DNA of 62,910 bases from Myxococcota bacterium (GTDB taxonomy: Bacteria > Myxococcota_A > Polyangia > Polyangiales > Houyiibacteriaceae): contig JANQQS010000136.1 in assembly GCA_028284955.1 (NCBI GenBank), positions 1 to 62,910 of the forward strand, given 5' to 3'. This document shows positions 1-62,910 of the stretch, one piece after another. The notes below the pieces were generated by a model. That model was given only the letters and a program-made list of their open reading frames with translations. It was not told the DNA's origin and did no database searches. Made by a program: the position numbers and the translations under genes. How positions within the stretch are numbered: position 1 is the first letter of the stretch; each line of letters begins with the position of its first letter.

Positions 1-207
1 CGAATCACTGGAGGCCAGTCCGCCGCCGTCGTCGACCTTCGCGTCTGGGCCAGCCATCGACCCCACCTGCGTATCGCGGTCGGTTTGTTCGCCTCCTGAG
101 TATTTCGAATCTGGAAAAACCAGCGAGCAACCGCTTGCCAAGACAGCGCCGAACCACAGCGCAAGACGCAACGATATCGCAAACGCACGCCGATCGTGGG
201 TCTCCAT
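1..207 (-). CDS. Lipoprotein, 3' end outside window (partial)
   Basis: The gene runs off the left edge, so only its first 69 codons are visible. The N-terminus has a positively charged stretch, a hydrophobic core and a lipobox (LASGC), followed by an Asp/Gly/Ser-rich linker typical of surface lipoproteins in myxobacteria. I take the ATG at 207; an in-frame ATG at 225 would add six residues (MRKQVR) and give a more basic n-region, so the start is uncertain. No function can be assigned from this fragment. Confidence 0.6.
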   Translation of the reverse strand, partial: METHDRRAFAISLRLALWFGAVLASGCSLVFPDSKYSGGEQTDRDTQVGSMAGPDAKVDDGGGLASSDS

Positions 208-459
208 TCTCACTTGTTTCCGCATCCCGTCACACGGTACGCCTCGCGCGCAGTCAGTCACTTGCAAGGGTGACTCTACAACGTGGCACGCGCAATCCGA
301 CCGAACACAGAAAACAGAAAGCACTGAGATCACGCTGACGCTCGCACGACGCGTTGGGTGCAACATGACGTCGTGATAGTGTTCTCGACCCTGCACGAAG
401 AGCGATCAAATCGAATGCCAGTACCTCGGACAAACGAAGTCTCGTAGGGGTTCCATTGT

Positions 460-1065
460 GTCGTTGGGCTGCCTACCCACGTCGAAGTAGCGCACCTGAG
501 TCCACGCGGAGCATGCATCGCCGCAAGAACGCACACGCCAATATTACCGTCGTCCCACCGGTGCTTCTTCGGATTGTGGAAGCGCCTCGGTGGGGCTTAA
601 CTGAAGCTCTTGAGTGGACTCAGACAGCTCCGGGCTTGAAAACGAGCACTCGCGAAAACTCTCGATATCGCAGCTATCGTCGACTTGAATCTCATAACTG
701 ATGCTCGAATCTTGAGAGCCGCCATCGCGGCCCCTCCAACGGAAAGAAACGGCAGCCGCGGCTCCCATCCAGCCGTTCCAGGGAAACATCAGCTCCACTC
801 CGGAAGCATCACCCGAGCGCGCAGCAGGCGATCGCGGTGCCCGCCTCTCTACGCAGATGCCATTCTCGTCCACGACATTTGCGGCCGGACAACAAGCGCC
901 GGCAGACGTTTCCGTTGTGCCATCCGGGCACTCGATCGGGGAACAAGCGCTCACCAAAAACGATACGCCATAGACGATGGTGGCTGACCGAAGATTGCAA
1001 GCAACCGCGCATGATGCGGTCAAGCGAGTGCCGAGGATGCCGAACGAAATCTCGCGATAGACCAT
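460..1065 (-). pseudogene. Truncated FG-GAP-type surface lipoprotein with in-frame stop
   Basis: The reading frame from ATG 1065 has a long signal region ending in a lipobox (LVSACS), a Cys-rich linker (CPDGT...CCPA) and a fibronectin-like segment (PWNGW...FRW, YEIQVDDSC, CSFSSPE, LPQSEEAPVGRR). It then stops at TAA 546-544. Reading through that stop, the same frame continues with YWRVRSCGDACSAW and RYFDVGRQPND down to about 460. In the myxobacterial FG-GAP/integrin-like lipoproteins I know, PVGRR is followed by YxWRVR and then by FG-GAP repeats. The TAA therefore looks like a mutated Tyr codon, and the whole repeat domain after QPND is missing. The 5' end and upstream DNA are paralogous to the gene starting at 9172. 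Confidence 0.65.
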
Positions 1066-1115
1066 GACGTCAACCTAAGTAGCGAACCAAGCCCGCGACA
1101 AATCAGCATTTCATT
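1020..1115 (-). repeat. Duplicated 5' gene region, copy 1 (copy 2 at 9125-9222)
   Basis: About 50 bp upstream and about 45 bp inside the gene starting at 1065 align almost gap-free with the same region of the gene starting at 9172. The shared stretch includes an exact CGACAAATCAGCATTTCATT. It suggests duplication of a promoter and leader peptide ahead of two different mature proteins. Confidence 0.6.
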
Positions 1116-1126
1116 TCGTCTCGCCT

Positions 1127-2368
1127 TCACAAGCTACCTTCCGAGGCACACTTTGTGTCGAGCGACGGAGAGATCGTCGCCTCAGCGACGTCTGCCGCAC
1201 CGGAACTCGTGTTGAGGCGAATCCAACCACTGCCACCGCCTCCCCCCGCCGTGGCAACAACCTCTCCTTCGTCATTCAAGTTGGCGCCGGGCGCGCCGTC
1301 GACAGTATCTCCACCGCTGCCCGATCCCCCTGCTCCGTGAAAGGACCCCGCACTGATACCCTGGGCCGGGGCATTGTCGTCTCGAGCGAGCTGACCATCC
1401 CAATCACCGCCTCCGCCGCCACCATTTGCCGTCAGTATTCCTGCGACCACGATCTCAGGCGCCTCCAGGAGAATTGCGCCTCCCGCGCCACCGCCCCCAG
1501 CCAGTTGACTGCTCAAACCCCCAGACCCTCCCCCTTCGCCTCCGGCATTGATGAGGCCCGTGGTTCCGATGGTGATGCGTTCGGCAGCCACGATCTGAAT
1601 CGCACCACCACCTGCTCCATCGCTGGAGAGGTCACCGCTGCCGCCGCTCGATCCGCCTCGAAGCACGCTGATTTCTGCATCCCCATAGGGCATACCCCCA
1701 TTCTCTCCGCCGCCTTTCCCGCAATGACCACCACCTCCGGCGCCGTTGCTATCTGCGCCGCCGCCGCCGCCAGGACCGACCCCTCGCGCATAGCCCATGT
1801 CAGGCACCGAATACCCACCCGCAAGGCCTCTCCCGGAAGCAAAACGGGCGGGCATCGCGCGAAGAATACCTACTATGCGTGCTTCGCCCAAAACGACAAA
1901 AGCCGTGGGAAACGTGCCCGCGAGTCGAACTTGCGCCGTTGCAGCGAGCGTCAGATCAGAAAACGTGAAGACACCGAGCGAAGTCCGGTCGGGATCGCTT
2001 TGCTCGATCGATTGATACGCAAACTGGTCTTCCTGCGCACAAGAAATCGTTCCGCTTTGGCCATCGATCTCGCAGGTCCCGGTGATTTCTAACGCACGGC
2101 TCGGAGCTCGAATCGCCGACTCTGGAATGATCGTGGGCGCAAACCCCAACACCTCAATGACTTCGGCGTTCGTGCCTTCGCTGCCTTTGTCGACGCCTCC
2201 GGTGTCCGTTTCGCTGCCTCTATCGATACCGCTCGAGTCCATGCCCGAGGCCGGTTCGTCGTCTTCTGAGAGAAGGCATCCTGAAGCCACCCAACAAACC
2301 GCAGCCCCCCAAACCCCCAGGCGCAGCGCGCGAATAGAGAACGACTGGTAGTCCCTTTTGCCGTGCAT
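1127..2368 (-). CDS. Glycine-rich lipoprotein, probable surface beta-structure
   Basis: 413-residue protein with a signal peptide and lipobox (WVASGC), then an acidic Ser/Asp linker. The middle third is strongly Gly-rich (GPGGGGG, GGGGHCGKGGG, GGGGAGGAILLEAP). Its alternating hydrophobic and glycine stretches, such as AIQIVAAERITIG and IVVAGILTANGG, suggest a beta-helix-like repeat exposed on the cell surface. I choose ATG 2368 because AGAGGGG lies about eight bases upstream; an in-frame GTG at 2377 abuts that site too closely. A copy of the motif also found upstream of the T6SS operons lies 78 bp upstream. Function unknown. Confidence 0.75.
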   Translation of the reverse strand: MHGKRDYQSFSIRALRLGVWGAAVCWVASGCLLSEDDEPASGMDSSGIDRGSETDTGGVDKGSEGTNAEVIEVLGFAPTIIPESAIRAPSRALEITGTCEIDGQSGTISCAQEDQFAYQSIEQSDPDRTSLGVFTFSDLTLAATAQVRLAGTFPTAFVVLGEARIVGILRAMPARFASGRGLAGGYSVPDMGYARGVGPGGGGGADSNGAGGGGHCGKGGGENGGMPYGDAEISVLRGGSSGGSGDLSSDGAGGGAIQIVAAERITIGTTGLINAGGEGGGSGGLSSQLAGGGGAGGAILLEAPEIVVAGILTANGGGGGGDWDGQLARDDNAPAQGISAGSFHGAGGSGSGGDTVDGAPGANLNDEGEVVATAGGGGGSGWIRLNTSSGAADVAEATISPSLDTKCASEGSL

Positions 2369-2446
2369 GATGCTCACCCCTCTGTTGACGCGCGCGAACC
2401 AACATCACGCGGTCACTCTTCGCTATAGCGAGCCACCAGAGAAAAA

Positions 2447-2475
2447 CTTCAGCGCAGGCTCAGCGCAGCATCATT
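2447..2475 (-). promoter_or_regulatory. Candidate T6SS-regulon motif, copy a
   Basis: On the minus strand the site reads AATGA, N5, CGCTGA, N5, CGCTGAAG. The two CGCTGA units are spaced 11 bp apart, one helical turn. It lies 78 bp upstream of the ATG at 2368. Near-identical sites occur at 22845, 25294 and 46811. Confidence 0.5.
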
Positions 2476-2510
2476 TCTGCGCGCTGCTTCAAACCCGATG
2501 CAAAAAAACG

Positions 2511-2532
2511 TTTTGCTGAGGCTCGGATGAAG
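2511..2532 (+). promoter_or_regulatory. Candidate T6SS-regulon motif, divergent copy e (weaker)
   Basis: The plus-strand sequence reads TTTTGCTGAGGCTCGGATGAAG in two parts (TTTTGCTGAGG, then CTCGGATGAAG). It keeps the first GCTGA and the terminal TGAAG of the motif with one mismatch in the second unit. It lies 82 bp upstream of the ATG at 2615, back to back with copy a. Confidence 0.35.
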
Positions 2533-2614
2533 TCGATCGGCTCCACGTTCTTCACACTGACCTCAGACGGGTATTCGTTCCGAATGCTCAACTACTCTGA
2601 TGGACGGAGGAGCT

Positions 2615-3469
2615 ATGAACACGGTGGAGCGTGCGATGGGTCGGCTCTGGGGATCGTTCACGATTTGGCGTTTCTTTCTCGCGACGCAGCTTCTCGTGAT
2701 ATCCGCATGCCTAATTGAGGAACGCGACGATCCGGACACTGCGGATCCCGCAGAACCAAACAACGGAAGCGCCGAAAGCATGGCAACGAACTCGTCAAGC
2801 ACAACCCGCACGACAGGTATTCAATCGTTGAGCGTGGACTGCGCACCATCGACAAACGTCACCGTCACGAATTATGATGATCGCGCAGCGTTCGAAGCTG
2901 CGCTGGCAGACCGCGGCATTCGCGTGGTGGATTTCGACGACATCGACACCAGTACCGCAGATCCAGTGCCGTTCGCCACAGATCGCTACGCAGACTCGCA
3001 CGGCGCGGTGATCGTCGGCACCGATGGCCAGTACGTCGACGAACAATTTTCCTACCCCGAAGACTTCCGGCCGGTTTCCGCACCGAATCAGTATGCGCCT
3101 GGCCCCAAACACGTCCGCGGAAAAGATGCCGGGGGACACGGCACAGACGTGACGTTTCGTGCTAGCGACCGTGCCGGCTGCGTCGCGGGGTTCGGGGTTG
3201 TGTTCATCGACGCAGATTTTTCAGGAATCGCACGCTCGTCCATCGCACTATTCGACGGCAACAACAAACTGCTTGGTGCCAATGACGACATCGACGGTGA
3301 CGATGGATCGCAACTGTTTCGCGGCATGATTGCCGCGGACAAAGATGGCCAACCCGTGCCCACGGTCGCGCGCGTGCACCTCGTGAACGGAAACGAATGG
3401 CCGGAGCGCGCCACAGGAGAGGGCGTTACCCTGGACGACATGGTCTTTGATCGCCCCGTCAACCCTTGA
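2615..3469 (+). CDS. Secreted lipoprotein, unknown function
   Basis: 284 residues. ATG 2615 has a strong ribosome site (GGAGGAGCT) directly upstream; the in-frame ATG at 2600 does not. The N-terminus carries a signal peptide with lipobox (VISAC) and a Thr/Ser/Asn-rich linker. The mature domain starts with a Cys and a phrase typical of extracellular jelly-roll modules (YDDRAAFEAAL ... VVDFDDID), and later has GCVAGFGVVFIDADF and SSIALFDGNN, a pattern seen in secreted beta-sandwich domains. It is followed after 33 bp by a small membrane protein gene, so the two are probably cotranscribed. No enzyme motif seen. Confidence 0.75.
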   Translation: MNTVERAMGRLWGSFTIWRFFLATQLLVISACLIEERDDPDTADPAEPNNGSAESMATNSSSTTRTTGIQSLSVDCAPSTNVTVTNYDDRAAFEAALADRGIRVVDFDDIDTSTADPVPFATDRYADSHGAVIVGTDGQYVDEQFSYPEDFRPVSAPNQYAPGPKHVRGKDAGGHGTDVTFRASDRAGCVAGFGVVFIDADFSGIARSSIALFDGNNKLLGANDDIDGDDGSQLFRGMIAADKDGQPVPTVARVHLVNGNEWPERATGEGVTLDDMVFDRPVNP

Positions 3470-3502
3470 AAGACTGGGGCCGAAGACCGGGGAGACGAAG
3501 CG

Positions 3503-3799
3503 ATGGCAAACTTCATACGCTCACTTTCACGCGCGGCGGATCTGATTCGAGACCTCGCGTTCTTGAAGATTCTTTTGACGGTCTTGCTTCTTGTTGGCGT
3601 TGCGCTGTTGGTGAAATGGGGGGTTCGCGGCATCGCGGACCAGCGAACGTATATCTTCGGCCGATGGGCGGGAGGCGTTGTTCGGTATGGGGAAGTGGAG
3701 GGAATCGTCGCGATCGTCGTAGGCGTGCTCCATTTGTGCGTCGCGTCCATCGTTGCGGCGACTCTGGGGCCGCTCTGTTACTTCTTGTGGTTTCGGTAG
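3503..3799 (+). CDS. Small two-helix membrane protein
   Basis: 98 residues with two predicted membrane segments, roughly residues 20-40 (AFLKILLTVLLLVGVALLVKWG) split by a charged loop, and 66-95 (GIVAIVVGVLHLCVASIVAATLGPL). The N-terminus is basic. It follows the lipoprotein gene ending at 3469 on the same strand, with GGGGAGACGAAG before its ATG. The role is unknown; the pairing suggests an inner-membrane partner of that lipoprotein. Confidence 0.65.
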   Translation: MANFIRSLSRAADLIRDLAFLKILLTVLLLVGVALLVKWGVRGIADQRTYIFGRWAGGVVRYGEVEGIVAIVVGVLHLCVASIVAATLGPLCYFLWFR

Positions 3800-3982
3800 T
3801 CTTCGAACTGCTACGTCTCGACAGCCCCACGCGGCTGTTTTTCACGAACCGCGGTGCTTGAAACACGCCCGTAGCACTCCTCGCGAGCGCGAGCGATTCG
3901 GTTTTTCGATCGGGTTTAGCTCTCCGCAGCACTCCGACAGGCGCAGTCGAGTTCACCAAGTTTACCGATGCTCGACTGAAGC

Positions 3983-4933
3983 TCAGGAGGAAATTTCGGT
4001 GATGAGTTCTTCGATGGAAGATGCGGTGAGCACGCGTTCTGCAATGCGTTCGAGAGCTTCGGGAGAGGCCCGGTCAATGTAGGCTCGAACTTTCGGTGAA
4101 AGGAATCCAAACTTGAGCTGGATTTGCTTGGCCACGATGTTGGACAGAGCTTCTTTGCGTCCTTCTTGTCGTCCTTCTTGTCGTCCTTCTTGTCGTCCTT
4201 CTTTGCGTCCCTCTTGTCGTCCCTGTTTTCGTCCCTGTTTTCGTCCCTCTTCTCGCCCCTCCTCGAGGAACTCTTTGACGAGTTGGCTTTGATACTCGTA
4301 GCCTTCGATCAGCATGGCTCTCAGCTCCTTACGCGCGACTTCCGGCAATGTGGACGCGACAACGTCAATATACTGCTTGGCGGTTTCTTCGTCGACCCCA
4401 GGCAAGCTTTGCAGAAAGGCATGAAGCACATCCTGCTTGTGCGGGCCCCCTCCATGTGCGAGGGCCGACAGAAGAGCTCGTTCGGGAGCCTCTTGATGCG
4501 GGGTAACCACGACGGGAACGACACCCGGTCCGACTACGCAGGGACGCAGCTCCATGGATGGCAGCGCGACGCGAATGGGGTCGCCCGCCCAGCGCGCAAC
4601 CTGGGCGTCGGGAGTGACTACCAAAAGCAATGCGGGGCACCCAAACTGAGCATGGCCCGCGGCGAGATAGACTGGCCACGAGCGGCGCTTACGCGCATCG
4701 ATGCGGAGCTGAACTTCGATGACGAGAGCGAGGACAGGCTCATCATGCTCCAGCAACAACACCACATCAGCGCGATATTCCACCGGCGCTGGCTGACTGA
4801 GGTCACCAGATACGACCCGAAGCGAGGAATAGCGAGGCAGGTCTACGGACAGCGCGGTGGTCAGCAAGTGTGGCGCCAGTTCGGGATGTTCTCGAAAAAG
4901 CGAGACTAAGACTTCGTGCAAAGCCGACGGCAT
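3983..4933 (-). CDS. Rpn/PD-(D/E)XK nuclease-family protein
   Basis: 316 residues, started at ATG 4933 because AGGGAGGAGACA precedes it (a GTG at 4951 is upstream of that site). The N-terminal half has the family core, YRADVVLLL followed about 15 residues later by ALVIEVQL, matching the D...ExQ/K arrangement of PD-(D/E)XK nucleases in the Rpn/putative transposase group. Residues about 220-265 form a low-complexity EGR/KQGR/QEGR/KEGR repeat, a hallmark of this group, encoded by 12-bp tandem units. Known relatives are recombination-promoting nucleases; whether this copy is active cannot be told. Confidence 0.75.
   Translation of the reverse strand: MPSALHEVLVSLFREHPELAPHLLTTALSVDLPRYSSLRVVSGDLSQPAPVEYRADVVLLLEHDEPVLALVIEVQLRIDARKRRSWPVYLAAGHAQFGCPALLLVVTPDAQVARWAGDPIRVALPSMELRPCVVGPGVVPVVVTPHQEAPERALLSALAHGGGPHKQDVLHAFLQSLPGVDEETAKQYIDVVASTLPEVARKELRAMLIEGYEYQSQLVKEFLEEGREEGRKQGRKQGRQEGRKEGRQEGRQEGRQEGRKEALSNIVAKQIQLKFGFLSPKVRAYIDRASPEALERIAERVLTASSIEELITEISS
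4153..4260 (-). repeat. 12-bp tandem repeat inside the Rpn-like gene
   Basis: About nine imperfect 12-bp units of the type TTCTTGTCGTCC (plus strand) encode the EGR(K/Q)EGR(Q) stretch. The units are in frame, so copy number can change without breaking the gene. Confidence 0.75.
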
Positions 4934-5059
4934 TGTCTCCTCCCTGCACACCTAGGAATCCAGCATGGACCTGCCATGGCTGATGGATAACCCATGGCTT
5001 ACCAGAACCGCCACAACCCACCCCAGATTCGACTGCCCCTCGAGTGCCTGTTGTCTTGC

Positions 5060-5160
5060 TCAGAGACGTTGCTCGATATCCATGCTTTGATGAAGAACGC
5101 GGACGATTTCGATATGGTCACGAGCAATCGGATCCTACGCACTTGAGGATTGACCAGCTC
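5060..5160 (-). pseudogene. Remnant of a ParE/RelE-type toxin
   Basis: On the minus strand one frame reads ELVNPQVR (5160-5137). After a two-base frame break it reads DPIARDHIEIVRVLHQSMDI then EQRL and stops at 5062-5060. The ending IEIVRVLHxxxDI is the typical C-terminus of ParE-family toxins. The middle of the toxin and any antitoxin are missing, so this is a decayed fragment. Confidence 0.5.
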
Positions 5161-5234
5161 GCACTACGATAGCGGCCCTACGTCAGCTGCTCTGAACTGA
5201 AATCGTCAAAAGACTGCCCGAGCGACGAGCGTAC

Positions 5235-5301
5235 GTCCGTATCATTCCTCCCGCACATGCTCAATGTTGAACTTCTCCACAACATGCCCCGGGTTCGATT
5301 G
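5235..5301 (+). repeat. REP/RAYT element right end, solo copy
   Basis: About 67 bp match the right end of the intact transposase element at 10916-10982, ending in the same 18-bp terminal sequence ATGCCCCGGGTTCGATTG (5284-5301). No transposase is attached here, so it is a solo end left by deletion or recombination. Confidence 0.65.
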
Positions 5302-5409
5302 TCAGCTTTCATCGGCTGTTGGTGAAGTTGACGACCGAGTGGCGGTTAGAGGTCGCGGCGGAACTGTGGTTTCGGTTCATCGTCGTGACGCTGCGCGCCG
5401 ATCGCGCGA

Positions 5410-5715
5410 CTACCTGGACGAGCCGGTGGGCGGCTCTCCGTCACGACTTCCGTGCCACAGCGCCAGCACCTGCACGACGTCGCCGTCGAGCTGGAAGTAA
5501 ACGAAATAGCGGATCCGGCGAAGGTAGACGCGGCGAACACTTGGGTCCTGCTCCACCGGACGGCCAACGAGCTCCGGGCGGTCTTCGAGCTGGAGCAAGA
5601 GTGAATCGAGATCAACGTCGAACGCGGAGGGGGCTTTGTCCCGGTTTTCCAGCCACCACACGCGCACTGCGAGGATCTGCTCCGCCGCGAGCGCGGTGAG
5701 TTCGACCGTGGCGAT
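5410..5715 (-). CDS. ParE/RelE-family toxin with missing canonical start
   Basis: The frame encodes a ParE-like toxin: VELTALAAEQIL...VWWLENRDKAP (first helices), LLLQLEDRPELVG, VRRVYLRRIRYFVYFQ and VQVLALWHGSRDGEPP at the C-terminus. Family alignment places the first residue near 5715, where the codon is ATC, right after the antitoxin stop (TGA 5721-5719) and preceded by a good Shine-Dalgarno-like GGGGTGAG. The first ATG/GTG/TTG in frame is GTG 5667, which would delete the first helix. Either translation starts at a rare AUC codon, coupled to the antitoxin, or a start mutation has killed the toxin. Confidence 0.6.
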   Translation of the reverse strand: MATVELTALAAEQILAVRVWWLENRDKAPSAFDVDLDSLLLQLEDRPELVGRPVEQDPSVRRVYLRRIRYFVYFQLDGDVVQVLALWHGSRDGEPPTGSSR

Positions 5716-5718
5716 GGC

Positions 5719-5943
5719 TCACCCCACTTCACGGAGAGCACGAAGGAACGCGCGAGCATCAACTAGCTTGCCTGCCTCGGCGTCGGCTTGCCCATCGCGA
5801 ATGAGCCCCAGCTCCTCGTCCGAAACGTGGACCGGTTCGGAGGCGTCCCCGACCCACACCGTGACGTGGGATCCTTCCTCGAGATCGGCGTTATCGTCGA
5901 GGACGATTTGCCCATTCACCACGCGTCCAGTCCAGTGCTCCAC
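5719..5943 (-). CDS. Antitoxin partner of ParE-like toxin
   Basis: 74 residues from GTG 5943. The N-terminal GRVVNGQIVLDDNADLEEG segment resembles small SpoVT/AbrB-like or DUF-type antitoxin leaders. The C-terminal VSDEELGLIRDGQADAEAGK...DARAFLRALR is an amphipathic helix of the sort that wraps ParE toxins. The toxin frame begins immediately after its stop codon, so the two are translationally coupled, antitoxin first, as in parDE operons. Exact antitoxin family not assigned. Confidence 0.55.
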   Translation of the reverse strand: MEHWTGRVVNGQIVLDDNADLEEGSHVTVWVGDASEPVHVSDEELGLIRDGQADAEAGKLVDARAFLRALREVG

Positions 5944-6048
5944 AAGCCAAGCATAGCAGTTGAAGACGCCGAGTCATGCGCACCTGGCGGGCGGCAATGC
6001 CGCACGCGTAACTCCTCTTGCAGACCTCAAACAAGAACCATCGCGCGC

Positions 6049-6580
6049 CAATCGAACCCGGGGCATTTTCTGGGTTCACTGCAGCCGCCTGATCCTACAT
6101 CCCTGATTGCAGACGTGTCGCGCTACCGCCGGAATGCGCCCAGTTGCAATCGCCACCCTCGATCCGCCGATATCGCTACTTCGAACACGCAAGTTGTTGA
6201 CGTCACTTATGCAAACGTCGGCCTGAAATTTGAAGCCCGACGTGCGTGACGCTTCCTTGCATCGTCAAAGAAGGCGACGTTGTTCTATCCACCGTCCGCA
6301 CCGTCGCTCGCTTCTACCTGCTGCGACCCGACCGCGAGCTCACCCGAGCCGTTCGCTACATTCTTGCCCACTACGCGAACAAGCACGGCATTGTGCTCCA
6401 CGCCGCATGCTTGATGAGCACCCATCTGCATCTCGTATATCGCGACCCCCTCGCGCAAGGGCCCGCGTTTCGTCGTGACGCGGTTGCCGCCATTGCCGAT
6501 GTCGTGAAGGCGCTCAGAGGCTGGCGGGGCGACGTCTTTCGCGGCGGTCATAGCAAAGTCCGACTCCGCACTCCCCAAGC
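6049..6580 (+). mobile_element. Truncated REP-associated transposase element (copy 1)
   Basis: Starts with the 18-bp terminal sequence CAATCGAACCCGGGGCAT (6049-6066) and is nearly identical to 9648-10180 of the intact copy through the first third of the transposase. Similarity stops at about 6580, just after codons for RTPQA. The right half is absent and replaced by the AbiE locus. Confidence 0.7.
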
Positions 6581-6596
6581 GGTCTTGCCAACTTGA
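6246..6596 (+). pseudogene. 5' fragment of REP-associated tyrosine transposase
   Basis: Codes 116 residues from GTG 6246. The first 112 match the intact 303-residue transposase at 9845 almost exactly, including the HUH motif (ACLMSTHLHLV), then diverge (VLPT, stop). The region with the catalytic Tyr (IGYVLANPV in the intact copy) is missing, so the product cannot be a working transposase. Confidence 0.75.
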
Positions 6597-6643
6597 CCCT
6601 CATACCGTATGTTTTTTACTGTAGATTTCTAACGGTCGCAGCC

Positions 6644-7231
6644 ATGAGCCTTGCAGCAGAGCCCAAACTTGAGCCCGGACGAGCCTACCGCACCCGGGCG
6701 CTTCGGCGCTGGAGCGCCAACCCGACGAGGCTGGCCCGTCGTCTCGTTCGCGAGGGCAGGCTGCACGAGGCTGCGCACGGGCTCTTCTACGCGCCCGTCG
6801 AGAGCCGCTTCGGTCCGGCACCGGCGCGAGACGAGGAAATACTGCGCGCATTCTTCGATGACGACCGCTTCGTGATCACCGGACCGCCGCGCTGGAATGC
6901 GCTGGGCCTCGGCTCGACCGCGATGTTCGCAGCGACGCTCGTCTACAACACCCGGCGCACGGGCGAGTTCACCTTCGACGGGCGGCGCTTCCTGCTTCGA
7001 CGGGTGCTGTTCCCGGAGAGCCCGCCGCCGGAATGGTTCGTCATCGATCTGCTTCAGCATCACGAGATGGCTGGCATCTCCATCGCCGAGCTCGAGCAAC
7101 AGCTCACGGCCACCCTGCGTGAAGGACGCTGGAACGCGAAGCGGCTTCGCGACATGGCGAACGAGTACGGAACGAAGGCGACGCTCGCGATGGTGGAGCG
7201 CTGTCTGGCTGAAGCCGGAGTCGAGGGATGA
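6644..7231 (+). CDS. abiEi: AbiEi-type antitoxin (type IV TA, AbiE family)
   Basis: 195 residues from ATG 6644. The N-terminal helix-turn-helix part (LRRWSANPTRLARRLVREGRL, then LHEAAHGLFYAP) and the following domain (ITGPPRWNALGLG, FAATLVYNTRRTGEF, FLLRRVLFP, RDMANEYGTKATLAMVERCL) match the AbiEi antitoxin/transcription-regulator layout. Its stop overlaps the ATG of the next gene (ATGA, 7228-7231), the usual AbiE arrangement. An AT-rich stretch at 6600-6640 with ACCGTA...TAACGGT may hold its promoter and operator. The partner toxin is broken, so this is now an orphan. Confidence 0.7.
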   Translation: MSLAAEPKLEPGRAYRTRALRRWSANPTRLARRLVREGRLHEAAHGLFYAPVESRFGPAPARDEEILRAFFDDDRFVITGPPRWNALGLGSTAMFAATLVYNTRRTGEFTFDGRRFLLRRVLFPESPPPEWFVIDLLQHHEMAGISIAELEQQLTATLREGRWNAKRLRDMANEYGTKATLAMVERCLAEAGVEG

Positions 7232-7452
7232 GCTTCATCCACGAAGACCCGGATTTCCAGCAGCTCATCGGCATCGTGGCGCGGGATGCGGGAATCGCCG
7301 CGGCGCTCATCGAGAAGGACTACTGGGTAGCGCACACCCTGTGGGCGCTGCATGAAACTGGCCTCGAACTCTGGTTCAAGGGCGGCACCTCGCTTTCCAA
7401 GGGCTTCGGTCTCATCCAGGAGGGGCCTTACATCGAACCCGGGGCATTCTAG
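7228..7452 (+). pseudogene. abiEii: AbiEii nucleotidyltransferase toxin, interrupted
   Basis: Begins with a convincing AbiEii N-terminus: SFIHEDPDFQQLI...IEKDYWVAHTLWAL and the nucleotidyltransferase signature LWFKGGTSLSKGFGLI. After EGPY the frame runs into the REPIN-like element at 7432 and stops at 7452. Only about 67 of the roughly 300 residues usual for the family remain. The Asp-containing part of the active site that follows GGTSLSK is lost and no remainder is visible downstream of the element. Confidence 0.75.
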
Positions 7453-7513
7453 TGTTCACCTGCGATCGGCCTATGTCCCTGATCGAGGGTTCAAAATGCC
7501 CCGGGTTCGATTG
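7432..7513. repeat. REPIN-like 82-bp element
   Basis: Two REP-like ends face each other: ATCGAACCCGGGGCAT (7432-7447) and its inverse ATGCCCCGGGTTCGATTG (7496-7513). They flank a 48-bp spacer whose first part (GTTCAC...TGC...TCCCTGAT) resembles the inner left end of the transposase element. This is the structure of a REPIN, a non-autonomous element moved by a RAYT. It sits inside the AbiEii reading frame. Confidence 0.65.
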
Positions 7514-7585
7514 TTATTGTTAAGTTCGACTCAGGAGCTCACGATCCGCGAAATGGGCACTAGCACGGCGTTTCGGTTTCAAAGT

Positions 7586-9172
7586 CTATTGATTCGCGGA
7601 AATCAACGCGAAACTGCTCACCTGGGCCCCCAGGGGTAGAGGTGAATTGAGTTTAGTAGCGCCGCTTCCGTCATCGCCGACAACGTAGAGCTCAAAAATA
7701 TTGTCGACATCCTCGTCTGCGACGTAGACCACACGTCTGCCATCGGGCCAAATCGCGAAAGCACCAACAGAAACACCGTCCCGATATGGACCGGTAAGGC
7801 GCACACTCGGTGCTCCATCAAGCTCTTTGAGGTGCAAACCACTCGAACTTTCTTTGCGGGTGCGATAAACCACCTTGGTGCCGTCAGGTGAAAGCGCGAA
7901 GTTTCCGCTCACGTCTTCATCCGGTGCCAAATCTCCACTGAGTTTGGTACGAGTACCAGCGACATTAACGTAATATAACTCAATTACATCACTGGTATCA
8001 GGGTCATCGATGAACACAATCCGAGCCCCGTCTGGGGTGATATCCATCGTAGGATTTCCCGGTGAGTTTGTGGGCACACGTGGAACCAGGTTGCGAGTCG
8101 TGCTTCCATCGTTGTTGACGATGTACAGTTCATCGACGAGTTCGTAAGGATAGAGGCGTGTCCTGGTCGAGTAAGCAACAAAGTTGCCATTGGGTGCTAT
8201 GTGGAAGCTGCCGACGTCCCTATCGCTGTCGAAATCTGGGTTCAGCTTGATGCTCTGAGTGCCGTCGGTATTGACGGCGTACAGCTCCCGAACACCTTCC
8301 GTATCGATGTCACCCACGAAAAAAACCTGACTTCCATCCCGCAAAACGTCGAACGACCATATGTTTCGCCCTGCAGGCACAAATGGAGATATTTTTTTGT
8401 GGGCTGTGCCGTCAACGTTGACCGCAAATAGCTCCGTATAACCTGTTGGGTTAGGTGAGGTCGCATAGACGACCTGGTTGCCGTTTGCTGCGATGGCAAA
8501 CGCAACCACATTCGTTCCGGCAGAGAGGGCTGAGTTTAGCTTGATTGTTTTGGCCCCGTCGGTATCCGTGGCGTACAGCTCGCTCTCGCCATCGTTGTCC
8601 TGGCGAAGCCGGTAAATAACCTTGCTCCCGTCAGGTGTGACGTCGAACGAAAGGACATCTGCTTCACTCCCCATGTCGGGATTCAGCTTCAGACTCCCGG
8701 TGCCATCAATTTTTATCGTATAGAGGTCTGCGACGCGGTCTGTATCTTGTTCGGCTCGGTACACTACGCGGCCACCGCCCGGTAGAATCTGAAAACCAAA
8801 AACTTCTCCGCCTGGAACTAGCTGGGGAGTGAATTGGACTGGAGTATCGTTCGGTTCCAATTGAGCACGAAAAAGCCCAACCAGGCCGACCCCGTAGACG
8901 AGCTGCGCTTTCACCGGAATGGTGGCATCAGCGCCTGAGTCGTGGTCGCTGCCCGCGCCGGAGACCGTCCCCGCGTCCAATTCTACCGGCGGAACGCACC
9001 GCTTATCTTCCGTCACGTACAAGCCGTCAGGACACTTAGCAGTGGAACAAGCGCTGACTGAAAACGATAAACTCCATGCGGCGAATGCAGACAATCGAAA
9101 CATGTAAGCAACCACGCCCGATGCGACCAAACGAACGTCGAGGATGCAGAACGAAATCGCGCGGTAGACCAT
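7586..9172 (-). CDS. TolB-like beta-propeller lipoprotein
   Basis: 528 residues. A long leader ends in a lipobox (SVSACS), followed by CPDGLYVTEDKRCVPP and an Asp/Ala-rich linker. The rest is eight repeats of about 45 residues with the signature DGxxVVYxxxxD...ELYxVxxDGxxxxKLN, the PD40/WD40-like blade of TolB-type propellers. The last repeat is cut short (VSSFALISANQ, stop), so the 3' end may have been trimmed when the REP region formed. The leader and promoter are paralogous to those of the pseudogene at 460-1065; that conservation supports the ATG at 9172 although an internal ATG at 9103 also precedes the hydrophobic core. Ligand unknown. Confidence 0.75.
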   Translation of the reverse strand: MVYRAISFCILDVRLVASGVVAYMFRLSAFAAWSLSFSVSACSTAKCPDGLYVTEDKRCVPPVELDAGTVSGAGSDHDSGADATIPVKAQLVYGVGLVGLFRAQLEPNDTPVQFTPQLVPGGEVFGFQILPGGGRVVYRAEQDTDRVADLYTIKIDGTGSLKLNPDMGSEADVLSFDVTPDGSKVIYRLRQDNDGESELYATDTDGAKTIKLNSALSAGTNVVAFAIAANGNQVVYATSPNPTGYTELFAVNVDGTAHKKISPFVPAGRNIWSFDVLRDGSQVFFVGDIDTEGVRELYAVNTDGTQSIKLNPDFDSDRDVGSFHIAPNGNFVAYSTRTRLYPYELVDELYIVNNDGSTTRNLVPRVPTNSPGNPTMDITPDGARIVFIDDPDTSDVIELYYVNVAGTRTKLSGDLAPDEDVSGNFALSPDGTKVVYRTRKESSSGLHLKELDGAPSVRLTGPYRDGVSVGAFAIWPDGRRVVYVADEDVDNIFELYVVGDDGSGATKLNSPLPLGAQVSSFALISANQ

Positions 9173-9222
9173 GAAGTAAACCTACGGCGCGAACCGAGGC
9201 CGCGACAAATCAGCATTTCATT
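9125..9222 (-). repeat. Duplicated 5' gene region, copy 2
   Basis: Partner of 1020-1115. It covers the upstream region and the first about 16 codons of the propeller lipoprotein gene. Confidence 0.6.
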
Positions 9223-9647
9223 GTGGGCAACACAAAGTGCATATGACCTACCGGCGTGCCTCTATCGCTTCTTCCAGAACAAGGACCTGGGTCTATCCCC
9301 GAGCGCAGTTCAACATTCGTGACACCCGGACCATGCCATCGTTTTGCCGACGCTTCGATGCTTCACCCTTGCGTCGAAGGCGTGGCCGAGTTTGCCAAAG
9401 TTTTGCCGATGCTCGACTGCTGTTCCCGCGCACTGTTTTCGATGGCCATGAAGTCGCGTCGTTCGATGGCCATTGGAGCGCAATCGATCCGGACACAGTC
9501 GGGATGGACATCATGGTGTGACGGGTGTGCGCGAGGTCGTGATGGCCATTGCGGGACGAGCGTTTTGCACGCGGTGCGATGGCCATCGGGAGATTTGCGA
9601 GCTGGGCGTTCAGTCGATGGAGTCGTCTTCGCCAATCGAAACCCCGC
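9223..9647. other. Intergenic stretch without convincing gene
   Basis: Between the propeller gene and the intact transposase element no reading frame looks coding. It contains the GATGGCCAT cluster (9441-9586) and, just before the element, a partial echo of its end (CCAATCGAAACCCCG at 9632-9646). Confidence 0.5.
9441..9586. repeat. Four copies of GATGGCCAT in 146 bp
   Basis: Exact 9-mers occur at 9441-9449, 9465-9473, 9541-9549 and 9578-9586, each containing the palindrome ATGGCCAT. Spacing between copies is 24, 76 and 37 bp. Confidence 0.6.
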
Positions 9648-10982
9648 CAATCGAACCCGGGGCATTTTCTGGGTTCACTGCAACCGCCTGATCCTACATC
9701 CCTGATTGCAGATGTGTCGCGCTACCGCCGGAATGTGCCCGACGGCGCTCACCACCCTCGATCCGCCAACATCGCCAGTTCGAACACGCAAGTCGTTGAC
9801 GTCACTTGTGCAAACATCGGCCCGAAACTTGAAATCCGACGTGCGTGACGCTTCCCTGCATCGTCAAAGAAGGCGACGTTGTCCTATCCACCGTCCGCAC
9901 CGTCGCTCGCTTCTACTTGCTGCGACCTGACCGGGAGCTCACCCGAGCCGTTCGCTACATTCTTGCCCACTACGCGAACAAGCACGGCATCGTGCTCCAT
10001 GCCGCGTGCTTGATGAGCACCCATCTGCATCTCGTATATCGCGACCCCCTCGCGCAAGGGCCCGCGTTTCGTCGTGACGCGGTTGCCGCCATTGCCAATG
10101 TCGTGAAGGCGCTCAGAGGCTGGCGGGGCGACGTCTTTCGCGGCGGTCATAGCAAAGTCCGACTCCGCACTCCCCAAGCCATCCTCGACAAGATCGGCTA
10201 CGTCCTCGCGAACCCCGTGGCTGTAGGCGCCGTCAGATACTCCAAAGATTGGCCGGGGCTGTGCACACACGTCGACGACATGGGGCGGAGAACCTTGCAC
10301 GAACAACGCCCCACGCTCTACTTTCGAGAACGCGGAGAGATGCCCGAGAGCGCGAGCCTTCGATTCGAGCTTCCGGAAGAGCTCGTTCAGGGCTACGGCG
10401 AAGACGCCACGCGGGAAGCCATCCACCGCTCCGTCAAAGAACACGAACAAGCGGCGCACCAAGCAATCCTAGAAAAAGGATGGACCTACCGCGGTGCCGA
10501 TCGCTGCAAGACCATTTCGCCCTACGCGCGTGCAACGGCCTACGAAGTCTTCGGTGCACGCAACCCACACTTCGCCACCAAGGGCGGCGGCATGAAAGCT
10601 TTCTTCGAAGCCGTCGAAGAGCTCCGCGCGTTCAGAACCTACTACAAGACCGCCCTGGCCCGCTGGAAGGAAGGTCACCGCGAGGTCGTCTTCCCCCACG
10701 GAACCTACCTCATACGCGTCCTCCACGGTGTCTGCGCTGACCCGGCTCCTGGCTAGCCGCCCGAACAGCCCAAGCGAACCGCAGCCTCAACTTCGGCGTG
10801 GCACCGGTCCGTCCACAGAACGCCTCGTACTGCAAACATCGAGTCCGGCTGTCGCGTTTTGCTCGCTCACACGTGCTCACGAAGCAACCGGTCTGGCGAC
10901 GGAACTGCTCTCCGCGTCCGCATCATTCCTCCCGCACATGTCCAACGTTCAACTTCCCCACAACATGCCCCGGGTTCGATTG
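9648..10982 (+). mobile_element. Intact REP-associated tyrosine transposase element (copy 2)
   Basis: 1335 bp bounded by perfect 18-bp inverted ends: CAATCGAACCCGGGGCAT (9648-9665) and ATGCCCCGGGTTCGATTG (10965-10982). It contains a single transposase gene. Left-end and right-end sequences recur separately at 6049 and 5235, and as a short inverted pair at 7432-7513, so this copy is the likely source of activity for all of them. Confidence 0.7.
9845..10756 (+). CDS. REP-associated tyrosine transposase (Y1/IS200-like HUH)
   Basis: 303 residues from GTG 9845. The HUH motif is ACLMSTHLHLV (H60, H62). The conserved RAYT/TnpA helix is LDKIGYVLANPVAVGAVRY, with Tyr119 the likely catalytic residue. 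It is longer than minimal TnpA (about 150 residues); the C-terminal half (FELPEELVQGYGEDATREAI..., SPYARATAYEVFG...) is a helical extension seen in RAYT proteins. RAYTs nick single-stranded REP hairpins, and the flanking inverted sequences here would be its substrate. Not accompanied by TnpB. Confidence 0.8.
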   Translation: MTLPCIVKEGDVVLSTVRTVARFYLLRPDRELTRAVRYILAHYANKHGIVLHAACLMSTHLHLVYRDPLAQGPAFRRDAVAAIANVVKALRGWRGDVFRGGHSKVRLRTPQAILDKIGYVLANPVAVGAVRYSKDWPGLCTHVDDMGRRTLHEQRPTLYFRERGEMPESASLRFELPEELVQGYGEDATREAIHRSVKEHEQAAHQAILEKGWTYRGADRCKTISPYARATAYEVFGARNPHFATKGGGMKAFFEAVEELRAFRTYYKTALARWKEGHREVVFPHGTYLIRVLHGVCADPAPG

Positions 10983-11067
10983 TCGTCCCGATTGTTGAGC
11001 CGTTTGTGATGCCTCATGGAGTCTCTCAGCAGCACGTCGTCCCGGATCTGCTCCGAGGCCGCTGAGT

Positions 11068-11673
11068 CTACTTGTTCTCTTCGGACAGCCGCTGAATTGC
11101 CGCGGGCACGGCGGTTTCGAGATACCAGGCCCAGAATTCGGTCTGCTTTTTACGCTGGGTTTCATTGGCTTTCCAAGGAACGCTGCCGCTTTCTATACAC
11201 GCGCCGAGAAAAGCGGTGTCCCAGTCTTCGGCGTCAAGTTTTTTTTCGTCGTCTGCGTAGTCGGCAATCGGGTCTGCGTAGAGGGCCGTGCGCGCAACGT
11301 GCGCGGCCGCAGTCGCAACCTGCGAGGGCCAAAGAGCATCCTCTAGCAAGTTGTCGGCGAGGGTGTAGAGACGACCCATTTCGACACGAAGTGCATTCGG
11401 ATTGATTTGGTCATCAAGGTATTGCTGTGCATAGTCAAGCATACGCTCAGGTCGGCCGTCGTCCGGCCAGTTCTTGCCCCAACACGGCAGTATTTTTTTT
11501 ACCACCAAAGAGTCAAGCTCGACCAAAGCCCGAAGTTTGGGGGAGACCACTGCACGCTTCTCGACCTTTTCGATGTGTCCAAACGCGGCCACAACCTGGC
11601 GGCGTATGGGCAAGGACAAAGCATCGACTTCAGCAAGCTGGGAAGTTAGCGATTGGAGAAGTTCTGAAGTCAT
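11068..11673 (-). CDS. Candidate immunity protein (Imm5-like, tentative)
   Basis: 201 residues, mainly helical. Features include LPCWGKNWPDDGRPERMLDYA, LEDALWPSQVATAAAHVARTALYADP and a C-terminal TEFWAWYLETAVPAAIQRL. The FW.WYL..AVP ending and overall size remind me of Imm5-type immunity proteins of polymorphic toxin systems, but I could not confirm this. It is the second gene downstream of the Rhs effector, 9 bp after the preceding gene, on the same strand, which is where immunity genes sit. No signal peptide, so it would act in the cytoplasm, matching a nucleic-acid-targeting toxin. Confidence 0.55.
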   Translation of the reverse strand: MTSELLQSLTSQLAEVDALSLPIRRQVVAAFGHIEKVEKRAVVSPKLRALVELDSLVVKKILPCWGKNWPDDGRPERMLDYAQQYLDDQINPNALRVEMGRLYTLADNLLEDALWPSQVATAAAHVARTALYADPIADYADDEKKLDAEDWDTAFLGACIESGSVPWKANETQRKKQTEFWAWYLETAVPAAIQRLSEENK

Positions 11674-11682
11674 CTTGGATGC

Positions 11683-12057
11683 TCACCAAACAGGATCTTT
11701 ATAGATCTCAACGTCCCCGGTTTTGACGTTTCTAAAGGTAACTTTCTCGATGCCCTTGTCTTTGTAGTCGTCGCGGAGAAAGTCACGCATGAGGATCCCT
11801 TTGATCAGCCACTGGGCAGACCAATCGTCAAAGGGAGGGTTTTCCGCGATCGACCCATCTGGCAACTTCTCTTTGATTGAAACCAAGTCGCTGTTGACGA
11901 TTTCGTAGTCGAACGAAAGCTCTTTGTCCGTTTCACGCACTGCCACTTCCAATGCATCCTGACCCGCCTCATAAGTCTCCGGGTCGGCGGTAAAGATGAT
12001 CCATCTTCCATCGTCACGTACACCCGCATTCCAATGAAGTCTCCAAGCCTCAAACAT
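11683..12057 (-). CDS. Candidate cognate immunity protein for the Rhs toxin
   Basis: 124 residues with no signal peptide, acidic overall, starting MFEAWRLHWNAGVRDDGRWII and containing FDDWSAQWLIKGILMRDFLRDDY. An AGGAGG-like site (AAAAAGGAGGTTGGC) precedes the ATG. It is the first gene after the Rhs effector (91 bp downstream) and precedes the 201-residue gene. I do not recognise the family; position alone makes it the leading immunity candidate. The AT-rich spacer at 12058-12148 differs in base use from the Rhs core, as is common around exchangeable toxin tips. Confidence 0.55.
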   Translation of the reverse strand: MFEAWRLHWNAGVRDDGRWIIFTADPETYEAGQDALEVAVRETDKELSFDYEIVNSDLVSIKEKLPDGSIAENPPFDDWSAQWLIKGILMRDFLRDDYKDKGIEKVTFRNVKTGDVEIYKDPVW

Positions 12058-12148
12058 GCCAACCTCCTTTTTATTAAATTGAGTATGAACACTTCAGCAA
12101 TATTTCAAATGATTGCTGACTGGCATGAGCTCAACATACGCTGGACTC

Positions 12149-15100
12149 TTAGTATTTCTGCACAACTTTGCCGTCCGAATGATACTCCGTCACACTTCCG
12201 TCTGGTCGAAAGACCCTAGTCATAGATCCATCGGTAACTGCAATCGATTGTGGAGGATCACCGTACCGGGCTTGACTACGCATAAAGCCAATACAGCATG
12301 AACACATATCGCGGTCCACGCCGATGGCATCGTGACCGGCGGCCAATTGTTGTTTTTCAGCATGGCTTGCCGCTGCTTGGCCTGGAGGGTGGGCACCATC
12401 GACGGCACCTCCATTTCGGAGCTGGTACGGTTTTTCAGCGCCGGCTTCTCGTTCGGCTTTTTGCGCGGCCTGGTCGACCATGCTTCGGACTTTTTCTGGT
12501 GGTTGACGCTCTACATGGCCGATTCCGTCTTGCGTACGTCGACTGTATCCGCTTTCGGTGAGCGGAGCATCTGGACCGTCTGCAGCCACGCAGCCACGCT
12601 TACTATCGGCTTCAAAGGCGCGTGCAGCCGCCTCTCTTGATTTCTTCACGAGCGCAGCGTCTTCGCCGCGGACCGGTTTCCATTCCGGAAAAGGTGTGAC
12701 GGGATCCGGTCGACGTCGGTCGGCATCGGGGCGACGTTGATACCTGCCATCTTGGTAGAAGAAGTTCGCCGGATCTCTGTCCGCCCTTGGGTCGACCCGT
12801 CCCACTTCTCTTCCAGACTTTTCTTGTCGACGTTTCAGATCAGCTCTGCGCTGCTCAATCGAGATTCCGCCTTCTGGAATCGGCGGTCGGCGCCCTTCAC
12901 CATCAGGCCCCGCTTCTTCATCTGGACGCTTGCGTTCCTTGCTACGCGGACAGTTGTCTTCAAGCCCACGGAGATCAACCTGGGTAAGCGGTCGGTCGCA
13001 GTAGGCGTACAGATTAATGCCGCCGCTGATGCCGCTAGGGTCGCTTTGAAGATAGCGACCTAGCTCGGGGCTGTAGGTGCGAAAACGATTGTCATGCAAT
13101 CCGGTTTCGGCGTCGTAGTAGTGGCCAGGAAAGCGCAGAGGTTGATGAAAGTCGTGGCCGGTGTGGATGTGAGCTGTGCCGTAGGGTTCGATGGTCGCGT
13201 GCCAAACGTTTTGGCCGTGTTCGTCTTGGATGAGCTCTGGGCATCCGATTTGATTGGTGAAGACGTAGTAGCGCTTGCCACTGTGGGGTTCTCCTTCGAT
13301 GTCGTCGTAGTCGATGAACAGCAGGGGGACCCAGGCGATTTCGTCAGGGTAGACGTACATTCGCAGTCGCCCGTCGGGAAGGATTTCGGCGGCGAGCCGA
13401 TCCGTGTCCCAGTAGTAGACCCACATCTCTCCATCGAAGCGCTTTTGAGTGCGTCGACCTAGCGCATCGTATTCAGCCTCCCAGGTGCGTCCGTCAGGGA
13501 AATCGATGCGAACGAGTTGGTCCTTGGAGTCGTAGTGATAGCGAACTGGGCCTTGGAACGTGTGGCGGATGCTTACATGATCGCGGTCGTTGTATTCAAA
13601 GCGGTCGCTGTCGACATGATCGAGAAAATTGCCGCGAACACGGATCGTTCGATTCGGTGTACGCAGAAGGTTGCCGGCGAGGTCATGTTCGTACTGTTCG
13701 ACGGATCCATCGGGACGATGAACTTCGCGCAGCCGATGAGCCGCATCGTGAACAAAGTGGGTGGTTCCTCGCTGGCTATCTTCAACCGAAGATAGATCGC
13801 CTTCGCCGGAGTAGCCGTAGGTGCGAGACCAATATTGAGAGGGGTCGGTGTCGGTATAGGCGACCTTTGTTCGGCAGCGGCCTTCGGTATCGTATTGACT
13901 AAGCTCAACGGTGCCGCTGGCCAACTCGCGCAAGGTGACGCCCGGCGTCAGAGTGCGTATGCGGTGCGTTTGGTCGGTCGGGTCGATGACGATGAAGGTG
14001 CCGCGCTCCGGCCGCAGATAGCGGGTGACAAAGCGTCGCAATACACGCGCTTCACTTATGCCGTAGACGTCGAATCGACGGGCAATGCCGAGCCCATCGC
14101 GGCAGTCCTCGGTACGCTTGTCTGCTGCGTCGTAGTTGAAGGCGAGCACGCCAGCTTGACCCGTCGCTTCGATGAGTCGGCCACGGGTGTCGTATTTGAA
14201 GGTCCGGGTGTCGCCCGAGGCGAGAGTTTGAGAGGTTTTGAGACTGCCTGGACCATAGGTCATGGTCAGAAGTAGCTGACCGTCCCCGTCGCGTTTTTCG
14301 ATCAGGTTGCCGGCGGCATCGTAGGCGTAGCGTTCGCGGACTTTGTCATGGCGATGCACTTCTTCGGTGCGATCGAGTAGGTCGAGCGTGTAGCGGCTTT
14401 CCGTGCCGAGCGGGTCTCGGACACCGATAAGCTCTTCGCTTTTGCTGTAGGTGAAAGTGGTGCGGGCACCGAGGGGATCGGTATGACCTACGCGAAGGTT
14501 CCACGATGCATATTCAAACTCGTGCTTGCTTCCGTCGAAGTCTTGATACCAGCGAACATTCGCGTTGGCGTCGTAGGCTTGGGTGCGGCGGGCGCCGTTG
14601 GGAGCGATTTCGCGAATCTCGAGGCCCTGAATGTCGGTTACGACATTCGCTACATGAGCATCCGGATCGTCGACAGCATCAATTTTCTCGGCGATGGCCG
14701 TCGGCAAAACAGCAGGAAATGAAACGCGAGCGGGAAGGTGGTCTGGATAGCGAATGAGATGGCCGTACTCCCATTCAAGCGGCGTTTGGGCCACGAAATA
14801 TCGTTTCCATGAATCGGGCTGGCCGTCGTCAGGGACGGGTCGAACGCGACCTAGGTCGTCGACCTTTGCATAGGCGGCGCCGTGGGCGTCGATGCGCATG
14901 TGCCATGTGTCACCATGGGGATCGATTTCTCGGACCGTGCGGCCTTCGTCGTCGAGCTCAAAAAGCCGAGCACCGCCATAGGGATCGAGAATCTCGGTGA
15001 TCGCGTGATTCGGAGCGTAGCTATAGATCCACTGCCCGCCGTTGGCGCGCGTAACCACCGTCTTGCGTTCGAGCGGAAGATACTCAAGGCGCACCTCGTC

Positions 15101-15877
15101 AACGCCATCTTCGCCTCGGGAATGAACGCAGCGACCTTCGCGATCGCACTCAAATTCGAAGGCATAGCCGCGCAGGTCGACCTTCTTGCACACGCGACCT
15201 TGGTCGTCGTATTCGTATCGACGGTGGTGACGATAGAAGTCTTCGACCTCGACGAGGAAGCCGCGCGCGTCGTAGGTGTACTGCACCATGGTGTGGTCGG
15301 TGCCGTCACCCGGGTGAAAGTGGACTGAACGAAGGTGCCCATCTTGCCAACAAAGCTTGAGGACACGGCCGTCGGAGCATCGAAGGCATCGGAGTTTACC
15401 GACTGCGTCGTATTCGAAGTCGACATGAATATTGTGTTGAACGAATGACGAAACTCGCGCGGGGGAATCGGGATCTTTGAAAACAAAATTTGCAATCGGC
15501 TCGTTCGGTTGATGAATGCGGTAGTGATGGTCGCGAACGCGTTCGAGAGTATGGGTGCCACGTCGGAGCCGCTCGCCATCCTGCTCGATGTAGGGAAAAG
15601 AGGTTTCTCGGCCCGCTTGATCGGTGTAGGTAAGACCCTCGAAGTCGTAGACAAGTTCGCGATCAAAATCGTGGCGAAAGCCAAAGCCGAGACCTCTATC
15701 AACTTGGTGATGACGGCTGTCGTAGTAGCGCCACCAGTCGAGGTTGATCGCGCCAGGTAAACGAAAGTCGGTAAGCTGGTCGAGATTGGCCCCGGTGACG
15801 ACGTCAACCGGGTCTCCAACCAAACGGTGACCGTATGCGCTAGATAAACGTTCTTTGGAAAGTCGTGTGCAAGCCAT
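12149..15877 (-). CDS. rhs: Rhs effector with deaminase-fold toxin tip
   Basis: 1242 residues. The N-terminus has the DUF6531-type motif (GDPVDVVTGANLDQLTDF...PGAINLDWWRYYDS). The middle is a long series of YD repeats (YDxxGRL...), and the core ends with the Rhs signature ISGGINLYAYCDRPLTQVD then LRGLE near residue 972. Beyond it lies a 269-residue variable tip (DNA 12152-12958). The tip contains HAE (1172-1174) and CSCC (1192-1195, CxxC), the zinc-binding and catalytic motifs of cytidine-deaminase-like toxins. It is encoded directly after a PAAR-like gene and before two small genes, the standard T6SS cargo layout. Which deaminase family (nucleotide, DNA or RNA target) is not clear. Confidence 0.85.
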   Translation of the reverse strand: MACTRLSKERLSSAYGHRLVGDPVDVVTGANLDQLTDFRLPGAINLDWWRYYDSRHHQVDRGLGFGFRHDFDRELVYDFEGLTYTDQAGRETSFPYIEQDGERLRRGTHTLERVRDHHYRIHQPNEPIANFVFKDPDSPARVSSFVQHNIHVDFEYDAVGKLRCLRCSDGRVLKLCWQDGHLRSVHFHPGDGTDHTMVQYTYDARGFLVEVEDFYRHHRRYEYDDQGRVCKKVDLRGYAFEFECDREGRCVHSRGEDGVDEVRLEYLPLERKTVVTRANGGQWIYSYAPNHAITEILDPYGGARLFELDDEGRTVREIDPHGDTWHMRIDAHGAAYAKVDDLGRVRPVPDDGQPDSWKRYFVAQTPLEWEYGHLIRYPDHLPARVSFPAVLPTAIAEKIDAVDDPDAHVANVVTDIQGLEIREIAPNGARRTQAYDANANVRWYQDFDGSKHEFEYASWNLRVGHTDPLGARTTFTYSKSEELIGVRDPLGTESRYTLDLLDRTEEVHRHDKVRERYAYDAAGNLIEKRDGDGQLLLTMTYGPGSLKTSQTLASGDTRTFKYDTRGRLIEATGQAGVLAFNYDAADKRTEDCRDGLGIARRFDVYGISEARVLRRFVTRYLRPERGTFIVIDPTDQTHRIRTLTPGVTLRELASGTVELSQYDTEGRCRTKVAYTDTDPSQYWSRTYGYSGEGDLSSVEDSQRGTTHFVHDAAHRLREVHRPDGSVEQYEHDLAGNLLRTPNRTIRVRGNFLDHVDSDRFEYNDRDHVSIRHTFQGPVRYHYDSKDQLVRIDFPDGRTWEAEYDALGRRTQKRFDGEMWVYYWDTDRLAAEILPDGRLRMYVYPDEIAWVPLLFIDYDDIEGEPHSGKRYYVFTNQIGCPELIQDEHGQNVWHATIEPYGTAHIHTGHDFHQPLRFPGHYYDAETGLHDNRFRTYSPELGRYLQSDPSGISGGINLYAYCDRPLTQVDLRGLEDNCPRSKERKRPDEEAGPDGEGRRPPIPEGGISIEQRRADLKRRQEKSGREVGRVDPRADRDPANFFYQDGRYQRRPDADRRRPDPVTPFPEWKPVRGEDAALVKKSREAAARAFEADSKRGCVAADGPDAPLTESGYSRRTQDGIGHVERQPPEKVRSMVDQAAQKAEREAGAEKPYQLRNGGAVDGAHPPGQAAASHAEKQQLAAGHDAIGVDRDMCSCCIGFMRSQARYGDPPQSIAVTDGSMTRVFRPDGSVTEYHSDGKVVQKY

Positions 15878-15901
15878 CGTCGATACGCTAGGAGATTGGC
15901 G

Positions 15902-16891
15902 TCACTTGTTTCTTGCGCACGTGGGACATCCTTCGGTTCCGTTGTCGGTGTCGTGACGCCTCCGTCGCATCGCCTTGCGCAGCTTGTTTTTGAACTTCTC
16001 AAAGAGCTTCTGTCCGATGTCCGGGAAATTGGGCAGTGGGATTCCGCCAATCAGAACGTTGGGCGAACCAATCGTGATGAGCCCTGGCGTCGACCCTATC
16101 CCTGGATCGGTGCCCATCGTTTTGGAAGCCACAGCCGCGGCGATATCTGCCGCCGCTTGCGCAGCGTTCATGGCGGCGGAGAGCGCAGAGGCTTCCGCCA
16201 TGGCCGCGTTTCCTTCCGAGGCGGCGTTGGCGGCATCTACACCGTCTGCGACAGCGCTCAGTAGGGTCATGCCTTGACTCATCGCCGCAGCAACCGCAGC
16301 CGCTTTCATCGCTGCGGCAGTAGTGCGGCTCATGTCGGTACTCGGCATGCAAGCGAGGCAAAAATCGATGGCACGAGCGGCTCGCATGCCGCCGATGAAC
16401 ACTTTGGAAGAACCGGTCTTGACCTCAAAAAACGGAGCGAAGCCACCACATGTCGGAGCGAGCCCAAGATCACCGGCTCGCGCTGCAGGCATACCGTTGA
16501 TCAGGACTTGAACGCAGGTCCCAAGCGTGATCGCCCCAATACTCGGCAAGGGCACTGGCGGAGCAGGCGGCACCAGGCTGGGTGGATGGGCGTGAGCGTG
16601 GGGTAAGCCAATGTACAGCGAACCCAAGAACGCCGCGGGAAAGTCGGGAAGCGCCGCGCTAATCGAGTTGGTCATCCCAGCTGCAGCTGCGTTGGCGAGG
16701 TCGAGAGGAGCGGAAATGACACCAACGACTGCGCCGACCGCGGTTTCAACGACGCGTACCGGGTTGGCGGCTCCCTGCTCCGAAACAGCCTCGGGAAGTT
16801 GTTTGAACGGTTCCATGGTGTCTTTAACCGTCTGCTGCGAGTTGATCACCACGTTTTCGACCCCTTGCTGCAAGCTGAGCCAAATACTCAT
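15902..16891 (-). CDS. PAAR-like (DUF4150-type) T6SS spike tip protein
   Basis: 329 residues. The ATG at 16891 shares its A with the stop of the upstream TPR gene (TGATG), so the genes are translationally coupled. Residues about 105-175 show the PAAR pattern (GAITLGTCVQVLINGMPAARAGD...KVFIGGMRAARAID). A closing segment, ITIGSPNVLIGGIPLPNFP, comes near 300 after an Ala-rich helical insert. Residues 45-100 contain hydrophobic helices resembling the membrane-spanning parts of PAAR proteins that carry Rhs toxins. It caps VgrG and loads the Rhs effector encoded 24 bp downstream. Confidence 0.75.
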   Translation of the reverse strand: MSIWLSLQQGVENVVINSQQTVKDTMEPFKQLPEAVSEQGAANPVRVVETAVGAVVGVISAPLDLANAAAAGMTNSISAALPDFPAAFLGSLYIGLPHAHAHPPSLVPPAPPVPLPSIGAITLGTCVQVLINGMPAARAGDLGLAPTCGGFAPFFEVKTGSSKVFIGGMRAARAIDFCLACMPSTDMSRTTAAAMKAAAVAAAMSQGMTLLSAVADGVDAANAASEGNAAMAEASALSAAMNAAQAAADIAAAVASKTMGTDPGIGSTPGLITIGSPNVLIGGIPLPNFPDIGQKLFEKFKNKLRKAMRRRRHDTDNGTEGCPTCARNK

Positions 16892-18177
16892 CAAAACCTC
16901 GTTACCCCCTGCAACGGAGGAGCACCGCTCGGGTATTCCTGCGCGAGTTTGGCTTCGACGCCGCGCAGCTCTTGCTCGGTCTGCTGCAGCCGATCATGAA
17001 CCCCTAGTTGCGATAAGACATCGCGTAGTCGGGTAAGGAGCCGAGCAAGACTCGTGTGGGCTTCGACTTCGCGTGCAAAGGCAGCGCCGCCCATCCACAC
17101 CGCAACGGCTTCTATCTGTCTATTTTGTTCGAGCTCGCACACACCCTGGTGTTCGATACAAAGCGCGTAGGCCTCGACATTGCGAAACTCCAGAGCGAGC
17201 TTGCTCGCCTGTTCGTAGTAGCTGGCTCCGTCCGCGTAGCGTCGTTCAGCTCGGCTGACATGGCCGAGATTCATGATGATGTTCAACAGTACGGAATACG
17301 CCTTTCCTTCGATTGAGGGAGTAAGCGCTTTTTCGAAGTATTCACGAGCTCGAAGTGAGTTGTCCGTACGTAGAAACACTTCGCCAATGCCGTTCAGCGC
17401 AAGCGCGACCATCAGATGGTTGCCGAGGGCCTTGTAGTAACGTTTGACCAGTTCGTACTTGTGAATGGCCCCTTCGTAGCGTTGGTGGGCCTGGTCATAT
17501 GCAGCCACCATAGTAAACGCCTGCATGCGACGAGGAAGCGGCAGCGATTCGTCGAGGGCCTCGTCGATCAGCGCTTGCTCGATGGCCGGTTGGCTAAAGT
17601 CGGTTGCAAACCATTCGGTACGCATCAACCGTTCACGATGGTCTCGCAGTATGGGTTCTTGCACATCGTCGCGAAGGAATATGCGCATTCCGCGACACCA
17701 CGGTCTCGGCATCGCGTGTTGCATCAGCGCGTGAACGAACCCTAGATACGCATGGCGATCCTGAATCTCGAGAGGGAATAAGGAGAAGACTACAAGCATA
17801 GAATCAGGGGCGGGGAGAATCTGACGGGCGTATGTCATCAACCCTCGCATGCGATGAACCGGTGAAGCACCGTCGTCGAAGACCTCGTTCGGAACCGGCG
17901 GAAGCTTTGGTTCGCCTGCTTCAGCGAGCTTGTCTTGAAGCATGTCGATCGAGGCCTGAATCGTGTCCGCTGACTGACTGACGAACTGAGCCGGGGTGCG
18001 AAAGTCAAACGGGAAGGTCCAAAACACATCTGGACAATCGCCTTGCTCGATGGCGTTGAGAATATTGAGCACATAGGCAGCCTCCGTCTGCGAACACGAA
18101 ACGACCATCGCGACATGTTGACGTTGCCCGAGAAACTCGGTCAGCCTCGTTTGTGCTTCGTCGAATAACTTCTGCAT
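16891..18177 (-). CDS. TPR protein between VgrG and PAAR, candidate effector adaptor
   Basis: 428 residues, no signal peptide. The N-terminal about 200 residues (MVVSCSQTEAAYVLNILNAIEQGDCPDVFW..., SMLVVFSLFPLEIQDRHAYLGFVHAL) look like an alpha/beta domain without a visible Walker A motif. Residues about 210-400 are helical TPR-like repeats (YEGAIHKYELVKRYYKALGNHLMVALALNGIGEVF; SLRAREYFEKAL; RRYADGASYYEQASKLALE). It lies between vgrG and the PAAR-like gene and is coupled to the latter. By position it could chaperone or adapt the PAAR-Rhs cargo, the role DUF1795 or DUF2169 proteins play elsewhere; its sequence resembles neither. Confidence 0.65.
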   Translation of the reverse strand: MQKLFDEAQTRLTEFLGQRQHVAMVVSCSQTEAAYVLNILNAIEQGDCPDVFWTFPFDFRTPAQFVSQSADTIQASIDMLQDKLAEAGEPKLPPVPNEVFDDGASPVHRMRGLMTYARQILPAPDSMLVVFSLFPLEIQDRHAYLGFVHALMQHAMPRPWCRGMRIFLRDDVQEPILRDHRERLMRTEWFATDFSQPAIEQALIDEALDESLPLPRRMQAFTMVAAYDQAHQRYEGAIHKYELVKRYYKALGNHLMVALALNGIGEVFLRTDNSLRAREYFEKALTPSIEGKAYSVLLNIIMNLGHVSRAERRYADGASYYEQASKLALEFRNVEAYALCIEHQGVCELEQNRQIEAVAVWMGGAAFAREVEAHTSLARLLTRLRDVLSQLGVHDRLQQTEQELRGVEAKLAQEYPSGAPPLQGVTRF

Positions 18178-18220
18178 GTATATGTTTCGTTTCGTTCGAT
18201 GTCGCGAGCGTGAAAGTACG

Positions 18221-21019
18221 TCAGTTGATTTTGATCAAACCTCCGGTGATCTCGTTTATCCCCACGGCGCTTGATGTAATTTTGGGCCCATCCAATGACA
18301 CTCCGGCGTTCTCAAATTTGAAAGAACTATTGCCTCCCGTGCCTTTGACAACTTTTCCGCTGAACGTGATGGTGCCGTCGCTGTTCAGCGTAATGCTGCT
18401 CGTCTTTCCGCAAACGATGCTGACTTCTTCTGCTCCACTGAGGCAGAGCTTGCCGCCCTTGCTCGTAATGGAGGACTTTCCGTTGGTCACCGTGAAGTCT
18501 TTCGACGTACCGATCTCCGCTTTGTCCTTGAGTAAAAGATAGTGATTTTCGTTTTGCGTAAGTCGAATGTGCGCCTTGGCGTTCACCGTGTGCCCGCCTT
18601 TGGTCACAGAGACGACCTTGTCCTCGGTCTGGACGGTCAGGGTGTCGCCTGCCTTGATGGTCGTTTCGCGCCCCGAGCCGTATTCCTCGGTCAGCTTGTT
18701 CGCCACCGTATGTTTCTCCGGCCCCGTGATGATGGACTCGAGCTCTGCTTCGCAAGTCACGGTCTGTTTATGAGTCACCGTGAGCTTTCGTTCTTTGTCG
18801 ACCTTGTGTGTCTCGTTGCCCGTCACCGAAACCGTTCGGTTTCCGCTTACGCTGGTCGATTGGTTGCCTGAAACGCTGTTGGATTGGTCGGCGCCTACGC
18901 TTGTTGAGTGATTGTTTAGAACGGTTTCGTTGTAGTCCTTCTGGGCATGGACGATGATTTGTTCTTCGCCGGCTTTGTCTTCGAAGGTGAGTTCGTTGTA
19001 GCCTTCGCCACCGGGGCTGGAGTTGGTTTTTAGGGTGCTTTTGGTTTTTTCGTCGGGTAGCGCGTAGGGCGGGGCGTGTTCGCCGTTGTAGACGGCGCCG
19101 GTGATGAGGGGCTGGTCGGGGTCGCCGTGCAGGAAGGTCACGGCGACTTCCATGCCGATACGGGGCAGGAAGACGAAACCCCAGCCCGCCCCCGACCAGG
19201 GCTGCATGACGCGCACAAAGCATGACGAGCGGTCGTCGCGCGCTCCGATGCGGTCCCAATGGAACTGCACTTTGATGCGGCCGTGTTCGTCGGTATGGAT
19301 TTCTTCTCCGGCGGGGCCGACTACGGTCGCGGTTTGCAGGCCTGCGATGCGGGGCTTGGGGGTGGTGCGTGCCGGCCGATAGGGGGTGCCGGCCGGCACG
19401 CATACAAAGCGGTTGGTGTAGGGTTCGTTGAGCGAGCCGTCCGGGTTCGGGTCGTCCAGGTTCAGGCCACTCGAGGTCAAACACTGATGCGCGACGGAGA
19501 CTACGACGTAGCTGCCGTTGAGCTCTGGTTGGCGATGGCCCGCGAGGTCGAAGCGAGCGCCCACGCGCAGCGCGGTGACCGTGCTGAGGCCTTCACCCAC
19601 GTGCGCGTCGCGCGCGTCGAGTTCGCGGCGGAGGCGCACTTGGCTTTTGGCGTCGTGCTCTTTAAACGCGCGCTGCCCCGCGTCGTAGTCGGCGAGCGTA
19701 AGCGGCCGGCTGTCGTGCTCGTATGTTTCTCTAGAGGGGCCGCTCGCTGCGCCGGCGGGGCGGTCTTGTTCGGGGGGCGGCTCGCTTTCGGTTTCTTCCT
19801 CCACCATGCGCGAAGGCCGAGTCCAATCGTAGTGCCGGGCGGCGAACTTTGTCGGCCGCAAGGTCGAGCGCAGCTGAAACTCGCGCACGCATTCATGGCC
19901 GCCAACCCCGCTTTCGTAATCCACCATCCACAGCGTGTCGCCGTGATCCGAAGTGCTGTGGCGAGACGAGGCCGCGGCGTGGTGGCGCTCGTGGTCAACC
20001 ATCACCATCACTTCGCGTTCGGCTTCGTGGTCAAACCAGTAGACGATGCCTTCTTCTTCCATCAGCCGATGGACGAAGGCGAGGTCGGTTTCGTCGTATT
20101 GAACGCGGTATTCGCAGGTGAGGTAGTCGCTTCGGTCAAGCTCGAGCCGCACTTCTCGTTGGTAGGGCGCAAGGCCTTCTGCGAGCACTTGCTCGATGAT
20201 TTCGGGCACGGTTTGGTTTTGAAAGATGCGGCTGTCTTTGCGCAGACCCAGCGCCCACAGCGCGGGCACCAACGTGACCCATGCCGATACCTGCTCGCGG
20301 CTCGAGCTTCCTTCTCGAACTTCAGACACCATGCCCACAACCCGCTGCTGGTGGTCTCCGCGCTCCAGCATCAGCGTGCCGCTGCCGCCCAAAAGGCGCG
20401 TGGGCTCGACGTCCATTTGATCGGTGCGCAGCTCGACCTCGGCCGCGTAGGGCGCATTGAGCGCTTCTTCGATACTGGCGCGGGCGACCTCCCATTGGAT
20501 CTGAGGCAGCGCATCCGTTTCAAAATAGAGACGCACGGTGTCGGTCGGCTCGTCGCTGGTCAGCGCGCCGAGAACGCCCGACGCAAGGCTGCCCGACGCA
20601 AGGCTGCCCGACGCAAGGCTGCCCAGCGCTGCCCCCCCCAAAGCAGATCCCAGCGCGCTACCCCCCAGGGCGCCAGCCGGAGAACTGGCGGCCGATGGCA
20701 TCGCTCCTGACGAACCGGCTCCCGAGGCGCCCGCAGGCGAAGGCGCTTCGGCGGGGCTCGCCAAGGCCGAGCCGATCGCTTTCTGTCCCAGGGACCCGGC
20801 CGCGCTCGACGCGATGTCTCCGCCGGGCACGTCTTTGAGCGCACGAGATGTCGCCTGCTCAGTGGCCGACGCAGCTGCGCCGACTCCCGCTTGCCGCGCG
20901 GCGTCCTTCATAGTGCTCGACCCGGTATCGCTGGGCCGATCCGCAGCCGTGCGCGCGCCGTCTTGAGCGCCTTCTCGTGCAGCCTGCTTCGCTACGTCTT
21001 TGCCCTTGCGATCACTCAT
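18221..21019 (-). CDS. vgrG: VgrG spike protein (TssI) with N-terminal extension
   Basis: 932 residues. The canonical VgrG starts near residue 161 (DTVRLYFETDALPQIQWEV...), with the gp27-like part (IIEQVLAEG, YRVQYDETDLAFVHRLMEEEGIVYWF), then the OB/gp5 region (GRIKVQFHWDRIG..., FVRVMQPWSGAGWGFVFLPRIGMEV) and GDPDQPLITGAVYN. A DUF2345-type beta-helix tail runs to the end. The first 160 residues are unusual: a charged helix followed by Ala/Gly/Ser-rich low complexity including three LASGS units encoded by a 15-bp tandem repeat. Lies 50 bp after hcp, so likely the same transcript. Confidence 0.9.
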   Translation of the reverse strand: MSDRKGKDVAKQAAREGAQDGARTAADRPSDTGSSTMKDAARQAGVGAAASATEQATSRALKDVPGGDIASSAAGSLGQKAIGSALASPAEAPSPAGASGAGSSGAMPSAASSPAGALGGSALGSALGGAALGSLASGSLASGSLASGVLGALTSDEPTDTVRLYFETDALPQIQWEVARASIEEALNAPYAAEVELRTDQMDVEPTRLLGGSGTLMLERGDHQQRVVGMVSEVREGSSSREQVSAWVTLVPALWALGLRKDSRIFQNQTVPEIIEQVLAEGLAPYQREVRLELDRSDYLTCEYRVQYDETDLAFVHRLMEEEGIVYWFDHEAEREVMVMVDHERHHAAASSRHSTSDHGDTLWMVDYESGVGGHECVREFQLRSTLRPTKFAARHYDWTRPSRMVEEETESEPPPEQDRPAGAASGPSRETYEHDSRPLTLADYDAGQRAFKEHDAKSQVRLRRELDARDAHVGEGLSTVTALRVGARFDLAGHRQPELNGSYVVVSVAHQCLTSSGLNLDDPNPDGSLNEPYTNRFVCVPAGTPYRPARTTPKPRIAGLQTATVVGPAGEEIHTDEHGRIKVQFHWDRIGARDDRSSCFVRVMQPWSGAGWGFVFLPRIGMEVAVTFLHGDPDQPLITGAVYNGEHAPPYALPDEKTKSTLKTNSSPGGEGYNELTFEDKAGEEQIIVHAQKDYNETVLNNHSTSVGADQSNSVSGNQSTSVSGNRTVSVTGNETHKVDKERKLTVTHKQTVTCEAELESIITGPEKHTVANKLTEEYGSGRETTIKAGDTLTVQTEDKVVSVTKGGHTVNAKAHIRLTQNENHYLLLKDKAEIGTSKDFTVTNGKSSITSKGGKLCLSGAEEVSIVCGKTSSITLNSDGTITFSGKVVKGTGGNSSFKFENAGVSLDGPKITSSAVGINEITGGLIKIN
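20577..20621 (-). repeat. 15-bp tandem repeat, three exact units, in vgrG
   Basis: Three perfect copies of CCCGACGCAAGGCTG (plus strand) encode SLASG repeats at about residues 134-148 of the N-terminal extension of VgrG. Confidence 0.85.
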
Positions 21020-21069
21020 CTCTCTTGCGCCTTCGCCGCCCTATCCTCCCAAGCTTCTGCGTCATCTCC

Positions 21070-21561
21070 TCAGGTTCTCTGGCTCCACTGGTCAACATGC
21101 GTCACGCCACCCTCTTCGTAGCGCCAGGTGATTTTTCCGAAGACGAAGGAGATTTCTTCAGTAGGCGGCGCACTGGCGCTGGCCGGGTCGATCACGTCGG
21201 GCGAGATTCTCCGAATCGAGGCCACGCGCCCTTCGGCGATCTCGATGGTGAAAAACTGCTGCGTGGTTCCGTCGCCCGTCGGCGAGGGGCGGAAGAAACG
21301 AAATACGCCTTCGATCTGTTGATTGTCGCAGAGCGCTTTTGCAATCAGAGGGCTGCTTTTGTCGATTCGTTTGACGATTTTGATCGGGTCGTAGCTCCGG
21401 TCTCCGGTGGCCATGCCCGAAGATGCTTCGCGAGCCGTGCGCACCGAGTCTTCAAAGGAAAGGCACTCGATGGTGTTTTCCCGTTCCATGCTCTGAATCG
21501 AGCTCTCGCCTTGAACTTCGTTCCCTGCTGCCTTGAGCGACAAATGTACCGTCTGTGCCAT
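21070..21561 (-). CDS. hcp: Hcp, T6SS inner-tube protein (TssD)
   Basis: 163 residues from ATG 21561, chosen because AGAAGGTAAAT precedes it and the length fits Hcp; an open frame continues upstream to 21744 but overlaps the previous gene. Typical Hcp features are the beta-rich start (AQTVHLSLKAAGNEVQGESSI), MERENTIECLSFEDSVRTA, the central RSYDPIKIVKRIDKSSPLIAKALC and the ending EISFVFGKITWRYEEGGVTHVDQW. Hcp hexamers stack into the tube propelled by the TssBC sheath. It lies just upstream of vgrG. Confidence 0.9.
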   Translation of the reverse strand: MAQTVHLSLKAAGNEVQGESSIQSMERENTIECLSFEDSVRTAREASSGMATGDRSYDPIKIVKRIDKSSPLIAKALCDNQQIEGVFRFFRPSPTGDGTTQQFFTIEIAEGRVASIRRISPDVIDPASASAPPTEEISFVFGKITWRYEEGGVTHVDQWSQRT

Positions 21562-21617
21562 ATTTACCTTCTCTATTCGTTTTTTGCGTATTTGATGTGC
21601 GCGATTTGGTCGAACCT

Positions 21618-22682
21618 TTAGTAGAGCAATGTTCCTGGAGCCGGATCGGCATGCTCCGAACGGAACGGTCTCGGGCTTGTCCTCGTGCTTCGGTCTCGGA
21701 TGGTCTGGAACTTCTTGCTCACGCGACTGAGCCGCTCGTCCCACTCAAGATCGATGGCCTGCCCTTGAACGGATGTATGAAACTTTGCCATCACCATGAT
21801 CAAAAAGAGCGGCTTCAAAAAGGCGCTGCGAATGTTCGCGGCAAGGAGCGCGGCGACCAAAAGTGAAAACGCGGTGCCGCTACCCTGAAGCGAATCGGGC
21901 AGCGCCAGGCCCAAGAGAAACGCGGGCGCCAGCATGACCACCCAAATGACGGTGGTCAGCACTTTGTCGAACACCACGATCCACACCCCGGTTTTGAGCA
22001 CTTCTTTGGTGTTCTGCGCGTAGTAGATGAGGCCGTCTTTCGCGCTCCGCCAGGGGTCTGCATCTCCGCGCGCGAGACCATACGAAAAAATCGTTTCGTC
22101 AATATACGTGGTCGAGGCGTAGACAATGGCGTTGACCACCGACGCCAACGCGCCCAAACCAGGAATCGGCAGGAGATTGGCCACCCAGCTAAGCGTCCGG
22201 TTCAGCGCGCGCACTACGCCATGCACCAAGAGATCAAGCGCAAAAAGCGCGTTGACCTGCCCAAACTTCTTGGTGACCACATCTTTGCCGTAAGCAAACA
22301 TGCTCTGCGAGCCACTAGAGAGCCCGCCATGCACCATCAGCTCGGTCAACACAGCCACGTGGCCGCATTTGAGCAGGTACAAAAAATAGCGGACCACGAG
22401 CCACCAGAGATAGCCATAGGTGCCGAGGCCCGCGATGACCCACGCGTATCCCGCCCAGGGGTGAATCTTCGACCCAAGGAAACTGCCTCCGCCAAAGGTG
22501 ACCAAGATCCAAACGATGGTCGCCACCGATAACCCGAGCAGGACTCCGAACCGAGCCGCCGCGTAGGGAAGCGTACGCAGCAGCAGAGACAGCGCGGTTC
22601 CTATCGATGCATTGTCAATCGAGAGCGGATACGAATGCCGCACAGGTTGTTCGGGATGATGGTGAGACGAGGAAAACGTCAT
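21618..22682 (-). CDS. Polytopic membrane protein upstream of hcp
   Basis: 354 residues from ATG 22682, preceded by GAGAAGGAGAGAGG. About six membrane segments are visible: FGVLLGLSVATIVWILVTF, GYAWVIAGLGTYGYLWWLVV, WVANLLPIPGLGALASVVNA, GVWIVVFDKVLTTVIWVVML, PAFLLGLALP and the segment ending LFLIMVMAKFH. The C-terminal cytoplasmic tail is charged. It lies 56 bp upstream of hcp on the same strand, and 162 bp upstream is a copy of the GCTGA-N6-GCTGA motif, so it is probably expressed with the T6SS. I do not recognise a named family. Confidence 0.65.
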   Translation of the reverse strand: MTFSSSHHHPEQPVRHSYPLSIDNASIGTALSLLLRTLPYAAARFGVLLGLSVATIVWILVTFGGGSFLGSKIHPWAGYAWVIAGLGTYGYLWWLVVRYFLYLLKCGHVAVLTELMVHGGLSSGSQSMFAYGKDVVTKKFGQVNALFALDLLVHGVVRALNRTLSWVANLLPIPGLGALASVVNAIVYASTTYIDETIFSYGLARGDADPWRSAKDGLIYYAQNTKEVLKTGVWIVVFDKVLTTVIWVVMLAPAFLLGLALPDSLQGSGTAFSLLVAALLAANIRSAFLKPLFLIMVMAKFHTSVQGQAIDLEWDERLSRVSKKFQTIRDRSTRTSPRPFRSEHADPAPGTLLY

Positions 22683-22844
22683 CGTCCTCTCTCCTTCTCG
22701 GTCGCGGTGACATCGCCTACAAACAGCATGCTCTCGAGATGCGCTCCCCGAGACAGACATTTGCGAATAGACACGGTCATGGTTTTCCTCCAGCGATCGA
22801 GCTGCTACCGACTCATAAACACTAGGGCGCGCGCAGCTGTCGTG

Positions 22845-22873
22845 CTTCAGCGCAACCTCAGCAAACCGTCATT
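22845..22873 (-). promoter_or_regulatory. Candidate T6SS-regulon motif, copy b
   Basis: The minus strand reads AATGA, N5, TGCTGAGG, N3, CGCTGAAG. It lies 162 bp upstream of the membrane protein/hcp transcript start codon and overlaps the last codons of the gene ending at 22869. Confidence 0.5.
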
Positions 22874-23609
22874 GCTGAATGATCGCTTTTTTAGCTCCTG
22901 ACTTCCGAGAACCTGGTCTCTTGGAACGACGACGCTTCTTGGAGATCCGGCGAATCATCTTGGCGATCTCGTCTCCGGATTTCTCCATATCAATCTTCCA
23001 TTCGCGGCCTTCTTTCACCAACAACCAGGGCACGGGCTGTGGCATCCAAGGAATCGTTTCGGAGATCGATTTGTGGCGAACACGGAGAAGCGCTCGGCGA
23101 CGGCGACGGTACACTCGGCGAATGACCGGTTTTGCGTGATCCACCAACGAAAGATCAGCGACCGAGCTACTGAAGTTCGAATGGTCGTCTTTGGAATAGC
23201 TATGCTGCGTCACCGTTCCATCAGCGAGTCTCTCGAAGATGATCTCGGTGGTTGCTTGCTCGGCGGCAGTAAAGCAGCTCGTCATAAGAGCGCCGTCACG
23301 CGCGCCAAAGGCTGCCCAATAGGTCTCCATGGTCTTTTCTGGTGTGCTGAAATCCGCCTCGACCTGCGCCGAGGGCTCCATGGGAGTGGGTTTGACTTTG
23401 GCTTGATCAGAAGCGCGGGTCTCGGATGGTTTCTGCGCAGATGCTTTGGAAGACTCGGGTTTGGGCGCAACGCGAGGTTGCTCTTTTTCCTCCGCTTGAG
23501 CAGACGCCGTCGTGGCTTGGGCAGGAGGTTTACCGCTGGCGACCCGCACCATGCAGCTGCCCATCATACCCCACACCATCGTGGCGAATATCATGCCGAT
23601 CTTTCTCAT
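22869..23609 (-). CDS. Lipoprotein with NTF2-like domain (tentative)
   Basis: 246 residues. ATG 23609 shares its A with the stop of the upstream gene (TGATG) and has AAGGAGAG ahead. The signal peptide ends in a lipobox (GMMGSC). A Pro/Ala/Lys-rich linker of about 60 residues follows. The domain from STPEKTMETYWAAFGARDGALMTSCF has the opening typical of NTF2-like/DUF4878 lipoproteins, ending WLLVKEGREWKIDM, and the C-terminal 35 residues are very basic (RRISKKRRRSKRPGSRKSGAKK). Coupled to the membrane protein gene upstream; role unknown. Confidence 0.65.
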   Translation of the reverse strand: MRKIGMIFATMVWGMMGSCMVRVASGKPPAQATTASAQAEEKEQPRVAPKPESSKASAQKPSETRASDQAKVKPTPMEPSAQVEADFSTPEKTMETYWAAFGARDGALMTSCFTAAEQATTEIIFERLADGTVTQHSYSKDDHSNFSSSVADLSLVDHAKPVIRRVYRRRRRALLRVRHKSISETIPWMPQPVPWLLVKEGREWKIDMEKSGDEIAKMIRRISKKRRRSKRPGSRKSGAKKAIIQQ

Positions 23610-25258
23610 CACTCTCTCCTTTCGTTGACTGACCGTGGCCCATACGGTGGGCCGGACGCTGATTCCTTCGGCGGTTCGCTGGGCGCCCGACGCAGGCCTA
23701 GAAGCGCGCGCATTTGCGCCACCAGGACATCCACATCGCGTTTGTTTCGCAGCGACTCGACCAGAATCATGCCGCGGCGTTCGTGGGTCGCGACGACGAT
23801 GCGGTATTCAAACGTTTGGCCAAATTGCCCTGAGACCTGTGATTCAATGTTGGAAATGTCGCAGCGAGGAATACACACCGCGCGCCTTCGGCCGAACATT
23901 TGCCGGTGGATGTTGAGTTCTTGGGCGCCGAAGATGAGCGTTGTTGTTTGCGTCCAGACTTTTAGCGCCACGCACGCGCTCAACGCCGACACGATACCGA
24001 GCATCCACGCCAACCAATACGGAACATCGAGCCTCGACCAACCGAGATAGAAGCCTCCTCCAAACACCACGCTGCCTATCGTCCACATCCACGCGGCGCC
24101 TCGGTTTCGCGCGGCGGGAAAGAACATCTCGATATTCCCGTCACGCGAACGCACGGTGGTTCGCGAAGCCGTGGCTCCCGAAACCGCATCCGTCGCGGTC
24201 ACCGAAGAGCCTTGCGCGATGTCGACGGGAAAAGCAGATAGCGCAGCGGCTTCCTCAGAACCTTCCACCTGCCCAAATACCGGAACTTCAAAATCCGCGG
24301 AGTAGTCAATGCCGGACACTTTGGCCCGAACCTCGAGCGCCCAATAAACACCGATGCGCGACAATTTGCGATGAGGCGCCACCGGGGTGGTTTGGCGATG
24401 GTTCAGCGGGAGCCGAAACGACAACGGAATCACCGTGGTGCAGCCGTTCACGCGAAGCTCGCGATGCGGCACGCTCGCCTCGCTGCGCCAAAGCGTCGAG
24501 TCGCGACTTCGCTCCTCGCGGTCCCCATCGCGATCGGTGACCTGCTCGATTGTGCGAAACACCTCTCGAAGAGTCGCTTCCATGTCCACGGAATCGAACC
24601 GATACGGCGCCGTCACTTCACCACGCAGGACTCCTCCCAGCGCGATGGGCACGCTTTCGAGATGAAGCGACGACCGGCCATACTTCCGGCGACGCCTAAA
24701 TAGATAAACCCCGAGCACGACAACACCGAGCCCGGCGCCCGAAAACACGCTGCCCGCCACCCAATGGCCGCTTCCTGAAGCGCTGCGCCCAGCTATCACG
24801 GTGACCCCAAGCGCGACAAACACCATACCGAACACGAACGCGCCTGCGACCCATGGCCAAGCCACAACGTCCGATTGAATCACGCCGCGAGCCCAATCTT
24901 CTCGCCATGCCCACGGCGCGTCCGGATGCTGACGCACACGACGTCGGAAACTCTTTTCTTGCTGATAGGAGCGGTGGCTCGCCCACAGCATCGCCGCTCC
25001 GGTGGTCAGAGCAATCAACGCAGGGGCTGCAAGACGAATCGCTCCGGCTGAATCGAGGCCGCCGCGCATCCACTGCACCAGCGAATACAGCGCAAGACAG
25101 CTGCCCACAACGAAACCGAAACCGCTCGCCACGAGGCCTATGACCCACTTTGTCCAGAACATTCCGGAGACGATTTGTTCTCGAGCCTCGGACAGCTCCG
25201 AAGGCAGGCTCGGATCTTGGTCAGGCGAGAACGCGCGCAGGAGGGAGAGAATATTCAT
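23609..25258 (-). CDS. Membrane protein, first gene of the hcp-side block
   Basis: 549 residues. Two N-terminal helices (WVIGLVASGFGFVVGSCLALYSLV; LAAPALIALTTGAAMLWAS), two more near 135-190 (WPWVAGAFVFGMVFVALGVTVIAG; VFSGAGLGVVVLGVYLF) and a late pair (WMWTIGSVVFGGGFYLGW; WLAWMLGIVSALSACVALKVW) enclose a soluble beta-rich region similar in layout to DUF3592-like proteins. Only 35 bp separate its ATG from a strong copy of the shared GCTGA motif. It is coupled to the lipoprotein gene downstream, suggesting an envelope pair. Function unknown. Confidence 0.65.
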   Translation of the reverse strand: MNILSLLRAFSPDQDPSLPSELSEAREQIVSGMFWTKWVIGLVASGFGFVVGSCLALYSLVQWMRGGLDSAGAIRLAAPALIALTTGAAMLWASHRSYQQEKSFRRRVRQHPDAPWAWREDWARGVIQSDVVAWPWVAGAFVFGMVFVALGVTVIAGRSASGSGHWVAGSVFSGAGLGVVVLGVYLFRRRRKYGRSSLHLESVPIALGGVLRGEVTAPYRFDSVDMEATLREVFRTIEQVTDRDGDREERSRDSTLWRSEASVPHRELRVNGCTTVIPLSFRLPLNHRQTTPVAPHRKLSRIGVYWALEVRAKVSGIDYSADFEVPVFGQVEGSEEAAALSAFPVDIAQGSSVTATDAVSGATASRTTVRSRDGNIEMFFPAARNRGAAWMWTIGSVVFGGGFYLGWSRLDVPYWLAWMLGIVSALSACVALKVWTQTTTLIFGAQELNIHRQMFGRRRAVCIPRCDISNIESQVSGQFGQTFEYRIVVATHERRGMILVESLRNKRDVDVLVAQMRALLGLRRAPSEPPKESASGPPYGPRSVNERRE

Positions 25259-25293
25259 AGCGAATCTACGCTACGTTGCTGAACACTCCGCTA

Positions 25294-25322
25294 CTTCAGC
25301 GCACCGTCAGCAGTTTCTCTTT
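25294..25322 (-). promoter_or_regulatory. Candidate T6SS-regulon motif, copy c
   Basis: The minus strand reads CTGCTGACGG, then TGCGCTGAAG, with the AATGA part degenerate. It ends 35 bp before the ATG at 25258, the same spacing as copy d before tssJ. Confidence 0.5.
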
Positions 25323-25402
25323 TCCGAGATCACCGCGCGCACTTGAGCGTGTCTGGTGCTACTTCGGAAGTCTGGGTTCTGGATCGTCAGGGAGGACATC
25401 TG

Positions 25403-26521
25403 GTGCAGCGCATTCGCTCAGCCACAAGAAGCCTGCGGAGCCCATGGGGTTCGCTGGGGTTCGTGTTATGTGCGCTGTGGTGTACAGGCGCGGTGCTCTA
25501 CTGGCAGATGGCGCCTATCCCGAAGATTCGCGTTCGCGGCGTTCCGCTCGAGCTGTCGCGAATTCATATCCCATCGTGGGCTACGGACTACGCGCGCCGT
25601 TGGCTGGACGAGCCGATCACCATCGATGCGGGTCGCGTGGTCACGCATGCGAGCCGCCGATCGCTAGGCGCCCAACTCCAAGTCGACACGTTGCGCGCCC
25701 AAACGGCGGGTCTGCATCTTCATCACTTGCTTCTCCGCGCGTGGATTCAGGGCACACCTGCGTCGCTCGCGTGGCAAGCGTCGGTCGACCGAAAACAGTT
25801 GCTGCGGTTTCTCGAAACAGTCCGTAGGAACGCTGCGCGATTGCCCGAACCTCAAAGTTTTAACTCCGAAGGCCAGCTCGTAGGTGGTGCGCCCGGGTGG
25901 ACGTTTGGTCCGGCGCGCGCTGCCGATCACGTGCGCGCGGTATTGCTTCGCGAGCTCACCTATGCGCGGATTCGCGGACAGGTGATCGCGCCGCCAGCTC
26001 CACACCTTCCGCTCGAAACATCAGCGACGTTTTCAGAGAAGATCGCCGAGCATACTTCGTCGTTCGCGCGGTACGGAGACGCTTGGGGCCGCGCGCAAAA
26101 TATCAAGCGGGCCGTGCAGGAAATCGACGGCGCGATTATCCCTCCTCACCGCATTTTCTCGTTCAACCAGCAGGTAGGCGAGCGTTCGTTTGGACGAGGG
26201 TTCATGCCTGCGCGCGAAATCGCCAACAAGGAATATATCGACGGAATTGGCGGAGGCGTATGCCAAGTGGCAACCGCGCTGCACGCCGCGGCGCGCGACG
26301 CGGGCTTTACAATGGTTGAACATCATCCTCACTCGCTCGCCGTGCAATACGCTTCGCCCGAAACCGACACCGCTGTCGCATGGCCCAGCAAAGATCTTCG
26401 AATCCGAAATCCCTACCGGTTTCACGTTCGCGTGCGCGCGACTGCGCGCGGCGGCCGATTGAATCTTCAACTCGAAGGAGCGCAGCACCACCCACCACGG
26501 AGGAACCATGAGCCAAACTGA
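25403..26521 (+). CDS. VanW-family protein
   Basis: 372 residues. GTG 25403 is chosen because GGAGG lies seven bases upstream; the earlier in-frame TTG 25343 lacks a ribosome site. One N-terminal membrane helix (SLGFVLCALWCTGAVLYW) leads to an extracytoplasmic part. The VanW core is clear: NIKRAVQEIDGAIIPPHRIFSF, NQQVGERSF, GFMPAREI, IGGGVCQVATALHAAARDAG and IRNPYRFHVRV. VanW proteins are peptidoglycan- or envelope-associated with an unclear biochemical role. The stop overlaps the kinase start by 14 bp. Confidence 0.8.
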   Translation: MQRIRSATRSLRSPWGSLGFVLCALWCTGAVLYWQMAPIPKIRVRGVPLELSRIHIPSWATDYARRWLDEPITIDAGRVVTHASRRSLGAQLQVDTLRAQTAGLHLHHLLLRAWIQGTPASLAWQASVDRKQLLRFLETVRRNAARLPEPQSFNSEGQLVGGAPGWTFGPARAADHVRAVLLRELTYARIRGQVIAPPAPHLPLETSATFSEKIAEHTSSFARYGDAWGRAQNIKRAVQEIDGAIIPPHRIFSFNQQVGERSFGRGFMPAREIANKEYIDGIGGGVCQVATALHAAARDAGFTMVEHHPHSLAVQYASPETDTAVAWPSKDLRIRNPYRFHVRVRATARGGRLNLQLEGAQHHPPRRNHEPN

Positions 26522-28430
26522 CCTCGCGCACCCGCAAACGTCTGGAAGTACACCGTTTGGAAGTACACCGTTTGGAAGTACTGGGTTTTATAGCACTGCC
26601 GCAGGCCTCGAACACCAGCGCCTACTGCATGAACATGCGGAACCGCTGCGCGCATATCTATTCGGAAGGCTTCGCAACGAACAGAAAGTCATCGACGCGT
26701 TCTACGACATATGCCTCTGGCTCAACCGACAATCGCAGGCAGAGCTCAAACGAGCGCCCACCCATCGAGCGGCGTTTTATCGCGCGACGCGGGGCATGGC
26801 GCTTTCGCAAATCGAAGCGGACGGCGGGCAAATCGGCGATGTATCAGAAATCCCCTGGGAGGCTGCGGCTCGCGAGCCCTTCGCCGGCTACGCGAAAGTC
26901 GTAGACCATGTTCGGTTTGGTTTGGGAGATTCGGATCTTGAGATTCTCGAGCTTCGCTATGCTCGCAAACTGAGCATTGACGAGGTGAGCTATGTTCTAG
27001 ACACCTCTCAAGAAGATGTGATCTCGTGGCTCGACGCGGGACGCGCTTGGACCGAGGTGCTGGTGAGAGAAGTTCATCCGCAAGGCTTTTTTAGTACCGC
27101 ACAAGTCATTCACGATGCCTATCAGCTTGTGCCGGCGGCGCTTCGAAAAGCCGACTTCGGGCCCAAGCGACCGCCACCGCAGTTGGCTGTCGATACGGTG
27201 ATTGGGTCGCGCTACCGCGTCTCCTCCTGCATCGGAGGCGGAGCTTTTGCCTGGGTATACCGCGCGCACGATATACAAGTTCCAGGGCATGTGGTCGCCA
27301 TCAAGGTGCTTCATCAGCCAGCGCGGACCCCTGCGTCTCGAGAGGGCGCCATGCGTGAACTAAGCCTCATCGCCTCCGCGTTTCACCCTTCTCTCGTTCA
27401 GTTCAAAGACCATGGCTGGTTCCAAGAGCGTCTGTGGTTCGTGATGCCCTGGTATCATGGTACGACGCTTCTCGAGCATATCGAACGCGCACCGATGGAT
27501 GTGTTCGAAGCCTGCCGAATGTTTGCTCCGCTGGCTCGCGCGCTGTCTGCGATGCACGCCGCAGGCGTGGTTCACCAAGACGTCAAACCTGCCAATATCT
27601 TCGTGGCTGAGTTGAACAGCCCGGATCAATCCAATCGAAGCGATGAACACGAGCATCTTCCGGTGCTGCTTGATCTCGGCGTAGCAGCCCCGGAAGGCGA
27701 CCTCGCCATCGCGGGAACGCCTCTCTATTTCGCGCCAGAGATGGCGCAGCGGATGCAGGACGCGGGCGTGTCCGTTCCAATCACGGGAAAAGTTGATGTA
27801 TTTGCGCTCGCGCTTAGCTTCATTCATTCGATTGAAGGCATACCTGAGTTGAACGAAGAAGAATGGGCTCGCGAAGATCGCGGCGCAGTCGAAGCGTTCC
27901 TAGAACATCGCGCGGCCTCGTCGCCTTCGGTTCCGAACTCTCGAGCGCTGAAGCCGCTTCGCCCGCTGCTTTCGCGATGCCTCAGCAAGGATCCGGATGC
28001 GCGACCGAGCGCGGACGAGCTGGCTCGCGAGCTGTCAGAAGCGCTAAAAAGACGGTCGTCTTTTTGGGAGCGGGGTGGCCCTCTAAGACTGCGCGGCCTG
28101 CGAAAGACAGGGAGCGGGCAACGCCAAGGCCGAGCCTCTCTGCTCATGTCTGCATCGTGGGCGCTATTGGTGTGTGGCGCGCTGGCCTTGGGCGCGAGTT
28201 TTCTTGGCGTCGAACAGGCGACACGTGCCATCCAATCGTTACCCAAGATGGGACACCAACTCAGCGGCGACCCGCGAGTGTCACAGTGCACGCACCGCGC
28301 GCAACCGTTTCGAGAAGAAAGCGCGCGACAGCAGGCCCGCGCGGCGAAACTCGAAAGAACGCTGGAAACGATGCGACGCGAATGCGCTCCGTCCACATCC
28401 GCTCGGATCATTTCACGTCAACCCAGATGA
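26508..28430 (+). CDS. T6SS-associated Ser/Thr kinase with sigma-70-like N-terminus
   Basis: 640 residues; ATG 26508 has GGAGGAACC ahead. Residues 10-25 repeat STPFG. Residues 35-185 look like sigma-70 regions 2 and 4: LRAYLFGRLRNEQKVIDAFYD and LEILELRYARKLSIDEVSYV. The kinase domain starts near 232 with a glycine loop (IGGGAFAWVYRA), VAIK (K266), the catalytic loop HQDVKPANIF (H356-D358; Gln replaces the usual Arg), DLG at 389 instead of DFG, and APE near 410. A membrane helix (WALLVCGALALGASFLGV) near 550 precedes a coiled tail. It likely phosphorylates T6SS components read by the convergent FHA protein, as PpkA does. Confidence 0.8.
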   Translation: MSQTDLAHPQTSGSTPFGSTPFGSTGFYSTAAGLEHQRLLHEHAEPLRAYLFGRLRNEQKVIDAFYDICLWLNRQSQAELKRAPTHRAAFYRATRGMALSQIEADGGQIGDVSEIPWEAAAREPFAGYAKVVDHVRFGLGDSDLEILELRYARKLSIDEVSYVLDTSQEDVISWLDAGRAWTEVLVREVHPQGFFSTAQVIHDAYQLVPAALRKADFGPKRPPPQLAVDTVIGSRYRVSSCIGGGAFAWVYRAHDIQVPGHVVAIKVLHQPARTPASREGAMRELSLIASAFHPSLVQFKDHGWFQERLWFVMPWYHGTTLLEHIERAPMDVFEACRMFAPLARALSAMHAAGVVHQDVKPANIFVAELNSPDQSNRSDEHEHLPVLLDLGVAAPEGDLAIAGTPLYFAPEMAQRMQDAGVSVPITGKVDVFALALSFIHSIEGIPELNEEEWAREDRGAVEAFLEHRAASSPSVPNSRALKPLRPLLSRCLSKDPDARPSADELARELSEALKRRSSFWERGGPLRLRGLRKTGSGQRQGRASLLMSASWALLVCGALALGASFLGVEQATRAIQSLPKMGHQLSGDPRVSQCTHRAQPFREESARQQARAAKLERTLETMRRECAPSTSARIISRQPR

Positions 28431-29849
28431 CGGAGCAAGCCGAGCCGCGCCAGAGGGCGTCGCCTTTTGTTCTGCGTTTTGACTGCTCCGCGCGTCCTTC
28501 AACCGCTGGCCAGTCACGGTGTAGTACGCCTCCGCAAACGCCTTCCCAAAGAGCTCTTGAGCGAACCGATCTTCTTCTACCAACTCTTGGTGCATGCGCC
28601 TGAACCGCCGGTAGCTCTGTAAGCTCCGCACCCACGGAAGCTGCGCGAGCCAGTTTGAATACCATTGAGTACGCGTCGCCAGAGCATGACCGGAAGCTCG
28701 GCTAGGACAATCAGGATCTACCTTGTTCAGAAGTTCTCGCGCGCCTTCAACGACACCGCTAAGCAACGCGACCTGGTGTAGCGCAAGGTCGGCAAACGCT
28801 CGTTTCAGCTCCTCCAAGCGCTGTTCTCCATCGACGCGCCAATCGAGCAAATAGTGAAGTACTTCCCGCATGCCTGTTGCGGCGGTAAGCGGCGTCCGCT
28901 CTCGCGTGACCTGAAGCGCCATATCGGATCCAAATTGGTCATAGCCATTGCGAAGCTCAACGTATGCCTGCGCAAACGCTTCGAGCAAACCTCCCACGCG
29001 TTCCATGGCCAACTCGGTGCACACGCCTCGATCCGCAGCTACGTCCGGACCTTCGGCCGGAGTTCCATGTTTTACCCGAAGAAGCCATTCGCTAGGCTCC
29101 GCCTGGTCCAACACCGTGGCGCCGAGACCGTGTTCTCGAATCAGCTGTCGAAAATCTGGTTCGTGCATCACTTGAGGAAAGTTTTGCACGAGCGCGTGCG
29201 CGACCGCCTCGCGGTGCAATTCCGGCGCTGATTCGAGCCGCGCGCGAAGTTGACGAATGACTTCACTCCAGGCGTCGCGATACGCTTGATGGGCAGGGCG
29301 TGTGCGATCTACCGCCTGAGATAGTGCCTCGGCGCGTTCCGCAACGTCACACGGACGCCGCAAACCGTCGCCCTGGGAATCATCGAGTCGTGGGCGAACG
29401 AACGCCGGCGTGCACATCGTATAAAACGAAGTGCGAAAGGCATCCTGACCACTTTCCTTTCGAGTCGCCCCGAACGCATTCGCGTTCAGCATGTCGGGCG
29501 TCAAAGGCGATATGCCCAGCCTGGTGCTCTCTCGCCGCTCCGCAGGTGCGTCGCCGATAGAAAAACTCAGAGAAACGTTGCCAATGCCCACGCGATCGTC
29601 TGCTTGGATGGGTACGGGCACCCGCCTGCGGAGCATGCGTCCGTTGTGGACGGTGCCATTCGTGGACCCAAGATCGACCAATGTGATGCGCTGGCCCTCA
29701 AAACGCACCACCGCATGCCACTGAGACACGAAGGGCTTGTCGAGAAAGAGCTCGTTGAGCAAGTTGCGCCCAATGCGGATTGGCGATGAAGCAAAATCGA
29801 CCGTTCGCGGCGGTTCGCCTGGCGCCTGCTCGATGCGCACGATCAACAT
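28413..29849 (-). CDS. T6SS FHA-domain protein (Fha/TagH type)
   Basis: 478 residues, last gene of the main T6SS operon. Residues 1-95 are an FHA domain (SPIRIGRNLLNELFLDK, VSQWHAVV, LVDLGSTNGTVHNGRML), which binds phosphothreonine. The C-terminal half, with EVLHYLLDWRVDGEQRLEELKRAFADLALHQVALLSGVVEGARELL, matches the type VI-associated FHA C-terminal region. Its start overlaps the clpV stop (ATGTTGA), and its 3' end overlaps the kinase gene tail-to-tail by 18 bp. In known systems FHA is phosphorylated by the kinase and triggers assembly. Confidence 0.85.
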   Translation of the reverse strand: MLIVRIEQAPGEPPRTVDFASSPIRIGRNLLNELFLDKPFVSQWHAVVRFEGQRITLVDLGSTNGTVHNGRMLRRRVPVPIQADDRVGIGNVSLSFSIGDAPAERRESTRLGISPLTPDMLNANAFGATRKESGQDAFRTSFYTMCTPAFVRPRLDDSQGDGLRRPCDVAERAEALSQAVDRTRPAHQAYRDAWSEVIRQLRARLESAPELHREAVAHALVQNFPQVMHEPDFRQLIREHGLGATVLDQAEPSEWLLRVKHGTPAEGPDVAADRGVCTELAMERVGGLLEAFAQAYVELRNGYDQFGSDMALQVTRERTPLTAATGMREVLHYLLDWRVDGEQRLEELKRAFADLALHQVALLSGVVEGARELLNKVDPDCPSRASGHALATRTQWYSNWLAQLPWVRSLQSYRRFRRMHQELVEEDRFAQELFGKAFAEAYYTVTGQRLKDARSSQNAEQKATPSGAARLAPSSGLT

Positions 29850-32368
29850 GAGGAATCCACACGGACGTCAAAACCACCGCTCGCCGCGCAATCAATGTCA
29901 ACACCAGAAGGCCTCTTCTGTTCCGCGACGACTTCGAGCAAACGTTGCGACAATACAGAAGAGAGGCTGCCTCGAATCACGTGGTCGATCGTTCGGGCTC
30001 CAGCTTCGGTCACACTGCACCTGCGCACGAGCTCTTCGATCACTGGAGCGTGAACGGTGGGACGAACGCCATGGGCCGCCTCGACGCGAGCGCATAGGGC
30101 ATCGAGCTTGTGTTCCGCGATCGTGCGCAAGGACTCCGGACTGATCGGGGAATAGGGAACGATCGTCATTCGGGCGAGCAACGCTGGCTTAAAATGACGG
30201 CTCAGAATAGGCCGAATCGCTTGCGTGACCTCTTCGAATGTCGGAAGAGAATCTGCTTCACGATAGAGCTGCGAAATCACGTCCGACGCCAGATTGCAGG
30301 TGAGGACGATCATGGTGTTGCGAAAATTCACCAGGCGCCCTTCTCCATCGCTAAGCGTGCCCTTGTCGAATACCTGGTAGAACAAGTTCATGACTTCTAC
30401 GTCGGCTTTCTCGCATTCGTCGAGAAGCACCACCGAATACGGGCGCTGACGCACCGCTTCGGTTAATACGCCACCTTCGCCATAGCCGACGTAGCCTGGC
30501 GGCGACCCGATCAGCCGAGAGATACTGTGTTTCTCCATGAACTCCGTCATGTTGATGGTGGTAAGAAACCGTTCTCCTCCGTAAAGAACGTCAGACAGCG
30601 CAATGGCCGTTTCGGTTTTTCCAACGCCACTCGGTCCCACAAACAGCATCACCCCCACGGGCCCATCCGGATTTTGAATGCCCGCATGAGCCGCTTGCAC
30701 TGCTTTTGAGACCGCGGAAACGGCGTGCTCTTGCCCCACCACACGAGCGCCGAGAATCTCTCGGAGATTGAGCACCGTCGACACCAAGTCGCGCTTCATG
30801 GCTCCGAGCGGCACGCCGGTCCACGCGGATACTGTCTTGGCGACGGCATCGGCGTCCACATGATCCCGAACAGCGTTTTGCGTAGCCTCCCAGCTCGCCT
30901 CGAGGTCTCGATGCCTTGCCTCACATTCCTGCAGTTCTCTAGACACTTCGTCGAAGTGTTCGCGAACCCCAGTGTGCCCGTCAGCAAGATCACGCTCCAG
31001 CATCTCCTTCTGGCGACGCAAGGAGGCGACCTGTTCTTCCGCGAGCACCAATGCTTCTGGTTTCGCCTCCCCATCGACGCGAACACGCGCTGCCGTAGTG
31101 TCGAGTAGATCGACCGCTTTGTCTGGAAGTTGACGACCTGTGATGTAGCGGTGCGACAAATTCACGGCCGCCGTAATCGCTTCGTCCAAAATGCGAACGG
31201 CATGAGCCTCTTCGTATACCGGGCAGACTCCTCGCAACATGACCGCTGCGTCGGTTTCCGATGGTTCGTCGACTTTCACCGGCTGAAAGCGACGCTCGAG
31301 CGCCGCATCTTTCTCGAAGTACTTTTTGTACTCTGCCCATGTCGTCGCGGCGATGGTTCGTAGCTCACCGCGCGCCAAGGCGGGTTTCAGCAGATTGGCC
31401 GCGTCTCCACCGCCTTCTTTTCCTCCTGCGCCGATCAACGTATGGGCTTCGTCTACAAACAACACGATCGGGACGGCAGAGCTTTTCACTTCAGAGATGA
31501 CTGAGCGCAGCCGGCGTTCAAATTCGCCGCGAACGCTCGCTCCTGCCTGCAGTAGCCCTAGATCAAGGCTGTATACCTCTACATTCTTGAGCACGTCGGG
31601 CACTTGGAGGCGCACGATTTCATGCGCGAGCCCCTCCACCAATGCGGTCTTTCCGACGCCCGGTTCTCCTACAATCAAGGGATTGTTTTTGCGTCGACGG
31701 CAGAGAATGTTGATGAGTTGCCGGATTTCGCGATGGCGACCAAAGATTGGATCAATGTCACCCGTACGCACTTGCTCCGTTAGATTGACGCAATAGCGAG
31801 CGAGCCCGCCTCCTCCTGCTCCGTTCAGCGCCCCCGAGGAACCGGGAGCTCGGGATTCCGACGTGAAGCCGCTGTCCGACTCCGGCTGCGCTTCGAGCGC
31901 TTCTTTGCCTCGCGCCAAAATGTCGTCCATCTGGGAGGCAATTTGATCTGCCGATAGCGCCTCGATCTCGGGAAGAGGTTCCGCCGTGTAGCGCGCGAGA
32001 TTGGACACAAACTCGTAAAACAACGTCCCCGAACGAATTGCGAGCGCTTGTTGGTTGATGGATGCAGTGAGCCATGCGTCTTCAAGCCAACGAAATAAGA
32101 TCGGCGCAAATACTGGTCGCGAGGTGCTTGATGTTGGCGCACGACCGAGCATGCGCTCGAGTCGGCCAATGGTCGCCAGTCGATCTCGACCAAAGTGATT
32201 CATGATCGCTCCTGGCTCGCCGCCGTCGACGACGAGGCTTTGGAGCAGCATGTGCTCGACGGTCACTTCGGCATGTCGGGCGGACGCGGCCTGCCCCACC
32301 GCGGCCTCGAGCATGCGCGTGGCGGTAGGGGTCAGGCGGCGGACGAGGCGCTTGGGATCGGTTCGCAT
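29843..32368 (-). CDS. clpV: ClpV (TssH) sheath-recycling AAA+ ATPase
   Basis: 841 residues from ATG 32368, with GAAAGGAGCGAAGC upstream. The Clp N-domain (TRMLEAAVGQAASARHAEVTVEHML) is followed by D1 with Walker A GEPGVGKTALVEG and Walker B LFVDEAHTLIG, and D2 with GPSGVGKTETAIAL and LLDECEKADVEVMNLFYQVF. The length is slightly short for ClpV (about 870). It disassembles contracted TssBC sheath using ATP. Its first codons overlap the tssG stop by 37 bp. Confidence 0.92.
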   Translation of the reverse strand: MRTDPKRLVRRLTPTATRMLEAAVGQAASARHAEVTVEHMLLQSLVVDGGEPGAIMNHFGRDRLATIGRLERMLGRAPTSSTSRPVFAPILFRWLEDAWLTASINQQALAIRSGTLFYEFVSNLARYTAEPLPEIEALSADQIASQMDDILARGKEALEAQPESDSGFTSESRAPGSSGALNGAGGGGLARYCVNLTEQVRTGDIDPIFGRHREIRQLINILCRRRKNNPLIVGEPGVGKTALVEGLAHEIVRLQVPDVLKNVEVYSLDLGLLQAGASVRGEFERRLRSVISEVKSSAVPIVLFVDEAHTLIGAGGKEGGGDAANLLKPALARGELRTIAATTWAEYKKYFEKDAALERRFQPVKVDEPSETDAAVMLRGVCPVYEEAHAVRILDEAITAAVNLSHRYITGRQLPDKAVDLLDTTAARVRVDGEAKPEALVLAEEQVASLRRQKEMLERDLADGHTGVREHFDEVSRELQECEARHRDLEASWEATQNAVRDHVDADAVAKTVSAWTGVPLGAMKRDLVSTVLNLREILGARVVGQEHAVSAVSKAVQAAHAGIQNPDGPVGVMLFVGPSGVGKTETAIALSDVLYGGERFLTTINMTEFMEKHSISRLIGSPPGYVGYGEGGVLTEAVRQRPYSVVLLDECEKADVEVMNLFYQVFDKGTLSDGEGRLVNFRNTMIVLTCNLASDVISQLYREADSLPTFEEVTQAIRPILSRHFKPALLARMTIVPYSPISPESLRTIAEHKLDALCARVEAAHGVRPTVHAPVIEELVRRCSVTEAGARTIDHVIRGSLSSVLSQRLLEVVAEQKRPSGVDIDCAASGGFDVRVDSSC

Positions 32369-33504
32369 GCTTCGCTCCTTTCGTGAGTTGCGTTGTCGAA
32401 AAACTCGTCTTGGTCGTGACATCGACGAGCATCCCGAATGACGACCGTTCGAGGCCGGCTGGAGCAGCCAAGACCGGTATTGAGTCCGAGCATGCTGGCG
32501 CCTGCGTCGGCCAAACGGAACGGCGGAAGCGTGTCTGCCGCGAGTTCGAGTTCGACGTCGTATTCGAGAGGGCGCCGCACAACCAGCTTGACCGTCTCAC
32601 GCAGCAACGTAAGCCCTTCGCCTTCCGTCGTTCCTGCTTTTTGAAACGATCGCCAAGAAGCGTCGGTCAAAGGGCCAATGCAGATCGCGAACCGACCTGA
32701 GCCGTCGCGAATGGTCTGCCCCAACATCATGCCGCCAAGTTGATGACCGCTTTGACCAAGCCGCATCTCTTGGTTCGCGTCGATCTTCATCCACCCTACT
32801 TGGAGCTCTCGCACGCGTACCGTCGCTCCGTTCCCGAGGTAAGGCTCGAGCACAACTTTGAGTGCGAGCGCCAAAGTTCTCGCGCTTCTCCCGCGTCGCA
32901 CCAAAAGCGGGACAAGCCTCAGCAGCCGAGCCGGCGGAAGCCGCGAAGCCAGTTGGCCGCCACCGAGATAGAGACCGGAGAGCCCCAGCGTACGCGCTAT
33001 CCATCGATCCCCTTGGATTCCCTCCATCAAATATCGAGATGGTTCGCGGGCCGGGGAATATCGAATCACCGCTCGATAAAGAAGCGACAGCAATCGATGA
33101 TGAAAGATATCGAGAAAGTCGCGCCGAACTGATGCACTCGAATCTTCGTGCTGGACTTCCTCGGCGAGATAGAGCGGAAGCGGGGTGACGGCACCGGCGA
33201 GACCGAGAAACGTCGTCACCACGTCAAACGCTGCTTCGTGCTCCGAAGCCTCGTTCATAGGACGCGCCTGAACCTTGACGTCTCGGACGTCTCCAGCGTC
33301 AAACGCCATATCGACACCGTGTCGAAAACGAATGACTTCACGATGCGGAGGGCCATCTCCGCCCACGCGCTGAGCACCTGGAGTCATGCGCTCGAGCAAA
33401 GCAACCAGGGTGAAGAAATGGTGCCGCGATGCCGCGTCCAACAAGGGGTGATGATCCCTGGATGGCTCTAGAGAATCGCCTGCGTGCCGGTGCGTGGTGT
33501 CCAT
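32332..33504 (-). CDS. tssG: TssG baseplate protein
   Basis: 390 residues. Family signatures: FTLVALLERM near the start, VTTFLGLAGAVTPLPLYLAEEV, RRDFLDIFHHRLLSLLYRA, and the C-terminal FAICIGPLTDASWRSF. TssG pairs with TssF in the T6SS baseplate wedge. Its 5' end overlaps tssF by 37 bp, and its 3' end overlaps clpV, indicating tight translational coupling. The C-terminal about 45 residues are polar and probably disordered. Confidence 0.9.
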   Translation of the reverse strand: MDTTHRHAGDSLEPSRDHHPLLDAASRHHFFTLVALLERMTPGAQRVGGDGPPHREVIRFRHGVDMAFDAGDVRDVKVQARPMNEASEHEAAFDVVTTFLGLAGAVTPLPLYLAEEVQHEDSSASVRRDFLDIFHHRLLSLLYRAVIRYSPAREPSRYLMEGIQGDRWIARTLGLSGLYLGGGQLASRLPPARLLRLVPLLVRRGRSARTLALALKVVLEPYLGNGATVRVRELQVGWMKIDANQEMRLGQSGHQLGGMMLGQTIRDGSGRFAICIGPLTDASWRSFQKAGTTEGEGLTLLRETVKLVVRRPLEYDVELELAADTLPPFRLADAGASMLGLNTGLGCSSRPRTVVIRDARRCHDQDEFFDNATHERSEACEPIPSASSAA

Positions 33505-35204
33505 AGGAACTCTTGCGAAGATGGATGAAGGGTGACCCGAAGCTGGTGATACGCGTTGAGCGGTGTTTCGCTGACCAACAAATGCTCCAAAGCCGACCCA
33601 AACAGGAATGCATCCCCCGTGGACGCAAACGCCGATTCATCGAGCACGATTTGCGTCTGTACGCCGGCGACCGACGCACCATCCATCATGCGACGCTGAG
33701 CGTTCATCCGAACTTCCCGGATCGCTTCGATGCGCATTTCGTTGGCGCGGCCGAGCTGGTGATCAAAACCCAAAGGTGCGTTGTAGTGGTGCAGCAACGC
33801 CCGCAAACTCGCAGCGCTTCCGAGCGACTGCGCGTTCAGCGCCAAATGCGACACCAAACGCCAGTGCATTTCGTCTCCCACTGGAGCTCGCGCTGGCTTG
33901 CTCACGCTCGTCAGGTTTCGGAACGCCGCAGCAGTCGGCGACCGCGAGGTTGACTCACAAATATCGCCAGTTCGCAGTTCGTCTGGGAGATGACGATTGG
34001 TGCAAACCAGTTTCGTTGACAACACTTCATCGCGGGTGAGGAGCTCGGTGCCGGGGAGCGTCACCGAAAGGTAGGTATCGAACGCTCCATCGATTGGAGA
34101 AGGAGTTCGGCGCAAGGTGTAGAACACTTTCTCCGACTCTCGCTCCAGATGAGAGAACTGGTGCCACGGCGAATAGGTTCTCCGTCGCCGCTGAGCCGTA
34201 ACGAGCCCTTCGACCTGGTTCACCGCGTATACTTCCATATGACGCGGGTTGATTCCTTCAGCGCGCACGAGGTGTTCGTGCCGCGCGGGGTCGCAACGAA
34301 TCGGATCGGCCCCGACGTTAAATAGATTGATCACGGGAACGCAGTGAAGCCGAAATAGATCGGGGGGCACACGTTCTGGAAGCGAAGGTGGCCGATCAAA
34401 CTCAAGCTCCACGTCGAAATCTTCTTCCAGAATATCTGGAGGCAACGCCGAAAATCCGCGCAGCTCCAAGAACAACATCTTGGAAGGCAAAGAAAAGTAT
34501 TCCTGCAGAACGCGAAGACCATCCGGGGCAAGCTCGGGCCAACTCAGAAGCGGAAGTTCAGGCGAAGCCCCGAGCGGTCGCACTGCGCGAGGCCCAAGCG
34601 CCACGCGGGCGCCATTCGCGCCAACCACGTGCGCCGCGCGTAGGTGCCGGGTCATCCATAGAAAAACCACCGACGCGACGCCGTATGCGCCGTGCAAGAA
34701 GAGTCGTATTCCGTCGCCATCGGCGTGCCATGGCCCCGCTCCTGCCCGACGAAACGAGAGACGAATTTGCGGGCGTGTGGCCGATTGCGTGTGCGCTTCG
34801 CATTCAAGCTCCAGAGGATGAAGAATCACGTCGGCGGTGGTGCGGAAAAGACACGTGGTCCCTTCGACCTCTCGACTGCCGAGCTCTGCCCCGGCGGCGA
34901 TTCGCTGTACGCCACGCTTGGAGTGATGATGAGGAAGAAACTCCACGATCGAACACGCCGGAATGGGGCGTACGGCTTGAGGAATCACCAGCTGAGCCAG
35001 CGCCTCGATCACTTCGGGAATCGCGTCGTCGATACGCTCCCGGATTCGAGCCGTAAGAAACGCAAACCCTTCCAGCAAACGTTCTACATCTGGGTCGCCA
35101 CCTCGCTGGGCAAACAGCCCCGCGAGAGACGGGTTGGCCTCGGCAAACTCGAGCCCTAGTTCGCGAAGATACGTGAGTTCGCTCTGAAAATATTTACTGA
35201 ACAT
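33468..35204 (-). CDS. tssF: TssF baseplate protein
   Basis: 578 residues. The N-terminus is diagnostic: ELTYLRELGLEFAEANPSLAG, then DPDVERLLEGFAFLTARI, PEVIEALAQLVIPQAVRP and PACSIVEF. Later segments include FRTTADVILHPL and the LEHLLVSETPLNAYHQLRV tail. TssF forms the (TssF)2-TssG wedge with TssE and TssK. ATG 35204 lies four bases after the tssE stop. Confidence 0.92.
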   Translation of the reverse strand: MFSKYFQSELTYLRELGLEFAEANPSLAGLFAQRGGDPDVERLLEGFAFLTARIRERIDDAIPEVIEALAQLVIPQAVRPIPACSIVEFLPHHHSKRGVQRIAAGAELGSREVEGTTCLFRTTADVILHPLELECEAHTQSATRPQIRLSFRRAGAGPWHADGDGIRLFLHGAYGVASVVFLWMTRHLRAAHVVGANGARVALGPRAVRPLGASPELPLLSWPELAPDGLRVLQEYFSLPSKMLFLELRGFSALPPDILEEDFDVELEFDRPPSLPERVPPDLFRLHCVPVINLFNVGADPIRCDPARHEHLVRAEGINPRHMEVYAVNQVEGLVTAQRRRRTYSPWHQFSHLERESEKVFYTLRRTPSPIDGAFDTYLSVTLPGTELLTRDEVLSTKLVCTNRHLPDELRTGDICESTSRSPTAAAFRNLTSVSKPARAPVGDEMHWRLVSHLALNAQSLGSAASLRALLHHYNAPLGFDHQLGRANEMRIEAIREVRMNAQRRMMDGASVAGVQTQIVLDESAFASTGDAFLFGSALEHLLVSETPLNAYHQLRVTLHPSSQEFLWTPRTGTQAIL

Positions 35205-35207
35205 CGC

Positions 35208-35618
35208 TCATCCCACGTGCACCCGACCACCAGGCGCAAACAGGGTGGACAACCGGACCAATCGTCGCTCGGGTCCGTCGAGTCGCCCTACAATGTCAAA
35301 CCGAAGTCGCAGTGGGTCTTCGCTTGGAACGAAGCGCACAGACACGTGGAGCACCCGGGGCTCATACTTCAGAATGCAGTCCCGAATCGATTTCTGAATC
35401 GTCTGAACCGCCTCAGGTATCTGATGCACTACGTCCGTAAAATCCACCAGTCCGAAGTCTGGAGCAGAAGGGCTTTCGCCTGCACGGGCGTTGAGCAATG
35501 CTCGAATATGGTCGACCACGGAGCGCTCCAGATCGAGCTGCCGCTGTCCCGACCCGAGCCGGGAGAAAAGACCACGCTGATTGCTCGCCGGCCCGCCAAT
35601 GAAGCGAGAAGCCCTCAT
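35208..35618 (-). CDS. tssE: TssE, gp25-like baseplate protein
   Basis: 136 residues from ATG 35618, chosen because GAGGAG precedes it and the tssC stop is just upstream; the open frame upstream lies inside tssC. Contains LERSVVDHIRALLNARAGE, APDFGLVDFTDV and DCILKYEPRVLHVSVRFVP, the gp25/TssE core. TssE starts sheath polymerisation on the baseplate. Confidence 0.9.
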   Translation of the reverse strand: MRASRFIGGPASNQRGLFSRLGSGQRQLDLERSVVDHIRALLNARAGESPSAPDFGLVDFTDVVHQIPEAVQTIQKSIRDCILKYEPRVLHVSVRFVPSEDPLRLRFDIVGRLDGPERRLVRLSTLFAPGGRVHVG

Positions 35619-35622
35619 CTCC

Positions 35623-37104
35623 TCAGGCCTTGTCGAGTTTGCCGACGAGAGACAGGGTGAAGTCTGCGCCCATATACTTGAAGTGCGGACGCACATGGAG
35701 CTGGCAGCGATACCAACCAGGCTGGCCGTCGACGTTTTCCACCATGACCTGAGCTTGTCGCAAAGGCCGGCGAGATCGGACCTCCGAAGCAGGGTTATCC
35801 ATGTCCGCCACGTACTGCCCGATCCATTTATTGAGCTCGCGCTCCAAATCCGCCCGTTCTTTCCATGACCCGATTTGCTCCCGCTGGAGCACCTTGATGT
35901 AATGTGCGAGACGCGTGATGATGAACACGTAGGGAAGCTGCGTCCCTAGCCGGTAGTTTGTCTCCGCCAGTTTGCCTTCCTCTGAGTTGCCGAATAGTTT
36001 CGGCCTTTGGCACGAGTTCGCGGAAAAGAAACACGCGTTGTCACTATCTTTGCGAAACGTGAGCCCGATAAACCCTTGCTCCGAAAGTTCGTATTCACGC
36101 CGATCCGTAAGTTGTGATTCCGTGGGAATCTTCGTCTGAATTTCTCCCATCGCTTGGTATTGATGGAGTGGGAGATCGTCCACGGTGCCTCCCGAACGCG
36201 GCCCGATCACATTCGGGCACCACCGAAACTTCGCGAAAGAATCGGCGATACGGGACGCCAGCGCAAAGGAGCTAGGGCCCCAAAGATACGCATCGTGGTC
36301 GCCAATGACTTCTTCCTCAAAGTTAAACGCCGAAACCGGAATGGTATCCGCCCCGTATGGCAGCCGAAGCAGAATGCGCGGAGCGCACAAGCCGACATAC
36401 CGAGAATCCTCGCTGTCGCGAAACGAATTCCAGCGCGCATATTGCGGCCCTTCGAATATCGACTGCAGATCTTTGAGCTTGGGTAGCTCTCGATAGCTTT
36501 CACATCCGAAGAACTCCGGGCCTGCGTTGGCGAGCAACGGGGCGTGGGCCATCGCAGAAACCGCTGCGCACTTCTGCAAAAGCTCCATGTCCTGCGGCCC
36601 TGGCCCGAAATCATAGCTCGCCACCACCGCGCCATAGGGCGAACCGCCAAAGGTCCCGTACTCTTGCGAGTAAACCAATCGGTAAAGTCCTGACTTCTGA
36701 ATCTCAGGCGTGTCTTCGAAGTCTTCGAGCAACTCCTTTTTCGAACAATTCAAAACCTCGATCCGAATATTTTCTCGGAAATCTGTCGAATCAACGAGGT
36801 ATTTCAGGCCGCGCCATGCCGCTTCAAGAGATTGAACGTCTGGGTGATGAAGAATGGCGTTGATCTGCTTTGAAAGCCGCTCGTCAATCGTCGCAATCAT
36901 GGCGTCCACGACGTTTCGGTCGATTTTCTCCCCCATGCGCGAAGGAGCAAGCATCTCCGTCACAAATGCTTCGATACCTTGTCGCGCGACGTCATACCCT
37001 TCGTCATCTGGTTTGAGTTTCGCTTCGTTCAGCATTTGCTCTAGTAGAGAACCCTCTTCCTCTTGTGTCGCCTGAGATGCAACTGCGGTCTGTTCTTCGG
37101 CCAT
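35623..37104 (-). CDS. tssC: TssC, large sheath subunit
   Basis: 493 residues. Signatures are NAILHHPDVQSLEAAWRGLKYLVD, LNCSKKELLEDFEDTPEIQKSG, YKLVYSQEYGTFGGSPYG-like text (YRLVYSQEYGTFGGSPYG), FGCESYRELPKLKDLQSIF, and the C-terminal RRPLRQAQVMVENVDGQPGW. The N-terminal helix (SLLEQMLNEAKL) is the ClpV-recognised region in known systems. Coupled with tssB, 36 bp upstream, to build the contractile sheath. Confidence 0.93.
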   Translation of the reverse strand: MAEEQTAVASQATQEEEGSLLEQMLNEAKLKPDDEGYDVARQGIEAFVTEMLAPSRMGEKIDRNVVDAMIATIDERLSKQINAILHHPDVQSLEAAWRGLKYLVDSTDFRENIRIEVLNCSKKELLEDFEDTPEIQKSGLYRLVYSQEYGTFGGSPYGAVVASYDFGPGPQDMELLQKCAAVSAMAHAPLLANAGPEFFGCESYRELPKLKDLQSIFEGPQYARWNSFRDSEDSRYVGLCAPRILLRLPYGADTIPVSAFNFEEEVIGDHDAYLWGPSSFALASRIADSFAKFRWCPNVIGPRSGGTVDDLPLHQYQAMGEIQTKIPTESQLTDRREYELSEQGFIGLTFRKDSDNACFFSANSCQRPKLFGNSEEGKLAETNYRLGTQLPYVFIITRLAHYIKVLQREQIGSWKERADLERELNKWIGQYVADMDNPASEVRSRRPLRQAQVMVENVDGQPGWYRCQLHVRPHFKYMGADFTLSLVGKLDKA

Positions 37105-37140
37105 GGTCTTATCCTTGTCTGCTCTGAGTGATGGAAAGGT

Positions 37141-37638
37141 TTAGTTGTCTGCCTCGGGCGCGATGCCGAGCTCCGCGATCAATCGGTTCCGCGCCCCTTC
37201 GTCCGCGAGGAGTCGCTGAATCTGCCGACGAAACGCCGGAATGTTGCCGAGCGGGCCTTTGAGTGCGGTGAGCGCTGCGCGAAGCTGCATCAGCTTCTTG
37301 AGCTCCGGCACTTGACTGGCGATCCCCTCCGGGCCGAAGTCTTTCATGTTTTCGAACGCCAGCTTCATCGAGAGCTCTGCCTCTTCTTCGCCGGACAGCA
37401 GATCTGGAACCGAAATCTCAGCGCCAAGCTTGTGTTCGGCCATCACTTCGTTGAAGTTGTCTTTGTCGATATTGAGCGGTTTCCGATCCTCCACAGAGCG
37501 CTCATCGGGTCGCCCCGTGTAGTCGCCTACCGCGAGCAACTTAAGCGGAAGCTCGCGTTCTTCTTGGGCATCCCCAGTCGCGGGTTTATATGTGATGTTG
37601 ACGCGTTCTTTGGGTGCGACGGATCCATCTTTGGGCAT
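37141..37638 (-). CDS. tssB: TssB, small sheath subunit
   Basis: 165 residues, AGAAAGGAAAAACC before the ATG. Contains VNITYKPATGDAQEERELPL, LLAVGDYTGRPDERSVEDRK, NFNEVMAEHKLGAEISVPDL and the C-terminal IPAFRRQIQRLLADEGARNRL, all standard for TssB. Forms a stable heterodimer with TssC. Confidence 0.93.
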   Translation of the reverse strand: MPKDGSVAPKERVNITYKPATGDAQEERELPLKLLAVGDYTGRPDERSVEDRKPLNIDKDNFNEVMAEHKLGAEISVPDLLSGEEEAELSMKLAFENMKDFGPEGIASQVPELKKLMQLRAALTALKGPLGNIPAFRRQIQRLLADEGARNRLIAELGIAPEADN

Positions 37639-37671
37639 GGTTTTTCCTTTCTGATCACTGCGCGATCGCGC

Positions 37672-39285
37672 TTAAGTCTTTGCTCGTTTCGGTTCGCCGG
37701 CCGCGAGCGCGGCTTGTGGGTCCACACAAGCGAGCTGCGCGTATACCGATTTCGATCGCTCGACGACGCTCGGGTCTCGAAGCGACAATGCGACAAGGGT
37801 GTTGAAATGGGCTCGATGACAGCGCGCCGCGAGCGGCGGATCCCATTCTTGAAGCCCGCGGCTTCGCATCTCGGCAGAGAGCTCTTCGAGAATGGCCAGC
37901 GCCGCAAGCAACGAGCCGCCTCCCGAGCAAACGTCGGCAAGTACCAATCGCGCTTCGAACCGAACCCGAGCATTCCTCGCGCTCTGCGCGCCGTCTTGAA
38001 GAAGCTGGATCGCTTCTTCGTTTTTCCCCGTGACCTGAAGTCGACGAGCGGCTTCAAAAAACTCTCGTCCGATGCCGTCAGTTTCCGGGGGTTTCGTGGG
38101 AGACCCCGGGTCGCGAGATGTTACTTCAAGATCGAGCCATTCCGCGGCTAGCGGCCCCACGAAAGGACGGCCATCCGCAAACTGAAGTTCTCGGAGCGTA
38201 GGAAAACGACCCAACAAATCCGAAGTGCCGCGGCATACCGCTCGCCTCGCCGCTTCGTATTCGGAACCAAGCTCATTGAGCGCGCGCGCAACCCAGTATT
38301 GTAAGTCGACCCAGAATCGATGGGTCGCCAGCGCTGACTCAGCCTCGTCAAGCAGCGCCGGCCAACTCCCAGAGCGGGCGAGGGCGGGAAGTTGCGCGAC
38401 GAGATCGGCTGAAGGAGGAGGAACCGCGGTACGATTTTCCTCAGCCCTCGGCGGTGGTGCGTCGAGATGAAGGTAGAGCGCGACCCGACTGAGTCGATAC
38501 GCGCGTGAGTCGTCGCGAGCCTCACGAAAAATCAGTCGTGCCAACTGCTGCATGTTTGCCGCCATACCCCGGAGATGTTCGGGAACCTCTGCGACGTCGC
38601 CCGGAAGACTAGAACCTGCCGAGATGGTGGTTTGAGTGAACTTCGCGGGAGGTGAAGCAGCCGCTGTTCCTTTAGGACTAGACGGGTCTGGTGTCGCAGA
38701 GTCTGGCGCCTGCTTCTCCTCGCTGGGCAATGAGAGTTGAAGCCGCGCGACGTCATCCAGCAGTGGTCGCAGCGCCGGCGCATGCTCTTCAAACCGTCGA
38801 CTCACGATCGACTCGAAATGCTTGACCGACGCGGTCAGCGCTTCCACGGCTTCTCGATCCTGGGCGCCGACTTGTACATCAGCCAGCGTTCGTCGCACTC
38901 GATCAAGGAGCCACTCCAGCGCACCAGCACGCGCGCGCATGCGTTTTCGCGTAGGGAACAAATCGTCCCAATACCGATCCACGACCTCGCTGATCAGCCA
39001 GAGCCCCGTGGCAAGACCCGACAGGCCCGAGGTGGCATAGAGCCCGTGGGCGACGTAGCTCGAGATCAATACATCTTTCGATACTTCACGAAGCAAGCTC
39101 GCCCCTCGCTGCACCACGTCGGGCCAATCAACTTCTCCTCCCGTTGGCATATCGAGGCGGTCCATCTGATTGCGCAGCTGCTCGTGAACCGCTTCATATC
39201 GCGCATCTGTGCCAGCCGGGGCATCGGGAGAGATCGGCAGAAGCCAAGGTTCCGCCTGCTGCTGCCACGCGAACAGCTCAGCCAT
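37672..39285 (-). CDS. tssA: TssA, baseplate/tail assembly protein
   Basis: 537 residues from ATG 39285, with CGGAGGGTATCGCC upstream. The ImpA N-terminal domain is clear: LLPISPDAPAGTDARYE, DWPDVVQRGASLLREVSKDV and VAHGLYATSGLSGLATGL...YWDDLFP. A Pro/Ser linker follows near 215-245, then a helical C-terminal domain with ESALATHRFWVDLQYWVARALNELG. The first 8 bp overlap the tagF stop. Confidence 0.88.
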   Translation of the reverse strand: MAELFAWQQQAEPWLLPISPDAPAGTDARYEAVHEQLRNQMDRLDMPTGGEVDWPDVVQRGASLLREVSKDVLISSYVAHGLYATSGLSGLATGLWLISEVVDRYWDDLFPTRKRMRARAGALEWLLDRVRRTLADVQVGAQDREAVEALTASVKHFESIVSRRFEEHAPALRPLLDDVARLQLSLPSEEKQAPDSATPDPSSPKGTAAASPPAKFTQTTISAGSSLPGDVAEVPEHLRGMAANMQQLARLIFREARDDSRAYRLSRVALYLHLDAPPPRAEENRTAVPPPSADLVAQLPALARSGSWPALLDEAESALATHRFWVDLQYWVARALNELGSEYEAARRAVCRGTSDLLGRFPTLRELQFADGRPFVGPLAAEWLDLEVTSRDPGSPTKPPETDGIGREFFEAARRLQVTGKNEEAIQLLQDGAQSARNARVRFEARLVLADVCSGGGSLLAALAILEELSAEMRSRGLQEWDPPLAARCHRAHFNTLVALSLRDPSVVERSKSVYAQLACVDPQAALAAGEPKRAKT

Positions 39286-40225
39286 GGCGATACCCTCCGG
39301 CCAGCTGTACCGACGTGAGATCACGGACGAGCGTGCTCATTGGAGTGGAGGTGGCGGGTGGTTTCAAATCCGCCCCGATCGCTGTCAACGCTTCGTCGAT
39401 CGCTCGGCGATACTGGGTTTGGAGCGACCACACGTGGTCGAATGCTTGGTCAGGATGCATCAGAGCGCTCCACACTTCATGCGACGGATTGCTGAAGGCG
39501 ATCACCAGCGATTCGTCACCGGTCGACCTCTCACCACGAGAGGTTCTCCAAAAGGCAGAAGCAGCCACGGGACAGAGGCGCGACACGAGTTCCATCCAAA
39601 TCAGACGGTCCAAGTCTCCGCGGGCGGAACAGCTGAGGACCGGCGCGCGTTCCGAAATGTCTCGTTCGCGCGCCCGGTCGCAAGCGAGCAACAAAGTGCG
39701 GTACGCGTAGTAACGCAGTTCTGGTCGCTCAAATATCCTGGCTTCGAAGGTTTGGACCAGCTCGGCATGGAACATCTCATGACAACGTGATTCCGCCCGA
39801 TCCAGCGCACGGGTATCGATGGTCGGCAGTCGACCTAGCGTGTTGAGCACGTCCCGTGGGGATCGCCTGGCCACCGAGCTCAACACGGACTCCAAAGGTT
39901 CGAGAAACTCTTGGCAAGCGATAGGCACCGTCGCCCAACGACCTTGTATGTCGCGCCTCGGCAGGATCAACATAGCGGCGAGCGGATACTTTCGACCTGC
40001 AGCGTCTCGACTCGGAACTGCCAACCCCACCGCGATATCAGCGTCCCATGCAGGACAGAACACAAACCGAACCAACGAATCACAAAGCGATGAGTTGGCG
40101 AGCACGAGAGAGTCCATCGCAGTTTGGAGCCAGGCATCGAAGTGCCGCACCACACTGGAGGTCGAACCAACTCGCAAGAAGTCGCCTTGGCTCGGAATCT
40201 TTCCAACTAGAGCTAGTTCGTTCAT
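39278..40225 (-). CDS. tagF: TagF, T6SS-associated protein
   Basis: 315 residues from ATG 40225; the product begins MNELALVGKIPSQGDFLRVG, the usual TagF start, with VRHFDAWLQTAM and FCPAWDADIAVGLAVPSRDAAGRKYPL following. The reading frame is open upstream into tssM but family length supports this start even though no strong ribosome site is seen. TagF represses T6SS post-translationally in Pseudomonas, where it is often linked to PppA; no PppA phosphatase gene occurs here. Confidence 0.85.
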   Translation of the reverse strand: MNELALVGKIPSQGDFLRVGSTSSVVRHFDAWLQTAMDSLVLANSSLCDSLVRFVFCPAWDADIAVGLAVPSRDAAGRKYPLAAMLILPRRDIQGRWATVPIACQEFLEPLESVLSSVARRSPRDVLNTLGRLPTIDTRALDRAESRCHEMFHAELVQTFEARIFERPELRYYAYRTLLLACDRARERDISERAPVLSCSARGDLDRLIWMELVSRLCPVAASAFWRTSRGERSTGDESLVIAFSNPSHEVWSALMHPDQAFDHVWSLQTQYRRAIDEALTAIGADLKPPATSTPMSTLVRDLTSVQLAGGYRHG

Positions 40226-40250
40226 CGCATGCACCCACAACACATCACGA

Positions 40251-43200
40251 TCACCCCGCGGACGGACACATTCGTCGGGAAGTGACGATCTCCGCAGGAA
40301 CCTCCGCGTCGTCTCTCCGCAACAGACCCAGCAATCGCTTCGAGGAACCCTTGGAATCCAAGAACGGGGCGTTCGCACGCGTTGGTTTGAAATCGATCAG
40401 CACGCCTTCTTTCCGGCCGCGAATACGCCACGACACCCGAAAGACCTGATCGCGTTCTTTGGAAACCAAACGCCCGCTCTCGAGCAAACGGAAAAAGCCC
40501 CATTCGCCCTCGTAGTCCAATGCCTCGTTCGTCCCTCGCGCGCCGCGCACTTCGATACGCGCGCCTTTACCGGCGTCCTCCCCCGGCCATGTCATTCGCT
40601 GCCAGTGCTCGGGGCCGTTGTGGTATTCGAAACTTTGACCCCCGATCGAGAGAACTTGGCTTGCCAAACCAGGGCTCGGGAGGATTCGAACATCGAACAC
40701 GACCTTGGGTTCACTGCTGCCGCGCGGAAAGAACGCTTTGGTCAGTTGAAGAGACGTATCCAAGAAACGCAGGAGCCGTCGTTGCATCACCTCTGCGGCC
40801 GAACGGCCGAGCTGTTTGCGAAACACAAAATGGCTACCTTCTTGCTCGACCTGCTCTTTGAGCCGTTCTTGGTAGTGGCTCCACAAGATTCCATCGTTTG
40901 GTCGATAGAAATCGGCGAAGTCGGATAGCGCGAGATCAGAGCCTTGCGGGTCGTAGGGATACCGACCCTTCATTCCTTCTGCGAATGGCGTCACAACGTC
41001 GCTGCACCATCCGCGCGCCGAACCAGACGCGGCAGCTGCCGCGAAGCTCATGGATGCTCCATCGATCGGAGGCCACAAAATCGATTCGAAAACCGGGCGC
41101 CATCCTACTTCTTGCTCGGCAATCAATCCTTGTGCGCTGGTGCGGGCAACCTGCAGGCGATTGGTCAACTCGTCTGAATCGGACGAGCCATCGAGATGGT
41201 TTTGTAGCGCGTCTCGAAGAAATAGAAGCTGCTCCTCGTACACCGCGAGAGGTGTCGCAGAGGGCGCGCCTTCTTCTTTTGTCTCGGCGACACCAAACTG
41301 GAGAAATCCCTGAAACTGACGCGCCAATTGCTCAGCCAACTGGTGCTCTTGTTTTTGCAGCCGATTGTTGTTCTTCGATGTCGTGTCGGCACCGCCAAAC
41401 GCTGCAACCAAAGCCTCGGTCTTCTTGGTCACCTCGCCCGGCAGTTGCTCGACTTTGCTGCTCTTTCCTTCCTTGGCAGCTGTCTCACCCGACGCCGACG
41501 CATCAGACTGCGTCAACGTAATGTTCTTTTTTACTCCGTCGAACAGTCGCGAAAGAGGTGAAGGATCGCCTCGAGTGAGATCTTGCATCGCTCGTAGCGC
41601 ACCCGCGTTGCCAGCTCTCGGAGGCACGGTATGTAGACCGCGCACAAACTCCTTCCATTGATCGGTGTATCGCCTAAAGTATTCTTTACGAACCTGGAGA
41701 AACTGTTCCGCTCTTGCTGCCGAGGACGGTTTTTGCCACGCGAAATCGGCGAGCACCCAGCGTTCTCCGAGAAGTCGCCGCGCGGGGTCGTTCAACATTT
41801 CCCGTACCCCCGAATCCCATGCAAACTGCGTGAACGCGGCGTGCACGGTCCGACGCCCACGGAGCCATGGAACCGTCGTGCCAACCAATCGCTTCACGGT
41901 CATGGGCGAGCGATCCGAAAATTGCTGGACGATGGCGTCGACCGCCACACGCTCCGCAATCACCCGAGACAGAGCTTCTCGACTCCCCGCAACGACATCA
42001 CGGTCTCGTCGAAACAGCAGCGTTTCGCGTTCCGTTTGCGCACGAACAAACGGCTCCACGTATCCCGCCAAACGCCGATGTGCTTGGGCCGGCGCCGACG
42101 AGGCGACTGCCCAATGGCGGGCGAGATACCGCGTAAGAAAAGTCTGGGAACTAGACGTCTGCGAAGGCTCCGTGGCCTCACGAGGAACGGACAAAAGCAA
42201 ATGCCCCTTGAGCCTTTCGAAGTTGCTTCGATACGCTTCCACCGGAGGCTGTTCATCCGGGCTTGCCTCGTAACGACGGGAAAACTCTTCAAGTCGCTCG
42301 AGCTCAGCTCGAAACACCGGCTCCACAACCCTTCGCCTGAGCAATCCGACGTACAGGTCGCGAAGCGCCGGGAAGACCGAATGACCGCGGTACATGCCCA
42401 TACGCATCGTCCACGGCGGGCCTTCGTCTCGGTGATGCTCAAGATCACGAAACAGCGCGTGAAGCGTTTGTAGCCCGCTGGGAGGCACGACCGCAGGGCT
42501 TGTCGGCGCTTGCTTCAACGCCTCGAGGGAACCTGCAGTGCGGTCTACAACCGTATCCATGCGTCGAAGAAGGTCGCGGTTTTGATTCCAGGAAACGAAC
42601 GACGCAGCGCCCCAAGCGAGGGAAAGAGTGGCGGAGGCTGCAACGAGCGAATAGCGAATGCGACGCTGTCGCCGACGTTCTGCAGGGCTACGAACCGCCA
42701 CCGTAGCGTCCGCAAAAATCACATCGCGAAACACATCACGTAAGAAATAGCTTTTTTGTTCGATCACAGGCTGCGCGGCGGGCAGCGAGTGTTCAATGCC
42801 AAACGCTTGAGCCATCCGCCCCATGACTCGATCGATCGGCCGGCCTTCCTGCGTTCCACTGGCAAAGTAGGCGCCGCGCATGGATGGTGTTTCACGAAAT
42901 ACGTCTTCTTCGAACAAATGCTCAATGAAGCGACTCAAGGAGTTCTTGAGCTCTCTCATCTGCTGCGGAAACGTATAGATGAGCTCCCGATGCTGAGTTC
43001 GACGTTCGTCAGCGAGCCGCCTCAGCAAACGGTTGTCGGTGGCATCGACGAGGCGTTCAAACCGTTGTTCGAACTCGAGCCCGGGTTGCTGCACCTTGCC
43101 CGACAATGGAAGTGTAAACCCCCAAATCTGGCCGCGATCCGACCGTGACAGATCGCCAAAGGTTTCCGCGAAGCCCGGAATGAGATCGCATTTGGTAAAG

Positions 43201-43937
43201 AGCACATAAACGGGCAGAGACATCCGAAGTTCGCTCATCGTCTCATCCAGCCGGGTTCGGATTTGCCGCGCCAGATCCGCTACCTCTTGCTCAGACCCGT
43301 TCCCTAAGGAATCGACGCTCGCGGTTACGATGACGCCATTGAGCGGCTTTCTCGGCCGATATTTCTCGAGGAGATGGAGAAACCCGATCCATTCTTCCCG
43401 GTCGTCGTTGTTGGTCGTCCACCGACCGGCGGTATCGAGAATCACCGCTTCGTTGGTAAGCCACCAATCACAATGCCGCGTTCCACCGACGCCCCGAACG
43501 CCTCCTCCGTGTTTCGACAAGTAAGGAAAGTTCAACCCGGAGCTGCGCAATGCGGTGGTTTTTCCAACGCCCGGAGGGCCGATGATCACGTACCAAGGAA
43601 GCGCGTAAAGAGCGCTCGAACCTCGTCGATTAAGTTTGGATGCTTTGAGTGCATCGACGGCGCGCTCGAACTCCTGCTGCACTTCCGCCATTTCTGCGTG
43701 CAAATCAGGACGAACGGTGCGCGCATGGTGCGCTGCTTGGTCGCTCAGCGCTGCTTCCAGTTTCGCTGATGCACGACGTGCTTTCCATCGCCGAAAAAGA
43801 AGCACACCTCCAAGCGAAATGAGGACAAGGCCAGTTGCAACGCTCGGAATCCACCAACTGAAAGAAAACCAAAGCGCAACACCCCAGATCAATACCAACA
43901 GTGCAAATGCGAAGAAGTACAGAAACATGGTGTTCAC
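40251..43937 (-). CDS. tssM: TssM (IcmF-like) membrane complex protein
   Basis: 1228 residues. Two N-terminal helices (FLYFFAFALLVLIWGVALWF; VATGLVLISLGGVLLF), then a cytoplasmic NTPase domain with an intact Walker A (GPPGVGKTT, near 124) and CDWWLTNEAVILDTAGRW, and a third helix near 435 (RYSLVAASATLSLAWGAASF). A large periplasmic IcmF-related domain follows. Its start overlaps the tssL stop (ATGA). TssM spans the envelope with TssJ and TssL. Confidence 0.93.
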   Translation of the reverse strand: MNTMFLYFFAFALLVLIWGVALWFSFSWWIPSVATGLVLISLGGVLLFRRWKARRASAKLEAALSDQAAHHARTVRPDLHAEMAEVQQEFERAVDALKASKLNRRGSSALYALPWYVIIGPPGVGKTTALRSSGLNFPYLSKHGGGVRGVGGTRHCDWWLTNEAVILDTAGRWTTNNDDREEWIGFLHLLEKYRPRKPLNGVIVTASVDSLGNGSEQEVADLARQIRTRLDETMSELRMSLPVYVLFTKCDLIPGFAETFGDLSRSDRGQIWGFTLPLSGKVQQPGLEFEQRFERLVDATDNRLLRRLADERRTQHRELIYTFPQQMRELKNSLSRFIEHLFEEDVFRETPSMRGAYFASGTQEGRPIDRVMGRMAQAFGIEHSLPAAQPVIEQKSYFLRDVFRDVIFADATVAVRSPAERRRQRRIRYSLVAASATLSLAWGAASFVSWNQNRDLLRRMDTVVDRTAGSLEALKQAPTSPAVVPPSGLQTLHALFRDLEHHRDEGPPWTMRMGMYRGHSVFPALRDLYVGLLRRRVVEPVFRAELERLEEFSRRYEASPDEQPPVEAYRSNFERLKGHLLLSVPREATEPSQTSSSQTFLTRYLARHWAVASSAPAQAHRRLAGYVEPFVRAQTERETLLFRRDRDVVAGSREALSRVIAERVAVDAIVQQFSDRSPMTVKRLVGTTVPWLRGRRTVHAAFTQFAWDSGVREMLNDPARRLLGERWVLADFAWQKPSSAARAEQFLQVRKEYFRRYTDQWKEFVRGLHTVPPRAGNAGALRAMQDLTRGDPSPLSRLFDGVKKNITLTQSDASASGETAAKEGKSSKVEQLPGEVTKKTEALVAAFGGADTTSKNNNRLQKQEHQLAEQLARQFQGFLQFGVAETKEEGAPSATPLAVYEEQLLFLRDALQNHLDGSSDSDELTNRLQVARTSAQGLIAEQEVGWRPVFESILWPPIDGASMSFAAAAASGSARGWCSDVVTPFAEGMKGRYPYDPQGSDLALSDFADFYRPNDGILWSHYQERLKEQVEQEGSHFVFRKQLGRSAAEVMQRRLLRFLDTSLQLTKAFFPRGSSEPKVVFDVRILPSPGLASQVLSIGGQSFEYHNGPEHWQRMTWPGEDAGKGARIEVRGARGTNEALDYEGEWGFFRLLESGRLVSKERDQVFRVSWRIRGRKEGVLIDFKPTRANAPFLDSKGSSKRLLGLLRRDDAEVPAEIVTSRRMCPSAG

Positions 43938-44650
43938 CGAAGAATCGTTGTGGCCACTTGGTTTGTATGCTCCGTCGTGTGGCGAGCGGTGACGGAGATC
44001 GAAATAGAAAGACCCAGAAAAAGCAGAGCCGAGAAGGCCAACGCACCAGCTGCCGACCAGAGCCAGGGGCCGCCCTGAACGACCTGCGGCAGATGATCCC
44101 TTGGAGGCGATTTATCAGGAGAAAGCTCGCGTTCCGCCAACGAGCCTGCGTTGCCCAACGCACCATCCATGCGATCGACAAGCGCGTTGAGCTCGATTTC
44201 GCCACCCTGGATGCGGTATTTCCCGCGGAACCCAAGCAGCAACCCCAGGTAGTACACCCGCAACACATCGGTCCGAGTTGGATCACTGAGCAGAGACTCG
44301 ATCTTCTCGAACACCTTTTCTCCAGCTACATTTTCGTTGAAGAGCTGGAGCTGAAGCATTCGCGGAACCCAGAACTGTTGAAGTTCGCCACCACAAGAAA
44401 CAATTACTTCGTCTGCAAATGCAGCTAGGAGATACCCGATGTCTTGGGTGTCTTGCTGGTTGAAACCGAGCTCGCTCGCGCGACGCATAGAGCGCTGCAA
44501 AAAGGCTAAAAGCCGACGATGTATCACTTCCGCGAGTGGCTTTGATTGGGTGTCGGAATGCCGAATCTGAAATACCGCAGCAAAAAATGATCCGACTGTT
44601 TCTTGTACTCGATCCATCGAGGCATCCTGTTTTTGTGTGTTCAAGTTCAA
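43934..44650 (-). CDS. tssL: TssL (DotU-like) inner-membrane protein
   Basis: 238 residues. DotU features are DIGYLLAAFADEVIV, FWVPRMLQLQLFNENVAGEKVFEKIE, RVYYLGLLLGFRGKYRI and a single C-terminal membrane helix (WLWSAAGALAFSALLFLGLSISI). There is no peptidoglycan-binding OmpA-like extension, so anchoring to the wall must come from another protein. Overlaps tssM by four bases. Confidence 0.92.
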   Translation of the reverse strand: MNLNTQKQDASMDRVQETVGSFFAAVFQIRHSDTQSKPLAEVIHRRLLAFLQRSMRRASELGFNQQDTQDIGYLLAAFADEVIVSCGGELQQFWVPRMLQLQLFNENVAGEKVFEKIESLLSDPTRTDVLRVYYLGLLLGFRGKYRIQGGEIELNALVDRMDGALGNAGSLAERELSPDKSPPRDHLPQVVQGGPWLWSAAGALAFSALLFLGLSISISVTARHTTEHTNQVATTILR

Positions 44651-44678
44651 GCAAAGAACGAAATGTCCGACGCGATCG

Positions 44679-46049
44679 CTACTCGATTACGGCGATAAGC
44701 TCGACGTGCGTGTCGCGGTGAACAAAAGGCATGGGGAGGTAGACCGCGACTTTTTGCTCCGACACGATCTTCTTCCAATAGGGATTGTCCGTTTCTATGG
44801 AGAAATACGTGACGCCAGATCGAATCGGGACCTGAGGAGGCGGGCGATGCCGCACCTGAACAGCGGCTCCTGGAGTCGCCGCGGCAAGAATCCCGTGCAC
44901 GTCCTGCCAGGACGCGACCTTACATATGCGCGGTAGCTGTTGGGCGACCTCTCGATGTGGCAGCGCTGATCGGATTCCTAGAAAAAACTGTCGGCATCGA
45001 GCCAACCGTTCGTCGGCGAATGAACCCACGAACATTCCTTCTGACCCGTGCTCCAGGGGCATCGCAATACAGTGCTCACGAGTACTCGCATGCAGAAGCG
45101 ATACCGCGATGGCGAACAGCTCTTCAAACGTGGACCGGAGGTCTGTGTAAACAAACGGAGGGATTTCAATCGCATCGGGATCCGTCGAAAACGAAGAAAG
45201 CTGGCCAATGAGGTGACTCAGCGCCAAATAGACGATGCGGGGCGACTGATCGCCCGTCTCCAGCAGATGACGTGCGATCGGAACAAATCCGCATATTGCA
45301 TGCAGCAACAAGAATCGTGTGACGTCCGACGCATGGTACTCGACACTCGTCTCATCCCGTTCTCGGCGAGCCTCCGACAACGCGCGCCGGCGATTCTCCA
45401 TCAGCGTCAAAAGACGACGTAAGCCCGACCTCAAAAAGGGAGACGCGGACACGCGCAAACAAGGAACCACGTAGCGATCGGATTCAGCGAGACGCTCGGC
45501 GTCGTCGCGAACAAGCTCCGCTATCTTGATGGTTTCAAAATCGTCTCTGGGTTCACCACCAAAAAGAATCACGACGTTTCGCTGGGCAAACGAGATATCT
45601 CGCTCCTCCGCCTGGCCCAGGAGATCAAATACCGGTCGCGTGCTCGATAGAAATCGAGTGTTTACGCCGTTCGTTTCACCGGCGTCGGTGCAGTAGCTCG
45701 GCACTCCCTCTCGCTCTCGTGGAACACCGCAATAGACATCCAAAGTTGATTGACTGGCCGGGAAATGACCGTCTGTGGGTCGAGAAGCCGGCAGTTCTGG
45801 ATGAGATGGCCCGAGCGAAAGTACGGTACCGTCTGGCAACACGCCTTCGAAGTGTTCCACCGTCACTCGCCCGCGTCGCAACGCACGAGCATCGAGGGAC
45901 ACGGAAACAACCCCCCAGCTATTCGGCTCAAAAGCCTCCCAACGCGCGCGCACCAGTTGCTCGTGATAAATATCGAGCTGTTGCATATGTTGGGGTGTCA
46001 CCAACAACCCCTCCGACCAGACGACTCGCCTCGGATTGTCCATCGTCAC
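44679..46049 (-). CDS. tssK: TssK baseplate-membrane connector
   Basis: 456 residues. Opens with VVWSEGLLVTPQHMQQLD, the diagnostic TssK motif. It continues with FEPNSWGVVSVSLDARAL and a helical middle (SGLRRLLTLMENRRRALSEARRE), then a beta-rich C-terminal domain ending FVHRDTHVELIAVIE. GTG 46049 overlaps the tssJ stop (GTGA), and an in-frame ATG two codons on (46043) is equally possible. TssK trimers link the baseplate wedge to TssL/TssM. Confidence 0.92.
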   Translation of the reverse strand: MTMDNPRRVVWSEGLLVTPQHMQQLDIYHEQLVRARWEAFEPNSWGVVSVSLDARALRRGRVTVEHFEGVLPDGTVLSLGPSHPELPASRPTDGHFPASQSTLDVYCGVPREREGVPSYCTDAGETNGVNTRFLSSTRPVFDLLGQAEERDISFAQRNVVILFGGEPRDDFETIKIAELVRDDAERLAESDRYVVPCLRVSASPFLRSGLRRLLTLMENRRRALSEARRERDETSVEYHASDVTRFLLLHAICGFVPIARHLLETGDQSPRIVYLALSHLIGQLSSFSTDPDAIEIPPFVYTDLRSTFEELFAIAVSLLHASTREHCIAMPLEHGSEGMFVGSFADERLARCRQFFLGIRSALPHREVAQQLPRICKVASWQDVHGILAAATPGAAVQVRHRPPPQVPIRSGVTYFSIETDNPYWKKIVSEQKVAVYLPMPFVHRDTHVELIAVIE

Positions 46050-46774
46050 ACCGATTCCGTCCCATGCGGTACGCGGCGGCGCTCTAGCCCAATCGGTTTC
46101 TTCTGCGCCGATGGCGCGTCGGGAACCGAATCCGTATTCGGCGTCGACGAACTCGGCGCGGACGTCTTCTTCAGCTCAGAAGCACGCGAAACGTTCGTCG
46201 CGCAGTTTGGACAACTGCCCGAACCAAAACGCAGTTTCGCCCGAACGCTGTATCCGTCGAGACGCACCTTTACATGAGGCATCGGAGGCGGATCCGCGCC
46301 GTCGCCGTCGTTCAACGCCGCACAGCGAACTTCCGATGCGGGCTGCGGCAGCTCCAACGCGGCATACCAAGTACGACGTTGCGGGCGCCGCACGATCGCC
46401 ACCGCAATAAGATGAGTCGCTGCAGGGTCTCGCTCGAACTCACGGCGCAATCGTTGTCGCGGATAGACCGTGACCTGATCGGAAACCAACAGAGTCTCTC
46501 CCAGAGCATCCTCCGGGCTGCGCCACAACTGCTCGAAGGTCGCCGTTTCCGAACGAGTCAGGCCAGCGACCTGATAGATTCTCACCGAAGTGGGCAGTGG
46601 CCGACCCTTCGCGTCAGGGTTGAGTTGAGCCGTCCCGGTTACCGTCAAGCTCCCCTGCTCTGGCAACTCACACGCTTCGGGCGCGCTCGCGCCGCACGCC
46701 GTGGCGCCAATCGCCGTCAACAAGAGCGCTGCATCTCTCAGCCGCCAACTCTGTCTTTCGTGGACGTCCGTCAT
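46046..46774 (-). CDS. tssJ: TssJ outer-membrane lipoprotein
   Basis: 242 residues; the signal peptide ends with a lipobox (GATACG). The mature N-terminus has the TssJ/VasD pattern LTVTGTAQLNPDAKGRPLPTSVRIYQV, SPEDALGETLLVSDQVTVYP and THLIAVAIVRRPQRRTWY. The C-terminal about 60 residues (SRASELKKTSAPSSSTPN...) are a polar extension not usual for TssJ. First gene of the operon, 36 bp from the regulatory motif at 46811. Confidence 0.85.
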   Translation of the reverse strand: MTDVHERQSWRLRDAALLLTAIGATACGASAPEACELPEQGSLTVTGTAQLNPDAKGRPLPTSVRIYQVAGLTRSETATFEQLWRSPEDALGETLLVSDQVTVYPRQRLRREFERDPAATHLIAVAIVRRPQRRTWYAALELPQPASEVRCAALNDGDGADPPPMPHVKVRLDGYSVRAKLRFGSGSCPNCATNVSRASELKKTSAPSSSTPNTDSVPDAPSAQKKPIGLERRRVPHGTESV

Positions 46775-46810
46775 ACCGAATATGAACGTAGTTCACGCGC
46801 GGCCCACGAA

Positions 46811-46839
46811 CTTCAGCGCTGCTTCAGCGAATCGTCATT
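46811..46839 (-). promoter_or_regulatory. Candidate T6SS-regulon motif, copy d (tssJ promoter)
   Basis: The minus strand reads AATGACGATT, then CGCTGAAGCAG, then CGCTGAAG: two CGCTGA units one helical turn apart, ending 36 bp before the tssJ ATG. No -24/-12 sigma-54 sequence (TGGCAC-N5-TTGC) is visible in the 106-bp gap. Confidence 0.55.
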
Positions 46840-46880
46840 TGTTACGAGCTTCGCAATCGATAGTCCGAAGAATCGCCTTG

Positions 46881-48302
46881 CTACACGAGACGATCGTATC
46901 GGGCGCGAAAAGCACTGAGATCGATATTCAAGCGTTTGATCATGCGGCGAATCTGGGAGCGCGAGGTAGACATCGATCGAGCGACCGCACTGATATTCCC
47001 CTGGTGACGCTGCAACTGCACTTCAAGTTGTGCGCGCAAGTCTGCGGGAAGCGGTTCGGATGGCTCCGCAATATGGTGCTGCGCGACCGCTTCGCGAATC
47101 GGGGGTGGCAGCGAGTCGATTCGTATTTCGTCGCCTTCGAGAGTAGCAATCGCCAGCTCCAAAGAACGCGCCAACTCCCGAATATTGAACGGCCAAGAGT
47201 ATTGGAACAAGGCTCGTGCAGCAGACCGCTGCAATGACAACTTCGACGCCTTCAGCCCGCCGATGCGCGAGAGAATATTGGCCACAAGAAGCCCAAGGTC
47301 TTCTCGTCGCTGCACGAGAGAGGGCAGCGTCAACTGAAAGCCTATGAGACGAGCATACAAATCCGGTCGAAACGCGTTCGCATCCATCAACGCATGCAGA
47401 TCTCGGTGTGTCGCAGCGACCACGCGCAGATCGACCGCGACAGGATGAGTTCCACCAACCGGCAGCACCTCTTTCTCCTCCAAAACGCGCAGCAAGACAC
47501 TTTGCGCATCCGCCGGCAGCTCACCGATCTCGTCGAGGAACAATGTCCCCTGATGAGCAGCTCGCACCAGACCTTGCCGGTCATGGGTAGCTCCCGAGTA
47601 CGCGCCTTTCCGAGCCCCGAAGAGTTCACTCTCAAGAAGATTCTTGGCGAGCGCGCCGCAGTTCACCGGAATAAAGGGTCCTTTCCTCCCGGAGAGTTCG
47701 TGCACCGCGCGCGCCGTGAGCTCCTTTCCCGTACCGGTTTCGCCATGGATCAACACGGATGTCTCTGAACGCGCGACCCGTGCCAGAAGCTGAAAGTCTC
47801 GCTCCAGAGCACCATGCATCGTCCGCAACGAAGAAGGCACTACCATCGCATCGTGTCGTGTTTCCGGCGCTTGGTCGCCGTGATTCAAGCAAACAAGCGC
47901 GCCGCGATACACCCAGAAGGTGTTGCCCACGTTGACCACATCCCCATCTTCGAGCGTGGCCCGCTGGATACGCGTGCCGTTGACAAATGTGCCGTTTTTC
48001 GATGCTTGGTCTTCGATCGTCCAGGCCTCTCCATCGCTGGTTTGCAGCTGCGCGTGGTGCACAGACATCCAAGAATCCGGAACCTCGATACGAAGACGCT
48101 CTGCGCCATGATGCGACGTTTGACGGTGTTCCGCGCAGCGAGGGCCTCGACCAAGAAAGACATGGCGTACACCGCCGAACGAACACTTCATTCCAAAGGC
48201 CAATGGTCGAGCGGCGTTCATCGCCAAAATCAAGTGGGCGGTCGCGGGTCGAACGGTTGGCTGCTCTATGCTTACGAAAGAGGCGGTGCTCGTCGTAGTC
48301 AC
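46881..48302 (-). CDS. FHA-domain sigma-54-dependent activator
   Basis: 473 residues from GTG 48302. An FHA domain occupies about 45-135 (VFLGRGPRC, VHHAQLQ, DQASKNGTFVNGT). The AAA+ domain has Walker A GETGTGKE (187-194), GAFTGA present as GAYSGA (233-238), Walker B GTLFLDEIGEL, and the R-finger region AFRPDLYARL. The C-terminal HTH is HQGNISAVARSMSTSRSQIRRM. Lies just upstream of the tssJ operon on the same strand, 106 bp away, so it is the probable activator, perhaps responding to threonine phosphorylation through its FHA domain. Confidence 0.88.
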   Translation of the reverse strand: MTTTSTASFVSIEQPTVRPATAHLILAMNAARPLAFGMKCSFGGVRHVFLGRGPRCAEHRQTSHHGAERLRIEVPDSWMSVHHAQLQTSDGEAWTIEDQASKNGTFVNGTRIQRATLEDGDVVNVGNTFWVYRGALVCLNHGDQAPETRHDAMVVPSSLRTMHGALERDFQLLARVARSETSVLIHGETGTGKELTARAVHELSGRKGPFIPVNCGALAKNLLESELFGARKGAYSGATHDRQGLVRAAHQGTLFLDEIGELPADAQSVLLRVLEEKEVLPVGGTHPVAVDLRVVAATHRDLHALMDANAFRPDLYARLIGFQLTLPSLVQRREDLGLLVANILSRIGGLKASKLSLQRSAARALFQYSWPFNIRELARSLELAIATLEGDEIRIDSLPPPIREAVAQHHIAEPSEPLPADLRAQLEVQLQRHQGNISAVARSMSTSRSQIRRMIKRLNIDLSAFRARYDRLV

Positions 48303-48456
48303 CCCTCAATACTACGCACGAAACCTCCGCTCGGCTTGGTGTTTTTGATCACCTCGCCCTCGGCCACCCAGACCACATGCGCAAACCCACCGAGAAAGAT
48401 GCGGATCGGTACGACTTTTGCTAAGCCCGCCGCGCAACCGGGGATAGGAAGCCGAT

Positions 48457-48963
48457 GTGGCGATGTGCATGGCCACGCCGAGAGACGGCAACGTGAGATT
48501 CTGCGGCAGCACCAGGGTACCCCTCACGAATGGGCTCGGCTATTGGACCGCAAAGTACTCGTCGTGGGCCGCTTGGTTCAACGACATGCCCGCGGCAAAC
48601 CGACAATCCTTAGCGGTCCCTCTCATGGAGCGGCTGCTCCACGAAGTCGCCGAGAAAACCCGTCGCTCCCTGCGCGGGCAAGGTATCGCGGCTTGGTTTA
48701 TCGACGCGTTTCTGAAAGCGCTCGCCAAGCGCGCTCGTTCTAGCGCCAAAGCCAACGCGGCTTCGACGGACATGCGCGAAGACGACACCCGCGCCTCATT
48801 CGAACTGAGACATCCAAGACGTCTCGGCTTCGCTGTATTCACAGTCTACCCACGACCCATTCTCGCAGGTACACAATCGCGGCTTAAACCCAATCACTCC
48901 CGTTCGAAGCGAATCCCACACCCAGCACCGTTTTCCTTCGACCTCACAACTAGCGATTTTTGA
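48457..48963 (+). CDS. Possible gene, divergent from the activator
   Basis: A GTG start at 48457 with AGGA seven bases upstream opens a frame whose first about 105 residues look coding (DGNVRFCGSTRVPLTNGLGYW, AAWFNDMPAANRQSL, LMERLLHEVAEKTRRSLRGQG, AAWFIDAFLKALAKRARSSAK). The last about 55 codons overlap the convergent lipoprotein gene and look like its antisense shadow, so the true 3' end may be lost or the gene may be decayed. No family recognised. Confidence 0.35.
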   Translation: MAMCMATPRDGNVRFCGSTRVPLTNGLGYWTAKYSSWAAWFNDMPAANRQSLAVPLMERLLHEVAEKTRRSLRGQGIAAWFIDAFLKALAKRARSSAKANAASTDMREDDTRASFELRHPRRLGFAVFTVYPRPILAGTQSRLKPNHSRSKRIPHPAPFSFDLTTSDF

Positions 48964-49419
48964 CGGCGCGGAGGAGTCTTGGGGAACCTTGTTGCATGGG
49001 TCGCCGAGTCGTGTGTTTTGAATCTCCGCGAAGTTCTTCGCTTCATTCATATCCCATGGAATATCGACACCGCGTTGCATCAACGCTCCTGCTGCCAAAG
49101 CTTCAAACGCGACGTCCAACAGAGACGGTTCCCCGCCGGAAGCGCGAAACTTCTTCGCTTGCTCCGGCGTTGCGTCAAAGTGATACGTTGTGACGTCATT
49201 CTGCGTGCCCTGATGAACAAGCGTGATGCCAAGGGCAGAGGCGACCCCAATGAGTGCTGCGCAAGCCAAGAACTTGGGGCCACAGAACACCGCGAACTTG
49301 AGCTGGGCAGTCTTGTCGGTTTCTGCTCTGGCGAGCGCTGCGTCGTCGGTGTGCGCAGCGCACGCGGAACTCGTGACCGCGACGGCAACAACGAGCGCCA
49401 CGTGGCGAACCCAGTTCAT
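48796..49419 (-). CDS. Lipoprotein with internal hydrophobic segment
   Basis: 207 residues; TTGGAGGTCAAAC precedes ATG 49419. The signal peptide ends TSSACA (lipobox). A hydrophobic stretch (FLACAALIGVASALGITLV) lies at about 50-68, followed by TTYHFDATPEQAKKFRASGG. Five Cys in the C-terminal third (ASCEVEGKRCWVW...RLCTCENGSWVDCEY) could form disulfides. Layout resembles the lipoprotein at 61814-62425 (SACAA box, Cys-flanked hydrophobic segment, then a T.Y...ptp...GG phrase), suggesting distant paralogues. Function unknown. Confidence 0.65.
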   Translation of the reverse strand: MNWVRHVALVVAVAVTSSACAAHTDDAALARAETDKTAQLKFAVFCGPKFLACAALIGVASALGITLVHQGTQNDVTTYHFDATPEQAKKFRASGGEPSLLDVAFEALAAGALMQRGVDIPWDMNEAKNFAEIQNTRLGDPCNKVPQDSSAPSKIASCEVEGKRCWVWDSLRTGVIGFKPRLCTCENGSWVDCEYSEAETSWMSQFE

Positions 49420-49628
49420 GTTTGACCTCCAAACTTCATGTCCACAGCTGGTTCATTCCGCAGCTGGTTGCTGGATCGGGTTAGCGGGCAGCCATCACGC
49501 CGTACGCCATGCCATCGCCGCGCGTCCCAAACTGACGCGCCAGCCCGGGCCATAGCGCTATCCATCTCGAACGAATCACCACTTCGAATGGATACGCGAC
49601 CATGGCCCGGGGCTTGGTTCAAGCCACG

Positions 49629-50384
49629 TCAGTCACCGCACCCAAGACAGGAATACGTGCAAAACCCGCCGACGTGTCCTCCCGCTTCGGGAAGCTGGGA
49701 CAGCGGTTCGTTGCTTTCATCGTCGCGCCCACTTCCGCTTCCGCCTCCGCCATTGGCCCCAGAACCGCAATCAACCTGGCTGCATCCCGCGGCCAGACAC
49801 ATCGCGCCGAGGTTGGCGCATGTTTCGTTGCACTCCGCGATGATTTTGACGACGGTCATCGCGACCACCGCCAAGATGAGGATGGCGGCAAGCAACACCA
49901 GCAAGACGGCACCGATCGCAGACTCGTGCGTTGTGACCTCCTGCTCGTCTCCGCCGAGGACAAACGCGTCTGCAGGGAGCTCTCGTTCGGTCACCACAAA
50001 ATCGAACCCATCGCCGTTCGAACCCGTGAAGCGATGGTCCGCGACCTGTTTGGGCATCGAAATACCCGCGAGCGAGCCGCCGTTCTTCAGCCTGTCGAGC
50101 ATCTTCTTGAGCTCGGCACCCGATACGCGATAGCGAGAGCCATTGAGCTCGAAATGCGCGTCGCCTTGCGCATCGAGAAGCGCACGTACGTTGGCCGTCG
50201 CCCCGCTTGCCGCGTCATCCACCGCGAACGCAAACGCTCGCGGACTTTGGCGCAACGCCGCGCGGGCCGATTCGATATCCGGGTCAAGCTCGGCGGAACA
50301 TCCAGTCATCGAAAGCAGTAGATTCACCATCAACGGGATCAGAACCGCATTGATCCACGGGCTCACATTATTCAGCTTGTTCAT
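49629..50384 (-). CDS. Lipoprotein with transmembrane helix and Cys-rich C-terminus
   Basis: 251 residues. A lipobox (SMTGCS) ends the signal peptide. The mature part (SARAALRQSPRAFAFAVDDAA, RALLDAQGDAHFELNGSRYRVSGAEL) is followed by a helix of about 28 hydrophobic residues (IGAVLLVLLAAILILAVVAMTVV), then a Cys cluster (CNETCANLGAMCLAAGC...C) and an ending FCTYSCLGCGD after a Gly/Ser linker. Same strand as the preceding lipoprotein gene but 209 bp apart. No family recognised. Confidence 0.65.
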   Translation of the reverse strand: MNKLNNVSPWINAVLIPLMVNLLLSMTGCSAELDPDIESARAALRQSPRAFAFAVDDAASGATANVRALLDAQGDAHFELNGSRYRVSGAELKKMLDRLKNGGSLAGISMPKQVADHRFTGSNGDGFDFVVTERELPADAFVLGGDEQEVTTHESAIGAVLLVLLAAILILAVVAMTVVKIIAECNETCANLGAMCLAAGCSQVDCGSGANGGGGSGSGRDDESNEPLSQLPEAGGHVGGFCTYSCLGCGD

Positions 50385-50790
50385 GGGGCAGCACCCTCCT
50401 TCGAGCTCGGCTAGTGCAGCCGCGGTGCCAACCCCGCATCATCGAACATCACAGCGAAAACACGCCTTCGCGATTCTGTTCGTGCCTAGACCAAGCCCGA
50501 TATTCGGGCCCCCACACCGCAGGCTAGCGCATGCGCTAGCACTCAGCGTCGCTGCGACAATGTATCCAACAGCTCCGCCATCGGGATCCGCCCTACGCGA
50601 AGCCGATGTTCGCCAGCTTGCGGAATGCCCCGTGCTGATTCGCTCAAACCGAGACCAAAACGAGGACCCGATTGATCTGAGCTCGGTTTGGCAATCCGCG
50701 CGCTTGAAACAATTCGGATAGCTGCGCCGCAAGACCACGAGCCAAGGGGCTAGACAAGACCTGTCCCCATCGCTAGGTTATGCGCGTCAC
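50385..50790. other. Gene-poor stretch before a plus-strand terminator
   Basis: No convincing protein gene. A 53-codon plus-strand frame (50560-50721, MYPTAPPSGSALREADVRQL...) lacks a ribosome site. Because a terminator-like hairpin follows on the plus strand, a short or non-coding transcript here is possible. Confidence 0.35.
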
Positions 50791-50842
50791 ACCTGCCGGG
50801 CCTCTGTCTTTGACATGCTTTCCGACGGCAGGTTTTTCTTTT
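50791..50842 (+). terminator. Rho-independent terminator-like hairpin
   Basis: ACCTGCCG (50791-50798) pairs perfectly with CGGCAGGT (50826-50833) across a 27-nt loop, followed by TTTTTCTTTT. The nearest confident plus-strand gene upstream ends at 28430, so its transcript is unidentified. Confidence 0.55.
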
Positions 50843-50859
50843 AAGCAGTTTGCATCGTT

Positions 50860-51174
50860 GTGGCTCGCTACAGCAAACCTCCGCTATCGGTCGAGACTTC
50901 AACGGCAAATGGAATGACTATTTCGGCACCTGAAGATCCTCGAGCTACCCACCTTTCATTTGAAGACGAAATGCTCGTTGTCCGACTAGAGGACGCTCGA
51001 GAAGTGCGGGTGCCGCCCGAGTGGTACCCGCGGCTACGTGCAGCCAACGACACCGCACGAGTCAACTGGCGGCTCGTCGGAGGCGGAATCGGCATTCACT
51101 GGGAATCGATTGACGAAGATTTATCTGTTCGCGGTCTGCTTGCTCCACCAACGATGACCGGCAGAAGCGCATAA
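50860..51174 (+). CDS. DUF2442-family protein
   Basis: 104 residues from GTG 50860 (an ATG at 50914 also fits). The core ATHLSFEDEMLVVRLEDAREVRVPPEWYPRL then WRLVGGGIGIHWESIDEDLSVRGLL is the DUF2442 signature. These small proteins usually accompany a DUF4160 partner in a putative toxin-antitoxin pair; no DUF4160 gene is present, so this is an orphan. It begins 18 bp after the terminator-like hairpin. Confidence 0.75.
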   Translation: MARYSKPPLSVETSTANGMTISAPEDPRATHLSFEDEMLVVRLEDAREVRVPPEWYPRLRAANDTARVNWRLVGGGIGIHWESIDEDLSVRGLLAPPTMTGRSA

Positions 51175-51474
51175 TAAAAACGAGTGCCTCAGATGAGGCG
51201 AGTCGATCCCAAACAAGGGCGAAAAAGAAAAAGCGCGGCAATTGAGCGCGAGGAAATTCGCGGAGCAGGTGTTCGCACGTTGACGAATGACCACGGGGAA
51301 TCGGGAACGCCTCGACGATCTTGTCGTCGTAGATGTTCCGAAACCACCAGACTCAGTTCTGCCTGGCTCAGAGCTGTCTTCGGCGCATCATCCAGACTTC
51401 AAGCACAACCGCTCACCGACCATCCGCGGCAGCACCTCAAGCGCGAGCGCAGCGAGCCAAACGGTAGGGGTGAA
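51175..51474. other. Intergenic stretch, no convincing gene
   Basis: Frames are open by high GC but none has a ribosome site or recognisable domain. The stretch leads into the double hairpin at 51475-51523 and the tRNA gene. Confidence 0.4.
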
Positions 51475-51523
51475 TCGATGGGAATCGTATTCCCATCGAG
51501 AGGGGTGCTCGGAAGCACCCCTC
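51475..51523. repeat. Double hairpin with GGAATCGTATTCC core
   Basis: TCGATGGGAAT-CGT-ATTCCCATCGA (51475-51499) is a perfect 11-bp stem, followed at once by GAGGGGTGCT-CGGA-AGCACCCCTC (51500-51523), a perfect 10-bp stem. The 13-bp core of the first recurs at 60293 and 60357. It lies about 85 bp beyond the tRNA 3' end with no T-tract. Confidence 0.65.
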
Positions 51524-51608
51524 AACAACAAACGGAAATGGGATTCGCTCCGACGACGGCAAAGCCGGCGACCGTTTCGAAGAAATGGCTCAATTTACTG
51601 AGCAAGGG

Positions 51609-51680
<72 letters not shown>

Positions 51681-51699
51681 AAGGGACCCGGTTTCCTAG

Positions 51700-52055
51700 C
51701 TATTGCTCGCAAGGGTGTCAAGGAGATCGCCAGAACGACACTGAAGCGAGGCCGCAGGCGCGCCCTTCGTCGCCGTGGGCCAGCAGGACCCAGCCCCAAG
51801 CTCGCTCTGGACGCCCAAACACTTTGCTTCTACGAACTCGATCGTCGTAGCGGCTACCGAGGGTCTGTCACTGGCCTTGACGTCGAGCGTCGTCAAGTCG
51901 CGCGTTACTACGCGAAGCTCTACGAGCACCACAAGCACGACACGGAACATGACAACGCCTGGGGCTCGATGGCTCTGCTCGATCGCGCGATCGCCGTCGC
52001 AGCGTCGCGTGGCCTTCGCATCGTTCGCGACCAGTTGAGAAACTACCCAACGTAG
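51700..52055 (+). pseudogene. 5'-truncated coding remnant beside the tRNA
   Basis: One plus frame carries protein-like sequence (LCFYELDRRSGYRGSVTGL, DVERRQVARYYAKLYEHHKHD, NAWGSMALLDRAIAVAASRG, stop) but has no ATG, GTG or TTG between the tRNA and residue AWGSM. It may be the tail of a gene cut off at the tRNA. Family not recognised. Confidence 0.3.
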
Positions 52056-52328
52056 AGAGGCTACCGCAGCCGAGAAACTGCGGAGTCAACGCAACTCGCA
52101 AGGCGGAACGAAGAGAGCGGGATCAAGTCTCTCTAACGTTTCGACGGACGATCCGAAGCGTCGATCTACGCCAACTGTCTCGAGTCGATAGTAGCACTAT
52201 CGAGATCGTCGATTCCTATGAGTAGTTGGTACGTCAAAGGAATAGTGCGCGTCGTATTTGGTGGTGTGTGAATCCACGACGTGGTCTATTCCCGAGCCAG
52301 TCGTCGTACGGAACAGGGGAGAAGCTCA

Positions 52329-52997
52329 GTGGGTGGACGAACGTCTCGGCACGCACTCGCTGTATCCTTGGCGCTGCTTGCCGGAGGATGCGGTGAAGTT
52401 GCGTATATCGGCCTGCGCGAAGTCGATCGCGAAAACGACGGTCGAGGTATCGAGGTGAGCTTCCGGGGTAAAGGAAGCATCCTGCTCCAAGCGGAGAACG
52501 GCCGGATCGCGCCCCGGACTCCACCACCGGCGGCGACGGACGATCTCGACGCCGGGGACGCGGGCACCGCCGCAGACGCCGGGGACACGGGAGCCGGTCT
52601 CGACCCCGACGGCGGCGCGCCCGTTGACGAAGACGCTTCGGCCGTCAGCGACGAATTCAATCTCTGCTTCGCGGTAGACGCGAACGAATACACCCAACTC
52701 TTCTTCTCAGTGTATCCGACCAGCGACCGCGACGTGATCCTTACCGCCCGCTTCTTCGTCGAAGACGACGACGGACAGCCAGCCGACTGCTCAGCAGTAT
52801 TCGCCGAGAAGAGTGCGCGGCTACGCTTGATGTTTGGAGACGGAGGAACCCCAGTTGCGGCAGACACCAGTTCACGCGCCGACATGGGCTCCAGCGACGC
52901 GTCAAATGACGCGGGCGCGGACGACGACACATCGGCGGACGCAGGGGTAGGCGACGACGCCTCCACGACGACCACCGATGGGGGAGCCGGAACTTGA
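52329..52997 (+). CDS. Lipoprotein, Asp/Gly-rich
   Basis: 222 residues from GTG 52329, with GGGGAGAAGCTCA upstream. The signal peptide ends LLAGGC. A beta-type segment (AYIGLREVDRENDG...VSFRGKGSILLQAENGRI) precedes a long Asp/Ala/Gly linker, then a folded part (FNLCFAVDANEYTQLFFSVYPTSDRDVI) and a second Asp/Thr-rich tail. Its stop overlaps the TTG start of the next gene (TTGA), so the two are coupled. Function unknown. Confidence 0.7.
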   Translation: MGGRTSRHALAVSLALLAGGCGEVAYIGLREVDRENDGRGIEVSFRGKGSILLQAENGRIAPRTPPPAATDDLDAGDAGTAADAGDTGAGLDPDGGAPVDEDASAVSDEFNLCFAVDANEYTQLFFSVYPTSDRDVILTARFFVEDDDGQPADCSAVFAEKSARLRLMFGDGGTPVAADTSSRADMGSSDASNDAGADDDTSADAGVGDDASTTTTDGGAGT

Positions 52998-55216
52998 GGA
53001 TCGCAGCACTCCTTCTTGCCTTGGCCCTCCTGGGTACAGGGGCGACCGCATGTCACAAGGCTCACAAACCCACGGCCAAGCGGCACAAGACGTGCGAAAA
53101 ACTGCCGAATTGGGAGGAGGACTCCGTAGACGAGCAGGTCCGGTGGATCAAGAACAACGTCCACTGTCTCAACGAGACTAACTTCGACAAGTTTGAAGCC
53201 AACGTGCTCCGGAGGCTCGATCGGAATACGTGGCAGCGTATCCCCGGGCACGCCTTCAACCGCTTTGGCCACAGGGGGTCGCGATACATCCGGCCGGAGC
53301 AGGTGGGGTGGATCACGAAGGGCCAGTGGGAGCAGGTCGATCGCGGAAAGCTTCGGCGATGGATCCGCACGATGAAGACCGCGTGGGTGCGACGATTGAA
53401 CCTCGCGGTGCTACCGACCTATGGGCTGCGAGCCATCCGGCGACAAAAAATTTTCGACCTCACAGACGAGCAGCTCCGGGGGATGGACGCCGGACGCGAT
53501 CCGAAACGACAACCAAGCCGGTTCTTCGAGTTCACGCGCGAGCAAGTCCTGACGTTCACACCTCATCAGCTACGGGTGATTGCGCAAACACGCGGCGACG
53601 AGTTCCGAAAGCGCGTCGAGGAGCAGGCCGATAGCCAGTACCGAGGTCTCAACGGCCTGCACTATGGAGTCCGCCTGATTGGTGACTCCTACGCTCAGCT
53701 CTCCGGCCTCGAGGACGCAGATGTGGCCGACGAGTCCGCCGATACCTCATTTGGTCTCGGAATCGACGCCGAAGAAGTCCTCTGGCATCTGCGGGCGGTC
53801 GTGCGAGGTGGGGTAACACCGAGTCGCCTTACCGCACCGCCAGGCTCCGCACACTTCGGCCTCTCGATGCTCACCCCCGAGGTGCAGCCGCTGTACTTTG
53901 GCTTCAGCTCTCGCGTGACGATCAGAGCCGGCCGCACGACGTTCCTCGGATGGCGAGCAAACGCCCATGTGGGGCAGCTGCGCTGGGCGCTCGACGATGG
54001 AAACGATGAAATCGAGAACCTGAGCGCATTCGTCACCACGTTCTCCATGAACACCGGACCCGAATGGTGGTTCCCGTTTGCAGGCGACGACAACTACGCT
54101 GACCTGCGCTTCTTCGCCGGCCCCACCTTTCACGCCGCAGCCATCCTCGGCGACCGCGGCACCGAGCAACTCTTCGAAGCGGCGACCACGGACAATAAAC
54201 CCTGGCGCCTCGGGCTGATGTTCCAAACCAGCCTCCGAGTGAATCGGGTCGAGGTTCACGCCTCGGTGCGGTACGTGGGCGGCAACATTCCCGGCCTAAG
54301 CGGCTGGAGCTTCATCCCATCGATCAGCTTTGCTCCCGGCGCGACGCTTAGAAAATGGTGTCGTGGCATCGACTGTCTAGACGAGGAAGACAGCGCCGCC
54401 GATGCCTCACACGAGCACGCGAACCTCACCGGCCGTCCCCTGCATGCCGACTACTCTGGGCACAACTTCCGAAACGCGCGGCTCATCCGTGCGCAGATGG
54501 ATGGAGGGACCTTCGACAGAGCCGACTTCACCGGTGCCGACATGACTGGCGCGAACGTCGACCGCGCTTCCTTCCGGGGGGCGATCTTGTGCGGTGTCAC
54601 CGGGCTCGAGACCGTAGACAACTTCGACCCCAAGTACTTCGTAGGCGCCACGGTCGACCTCGCCACACAGGATCGATTGGAAGACGCCGCGAAAGCAGAC
54701 GACAACGCCGAGGATGCTGAGAAGGCGGAAGCCAACCGAAAACAGGCGTTGATTCGGGCTCTCGAAAATTGCCCCGTCCGCTGTGGTGACGGGCGGACCG
54801 AGGCCGACGAGCAGTGCGACGATGGCAACACCGAACCCCGCGACGGCTGCTCCGCGAGCTGCAAGCTAGAAGAGCACTACTCGTGCAACGGGGGACCCTC
54901 CGTCTGTGACCGGTGCGGCAACGGAATCGTCGGTCGAGCCGAGACTTGCGACGACGGCAATGTCAAGCCTAAAGACGGGTGCTCGGCCACCTGTCAGCTC
55001 GAGGCCAACTACTCTTGCGACGACAGCGAACCCTCCGTCTGTGACCGGTGCGGCAACGGAATCGTTGCCGGGGGCGAAACTTGCGACGATGAGAACGACG
55101 TCAAAGACGACGGCTGTTTTCGATGTCGCGTGGAGGACGGGTGGAGTTGCTCGGGTAGTCCGTCGACGTGCGAAAGACCTGAGCGCGATCCGGATGCCGG
55201 ACCCGCCGTTCGCTAA
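52994..55216 (+). CDS. Outer-surface protein: beta-barrel-like region, pentapeptide repeats, DUF4215 Cys repeats
   Basis: 740 residues from TTG 52994; GGGGGAGCCGGAAC precedes it and the frame overlaps the upstream stop. A signal peptide with lipobox-like ending (GATACH) is followed by a helical region. Residues about 270-460 are rich in aromatic/Gly beta-strands (FGFSSRVTIRAGRTTFLGW, TGPEWWFPFAGDDNYADLRFF) as in outer-membrane barrels. Then come pentapeptide repeats near 480-540 (FRNARL, FDRADFTGADMTGANVDRASF). Three DUF4215/myxobacterial Cys-rich repeats follow (CGDGRTEADEQCDDGN; CGNGIVGRAETCDDGN; CGNGIVAGGETCDD). Encoded with the lipoprotein upstream. Confidence 0.75.
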   Translation: MRIAALLLALALLGTGATACHKAHKPTAKRHKTCEKLPNWEEDSVDEQVRWIKNNVHCLNETNFDKFEANVLRRLDRNTWQRIPGHAFNRFGHRGSRYIRPEQVGWITKGQWEQVDRGKLRRWIRTMKTAWVRRLNLAVLPTYGLRAIRRQKIFDLTDEQLRGMDAGRDPKRQPSRFFEFTREQVLTFTPHQLRVIAQTRGDEFRKRVEEQADSQYRGLNGLHYGVRLIGDSYAQLSGLEDADVADESADTSFGLGIDAEEVLWHLRAVVRGGVTPSRLTAPPGSAHFGLSMLTPEVQPLYFGFSSRVTIRAGRTTFLGWRANAHVGQLRWALDDGNDEIENLSAFVTTFSMNTGPEWWFPFAGDDNYADLRFFAGPTFHAAAILGDRGTEQLFEAATTDNKPWRLGLMFQTSLRVNRVEVHASVRYVGGNIPGLSGWSFIPSISFAPGATLRKWCRGIDCLDEEDSAADASHEHANLTGRPLHADYSGHNFRNARLIRAQMDGGTFDRADFTGADMTGANVDRASFRGAILCGVTGLETVDNFDPKYFVGATVDLATQDRLEDAAKADDNAEDAEKAEANRKQALIRALENCPVRCGDGRTEADEQCDDGNTEPRDGCSASCKLEEHYSCNGGPSVCDRCGNGIVGRAETCDDGNVKPKDGCSATCQLEANYSCDDSEPSVCDRCGNGIVAGGETCDDENDVKDDGCFRCRVEDGWSCSGSPSTCERPERDPDAGPAVR

Positions 55217-55244
55217 GCCTCCTTTCCGCGGTCAGTCAGCCTGC

Positions 55245-56828
55245 TTATTCGTAGCGAAGCCCCTCCACGGGGAGCATGCGCGCGGCCCACATGCTGGGCG
55301 CTACCGTGGAAACGGCGCAGATTCCGAGCGCTACGGCGGTGGTCACCACGAATTCCATGGGGCTCACCACCACGGGAAGGTGGTCAATCAGATACACCTT
55401 GGGATCGAGCGGGAATTCATAAGCCGCGAGATACGCTACGACGCCTCCGCCGATGAGGAGCCCGGCCAGCGTGCCGACTACGCCGATGACGATTCCCTGC
55501 AGCATGAATATGCCGAGCACGGTGCGGTCGGTGGCGCCCATGGCTTTGAGGATGGCGATTTCTCGTTTTTTCTCGAGCACGATCATGATCAGGGTCGCGA
55601 CGACGTTGAACGCGGCCACGCAGATGATGGTGGCGATGACCAGGCTGAGCATGATTTTCTGAATCTCGAGCGCGGTGAACAGGTTTCGGTTGAGCTCCGC
55701 CCAATCGAGAGTGTGAAATGGTCCGCCCAGCTTGCGCTCCAAGAATCGCGCGATCTGCCGGCTCTTCGTCAAATCTGCAAGACGCATTTCTACGCCCGTG
55801 ACCGCGTCGCCCTGGTTGTAGAAATGCTGCGCTTCGTAGAGATCGACGTAGACCAAGCGCGAGTCGTATTCCTGAAACCCTGCTTCGAATATCCCGATGA
55901 CGCGAAAGTCGCGCGACCGCGGTGTCCGCGCCCCGGGCGCCCAGGCGCTGACGTCGATGCCATTGAGGGGGCTCACGAGCTTCACCGTGTCGCCCACGCC
56001 GATGCCAATCGATTTCGCGAGCGTTGTGCCCACCACGATGCCGGGTAGATTCTTCTCCTGTTCGATTTGCTGGCGGTCGATCTCTTCCTGGCGTTTGACG
56101 AACTCCTCGCCCCATTCGTCGTCCACCACTTCTTCTTCGTCGCCAATTTCTTCATCGTCATCGGCGAGCTCGCCGAGCAACGCTTCCACTTCGTCAGGCG
56201 ACGCGGTTTCCACGTTGGAGACCGTGACCTCTGGCGGCGCCGGTTCCGCGCGTTCGGTCGGCCCGCTGTCCACGTCGAACCCGCCGAGCACTCCGGCGTC
56301 CGATGCCCGCTCCGCGGAGCCGCCGTCTTGGCGATACTCGTCCAGCCAGTCCCAATCAGAGGGCGAATCGTAGAGATTGTCGGGGTCGACCGGGGGCGCG
56401 GCTCCCTCTTTGCGCAAACCCCGCAGCGTTCCGTCGACGATTTGGTCCGGAAGATCCAACACGCCGGGCATCTCCTTGGGGTCGACGCCCTTGACCAATA
56501 CGCCGCTCAGCCGATCGCCTTTGGCCAGCATCATCTCGTTGATCAAAAACGGGCCCGCGCCGACCACTTCAGGAAGCGCGCGCGCCGTCTTCATGACATC
56601 GCGGTATTCCTGGAAGTCGATCCCGTATTTCATCACCAAGACGTGCGCGTTGACGCCCAATACCTTGTTGCGAAACGCGGTCTGAAACCCGCTGGTGATG
56701 CTCAATACCGCGAGGAGCGCGGCCACGCCGAGGGCGACTCCGGTCACCGCAATGAACGTGATCACCGAAATGGTGCGCCGCTTTTTGGAGCGCAGGTAGC
56801 GGGCGCCGATGTGGAGGCTGTACGCCAT
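55245..56828 (-). CDS. LolC/LolE-type lipoprotein-releasing permease
   Basis: 527 residues from ATG 56828. The N-terminus is the LolC/E signature (SLHIGARYLRSKKRRTISVITFIAVTGVALGVAALLAVLSITSGF), with GVDPKEMPGV, and the C-terminal FtsX part has three helices (IMLSLVIATIICVAAFNVVATL; FMLQGIVIGVVGTLAGLLIGG; EFVVTTAVALGICAVSTVAPS), ending EGLRYE. Usual length is about 410; the extra is an acidic insert at about 138-260 (GELADDDEEIGDEEEVVDDEW) in the periplasmic loop. No adjacent LolD ATPase gene. Confidence 0.85.
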   Translation of the reverse strand: MAYSLHIGARYLRSKKRRTISVITFIAVTGVALGVAALLAVLSITSGFQTAFRNKVLGVNAHVLVMKYGIDFQEYRDVMKTARALPEVVGAGPFLINEMMLAKGDRLSGVLVKGVDPKEMPGVLDLPDQIVDGTLRGLRKEGAAPPVDPDNLYDSPSDWDWLDEYRQDGGSAERASDAGVLGGFDVDSGPTERAEPAPPEVTVSNVETASPDEVEALLGELADDDEEIGDEEEVVDDEWGEEFVKRQEEIDRQQIEQEKNLPGIVVGTTLAKSIGIGVGDTVKLVSPLNGIDVSAWAPGARTPRSRDFRVIGIFEAGFQEYDSRLVYVDLYEAQHFYNQGDAVTGVEMRLADLTKSRQIARFLERKLGGPFHTLDWAELNRNLFTALEIQKIMLSLVIATIICVAAFNVVATLIMIVLEKKREIAILKAMGATDRTVLGIFMLQGIVIGVVGTLAGLLIGGGVVAYLAAYEFPLDPKVYLIDHLPVVVSPMEFVVTTAVALGICAVSTVAPSMWAARMLPVEGLRYE

Positions 56829-56913
56829 CGCGGAAGGGGCTAACACGCGCTCCGGCCACCGTCGATGTGCTACACTATTCGATGGGCGTTCGTTTGGGCA
56901 GTCGAGACCGCGT

Positions 56914-57426
56914 TTGAGCAACCGAGGTCAGTATCCGTTAGAAGCCGCGCTTCGTGCGCGCAAAACCGATGTGCACGCGGCCGAACAGGCCATGGCCGCG
57001 GCCCAGCAGCAGCAGAGCGAAGCGGCAGCCGCAGTGGACGCGGCCCAAGCCGCGCTGGAACGGTACCAGGCAGAAACTGGCCGTGTGATGGGCGACCTTC
57101 GCATCTCTGATGGGGTCATCCGAGACGGCTCGGCAGTCCGGATTACCATTCACCGCGCCGCCGACCTCGCCCGGCGCTCTGCCTACCGGCGAAGCCGACA
57201 AAAGGGGGAGCGACGGTTGGAGGCCGAGCTCGCGGCCCTGCAAAGCCAGGCTGCGGACGCCCAGGAAGCTGCCGAAAGCGCCCGCCTGCGATGGGTCGAA
57301 GCCCAGCGCGAGCTCGAGACGCTCGAGCGGCATCATGAACGTTGGCAGGCCGCCGCGCGCAAGTCGGCCCGCTCGCGAGAAGAAGAGCGCGCCGAAGAAA
57401 ACGCGCGGTCTCGGCGGCCGAGATAG
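56914..57426 (+). CDS. Coiled-coil protein, FliJ-like layout
   Basis: 170 residues if started at TTG 56914 (LSNRGQYPLEAALRARKTDVHAAEQAMAAAQ). Almost entirely heptad-rich helix with Ala/Glu/Arg/Gln, a short break near 75 (MGDLRISDGVIRDGSAV), then a second long helix ending in a basic tail. The opening YPLEAALRARK resembles FliJ/YscO-type stalk proteins, but no secretion ATPase gene is nearby. The frame is open upstream without a good start, so the N-terminus is uncertain. Divergent from the LolC/E-like gene. Confidence 0.55.
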   Translation: MSNRGQYPLEAALRARKTDVHAAEQAMAAAQQQQSEAAAAVDAAQAALERYQAETGRVMGDLRISDGVIRDGSAVRITIHRAADLARRSAYRRSRQKGERRLEAELAALQSQAADAQEAAESARLRWVEAQRELETLERHHERWQAAARKSARSREEERAEENARSRRPR

Positions 57427-57496
57427 CCGACACGCTCGCTTTCGGCGCAATCGCGCGATTGTTGCATCCAAACCGTTCAGATGGTTTATCCACTGA

Positions 57497-59977
57497 ATGG
57501 TCGCGCGATTTCTTGGCCTACTGGTCGTCTCTGCGGTTGGGCTTCTCACCTGCGACACTTCATTATTCGACGGGTTTAACTCCGGAAAGCGCCCCGAGGA
57601 CGGTGCCGTCGCAGGCGGCTCTCTCGCCCGATCGAAAGCTTCCGCGCAGGGTGATTCGGCGCTGGGAAACTCGGCGCTGGGAAACTCGGCGCAGACTTCT
57701 CGTTCTCGCCGGGTTTCCCTCCGAAACGACGACCCGGTGGCCCATGTCCGGGAGTTCGCGAGTGAGGACGAGGCCGAACGCGCCCTCGCCCACGCGGAGG
57801 CTTATCTGGCTCGGCTGTCGAAGGGAAAACAGAGCCAGAGCCTCGACAAAAACATCGCCGGGCGCCTGCAATGGCTTGCCGTCCAGGCTGCGATTCGCGC
57901 CGACGAAACCGCGCGGGCCACCCGCCACGCAGAGCGACTGGGACGGTCAGACCACCCGCTTGCCCCATGGGCCCGTCTCGAACACGCCAAGCTCATCGAG
58001 CGCACCGAGTCCCAAAAAGCGGCGCGCATCGCCGGAGCGCTGACGCACCCGTGGCCCGGAAAAATACGCGCTCGGCGCATCGAAGCGCGCAGTCTCGCCG
58101 CCGCCGGGAAATACGACCAAGCCGTACCCAAGCTTCGTGCACTGGTCGCCGAAACCCCAGACCACGTGGCCTCCGCCTCGGCCGGCCTGCCCCTCGCCCG
58201 CATTCTCGCAAAGCGCAAAGACCGCACATCGCGAGAAGAAGCGCTCGGGCTGTACCGACGCGTGATGACCCGAGTGCCGCTGCTTCCGATGGCGGAGCGC
58301 GCCGAAGAACGCGCCAAAGAGATTCTCAGCGGCTTGCCGCCTTCTCGTCGACGCGCGCTGCGCAAGCTCCCCATCGACGACCGATGGATGCGCGCGGAAA
58401 AATACTACCAATCGATGGCTCACGAGAAAGCCGAGGACGCATTCAAGGAGCTCGCCAAAGCGCTTCGTCGCTCACCAAAACGGCGCTGCGAAGCGCTCCT
58501 GATGCAGGGCAAAGCGATGTTGCGGCAAAAAAAGCGCAAAGAAGGCGCCCCGCTTCTGAGCCGCGTCGCCAGAGCATGCCGCGAACCCGAAGTTCGCGCG
58601 TGGGCCCATTACAAAGCCGGACGCGCCTACGCCGCACTTGGAAAACGCCCTCAAGCGCTTCGAGAATACGCAGCGCTGGTGCGCCGAGTGCCGGGCCACT
58701 CGCTCGCCGACGACGCACTCCTCCGGGCTGCGCTCGTCGAAGACGACGCCGAGCAAAGCGCGCGAACGCGCCGCCGCGTGCGCCAGCGCTTGCGTAAAAT
58801 CCCCAAAGCCTACCCGAACGGGGACATGGCCCACGAAGCGCTCTTTCGACTCGCATGGCTCGCGCGAAAAGAACGGCGTTTTTCGGAAGCGCTAAAACAC
58901 TACGAAAAGCTCGAAACGGTCACCGTCCCGCGCCAAGAAGACACATCAGGACGCAGCGCCTACTGGCGCGCGCGAACCTTGGCCGACCTGAAGAAAACGG
59001 CGCCGGCGAAAAACGCGTACGCGGAGCTCGCCAAGAACTATCCCCTTAGCTACTACGCGCAACAGGCGTTGGCCCGGCTCGCGGAGCTCGGCATCCCGAT
59101 CAAAACATCGTCGGTGGAAGCGTTTGGAACACCCGAAACCGACTCGGACGACGCTGCATCAACACTCGACCCGCCCCCTTCCGAGCGGCCCACTGCCAAA
59201 CGGCCGACCACCAAACGGCCCACTGCCAAACGACCGATTCCCGAGCGATGGGCCAAACAGCCCGCCTTCGCCCGAGCGACCGAGTTGCTCGCGGTGGGCG
59301 AACTCGAACTGGCCAAACTCGAACTCGACCAGCTCGGCCTCCTCCGCCGCGGAGCAAGCCGAGATGACCTCGTGTTTGCGGCCACGCTGCTTCATCGATT
59401 CAGCGCCTTCGGCGACGCGTCACGTCTCATCCGCCGCCGCATGTCGAGCTTTCGCGAGCAACCCCCGGTCGGAGAACACCGACGGATCTGGCGCATCGCG
59501 TATCCCAACGCGTTTTCTCCATTGATCGAAACGCACGCGAACGCGCAATCGATCCCCCCTAGCTTCGTGCGCGCCATCGCCCGAGAAGAGAGCGCATTTT
59601 CTCCGCGCGCAGTCTCCCATTCCCGAGCCTACGGCCTCGTCCAAGTCATCCTCCCCACCGCCAAACGATTTGCCCCAGACGGCGCCACCATCACCCCCTC
59701 CACCCTGAGAGACGCAGACCTAAACCTCGCCGTAGGTACGCGATTCATGTCGTTTCTGTGGCAGCGCTACCCAACCAACCGCGCCCTCGTGCCCGCGGCC
59801 TACAACGCCGGCCAGCACGCCGTCGATCGCTGGCTCAAGCGCAACCCCAATCGACCCCTCGACGAATTTATCGAGGACATCCCCTACGACGAAACCCGTC
59901 GGTATACGCGCCGCGTCCTTCAAACCTACGGAACCTACAGCTGGCTAGAAACCGGCGAGCTTCACAGTCTACTTTAG
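57497..59977 (+). CDS. Slt70-like lytic murein transglycosylase lipoprotein
   Basis: 826 residues with a lipobox-like LLTC near 19. Residues about 80-560 are helical TPR/superhelix repeats as in Slt70. A Lys/Pro/Thr low-complexity hinge (AKRPTTKRPTAKRP) lies near 575. The C-terminal SLT domain has the catalytic Glu (AIAREESAF, E698), then SRAYGLVQV, VGTRFMSFLWQRYP, LVPAAYNAGQHAVDRWL and IPYDETRRYTRRVLQTYGTY, all conserved. It cleaves peptidoglycan glycan strands to 1,6-anhydro products. A 9-bp-stem hairpin (59976-59996) overlaps the stop codon. Confidence 0.88.
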   Translation: MVARFLGLLVVSAVGLLTCDTSLFDGFNSGKRPEDGAVAGGSLARSKASAQGDSALGNSALGNSAQTSRSRRVSLRNDDPVAHVREFASEDEAERALAHAEAYLARLSKGKQSQSLDKNIAGRLQWLAVQAAIRADETARATRHAERLGRSDHPLAPWARLEHAKLIERTESQKAARIAGALTHPWPGKIRARRIEARSLAAAGKYDQAVPKLRALVAETPDHVASASAGLPLARILAKRKDRTSREEALGLYRRVMTRVPLLPMAERAEERAKEILSGLPPSRRRALRKLPIDDRWMRAEKYYQSMAHEKAEDAFKELAKALRRSPKRRCEALLMQGKAMLRQKKRKEGAPLLSRVARACREPEVRAWAHYKAGRAYAALGKRPQALREYAALVRRVPGHSLADDALLRAALVEDDAEQSARTRRRVRQRLRKIPKAYPNGDMAHEALFRLAWLARKERRFSEALKHYEKLETVTVPRQEDTSGRSAYWRARTLADLKKTAPAKNAYAELAKNYPLSYYAQQALARLAELGIPIKTSSVEAFGTPETDSDDAASTLDPPPSERPTAKRPTTKRPTAKRPIPERWAKQPAFARATELLAVGELELAKLELDQLGLLRRGASRDDLVFAATLLHRFSAFGDASRLIRRRMSSFREQPPVGEHRRIWRIAYPNAFSPLIETHANAQSIPPSFVRAIAREESAFSPRAVSHSRAYGLVQVILPTAKRFAPDGATITPSTLRDADLNLAVGTRFMSFLWQRYPTNRALVPAAYNAGQHAVDRWLKRNPNRPLDEFIEDIPYDETRRYTRRVLQTYGTYSWLETGELHSLL

Positions 59978-60082
59978 GGTTTGGCACCCAAACCCTCTCG
60001 TCGGGGTACAACCCCACCGATTCACCCAAACTCCCCCGCCACGATGCACGCGACCTGGTTACGTTGGGTTGAACTGCCGGGG

Positions 60083-60103
60083 CCCCGCCGCATAGCGGTG
60101 GGG
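60083..60103. repeat. Hairpin related to the tandem palindromes downstream
   Basis: CCCCGCCGC-ATA-GCGGTGGGG, preceded by CCGGGG. The flanks GGGGCCCCGC and GTGGGG are shared with the two units at 60283 and 60347, but the loop sequence differs. Confidence 0.5.
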
Positions 60104-60282
60104 CGGATGCGAAGTGGCCGGACTTGGGACACAGTCACACCCTCCAACGACACAGTTGGAATAGCTCGCCCGACTACAGTTCACCGCAAACAGCTCGGAG
60201 AAAAGCAGTTCACCACGAGCACTGCACAAAGAGAGCAAGGGGGCGCAGGGGCCCCCGCGCAGCGCGAGGCGGCGGCGGAAGG

Positions 60283-60399
60283 GGGGCCCCGCGGAATCGT
60301 ATTCCGTGGGGGGAGGGGCTGCGGCCAGACCCTCCGAAAAAACAGCGGGGCCCCGCGGAATCGTATTCCGTGGGGGGAGGGGCTGCGGCCAGACCCTCC
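60283..60399. repeat. Two identical 53-bp palindrome-containing units
   Basis: Units at 60283-60335 and 60347-60399 (64-bp period) are identical. Each begins GGGGCCCC, contains the palindrome GGAATCGTATTCC and ends GGCTGCGGCCAGACCCTCC. They fill most of the 430-bp gap between the transglycosylase gene and the cupin gene, where no protein gene is evident. Confidence 0.8.
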
Positions 60400-60407
60400 A
60401 AACCACA

Positions 60408-60977
60408 CTACACGGTAAACCGAGGGCCTCCGACGATTTCTATGCCTTCGAAGACCACGGCGAGATAGAGCAAATCGGGGCCGGGGCGGACTGCAAATCC
60501 ATGGGTGCTGCCTTGCGGTTGAACGAGGGTATCACCCGGCCGCGCGACTGCGCCTTCGCCATCCACGCAGGATCCTTGGATCAGAAGCACCGTCTCGTCT
60601 CCGAGGTGTTTGTGGTCTGGAAACTTCGTGCCCTGCGGCATTCGAACAAAGCCGGTCATCGCCTTGGTCACCCGCGGACCGCCTTGCACCCAGTGAAATA
60701 ACGTCCCGGGAAGCGGGCCTGGCTCGAATTGATCTCCGGTGTCGACGTCCGAGAGCATCTTGGCGGCGACGCTCGATGGCACGTCAAGCAAACGCGCCAC
60801 TGCTGGAGCGAACCGCTGGAATCGATCCGGCGCCAACGCGCCGAGCAACCGTCCGCGGCTTGCTGTCGCCGGGGCCACAGGATCCAGCTCATCGGTGAGC
60901 GCGCTCACCACTTCGTTGAGCTCTGGCGATCCCGATTGGGCAGCCCACGCAAACAGATCGTTTCGGTCTTCAGTCAT
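60408..60977 (-). CDS. ChrR-like cupin protein, putative anti-sigma partner
   Basis: 189 residues. The C-terminal cupin is clear: TGFVRMPQGTKFPDHKHLGDETVLLIQGSC, then GDTLVQPQGSTHGFAV, with metal-type His residues (DHKH, STHGF). The N-terminal helical half (LFAWAAQSG...LDVPSSVAAKMLSDVD) takes the place of the anti-sigma domain of ChrR but lacks its zinc-binding His/Cys set. The ATG overlaps the sigma gene stop (ATGA), so the pair is coupled. Best guess is a redox or stress-responsive regulator of that sigma factor. Confidence 0.75.
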   Translation of the reverse strand: MTEDRNDLFAWAAQSGSPELNEVVSALTDELDPVAPATASRGRLLGALAPDRFQRFAPAVARLLDVPSSVAAKMLSDVDTGDQFEPGPLPGTLFHWVQGGPRVTKAMTGFVRMPQGTKFPDHKHLGDETVLLIQGSCVDGEGAVARPGDTLVQPQGSTHGFAVRPGPDLLYLAVVFEGIEIVGGPRFTV

Positions 60978-61612
60978 CGGTACTTCCCTGTCGCTGACTG
61001 TTCCGGCGTCGCGGCGCTGGCGACTTGCGCGCTCTCCCTCGCAGCAAGCGCCTCCGCTCCCCCGTGATAGGAACCTTCGCGATGGTTGAGCACCCGCCGC
61101 AACCGCGCGAGCCCTGAAGCCGCACGAGACTTCACCGTGCCAAGCGGAACGCCGAGTTTATTCGCGATTTCGGAACACGAATATCCCTCAAAATATCCAA
61201 GAAAGAGCACGTTCCGCTGATCTGCGCTGAGCGCATAGAGAGCCTGTCGAACGCGATGCGCATCGGGAGTCGCCTCGCTTGACGAGCCCGCTGACTGCTT
61301 GCGCAAAGTCGCCGCATCGAGCGACGTCACCCGCGCAAAACTTGGCGATTTCCTGCGGTCAAAACATCGCGAACGCATGCGCAAAAGCAGCCACGCACGA
61401 AGCGACCCCCGAGACGGGTCGAAATCTCCCGCATGCCTCCACACCTCCACAAACACATTGTGAAGCACATCCTCGGCCTCGCCTCGAGTGCGCAAAATAC
61501 GCATCCCGAGCGCCAACATCAGCGGCGCGTAGCGGTCGTAAATAGAACCCAGCGCCTCCCGGTCTCCCCGAGCCACCGCCACGATCCACTCCAGATCACC
61601 ATCCATCAACAC
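60974..61612 (-). CDS. ECF sigma factor
   Basis: 212 residues. Region 2 is ALGSIYDRYAPLMLALGMRIL, then AEDVLHNVFVEVW (the -10 recognition helix). Region 4 is QALYALSADQRNVLFLGYFEGYSCSEIANKLGVPLGTVKSRAASGLARL. GTG 61612 or ATG 61606 may start translation. A polar Ala-rich tail of about 30 residues follows region 4. Partner of the ChrR-like cupin gene downstream. Confidence 0.88.
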   Translation of the reverse strand: MLMDGDLEWIVAVARGDREALGSIYDRYAPLMLALGMRILRTRGEAEDVLHNVFVEVWRHAGDFDPSRGSLRAWLLLRMRSRCFDRRKSPSFARVTSLDAATLRKQSAGSSSEATPDAHRVRQALYALSADQRNVLFLGYFEGYSCSEIANKLGVPLGTVKSRAASGLARLRRVLNHREGSYHGGAEALAARESAQVASAATPEQSATGKYR

Positions 61613-61615
61613 CCA

Positions 61616-61647
61616 CCATACGACTCAACCACAAAACCGGATCGACC
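61616..61647 (-). promoter_or_regulatory. Possible ECF-type promoter of the sigma/cupin pair
   Basis: The minus strand has GGTCGATCC (61647-61639), 16 bp, then CGTATGG (61622-61616), similar to GATCC-N16-CGTA autoregulated ECF promoters. It lies so close to the start codon that the mRNA would be leaderless, which weakens the call. Confidence 0.3.
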
Positions 61648-61813
61648 CCGAACAAACTTTTCTGAAATCAGCCGGACCATCACAACACCGCCAAATGGCG
61701 ACATCTTACGATTCCACACAATTTCTCGAAGTATTGAACTTGACCGGTATCCTCCCAAGTTCTACGAAATCTTGGTTTTGGACTCGCGACCGGTCTGCAG
61801 TTGGAGGTTCGCC

Positions 61814-62425
61814 ATGCTCCCGAGGACACCGCGAATAGTATTTGTTGTGCTGCTGTGCCTCGTCTCCGCATGCGCCGCCCAAACAGGCGACGCGGAGTGG
61901 ACCCAGCAAGACAAATCAATCGGATGGCCCATCACAATCCTCTGCGACCGAGAATGCACGATACTTCTTTGGGTTCTGGCCAGCACCGGAACAGGCGCTA
62001 TTGTGCTTCTCGAAACGAACGAGAAAACCGGTGTTAGCAAGTACCTAATCACCCAACCGACACGCGCCGATATTGAGCGCATCAAAGCCGGCGGAGGGAA
62101 ACTCATCGGCCCAGTAAGCGCATCCCTAAACGGCAGCGTCGCATCAGCAAACATGGACGACATTCTCGCCGACCTTGTGAATCGGGCTATTGCCGAGCAC
62201 CGGCGCTACGGAAACCCCCGCGCGTACGACACATGCTGGTTCTTGAAAGAACTGATCGAGCAGACGTTCGCGAAGGCCGACGAGAAACCAACTGTCGCGA
62301 GTATTGACGCCGCGTACGAGTCGCTTGCGGATCAGATAAATCACCGATGCCCGCCAAACTACAAACCATCGTTTGGTATCCCGCTTCCCAACCGCGACGA
62401 ATCAAAACGCAAAGCCACACAATAG
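61814..62425 (+). CDS. Lipoprotein with internal hydrophobic segment
   Basis: 203 residues from ATG 61814, with TTGGAGGTTCGCC upstream. The signal peptide ends LVSACA. A Cys pair and hydrophobic stretch (LCDRECTILLWVLASTGTGAIVLL) follow, then SKYLITQPTRADIERIKAGGG and a helical C-terminal half with two Cys (DTCWFL; HRCPPNY). The order of features matches the lipoprotein at 48796-49419. Function unknown. Confidence 0.7.
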   Translation: MLPRTPRIVFVVLLCLVSACAAQTGDAEWTQQDKSIGWPITILCDRECTILLWVLASTGTGAIVLLETNEKTGVSKYLITQPTRADIERIKAGGGKLIGPVSASLNGSVASANMDDILADLVNRAIAEHRRYGNPRAYDTCWFLKELIEQTFAKADEKPTVASIDAAYESLADQINHRCPPNYKPSFGIPLPNRDESKRKATQ

Positions 62426-62910
62426 TGAGCCGACCCACGTGAAAGAACCCCATCGCAAGACGGTCGCCAGGGTTCGCTGAGACGCCCGCTCACATCCCAT
62501 AGACCCGGTCGAAAAGCGCCACCCACGTCCCCAGTTTGCCTCCCCCAGTCTGACTAGGGCGTCGTATCCTGCGGATACGTCGGCGATCGCATTGGTACAT
62601 TGCAGCGCAATGCGCATCCCATAGAGCAGTGGAATTTTGGCCTGATCGCGAGCGGCTGCTTTTCTCGGGGGCGATGTCGCCCCCGCCCCATCGAATACAT
62701 CCGATGGGGTCCCACCCCCTACTGGACAGCGAACGACTGAGGAAGGCTCCGAGCCTTCGCAGGGAGAGAGCGAGGAGGTAAGCCGCAATCAGGCCAAAAG
62801 GGCACTGCTCTAGAGCAGTGATCAAGTGGGTTGATCGAAAATCTCGCAGCATGAAGAGATCCTGCGAACTCTCCGGCGACCATGTCACGTGCCTCCTGGC
62901 GGGGGAGTTT
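62426..62910. other. Right-edge stretch, palindromes but no confident gene
   Basis: Several overlapping frames are open on the minus strand, but none has a ribosome site plus a recognisable domain. The distinguishing content is the palindrome cluster at 62667-62820. Confidence 0.4.
62667..62820. repeat. Cluster of four perfect palindromes
   Basis: GGGGGCGA-TG-TCGCCCCC (62667-62684), CCCCATCG-N8-CGATGGGG (62686-62709), GAAGGCTC-C-GAGCCTTC (62742-62758) and CACTGCTCTAGAGCAGTG (62803-62820). Confidence 0.75.

Follow-up and report, generated by a model that had tools for sequence, protein, structure and literature searches.

A probable low-copy TIRtron and the debris of its earlier copies in a myxobacterial genome

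The locus

The DNA analysed here (the window) is a stretch of 62,910 nt on the forward strand of contig JANQQS010000136.1, assembly GCA_028284955.1, from a Myxococcota bacterium (Houyiibacteriaceae). An intact element lies at 9648..10982 (+), and comprises a left terminal inverted repeat (TIR), CAATCGAACCCGGGGCAT, at 9648..9665 (+), followed by 179 bp, a transposase gene, 208 bp and the right TIR at 10965..10982 (-). A search of the window finds the end exactly at 5284-5301(-), 6049-6066(+), 7496-7513(-), 9648-9665(+) and 10965-10982(-), and a sixth time at 7430-7447(+) with 2 mismatches, both at the two outermost bases. Dinucleotide shuffles predict 0.03 such ends in the window, and none of them reached six. 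An earlier note on this DNA had described one 18-bp end and its inverse at six places, and an intact transposase element of 1335 bp; both descriptions hold, the second to the base.

Part of the element is present elsewhere in the window. A truncated copy at 6049..6580 (+) consists of the left end and the first 335 nt of the transposase gene, and is 94% identical to the first 532 bp of the element, while a solo right end at 5234..5301 (+) is 91% identical to its last 68 bp; these two are the truncated copy and solo right end of the earlier note. The boundaries of the intact element agree with those of the partial copies to 3 bp or less.

The remaining two ends, at 7430..7513, form an inverted pair, in which a left end and some 40 nt of left-end origin are joined to an inverted end. 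The pair had been noted before, with a length of 82 bp; it measures 84 bp overall, or 80 bp between 17-bp perfect arms. It folds as one long hairpin, of about -27 kcal/mol as DNA. Its interior aligns with the left end of the element (0 of 500 shuffles were equally good) and not with the right end, which points to an internally deleted derivative: by its sequence, the pair is a mini-element, adjoining a truncated abiEii gene.

Toxin-antitoxin genes lie among these remnants. A ParE-like toxin gene (5410-5667, -) separates the solo right end from the truncated copy, and an abiEi antitoxin gene (6644..7231, +; PADLOC AbiEi, E 3e-50) lies between the truncated copy and the mini-element. Of the abiEii toxin gene (7228..7419, +), only the first 64 codons or so are present: homology breaks off some 10 bp short of the mini-element, beside which the missing 3' part was looked for and not found. 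Elsewhere in the genome there is a near-full-length abiEii homologue (G000:C149:32966). We regard abiEi and abiEii as neighbours of the debris. The 1.46-kb piece between the outer ends at 6049 and 7513 could in principle be moved in trans, because these ends are convergent.

Some short repeats were seen around the intact left end. Directly upstream of this end, CGCCAATCGAACCC, the sequence CGCCAATCGAAACCC forms a partial direct repeat of it (window 9631-9661). Just upstream of the element, a palindrome, GATGGCCAT(T/C)G, is present in four copies within 150 bp (9440-9588); genome-wide, CGATGGCCATYG gives 15 strand hits at 9 places, for 0 with the reversed control. A T-arm-like motif, GGGTTCGATT, raised the possibility of tRNA mimicry, but no tRNA is found at the ends and the likeness was taken as coincidence.

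The transposase

The transposase gene (9845..10756, +) starts with GTG and encodes 303 aa, with an HUH motif (H60/H62), a catalytic Y119 in the sequence YVLANP, and W136-P-G. H60, H62, Y119, N123 and P124 are invariant in alignments of 10 and 31 sequences, as is W136. The Y---NP motif is the signature of class 2, the class that holds the RAYTs (Quentin et al. 2018, PMC6006769). Against the NCBIfam profile REP_Tyr_transpos (NF047646), the window protein scores 30 bits (E 4e-7), below the curated cut-off of 80 bits, and its match to Pfam Y1_Tnp is only marginal; nine of 10 family members match the NCBIfam profile at E 0.01 or better. Searched against solved structures, the family profile retrieves E. 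coli TnpA-REP (4er8; E 7.5e-4). The same structure is the best match, by both Foldseek and VIA-align (Z 14.4, rmsd 2.9 over 157 residues), of a model predicted from the 31 sequences (pLDDT 82.7). By motif, profile and predicted fold, the protein is a class-2 (RAYT-like) HUH tyrosine transposase, here bracketed by its ends, and its identification as a RAYT in the earlier note is upheld. In the structure comparison, tRNA-His guanylyltransferases also appear at Z 5-7, which we judge to reflect a shared core arrangement.

The family has features of its own. The residue before the first histidine is T in most members (the window protein reads THLH), and not D/N as in the subclasses tabulated in PMC6006769; between the histidines, many members have a non-hydrophobic residue (E, S, A), again in contrast to those subclasses. 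The C-terminal half, of 165 residues, is conserved (FP-GT motif) and has no Pfam match; predicted alone, it reaches a pLDDT of 62, a model too poor for a structure search.

Homologues and their ends across the phylum

Of 282 genomes drawn from the whole phylum, 50 have homologues (E 1e-10 or better), often in the form of several diverged copies; the hosts of homologues include Sorangium, Minicystis and many uncultured Myxococcota. The scan of genomes used the closer alignment; the diverse alignment had no conserved stretches. No protein match was found in the plasmid and phage collections.

Upstream and downstream flanks were compared at the 77 homologous loci with complete flanks, counting ungapped inverted repeats with a score of at least 12. 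Such a repeat was found between a gene's own flanks at 35 of the 77 loci, for 17 of 231 swapped and 1 of 77 shuffled flanks; with this simple ungapped test, more than half of the homologous loci are without a clear TIR. In the closest relatives, the upstream repeat is about 165-190 bp from the gene and the downstream one about 230-245 bp, with clustering at about U-170/D+235 (U-197/D+229 in the window). In a more distant sub-group, the upstream repeat is at about 55 bp.

The end common to one subfamily, GATCCGACCG[AT][CG]GTTG, is present at 8-23 sites per genome, for 0-2 with the reversed control. All 45 sites near listed genes are convergent (left ends 18/18 '+', right ends 27/27 '-'). About half of the sites are away from listed genes, and some of these may belong to unlisted fragments.

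A second homologue, 31% identical, is present in the source genome itself (G000:C146:42451-43296; L092). Repeats of its own, like GACCCCGGGAC(A/G)TTTC, cluster locally there; their core, CCCGGG.CATTT, resembles the window end.

Copy number of the end

The source genome (G000) is 6.07 Mb long, in 223 contigs, and 96.6% complete; its relatives are Myxococcota. Beyond the window, just one exact copy of the end was found in it, at G000:C27:4678; this is a solo right end, where 31 bp agree with the right end of the element. The other 14 non-window matches carry 2-3 mismatches, and none of the four inspected among them has element-like flanks. A DNA search with the whole element for diverged copies elsewhere in the genome returned just the window pieces and the C27 site. 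This makes 7 exact or near-exact ends, with one doublet, in 6.07 Mb, to which an incomplete assembly could hide a few more. Among 183 genomes of the order, the end (at most 1 mismatch) is found in the source genome only, plus one isolated 1-mismatch match elsewhere, and none of the 182 other genomes has an end attributable to the window element.

The ends thus do not belong to a repeat family dispersed over the genome. The earlier note would have given up its reading if the end occurred nowhere else in the genome and related genomes shared identical fixed positions. What we find lies in between: one end is on another contig, and identical ends were not found in relatives.

A short cluster of CCAATCAAGCC, CCAATCAAACC and CCAATCGAACC, like the outer part of the TIR, is seen in the same genome (L011 1465-1518; G000:C5:20820-20873). 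An excess of CCAATCGAACC in the genome (273, for 82 with the reversed control) was set aside as uninterpretable, because the control differs in dinucleotides.

Are the ends REPs?

Given the class of the protein, the 18-bp ends might be REPs, with the RAYT spreading REPINs in a genome that has only just acquired the system or has lost most copies. The inverted pair folding as a hairpin fits such a scenario, and so do the relatives, where tandem end clusters beside genes are common and roughly one end site in two has no listed gene nearby. However, no GTAG tag is found beside any window end, and the folding of the right end as single-stranded DNA is no stronger than that of shuffled sequence. 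With 16 nt more, the left end can form a modest hairpin of 6-8 bp (z -2.3), and only the 84-bp pair folds strongly, as expected of any inverted pair. In the family as a whole, 17% of the TIRs at 35 loci have, on either strand, a fold that surpasses 95% of shuffles, and GTAG is present in 3. Moreover, REPs occur in tens to hundreds of copies per genome, against 7 copies in 6 Mb here, and relatives have 8-23 in each genome.

For want of the tag, and for its folding and copy number, we reject the REP identity of the 18-bp end, and consider a classical REP/RAYT/REPIN system unlikely. The ends may nevertheless have a weak REP-like structure, since the left end can form a hairpin and ACC...GGT occurs in roughly one in two TIRs of the family. 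Where the earlier note saw a RAYT mobilising non-autonomous REPINs, the RAYT-class protein, the mini-element and the partial copies are retained, but the ends are not REPs and, with a single inverted pair, there is no REPIN population.

Selection and mobility

The truncated and intact copies differ at 21 of 197 non-coding positions (10.7%) and at 9 of 335 coding positions (2.7%; Fisher p 0.0003). Eight of the nine codon changes are synonymous and one is non-synonymous (p 0.0003). As the coding part is far less diverged than the non-coding part, and its changes are mostly synonymous, the transposase was under purifying selection, and in both copy lineages it probably remained functional during most of their separate history.

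Alternatively, the gene might be a domesticated host gene, the additional copies being due to segmental duplication or recombination between repeats, and not to transposition. All copies but one are within 5.7 kb, and relatives keep low copy numbers, with copies mostly diverged, as this scenario would have it. We nevertheless hold it to be very improbable. Shared sequence ends at the TIRs, within about 3 bp outside (CGC is common to two left ends, TC to two right ends), and one right end is on another contig. In a relative (G007), two 98%-identical genes are at unlinked sites, and their identity stops exactly at the left TIR. In another (G001), an element with a TIR array is absent at the homologous place in G011, where the flanks are 97% (right) and 94% (left) identical. 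The left 1.55-kb gene segment adjoining the element is inverted between these two genomes, with a breakpoint beside the element (L189 4386-7419 and L188), so that the G011 site is not a clean empty site. A second synteny comparison, at L137, yielded no empty site of use. The window element itself gave no transposition event, no empty site and no target-site evidence, the genomes at hand including no other member of its genus.

A probable TIRtron of a myxobacterial subfamily

The reading that we favour, with a probability of about 0.8, is that the region is a TIRtron: a low-copy, IS-like element in which a class-2 HUH single-tyrosine transposase (TIRYT) lies between two TIRs, together with the debris of earlier copies, namely the left half, the solo right end and the internally deleted 84-bp mini-element. 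It is a new TIRtron of a myxobacterial subfamily, decaying and accompanied by low-copy relics, of a kind already known but little studied, and its TIRYT is sister to the REP-associated RAYTs.

TIRtrons were described by Di Nocera and colleagues (PMC3733652) as RAYT-like genes flanked by TIRs, which also occur alone, paired or clustered. The element shares with them the RAYT-like HUH/Y1 gene, element-specific non-REP inverted repeats at a near-fixed distance, few copies per genome, and solo, paired and clustered copies of the end. There are differences, too, besides the T before the HUH motif. The motif GGGGWSAS, published for some TIRtron TIRs and not a requirement, is present in 0 of the 35 family TIRs. 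The conserved C-terminal half of the 303-aa protein, without Pfam match, may differ from that of subclass 2.1, to which TIRYTs mostly belong and for which tails of the DnaA_C/HTH_23/28 type are described (PMC6006769). With REP/RAYT systems (the REPtron of E. coli TnpA-REP, 4er8) and REPINs, the element has in common the protein class, catalytic residues and fold, and inverted end pairs that form a hairpin; unlike them, it has no GTAG-tagged palindromic REP and no family dispersed over the genome. As for an ordinary IS200/IS605 insertion sequence with a class 1 TnpA, it can be practically dismissed: the HUH/Y1 fold and catalytic core are common to TnpA of IS608 and ISDra2, but the motif is Y---NP (in YVLANP) and not the class 1 Y---Q, which by itself contradicts this identity, the protein has 303 aa instead of about 150, the ends are inverted repeats and not subterminal hairpins, and the closest structure is TnpA-REP.

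How might such an element move? A dimer of the protein would bind to single-stranded DNA, probably the template of the lagging strand, at one end sequence, and nick beside the end through Tyr119, with a metal held by H60/H62. The DNA between two ends would then be moved, and in trans the protein could do the same with any DNA that both ends enclose, the mini-element for instance. As the ends are inverted, the recognised form is present at one end only per strand. The enzyme would then have to act on both strands, or through a strand folded so that its two ends pair, which the 84-bp mini-element could do easily. We infer each of these steps, from cutting and the choice of strand and target to the way in which inverted ends are handled.

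A broader proposal, which we put forward only tentatively, is that of a phylum-wide myxobacterial clade of HUH single-tyrosine enzymes, with a dedicated C-terminal half of 165 residues, that may move DNA between hairpin-free inverted ends by a mechanism unlike that of the strand-specific, hairpin-guided IS200/REP enzymes, with co-evolution of each gene and its end sequence. Among bacterial transposases that have been domesticated, RAYTs are the best known. Many diverged genes, each between its own matching ends and with mini-elements and clusters, would be natural intermediates from insertion sequence to REP/REPIN, and bear on how REPs arose from IS-like ends. The enzyme/end pairs of the family are testable, and raise the mechanistic question of how inverted ends are handled by an enzyme family known for acting on one folded single strand.

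Two other features of the window are worth recording. Close to the element, a large ORF (1242 aa; 12149-15877, -) contains repeats that look like those of an RHS/YD-repeat protein. On the other side, a 12-bp tandem array at 4150-4261, inside a gene with a DUF4351 match, codes for a basic/acidic repeat of the EGRQEGRK type.
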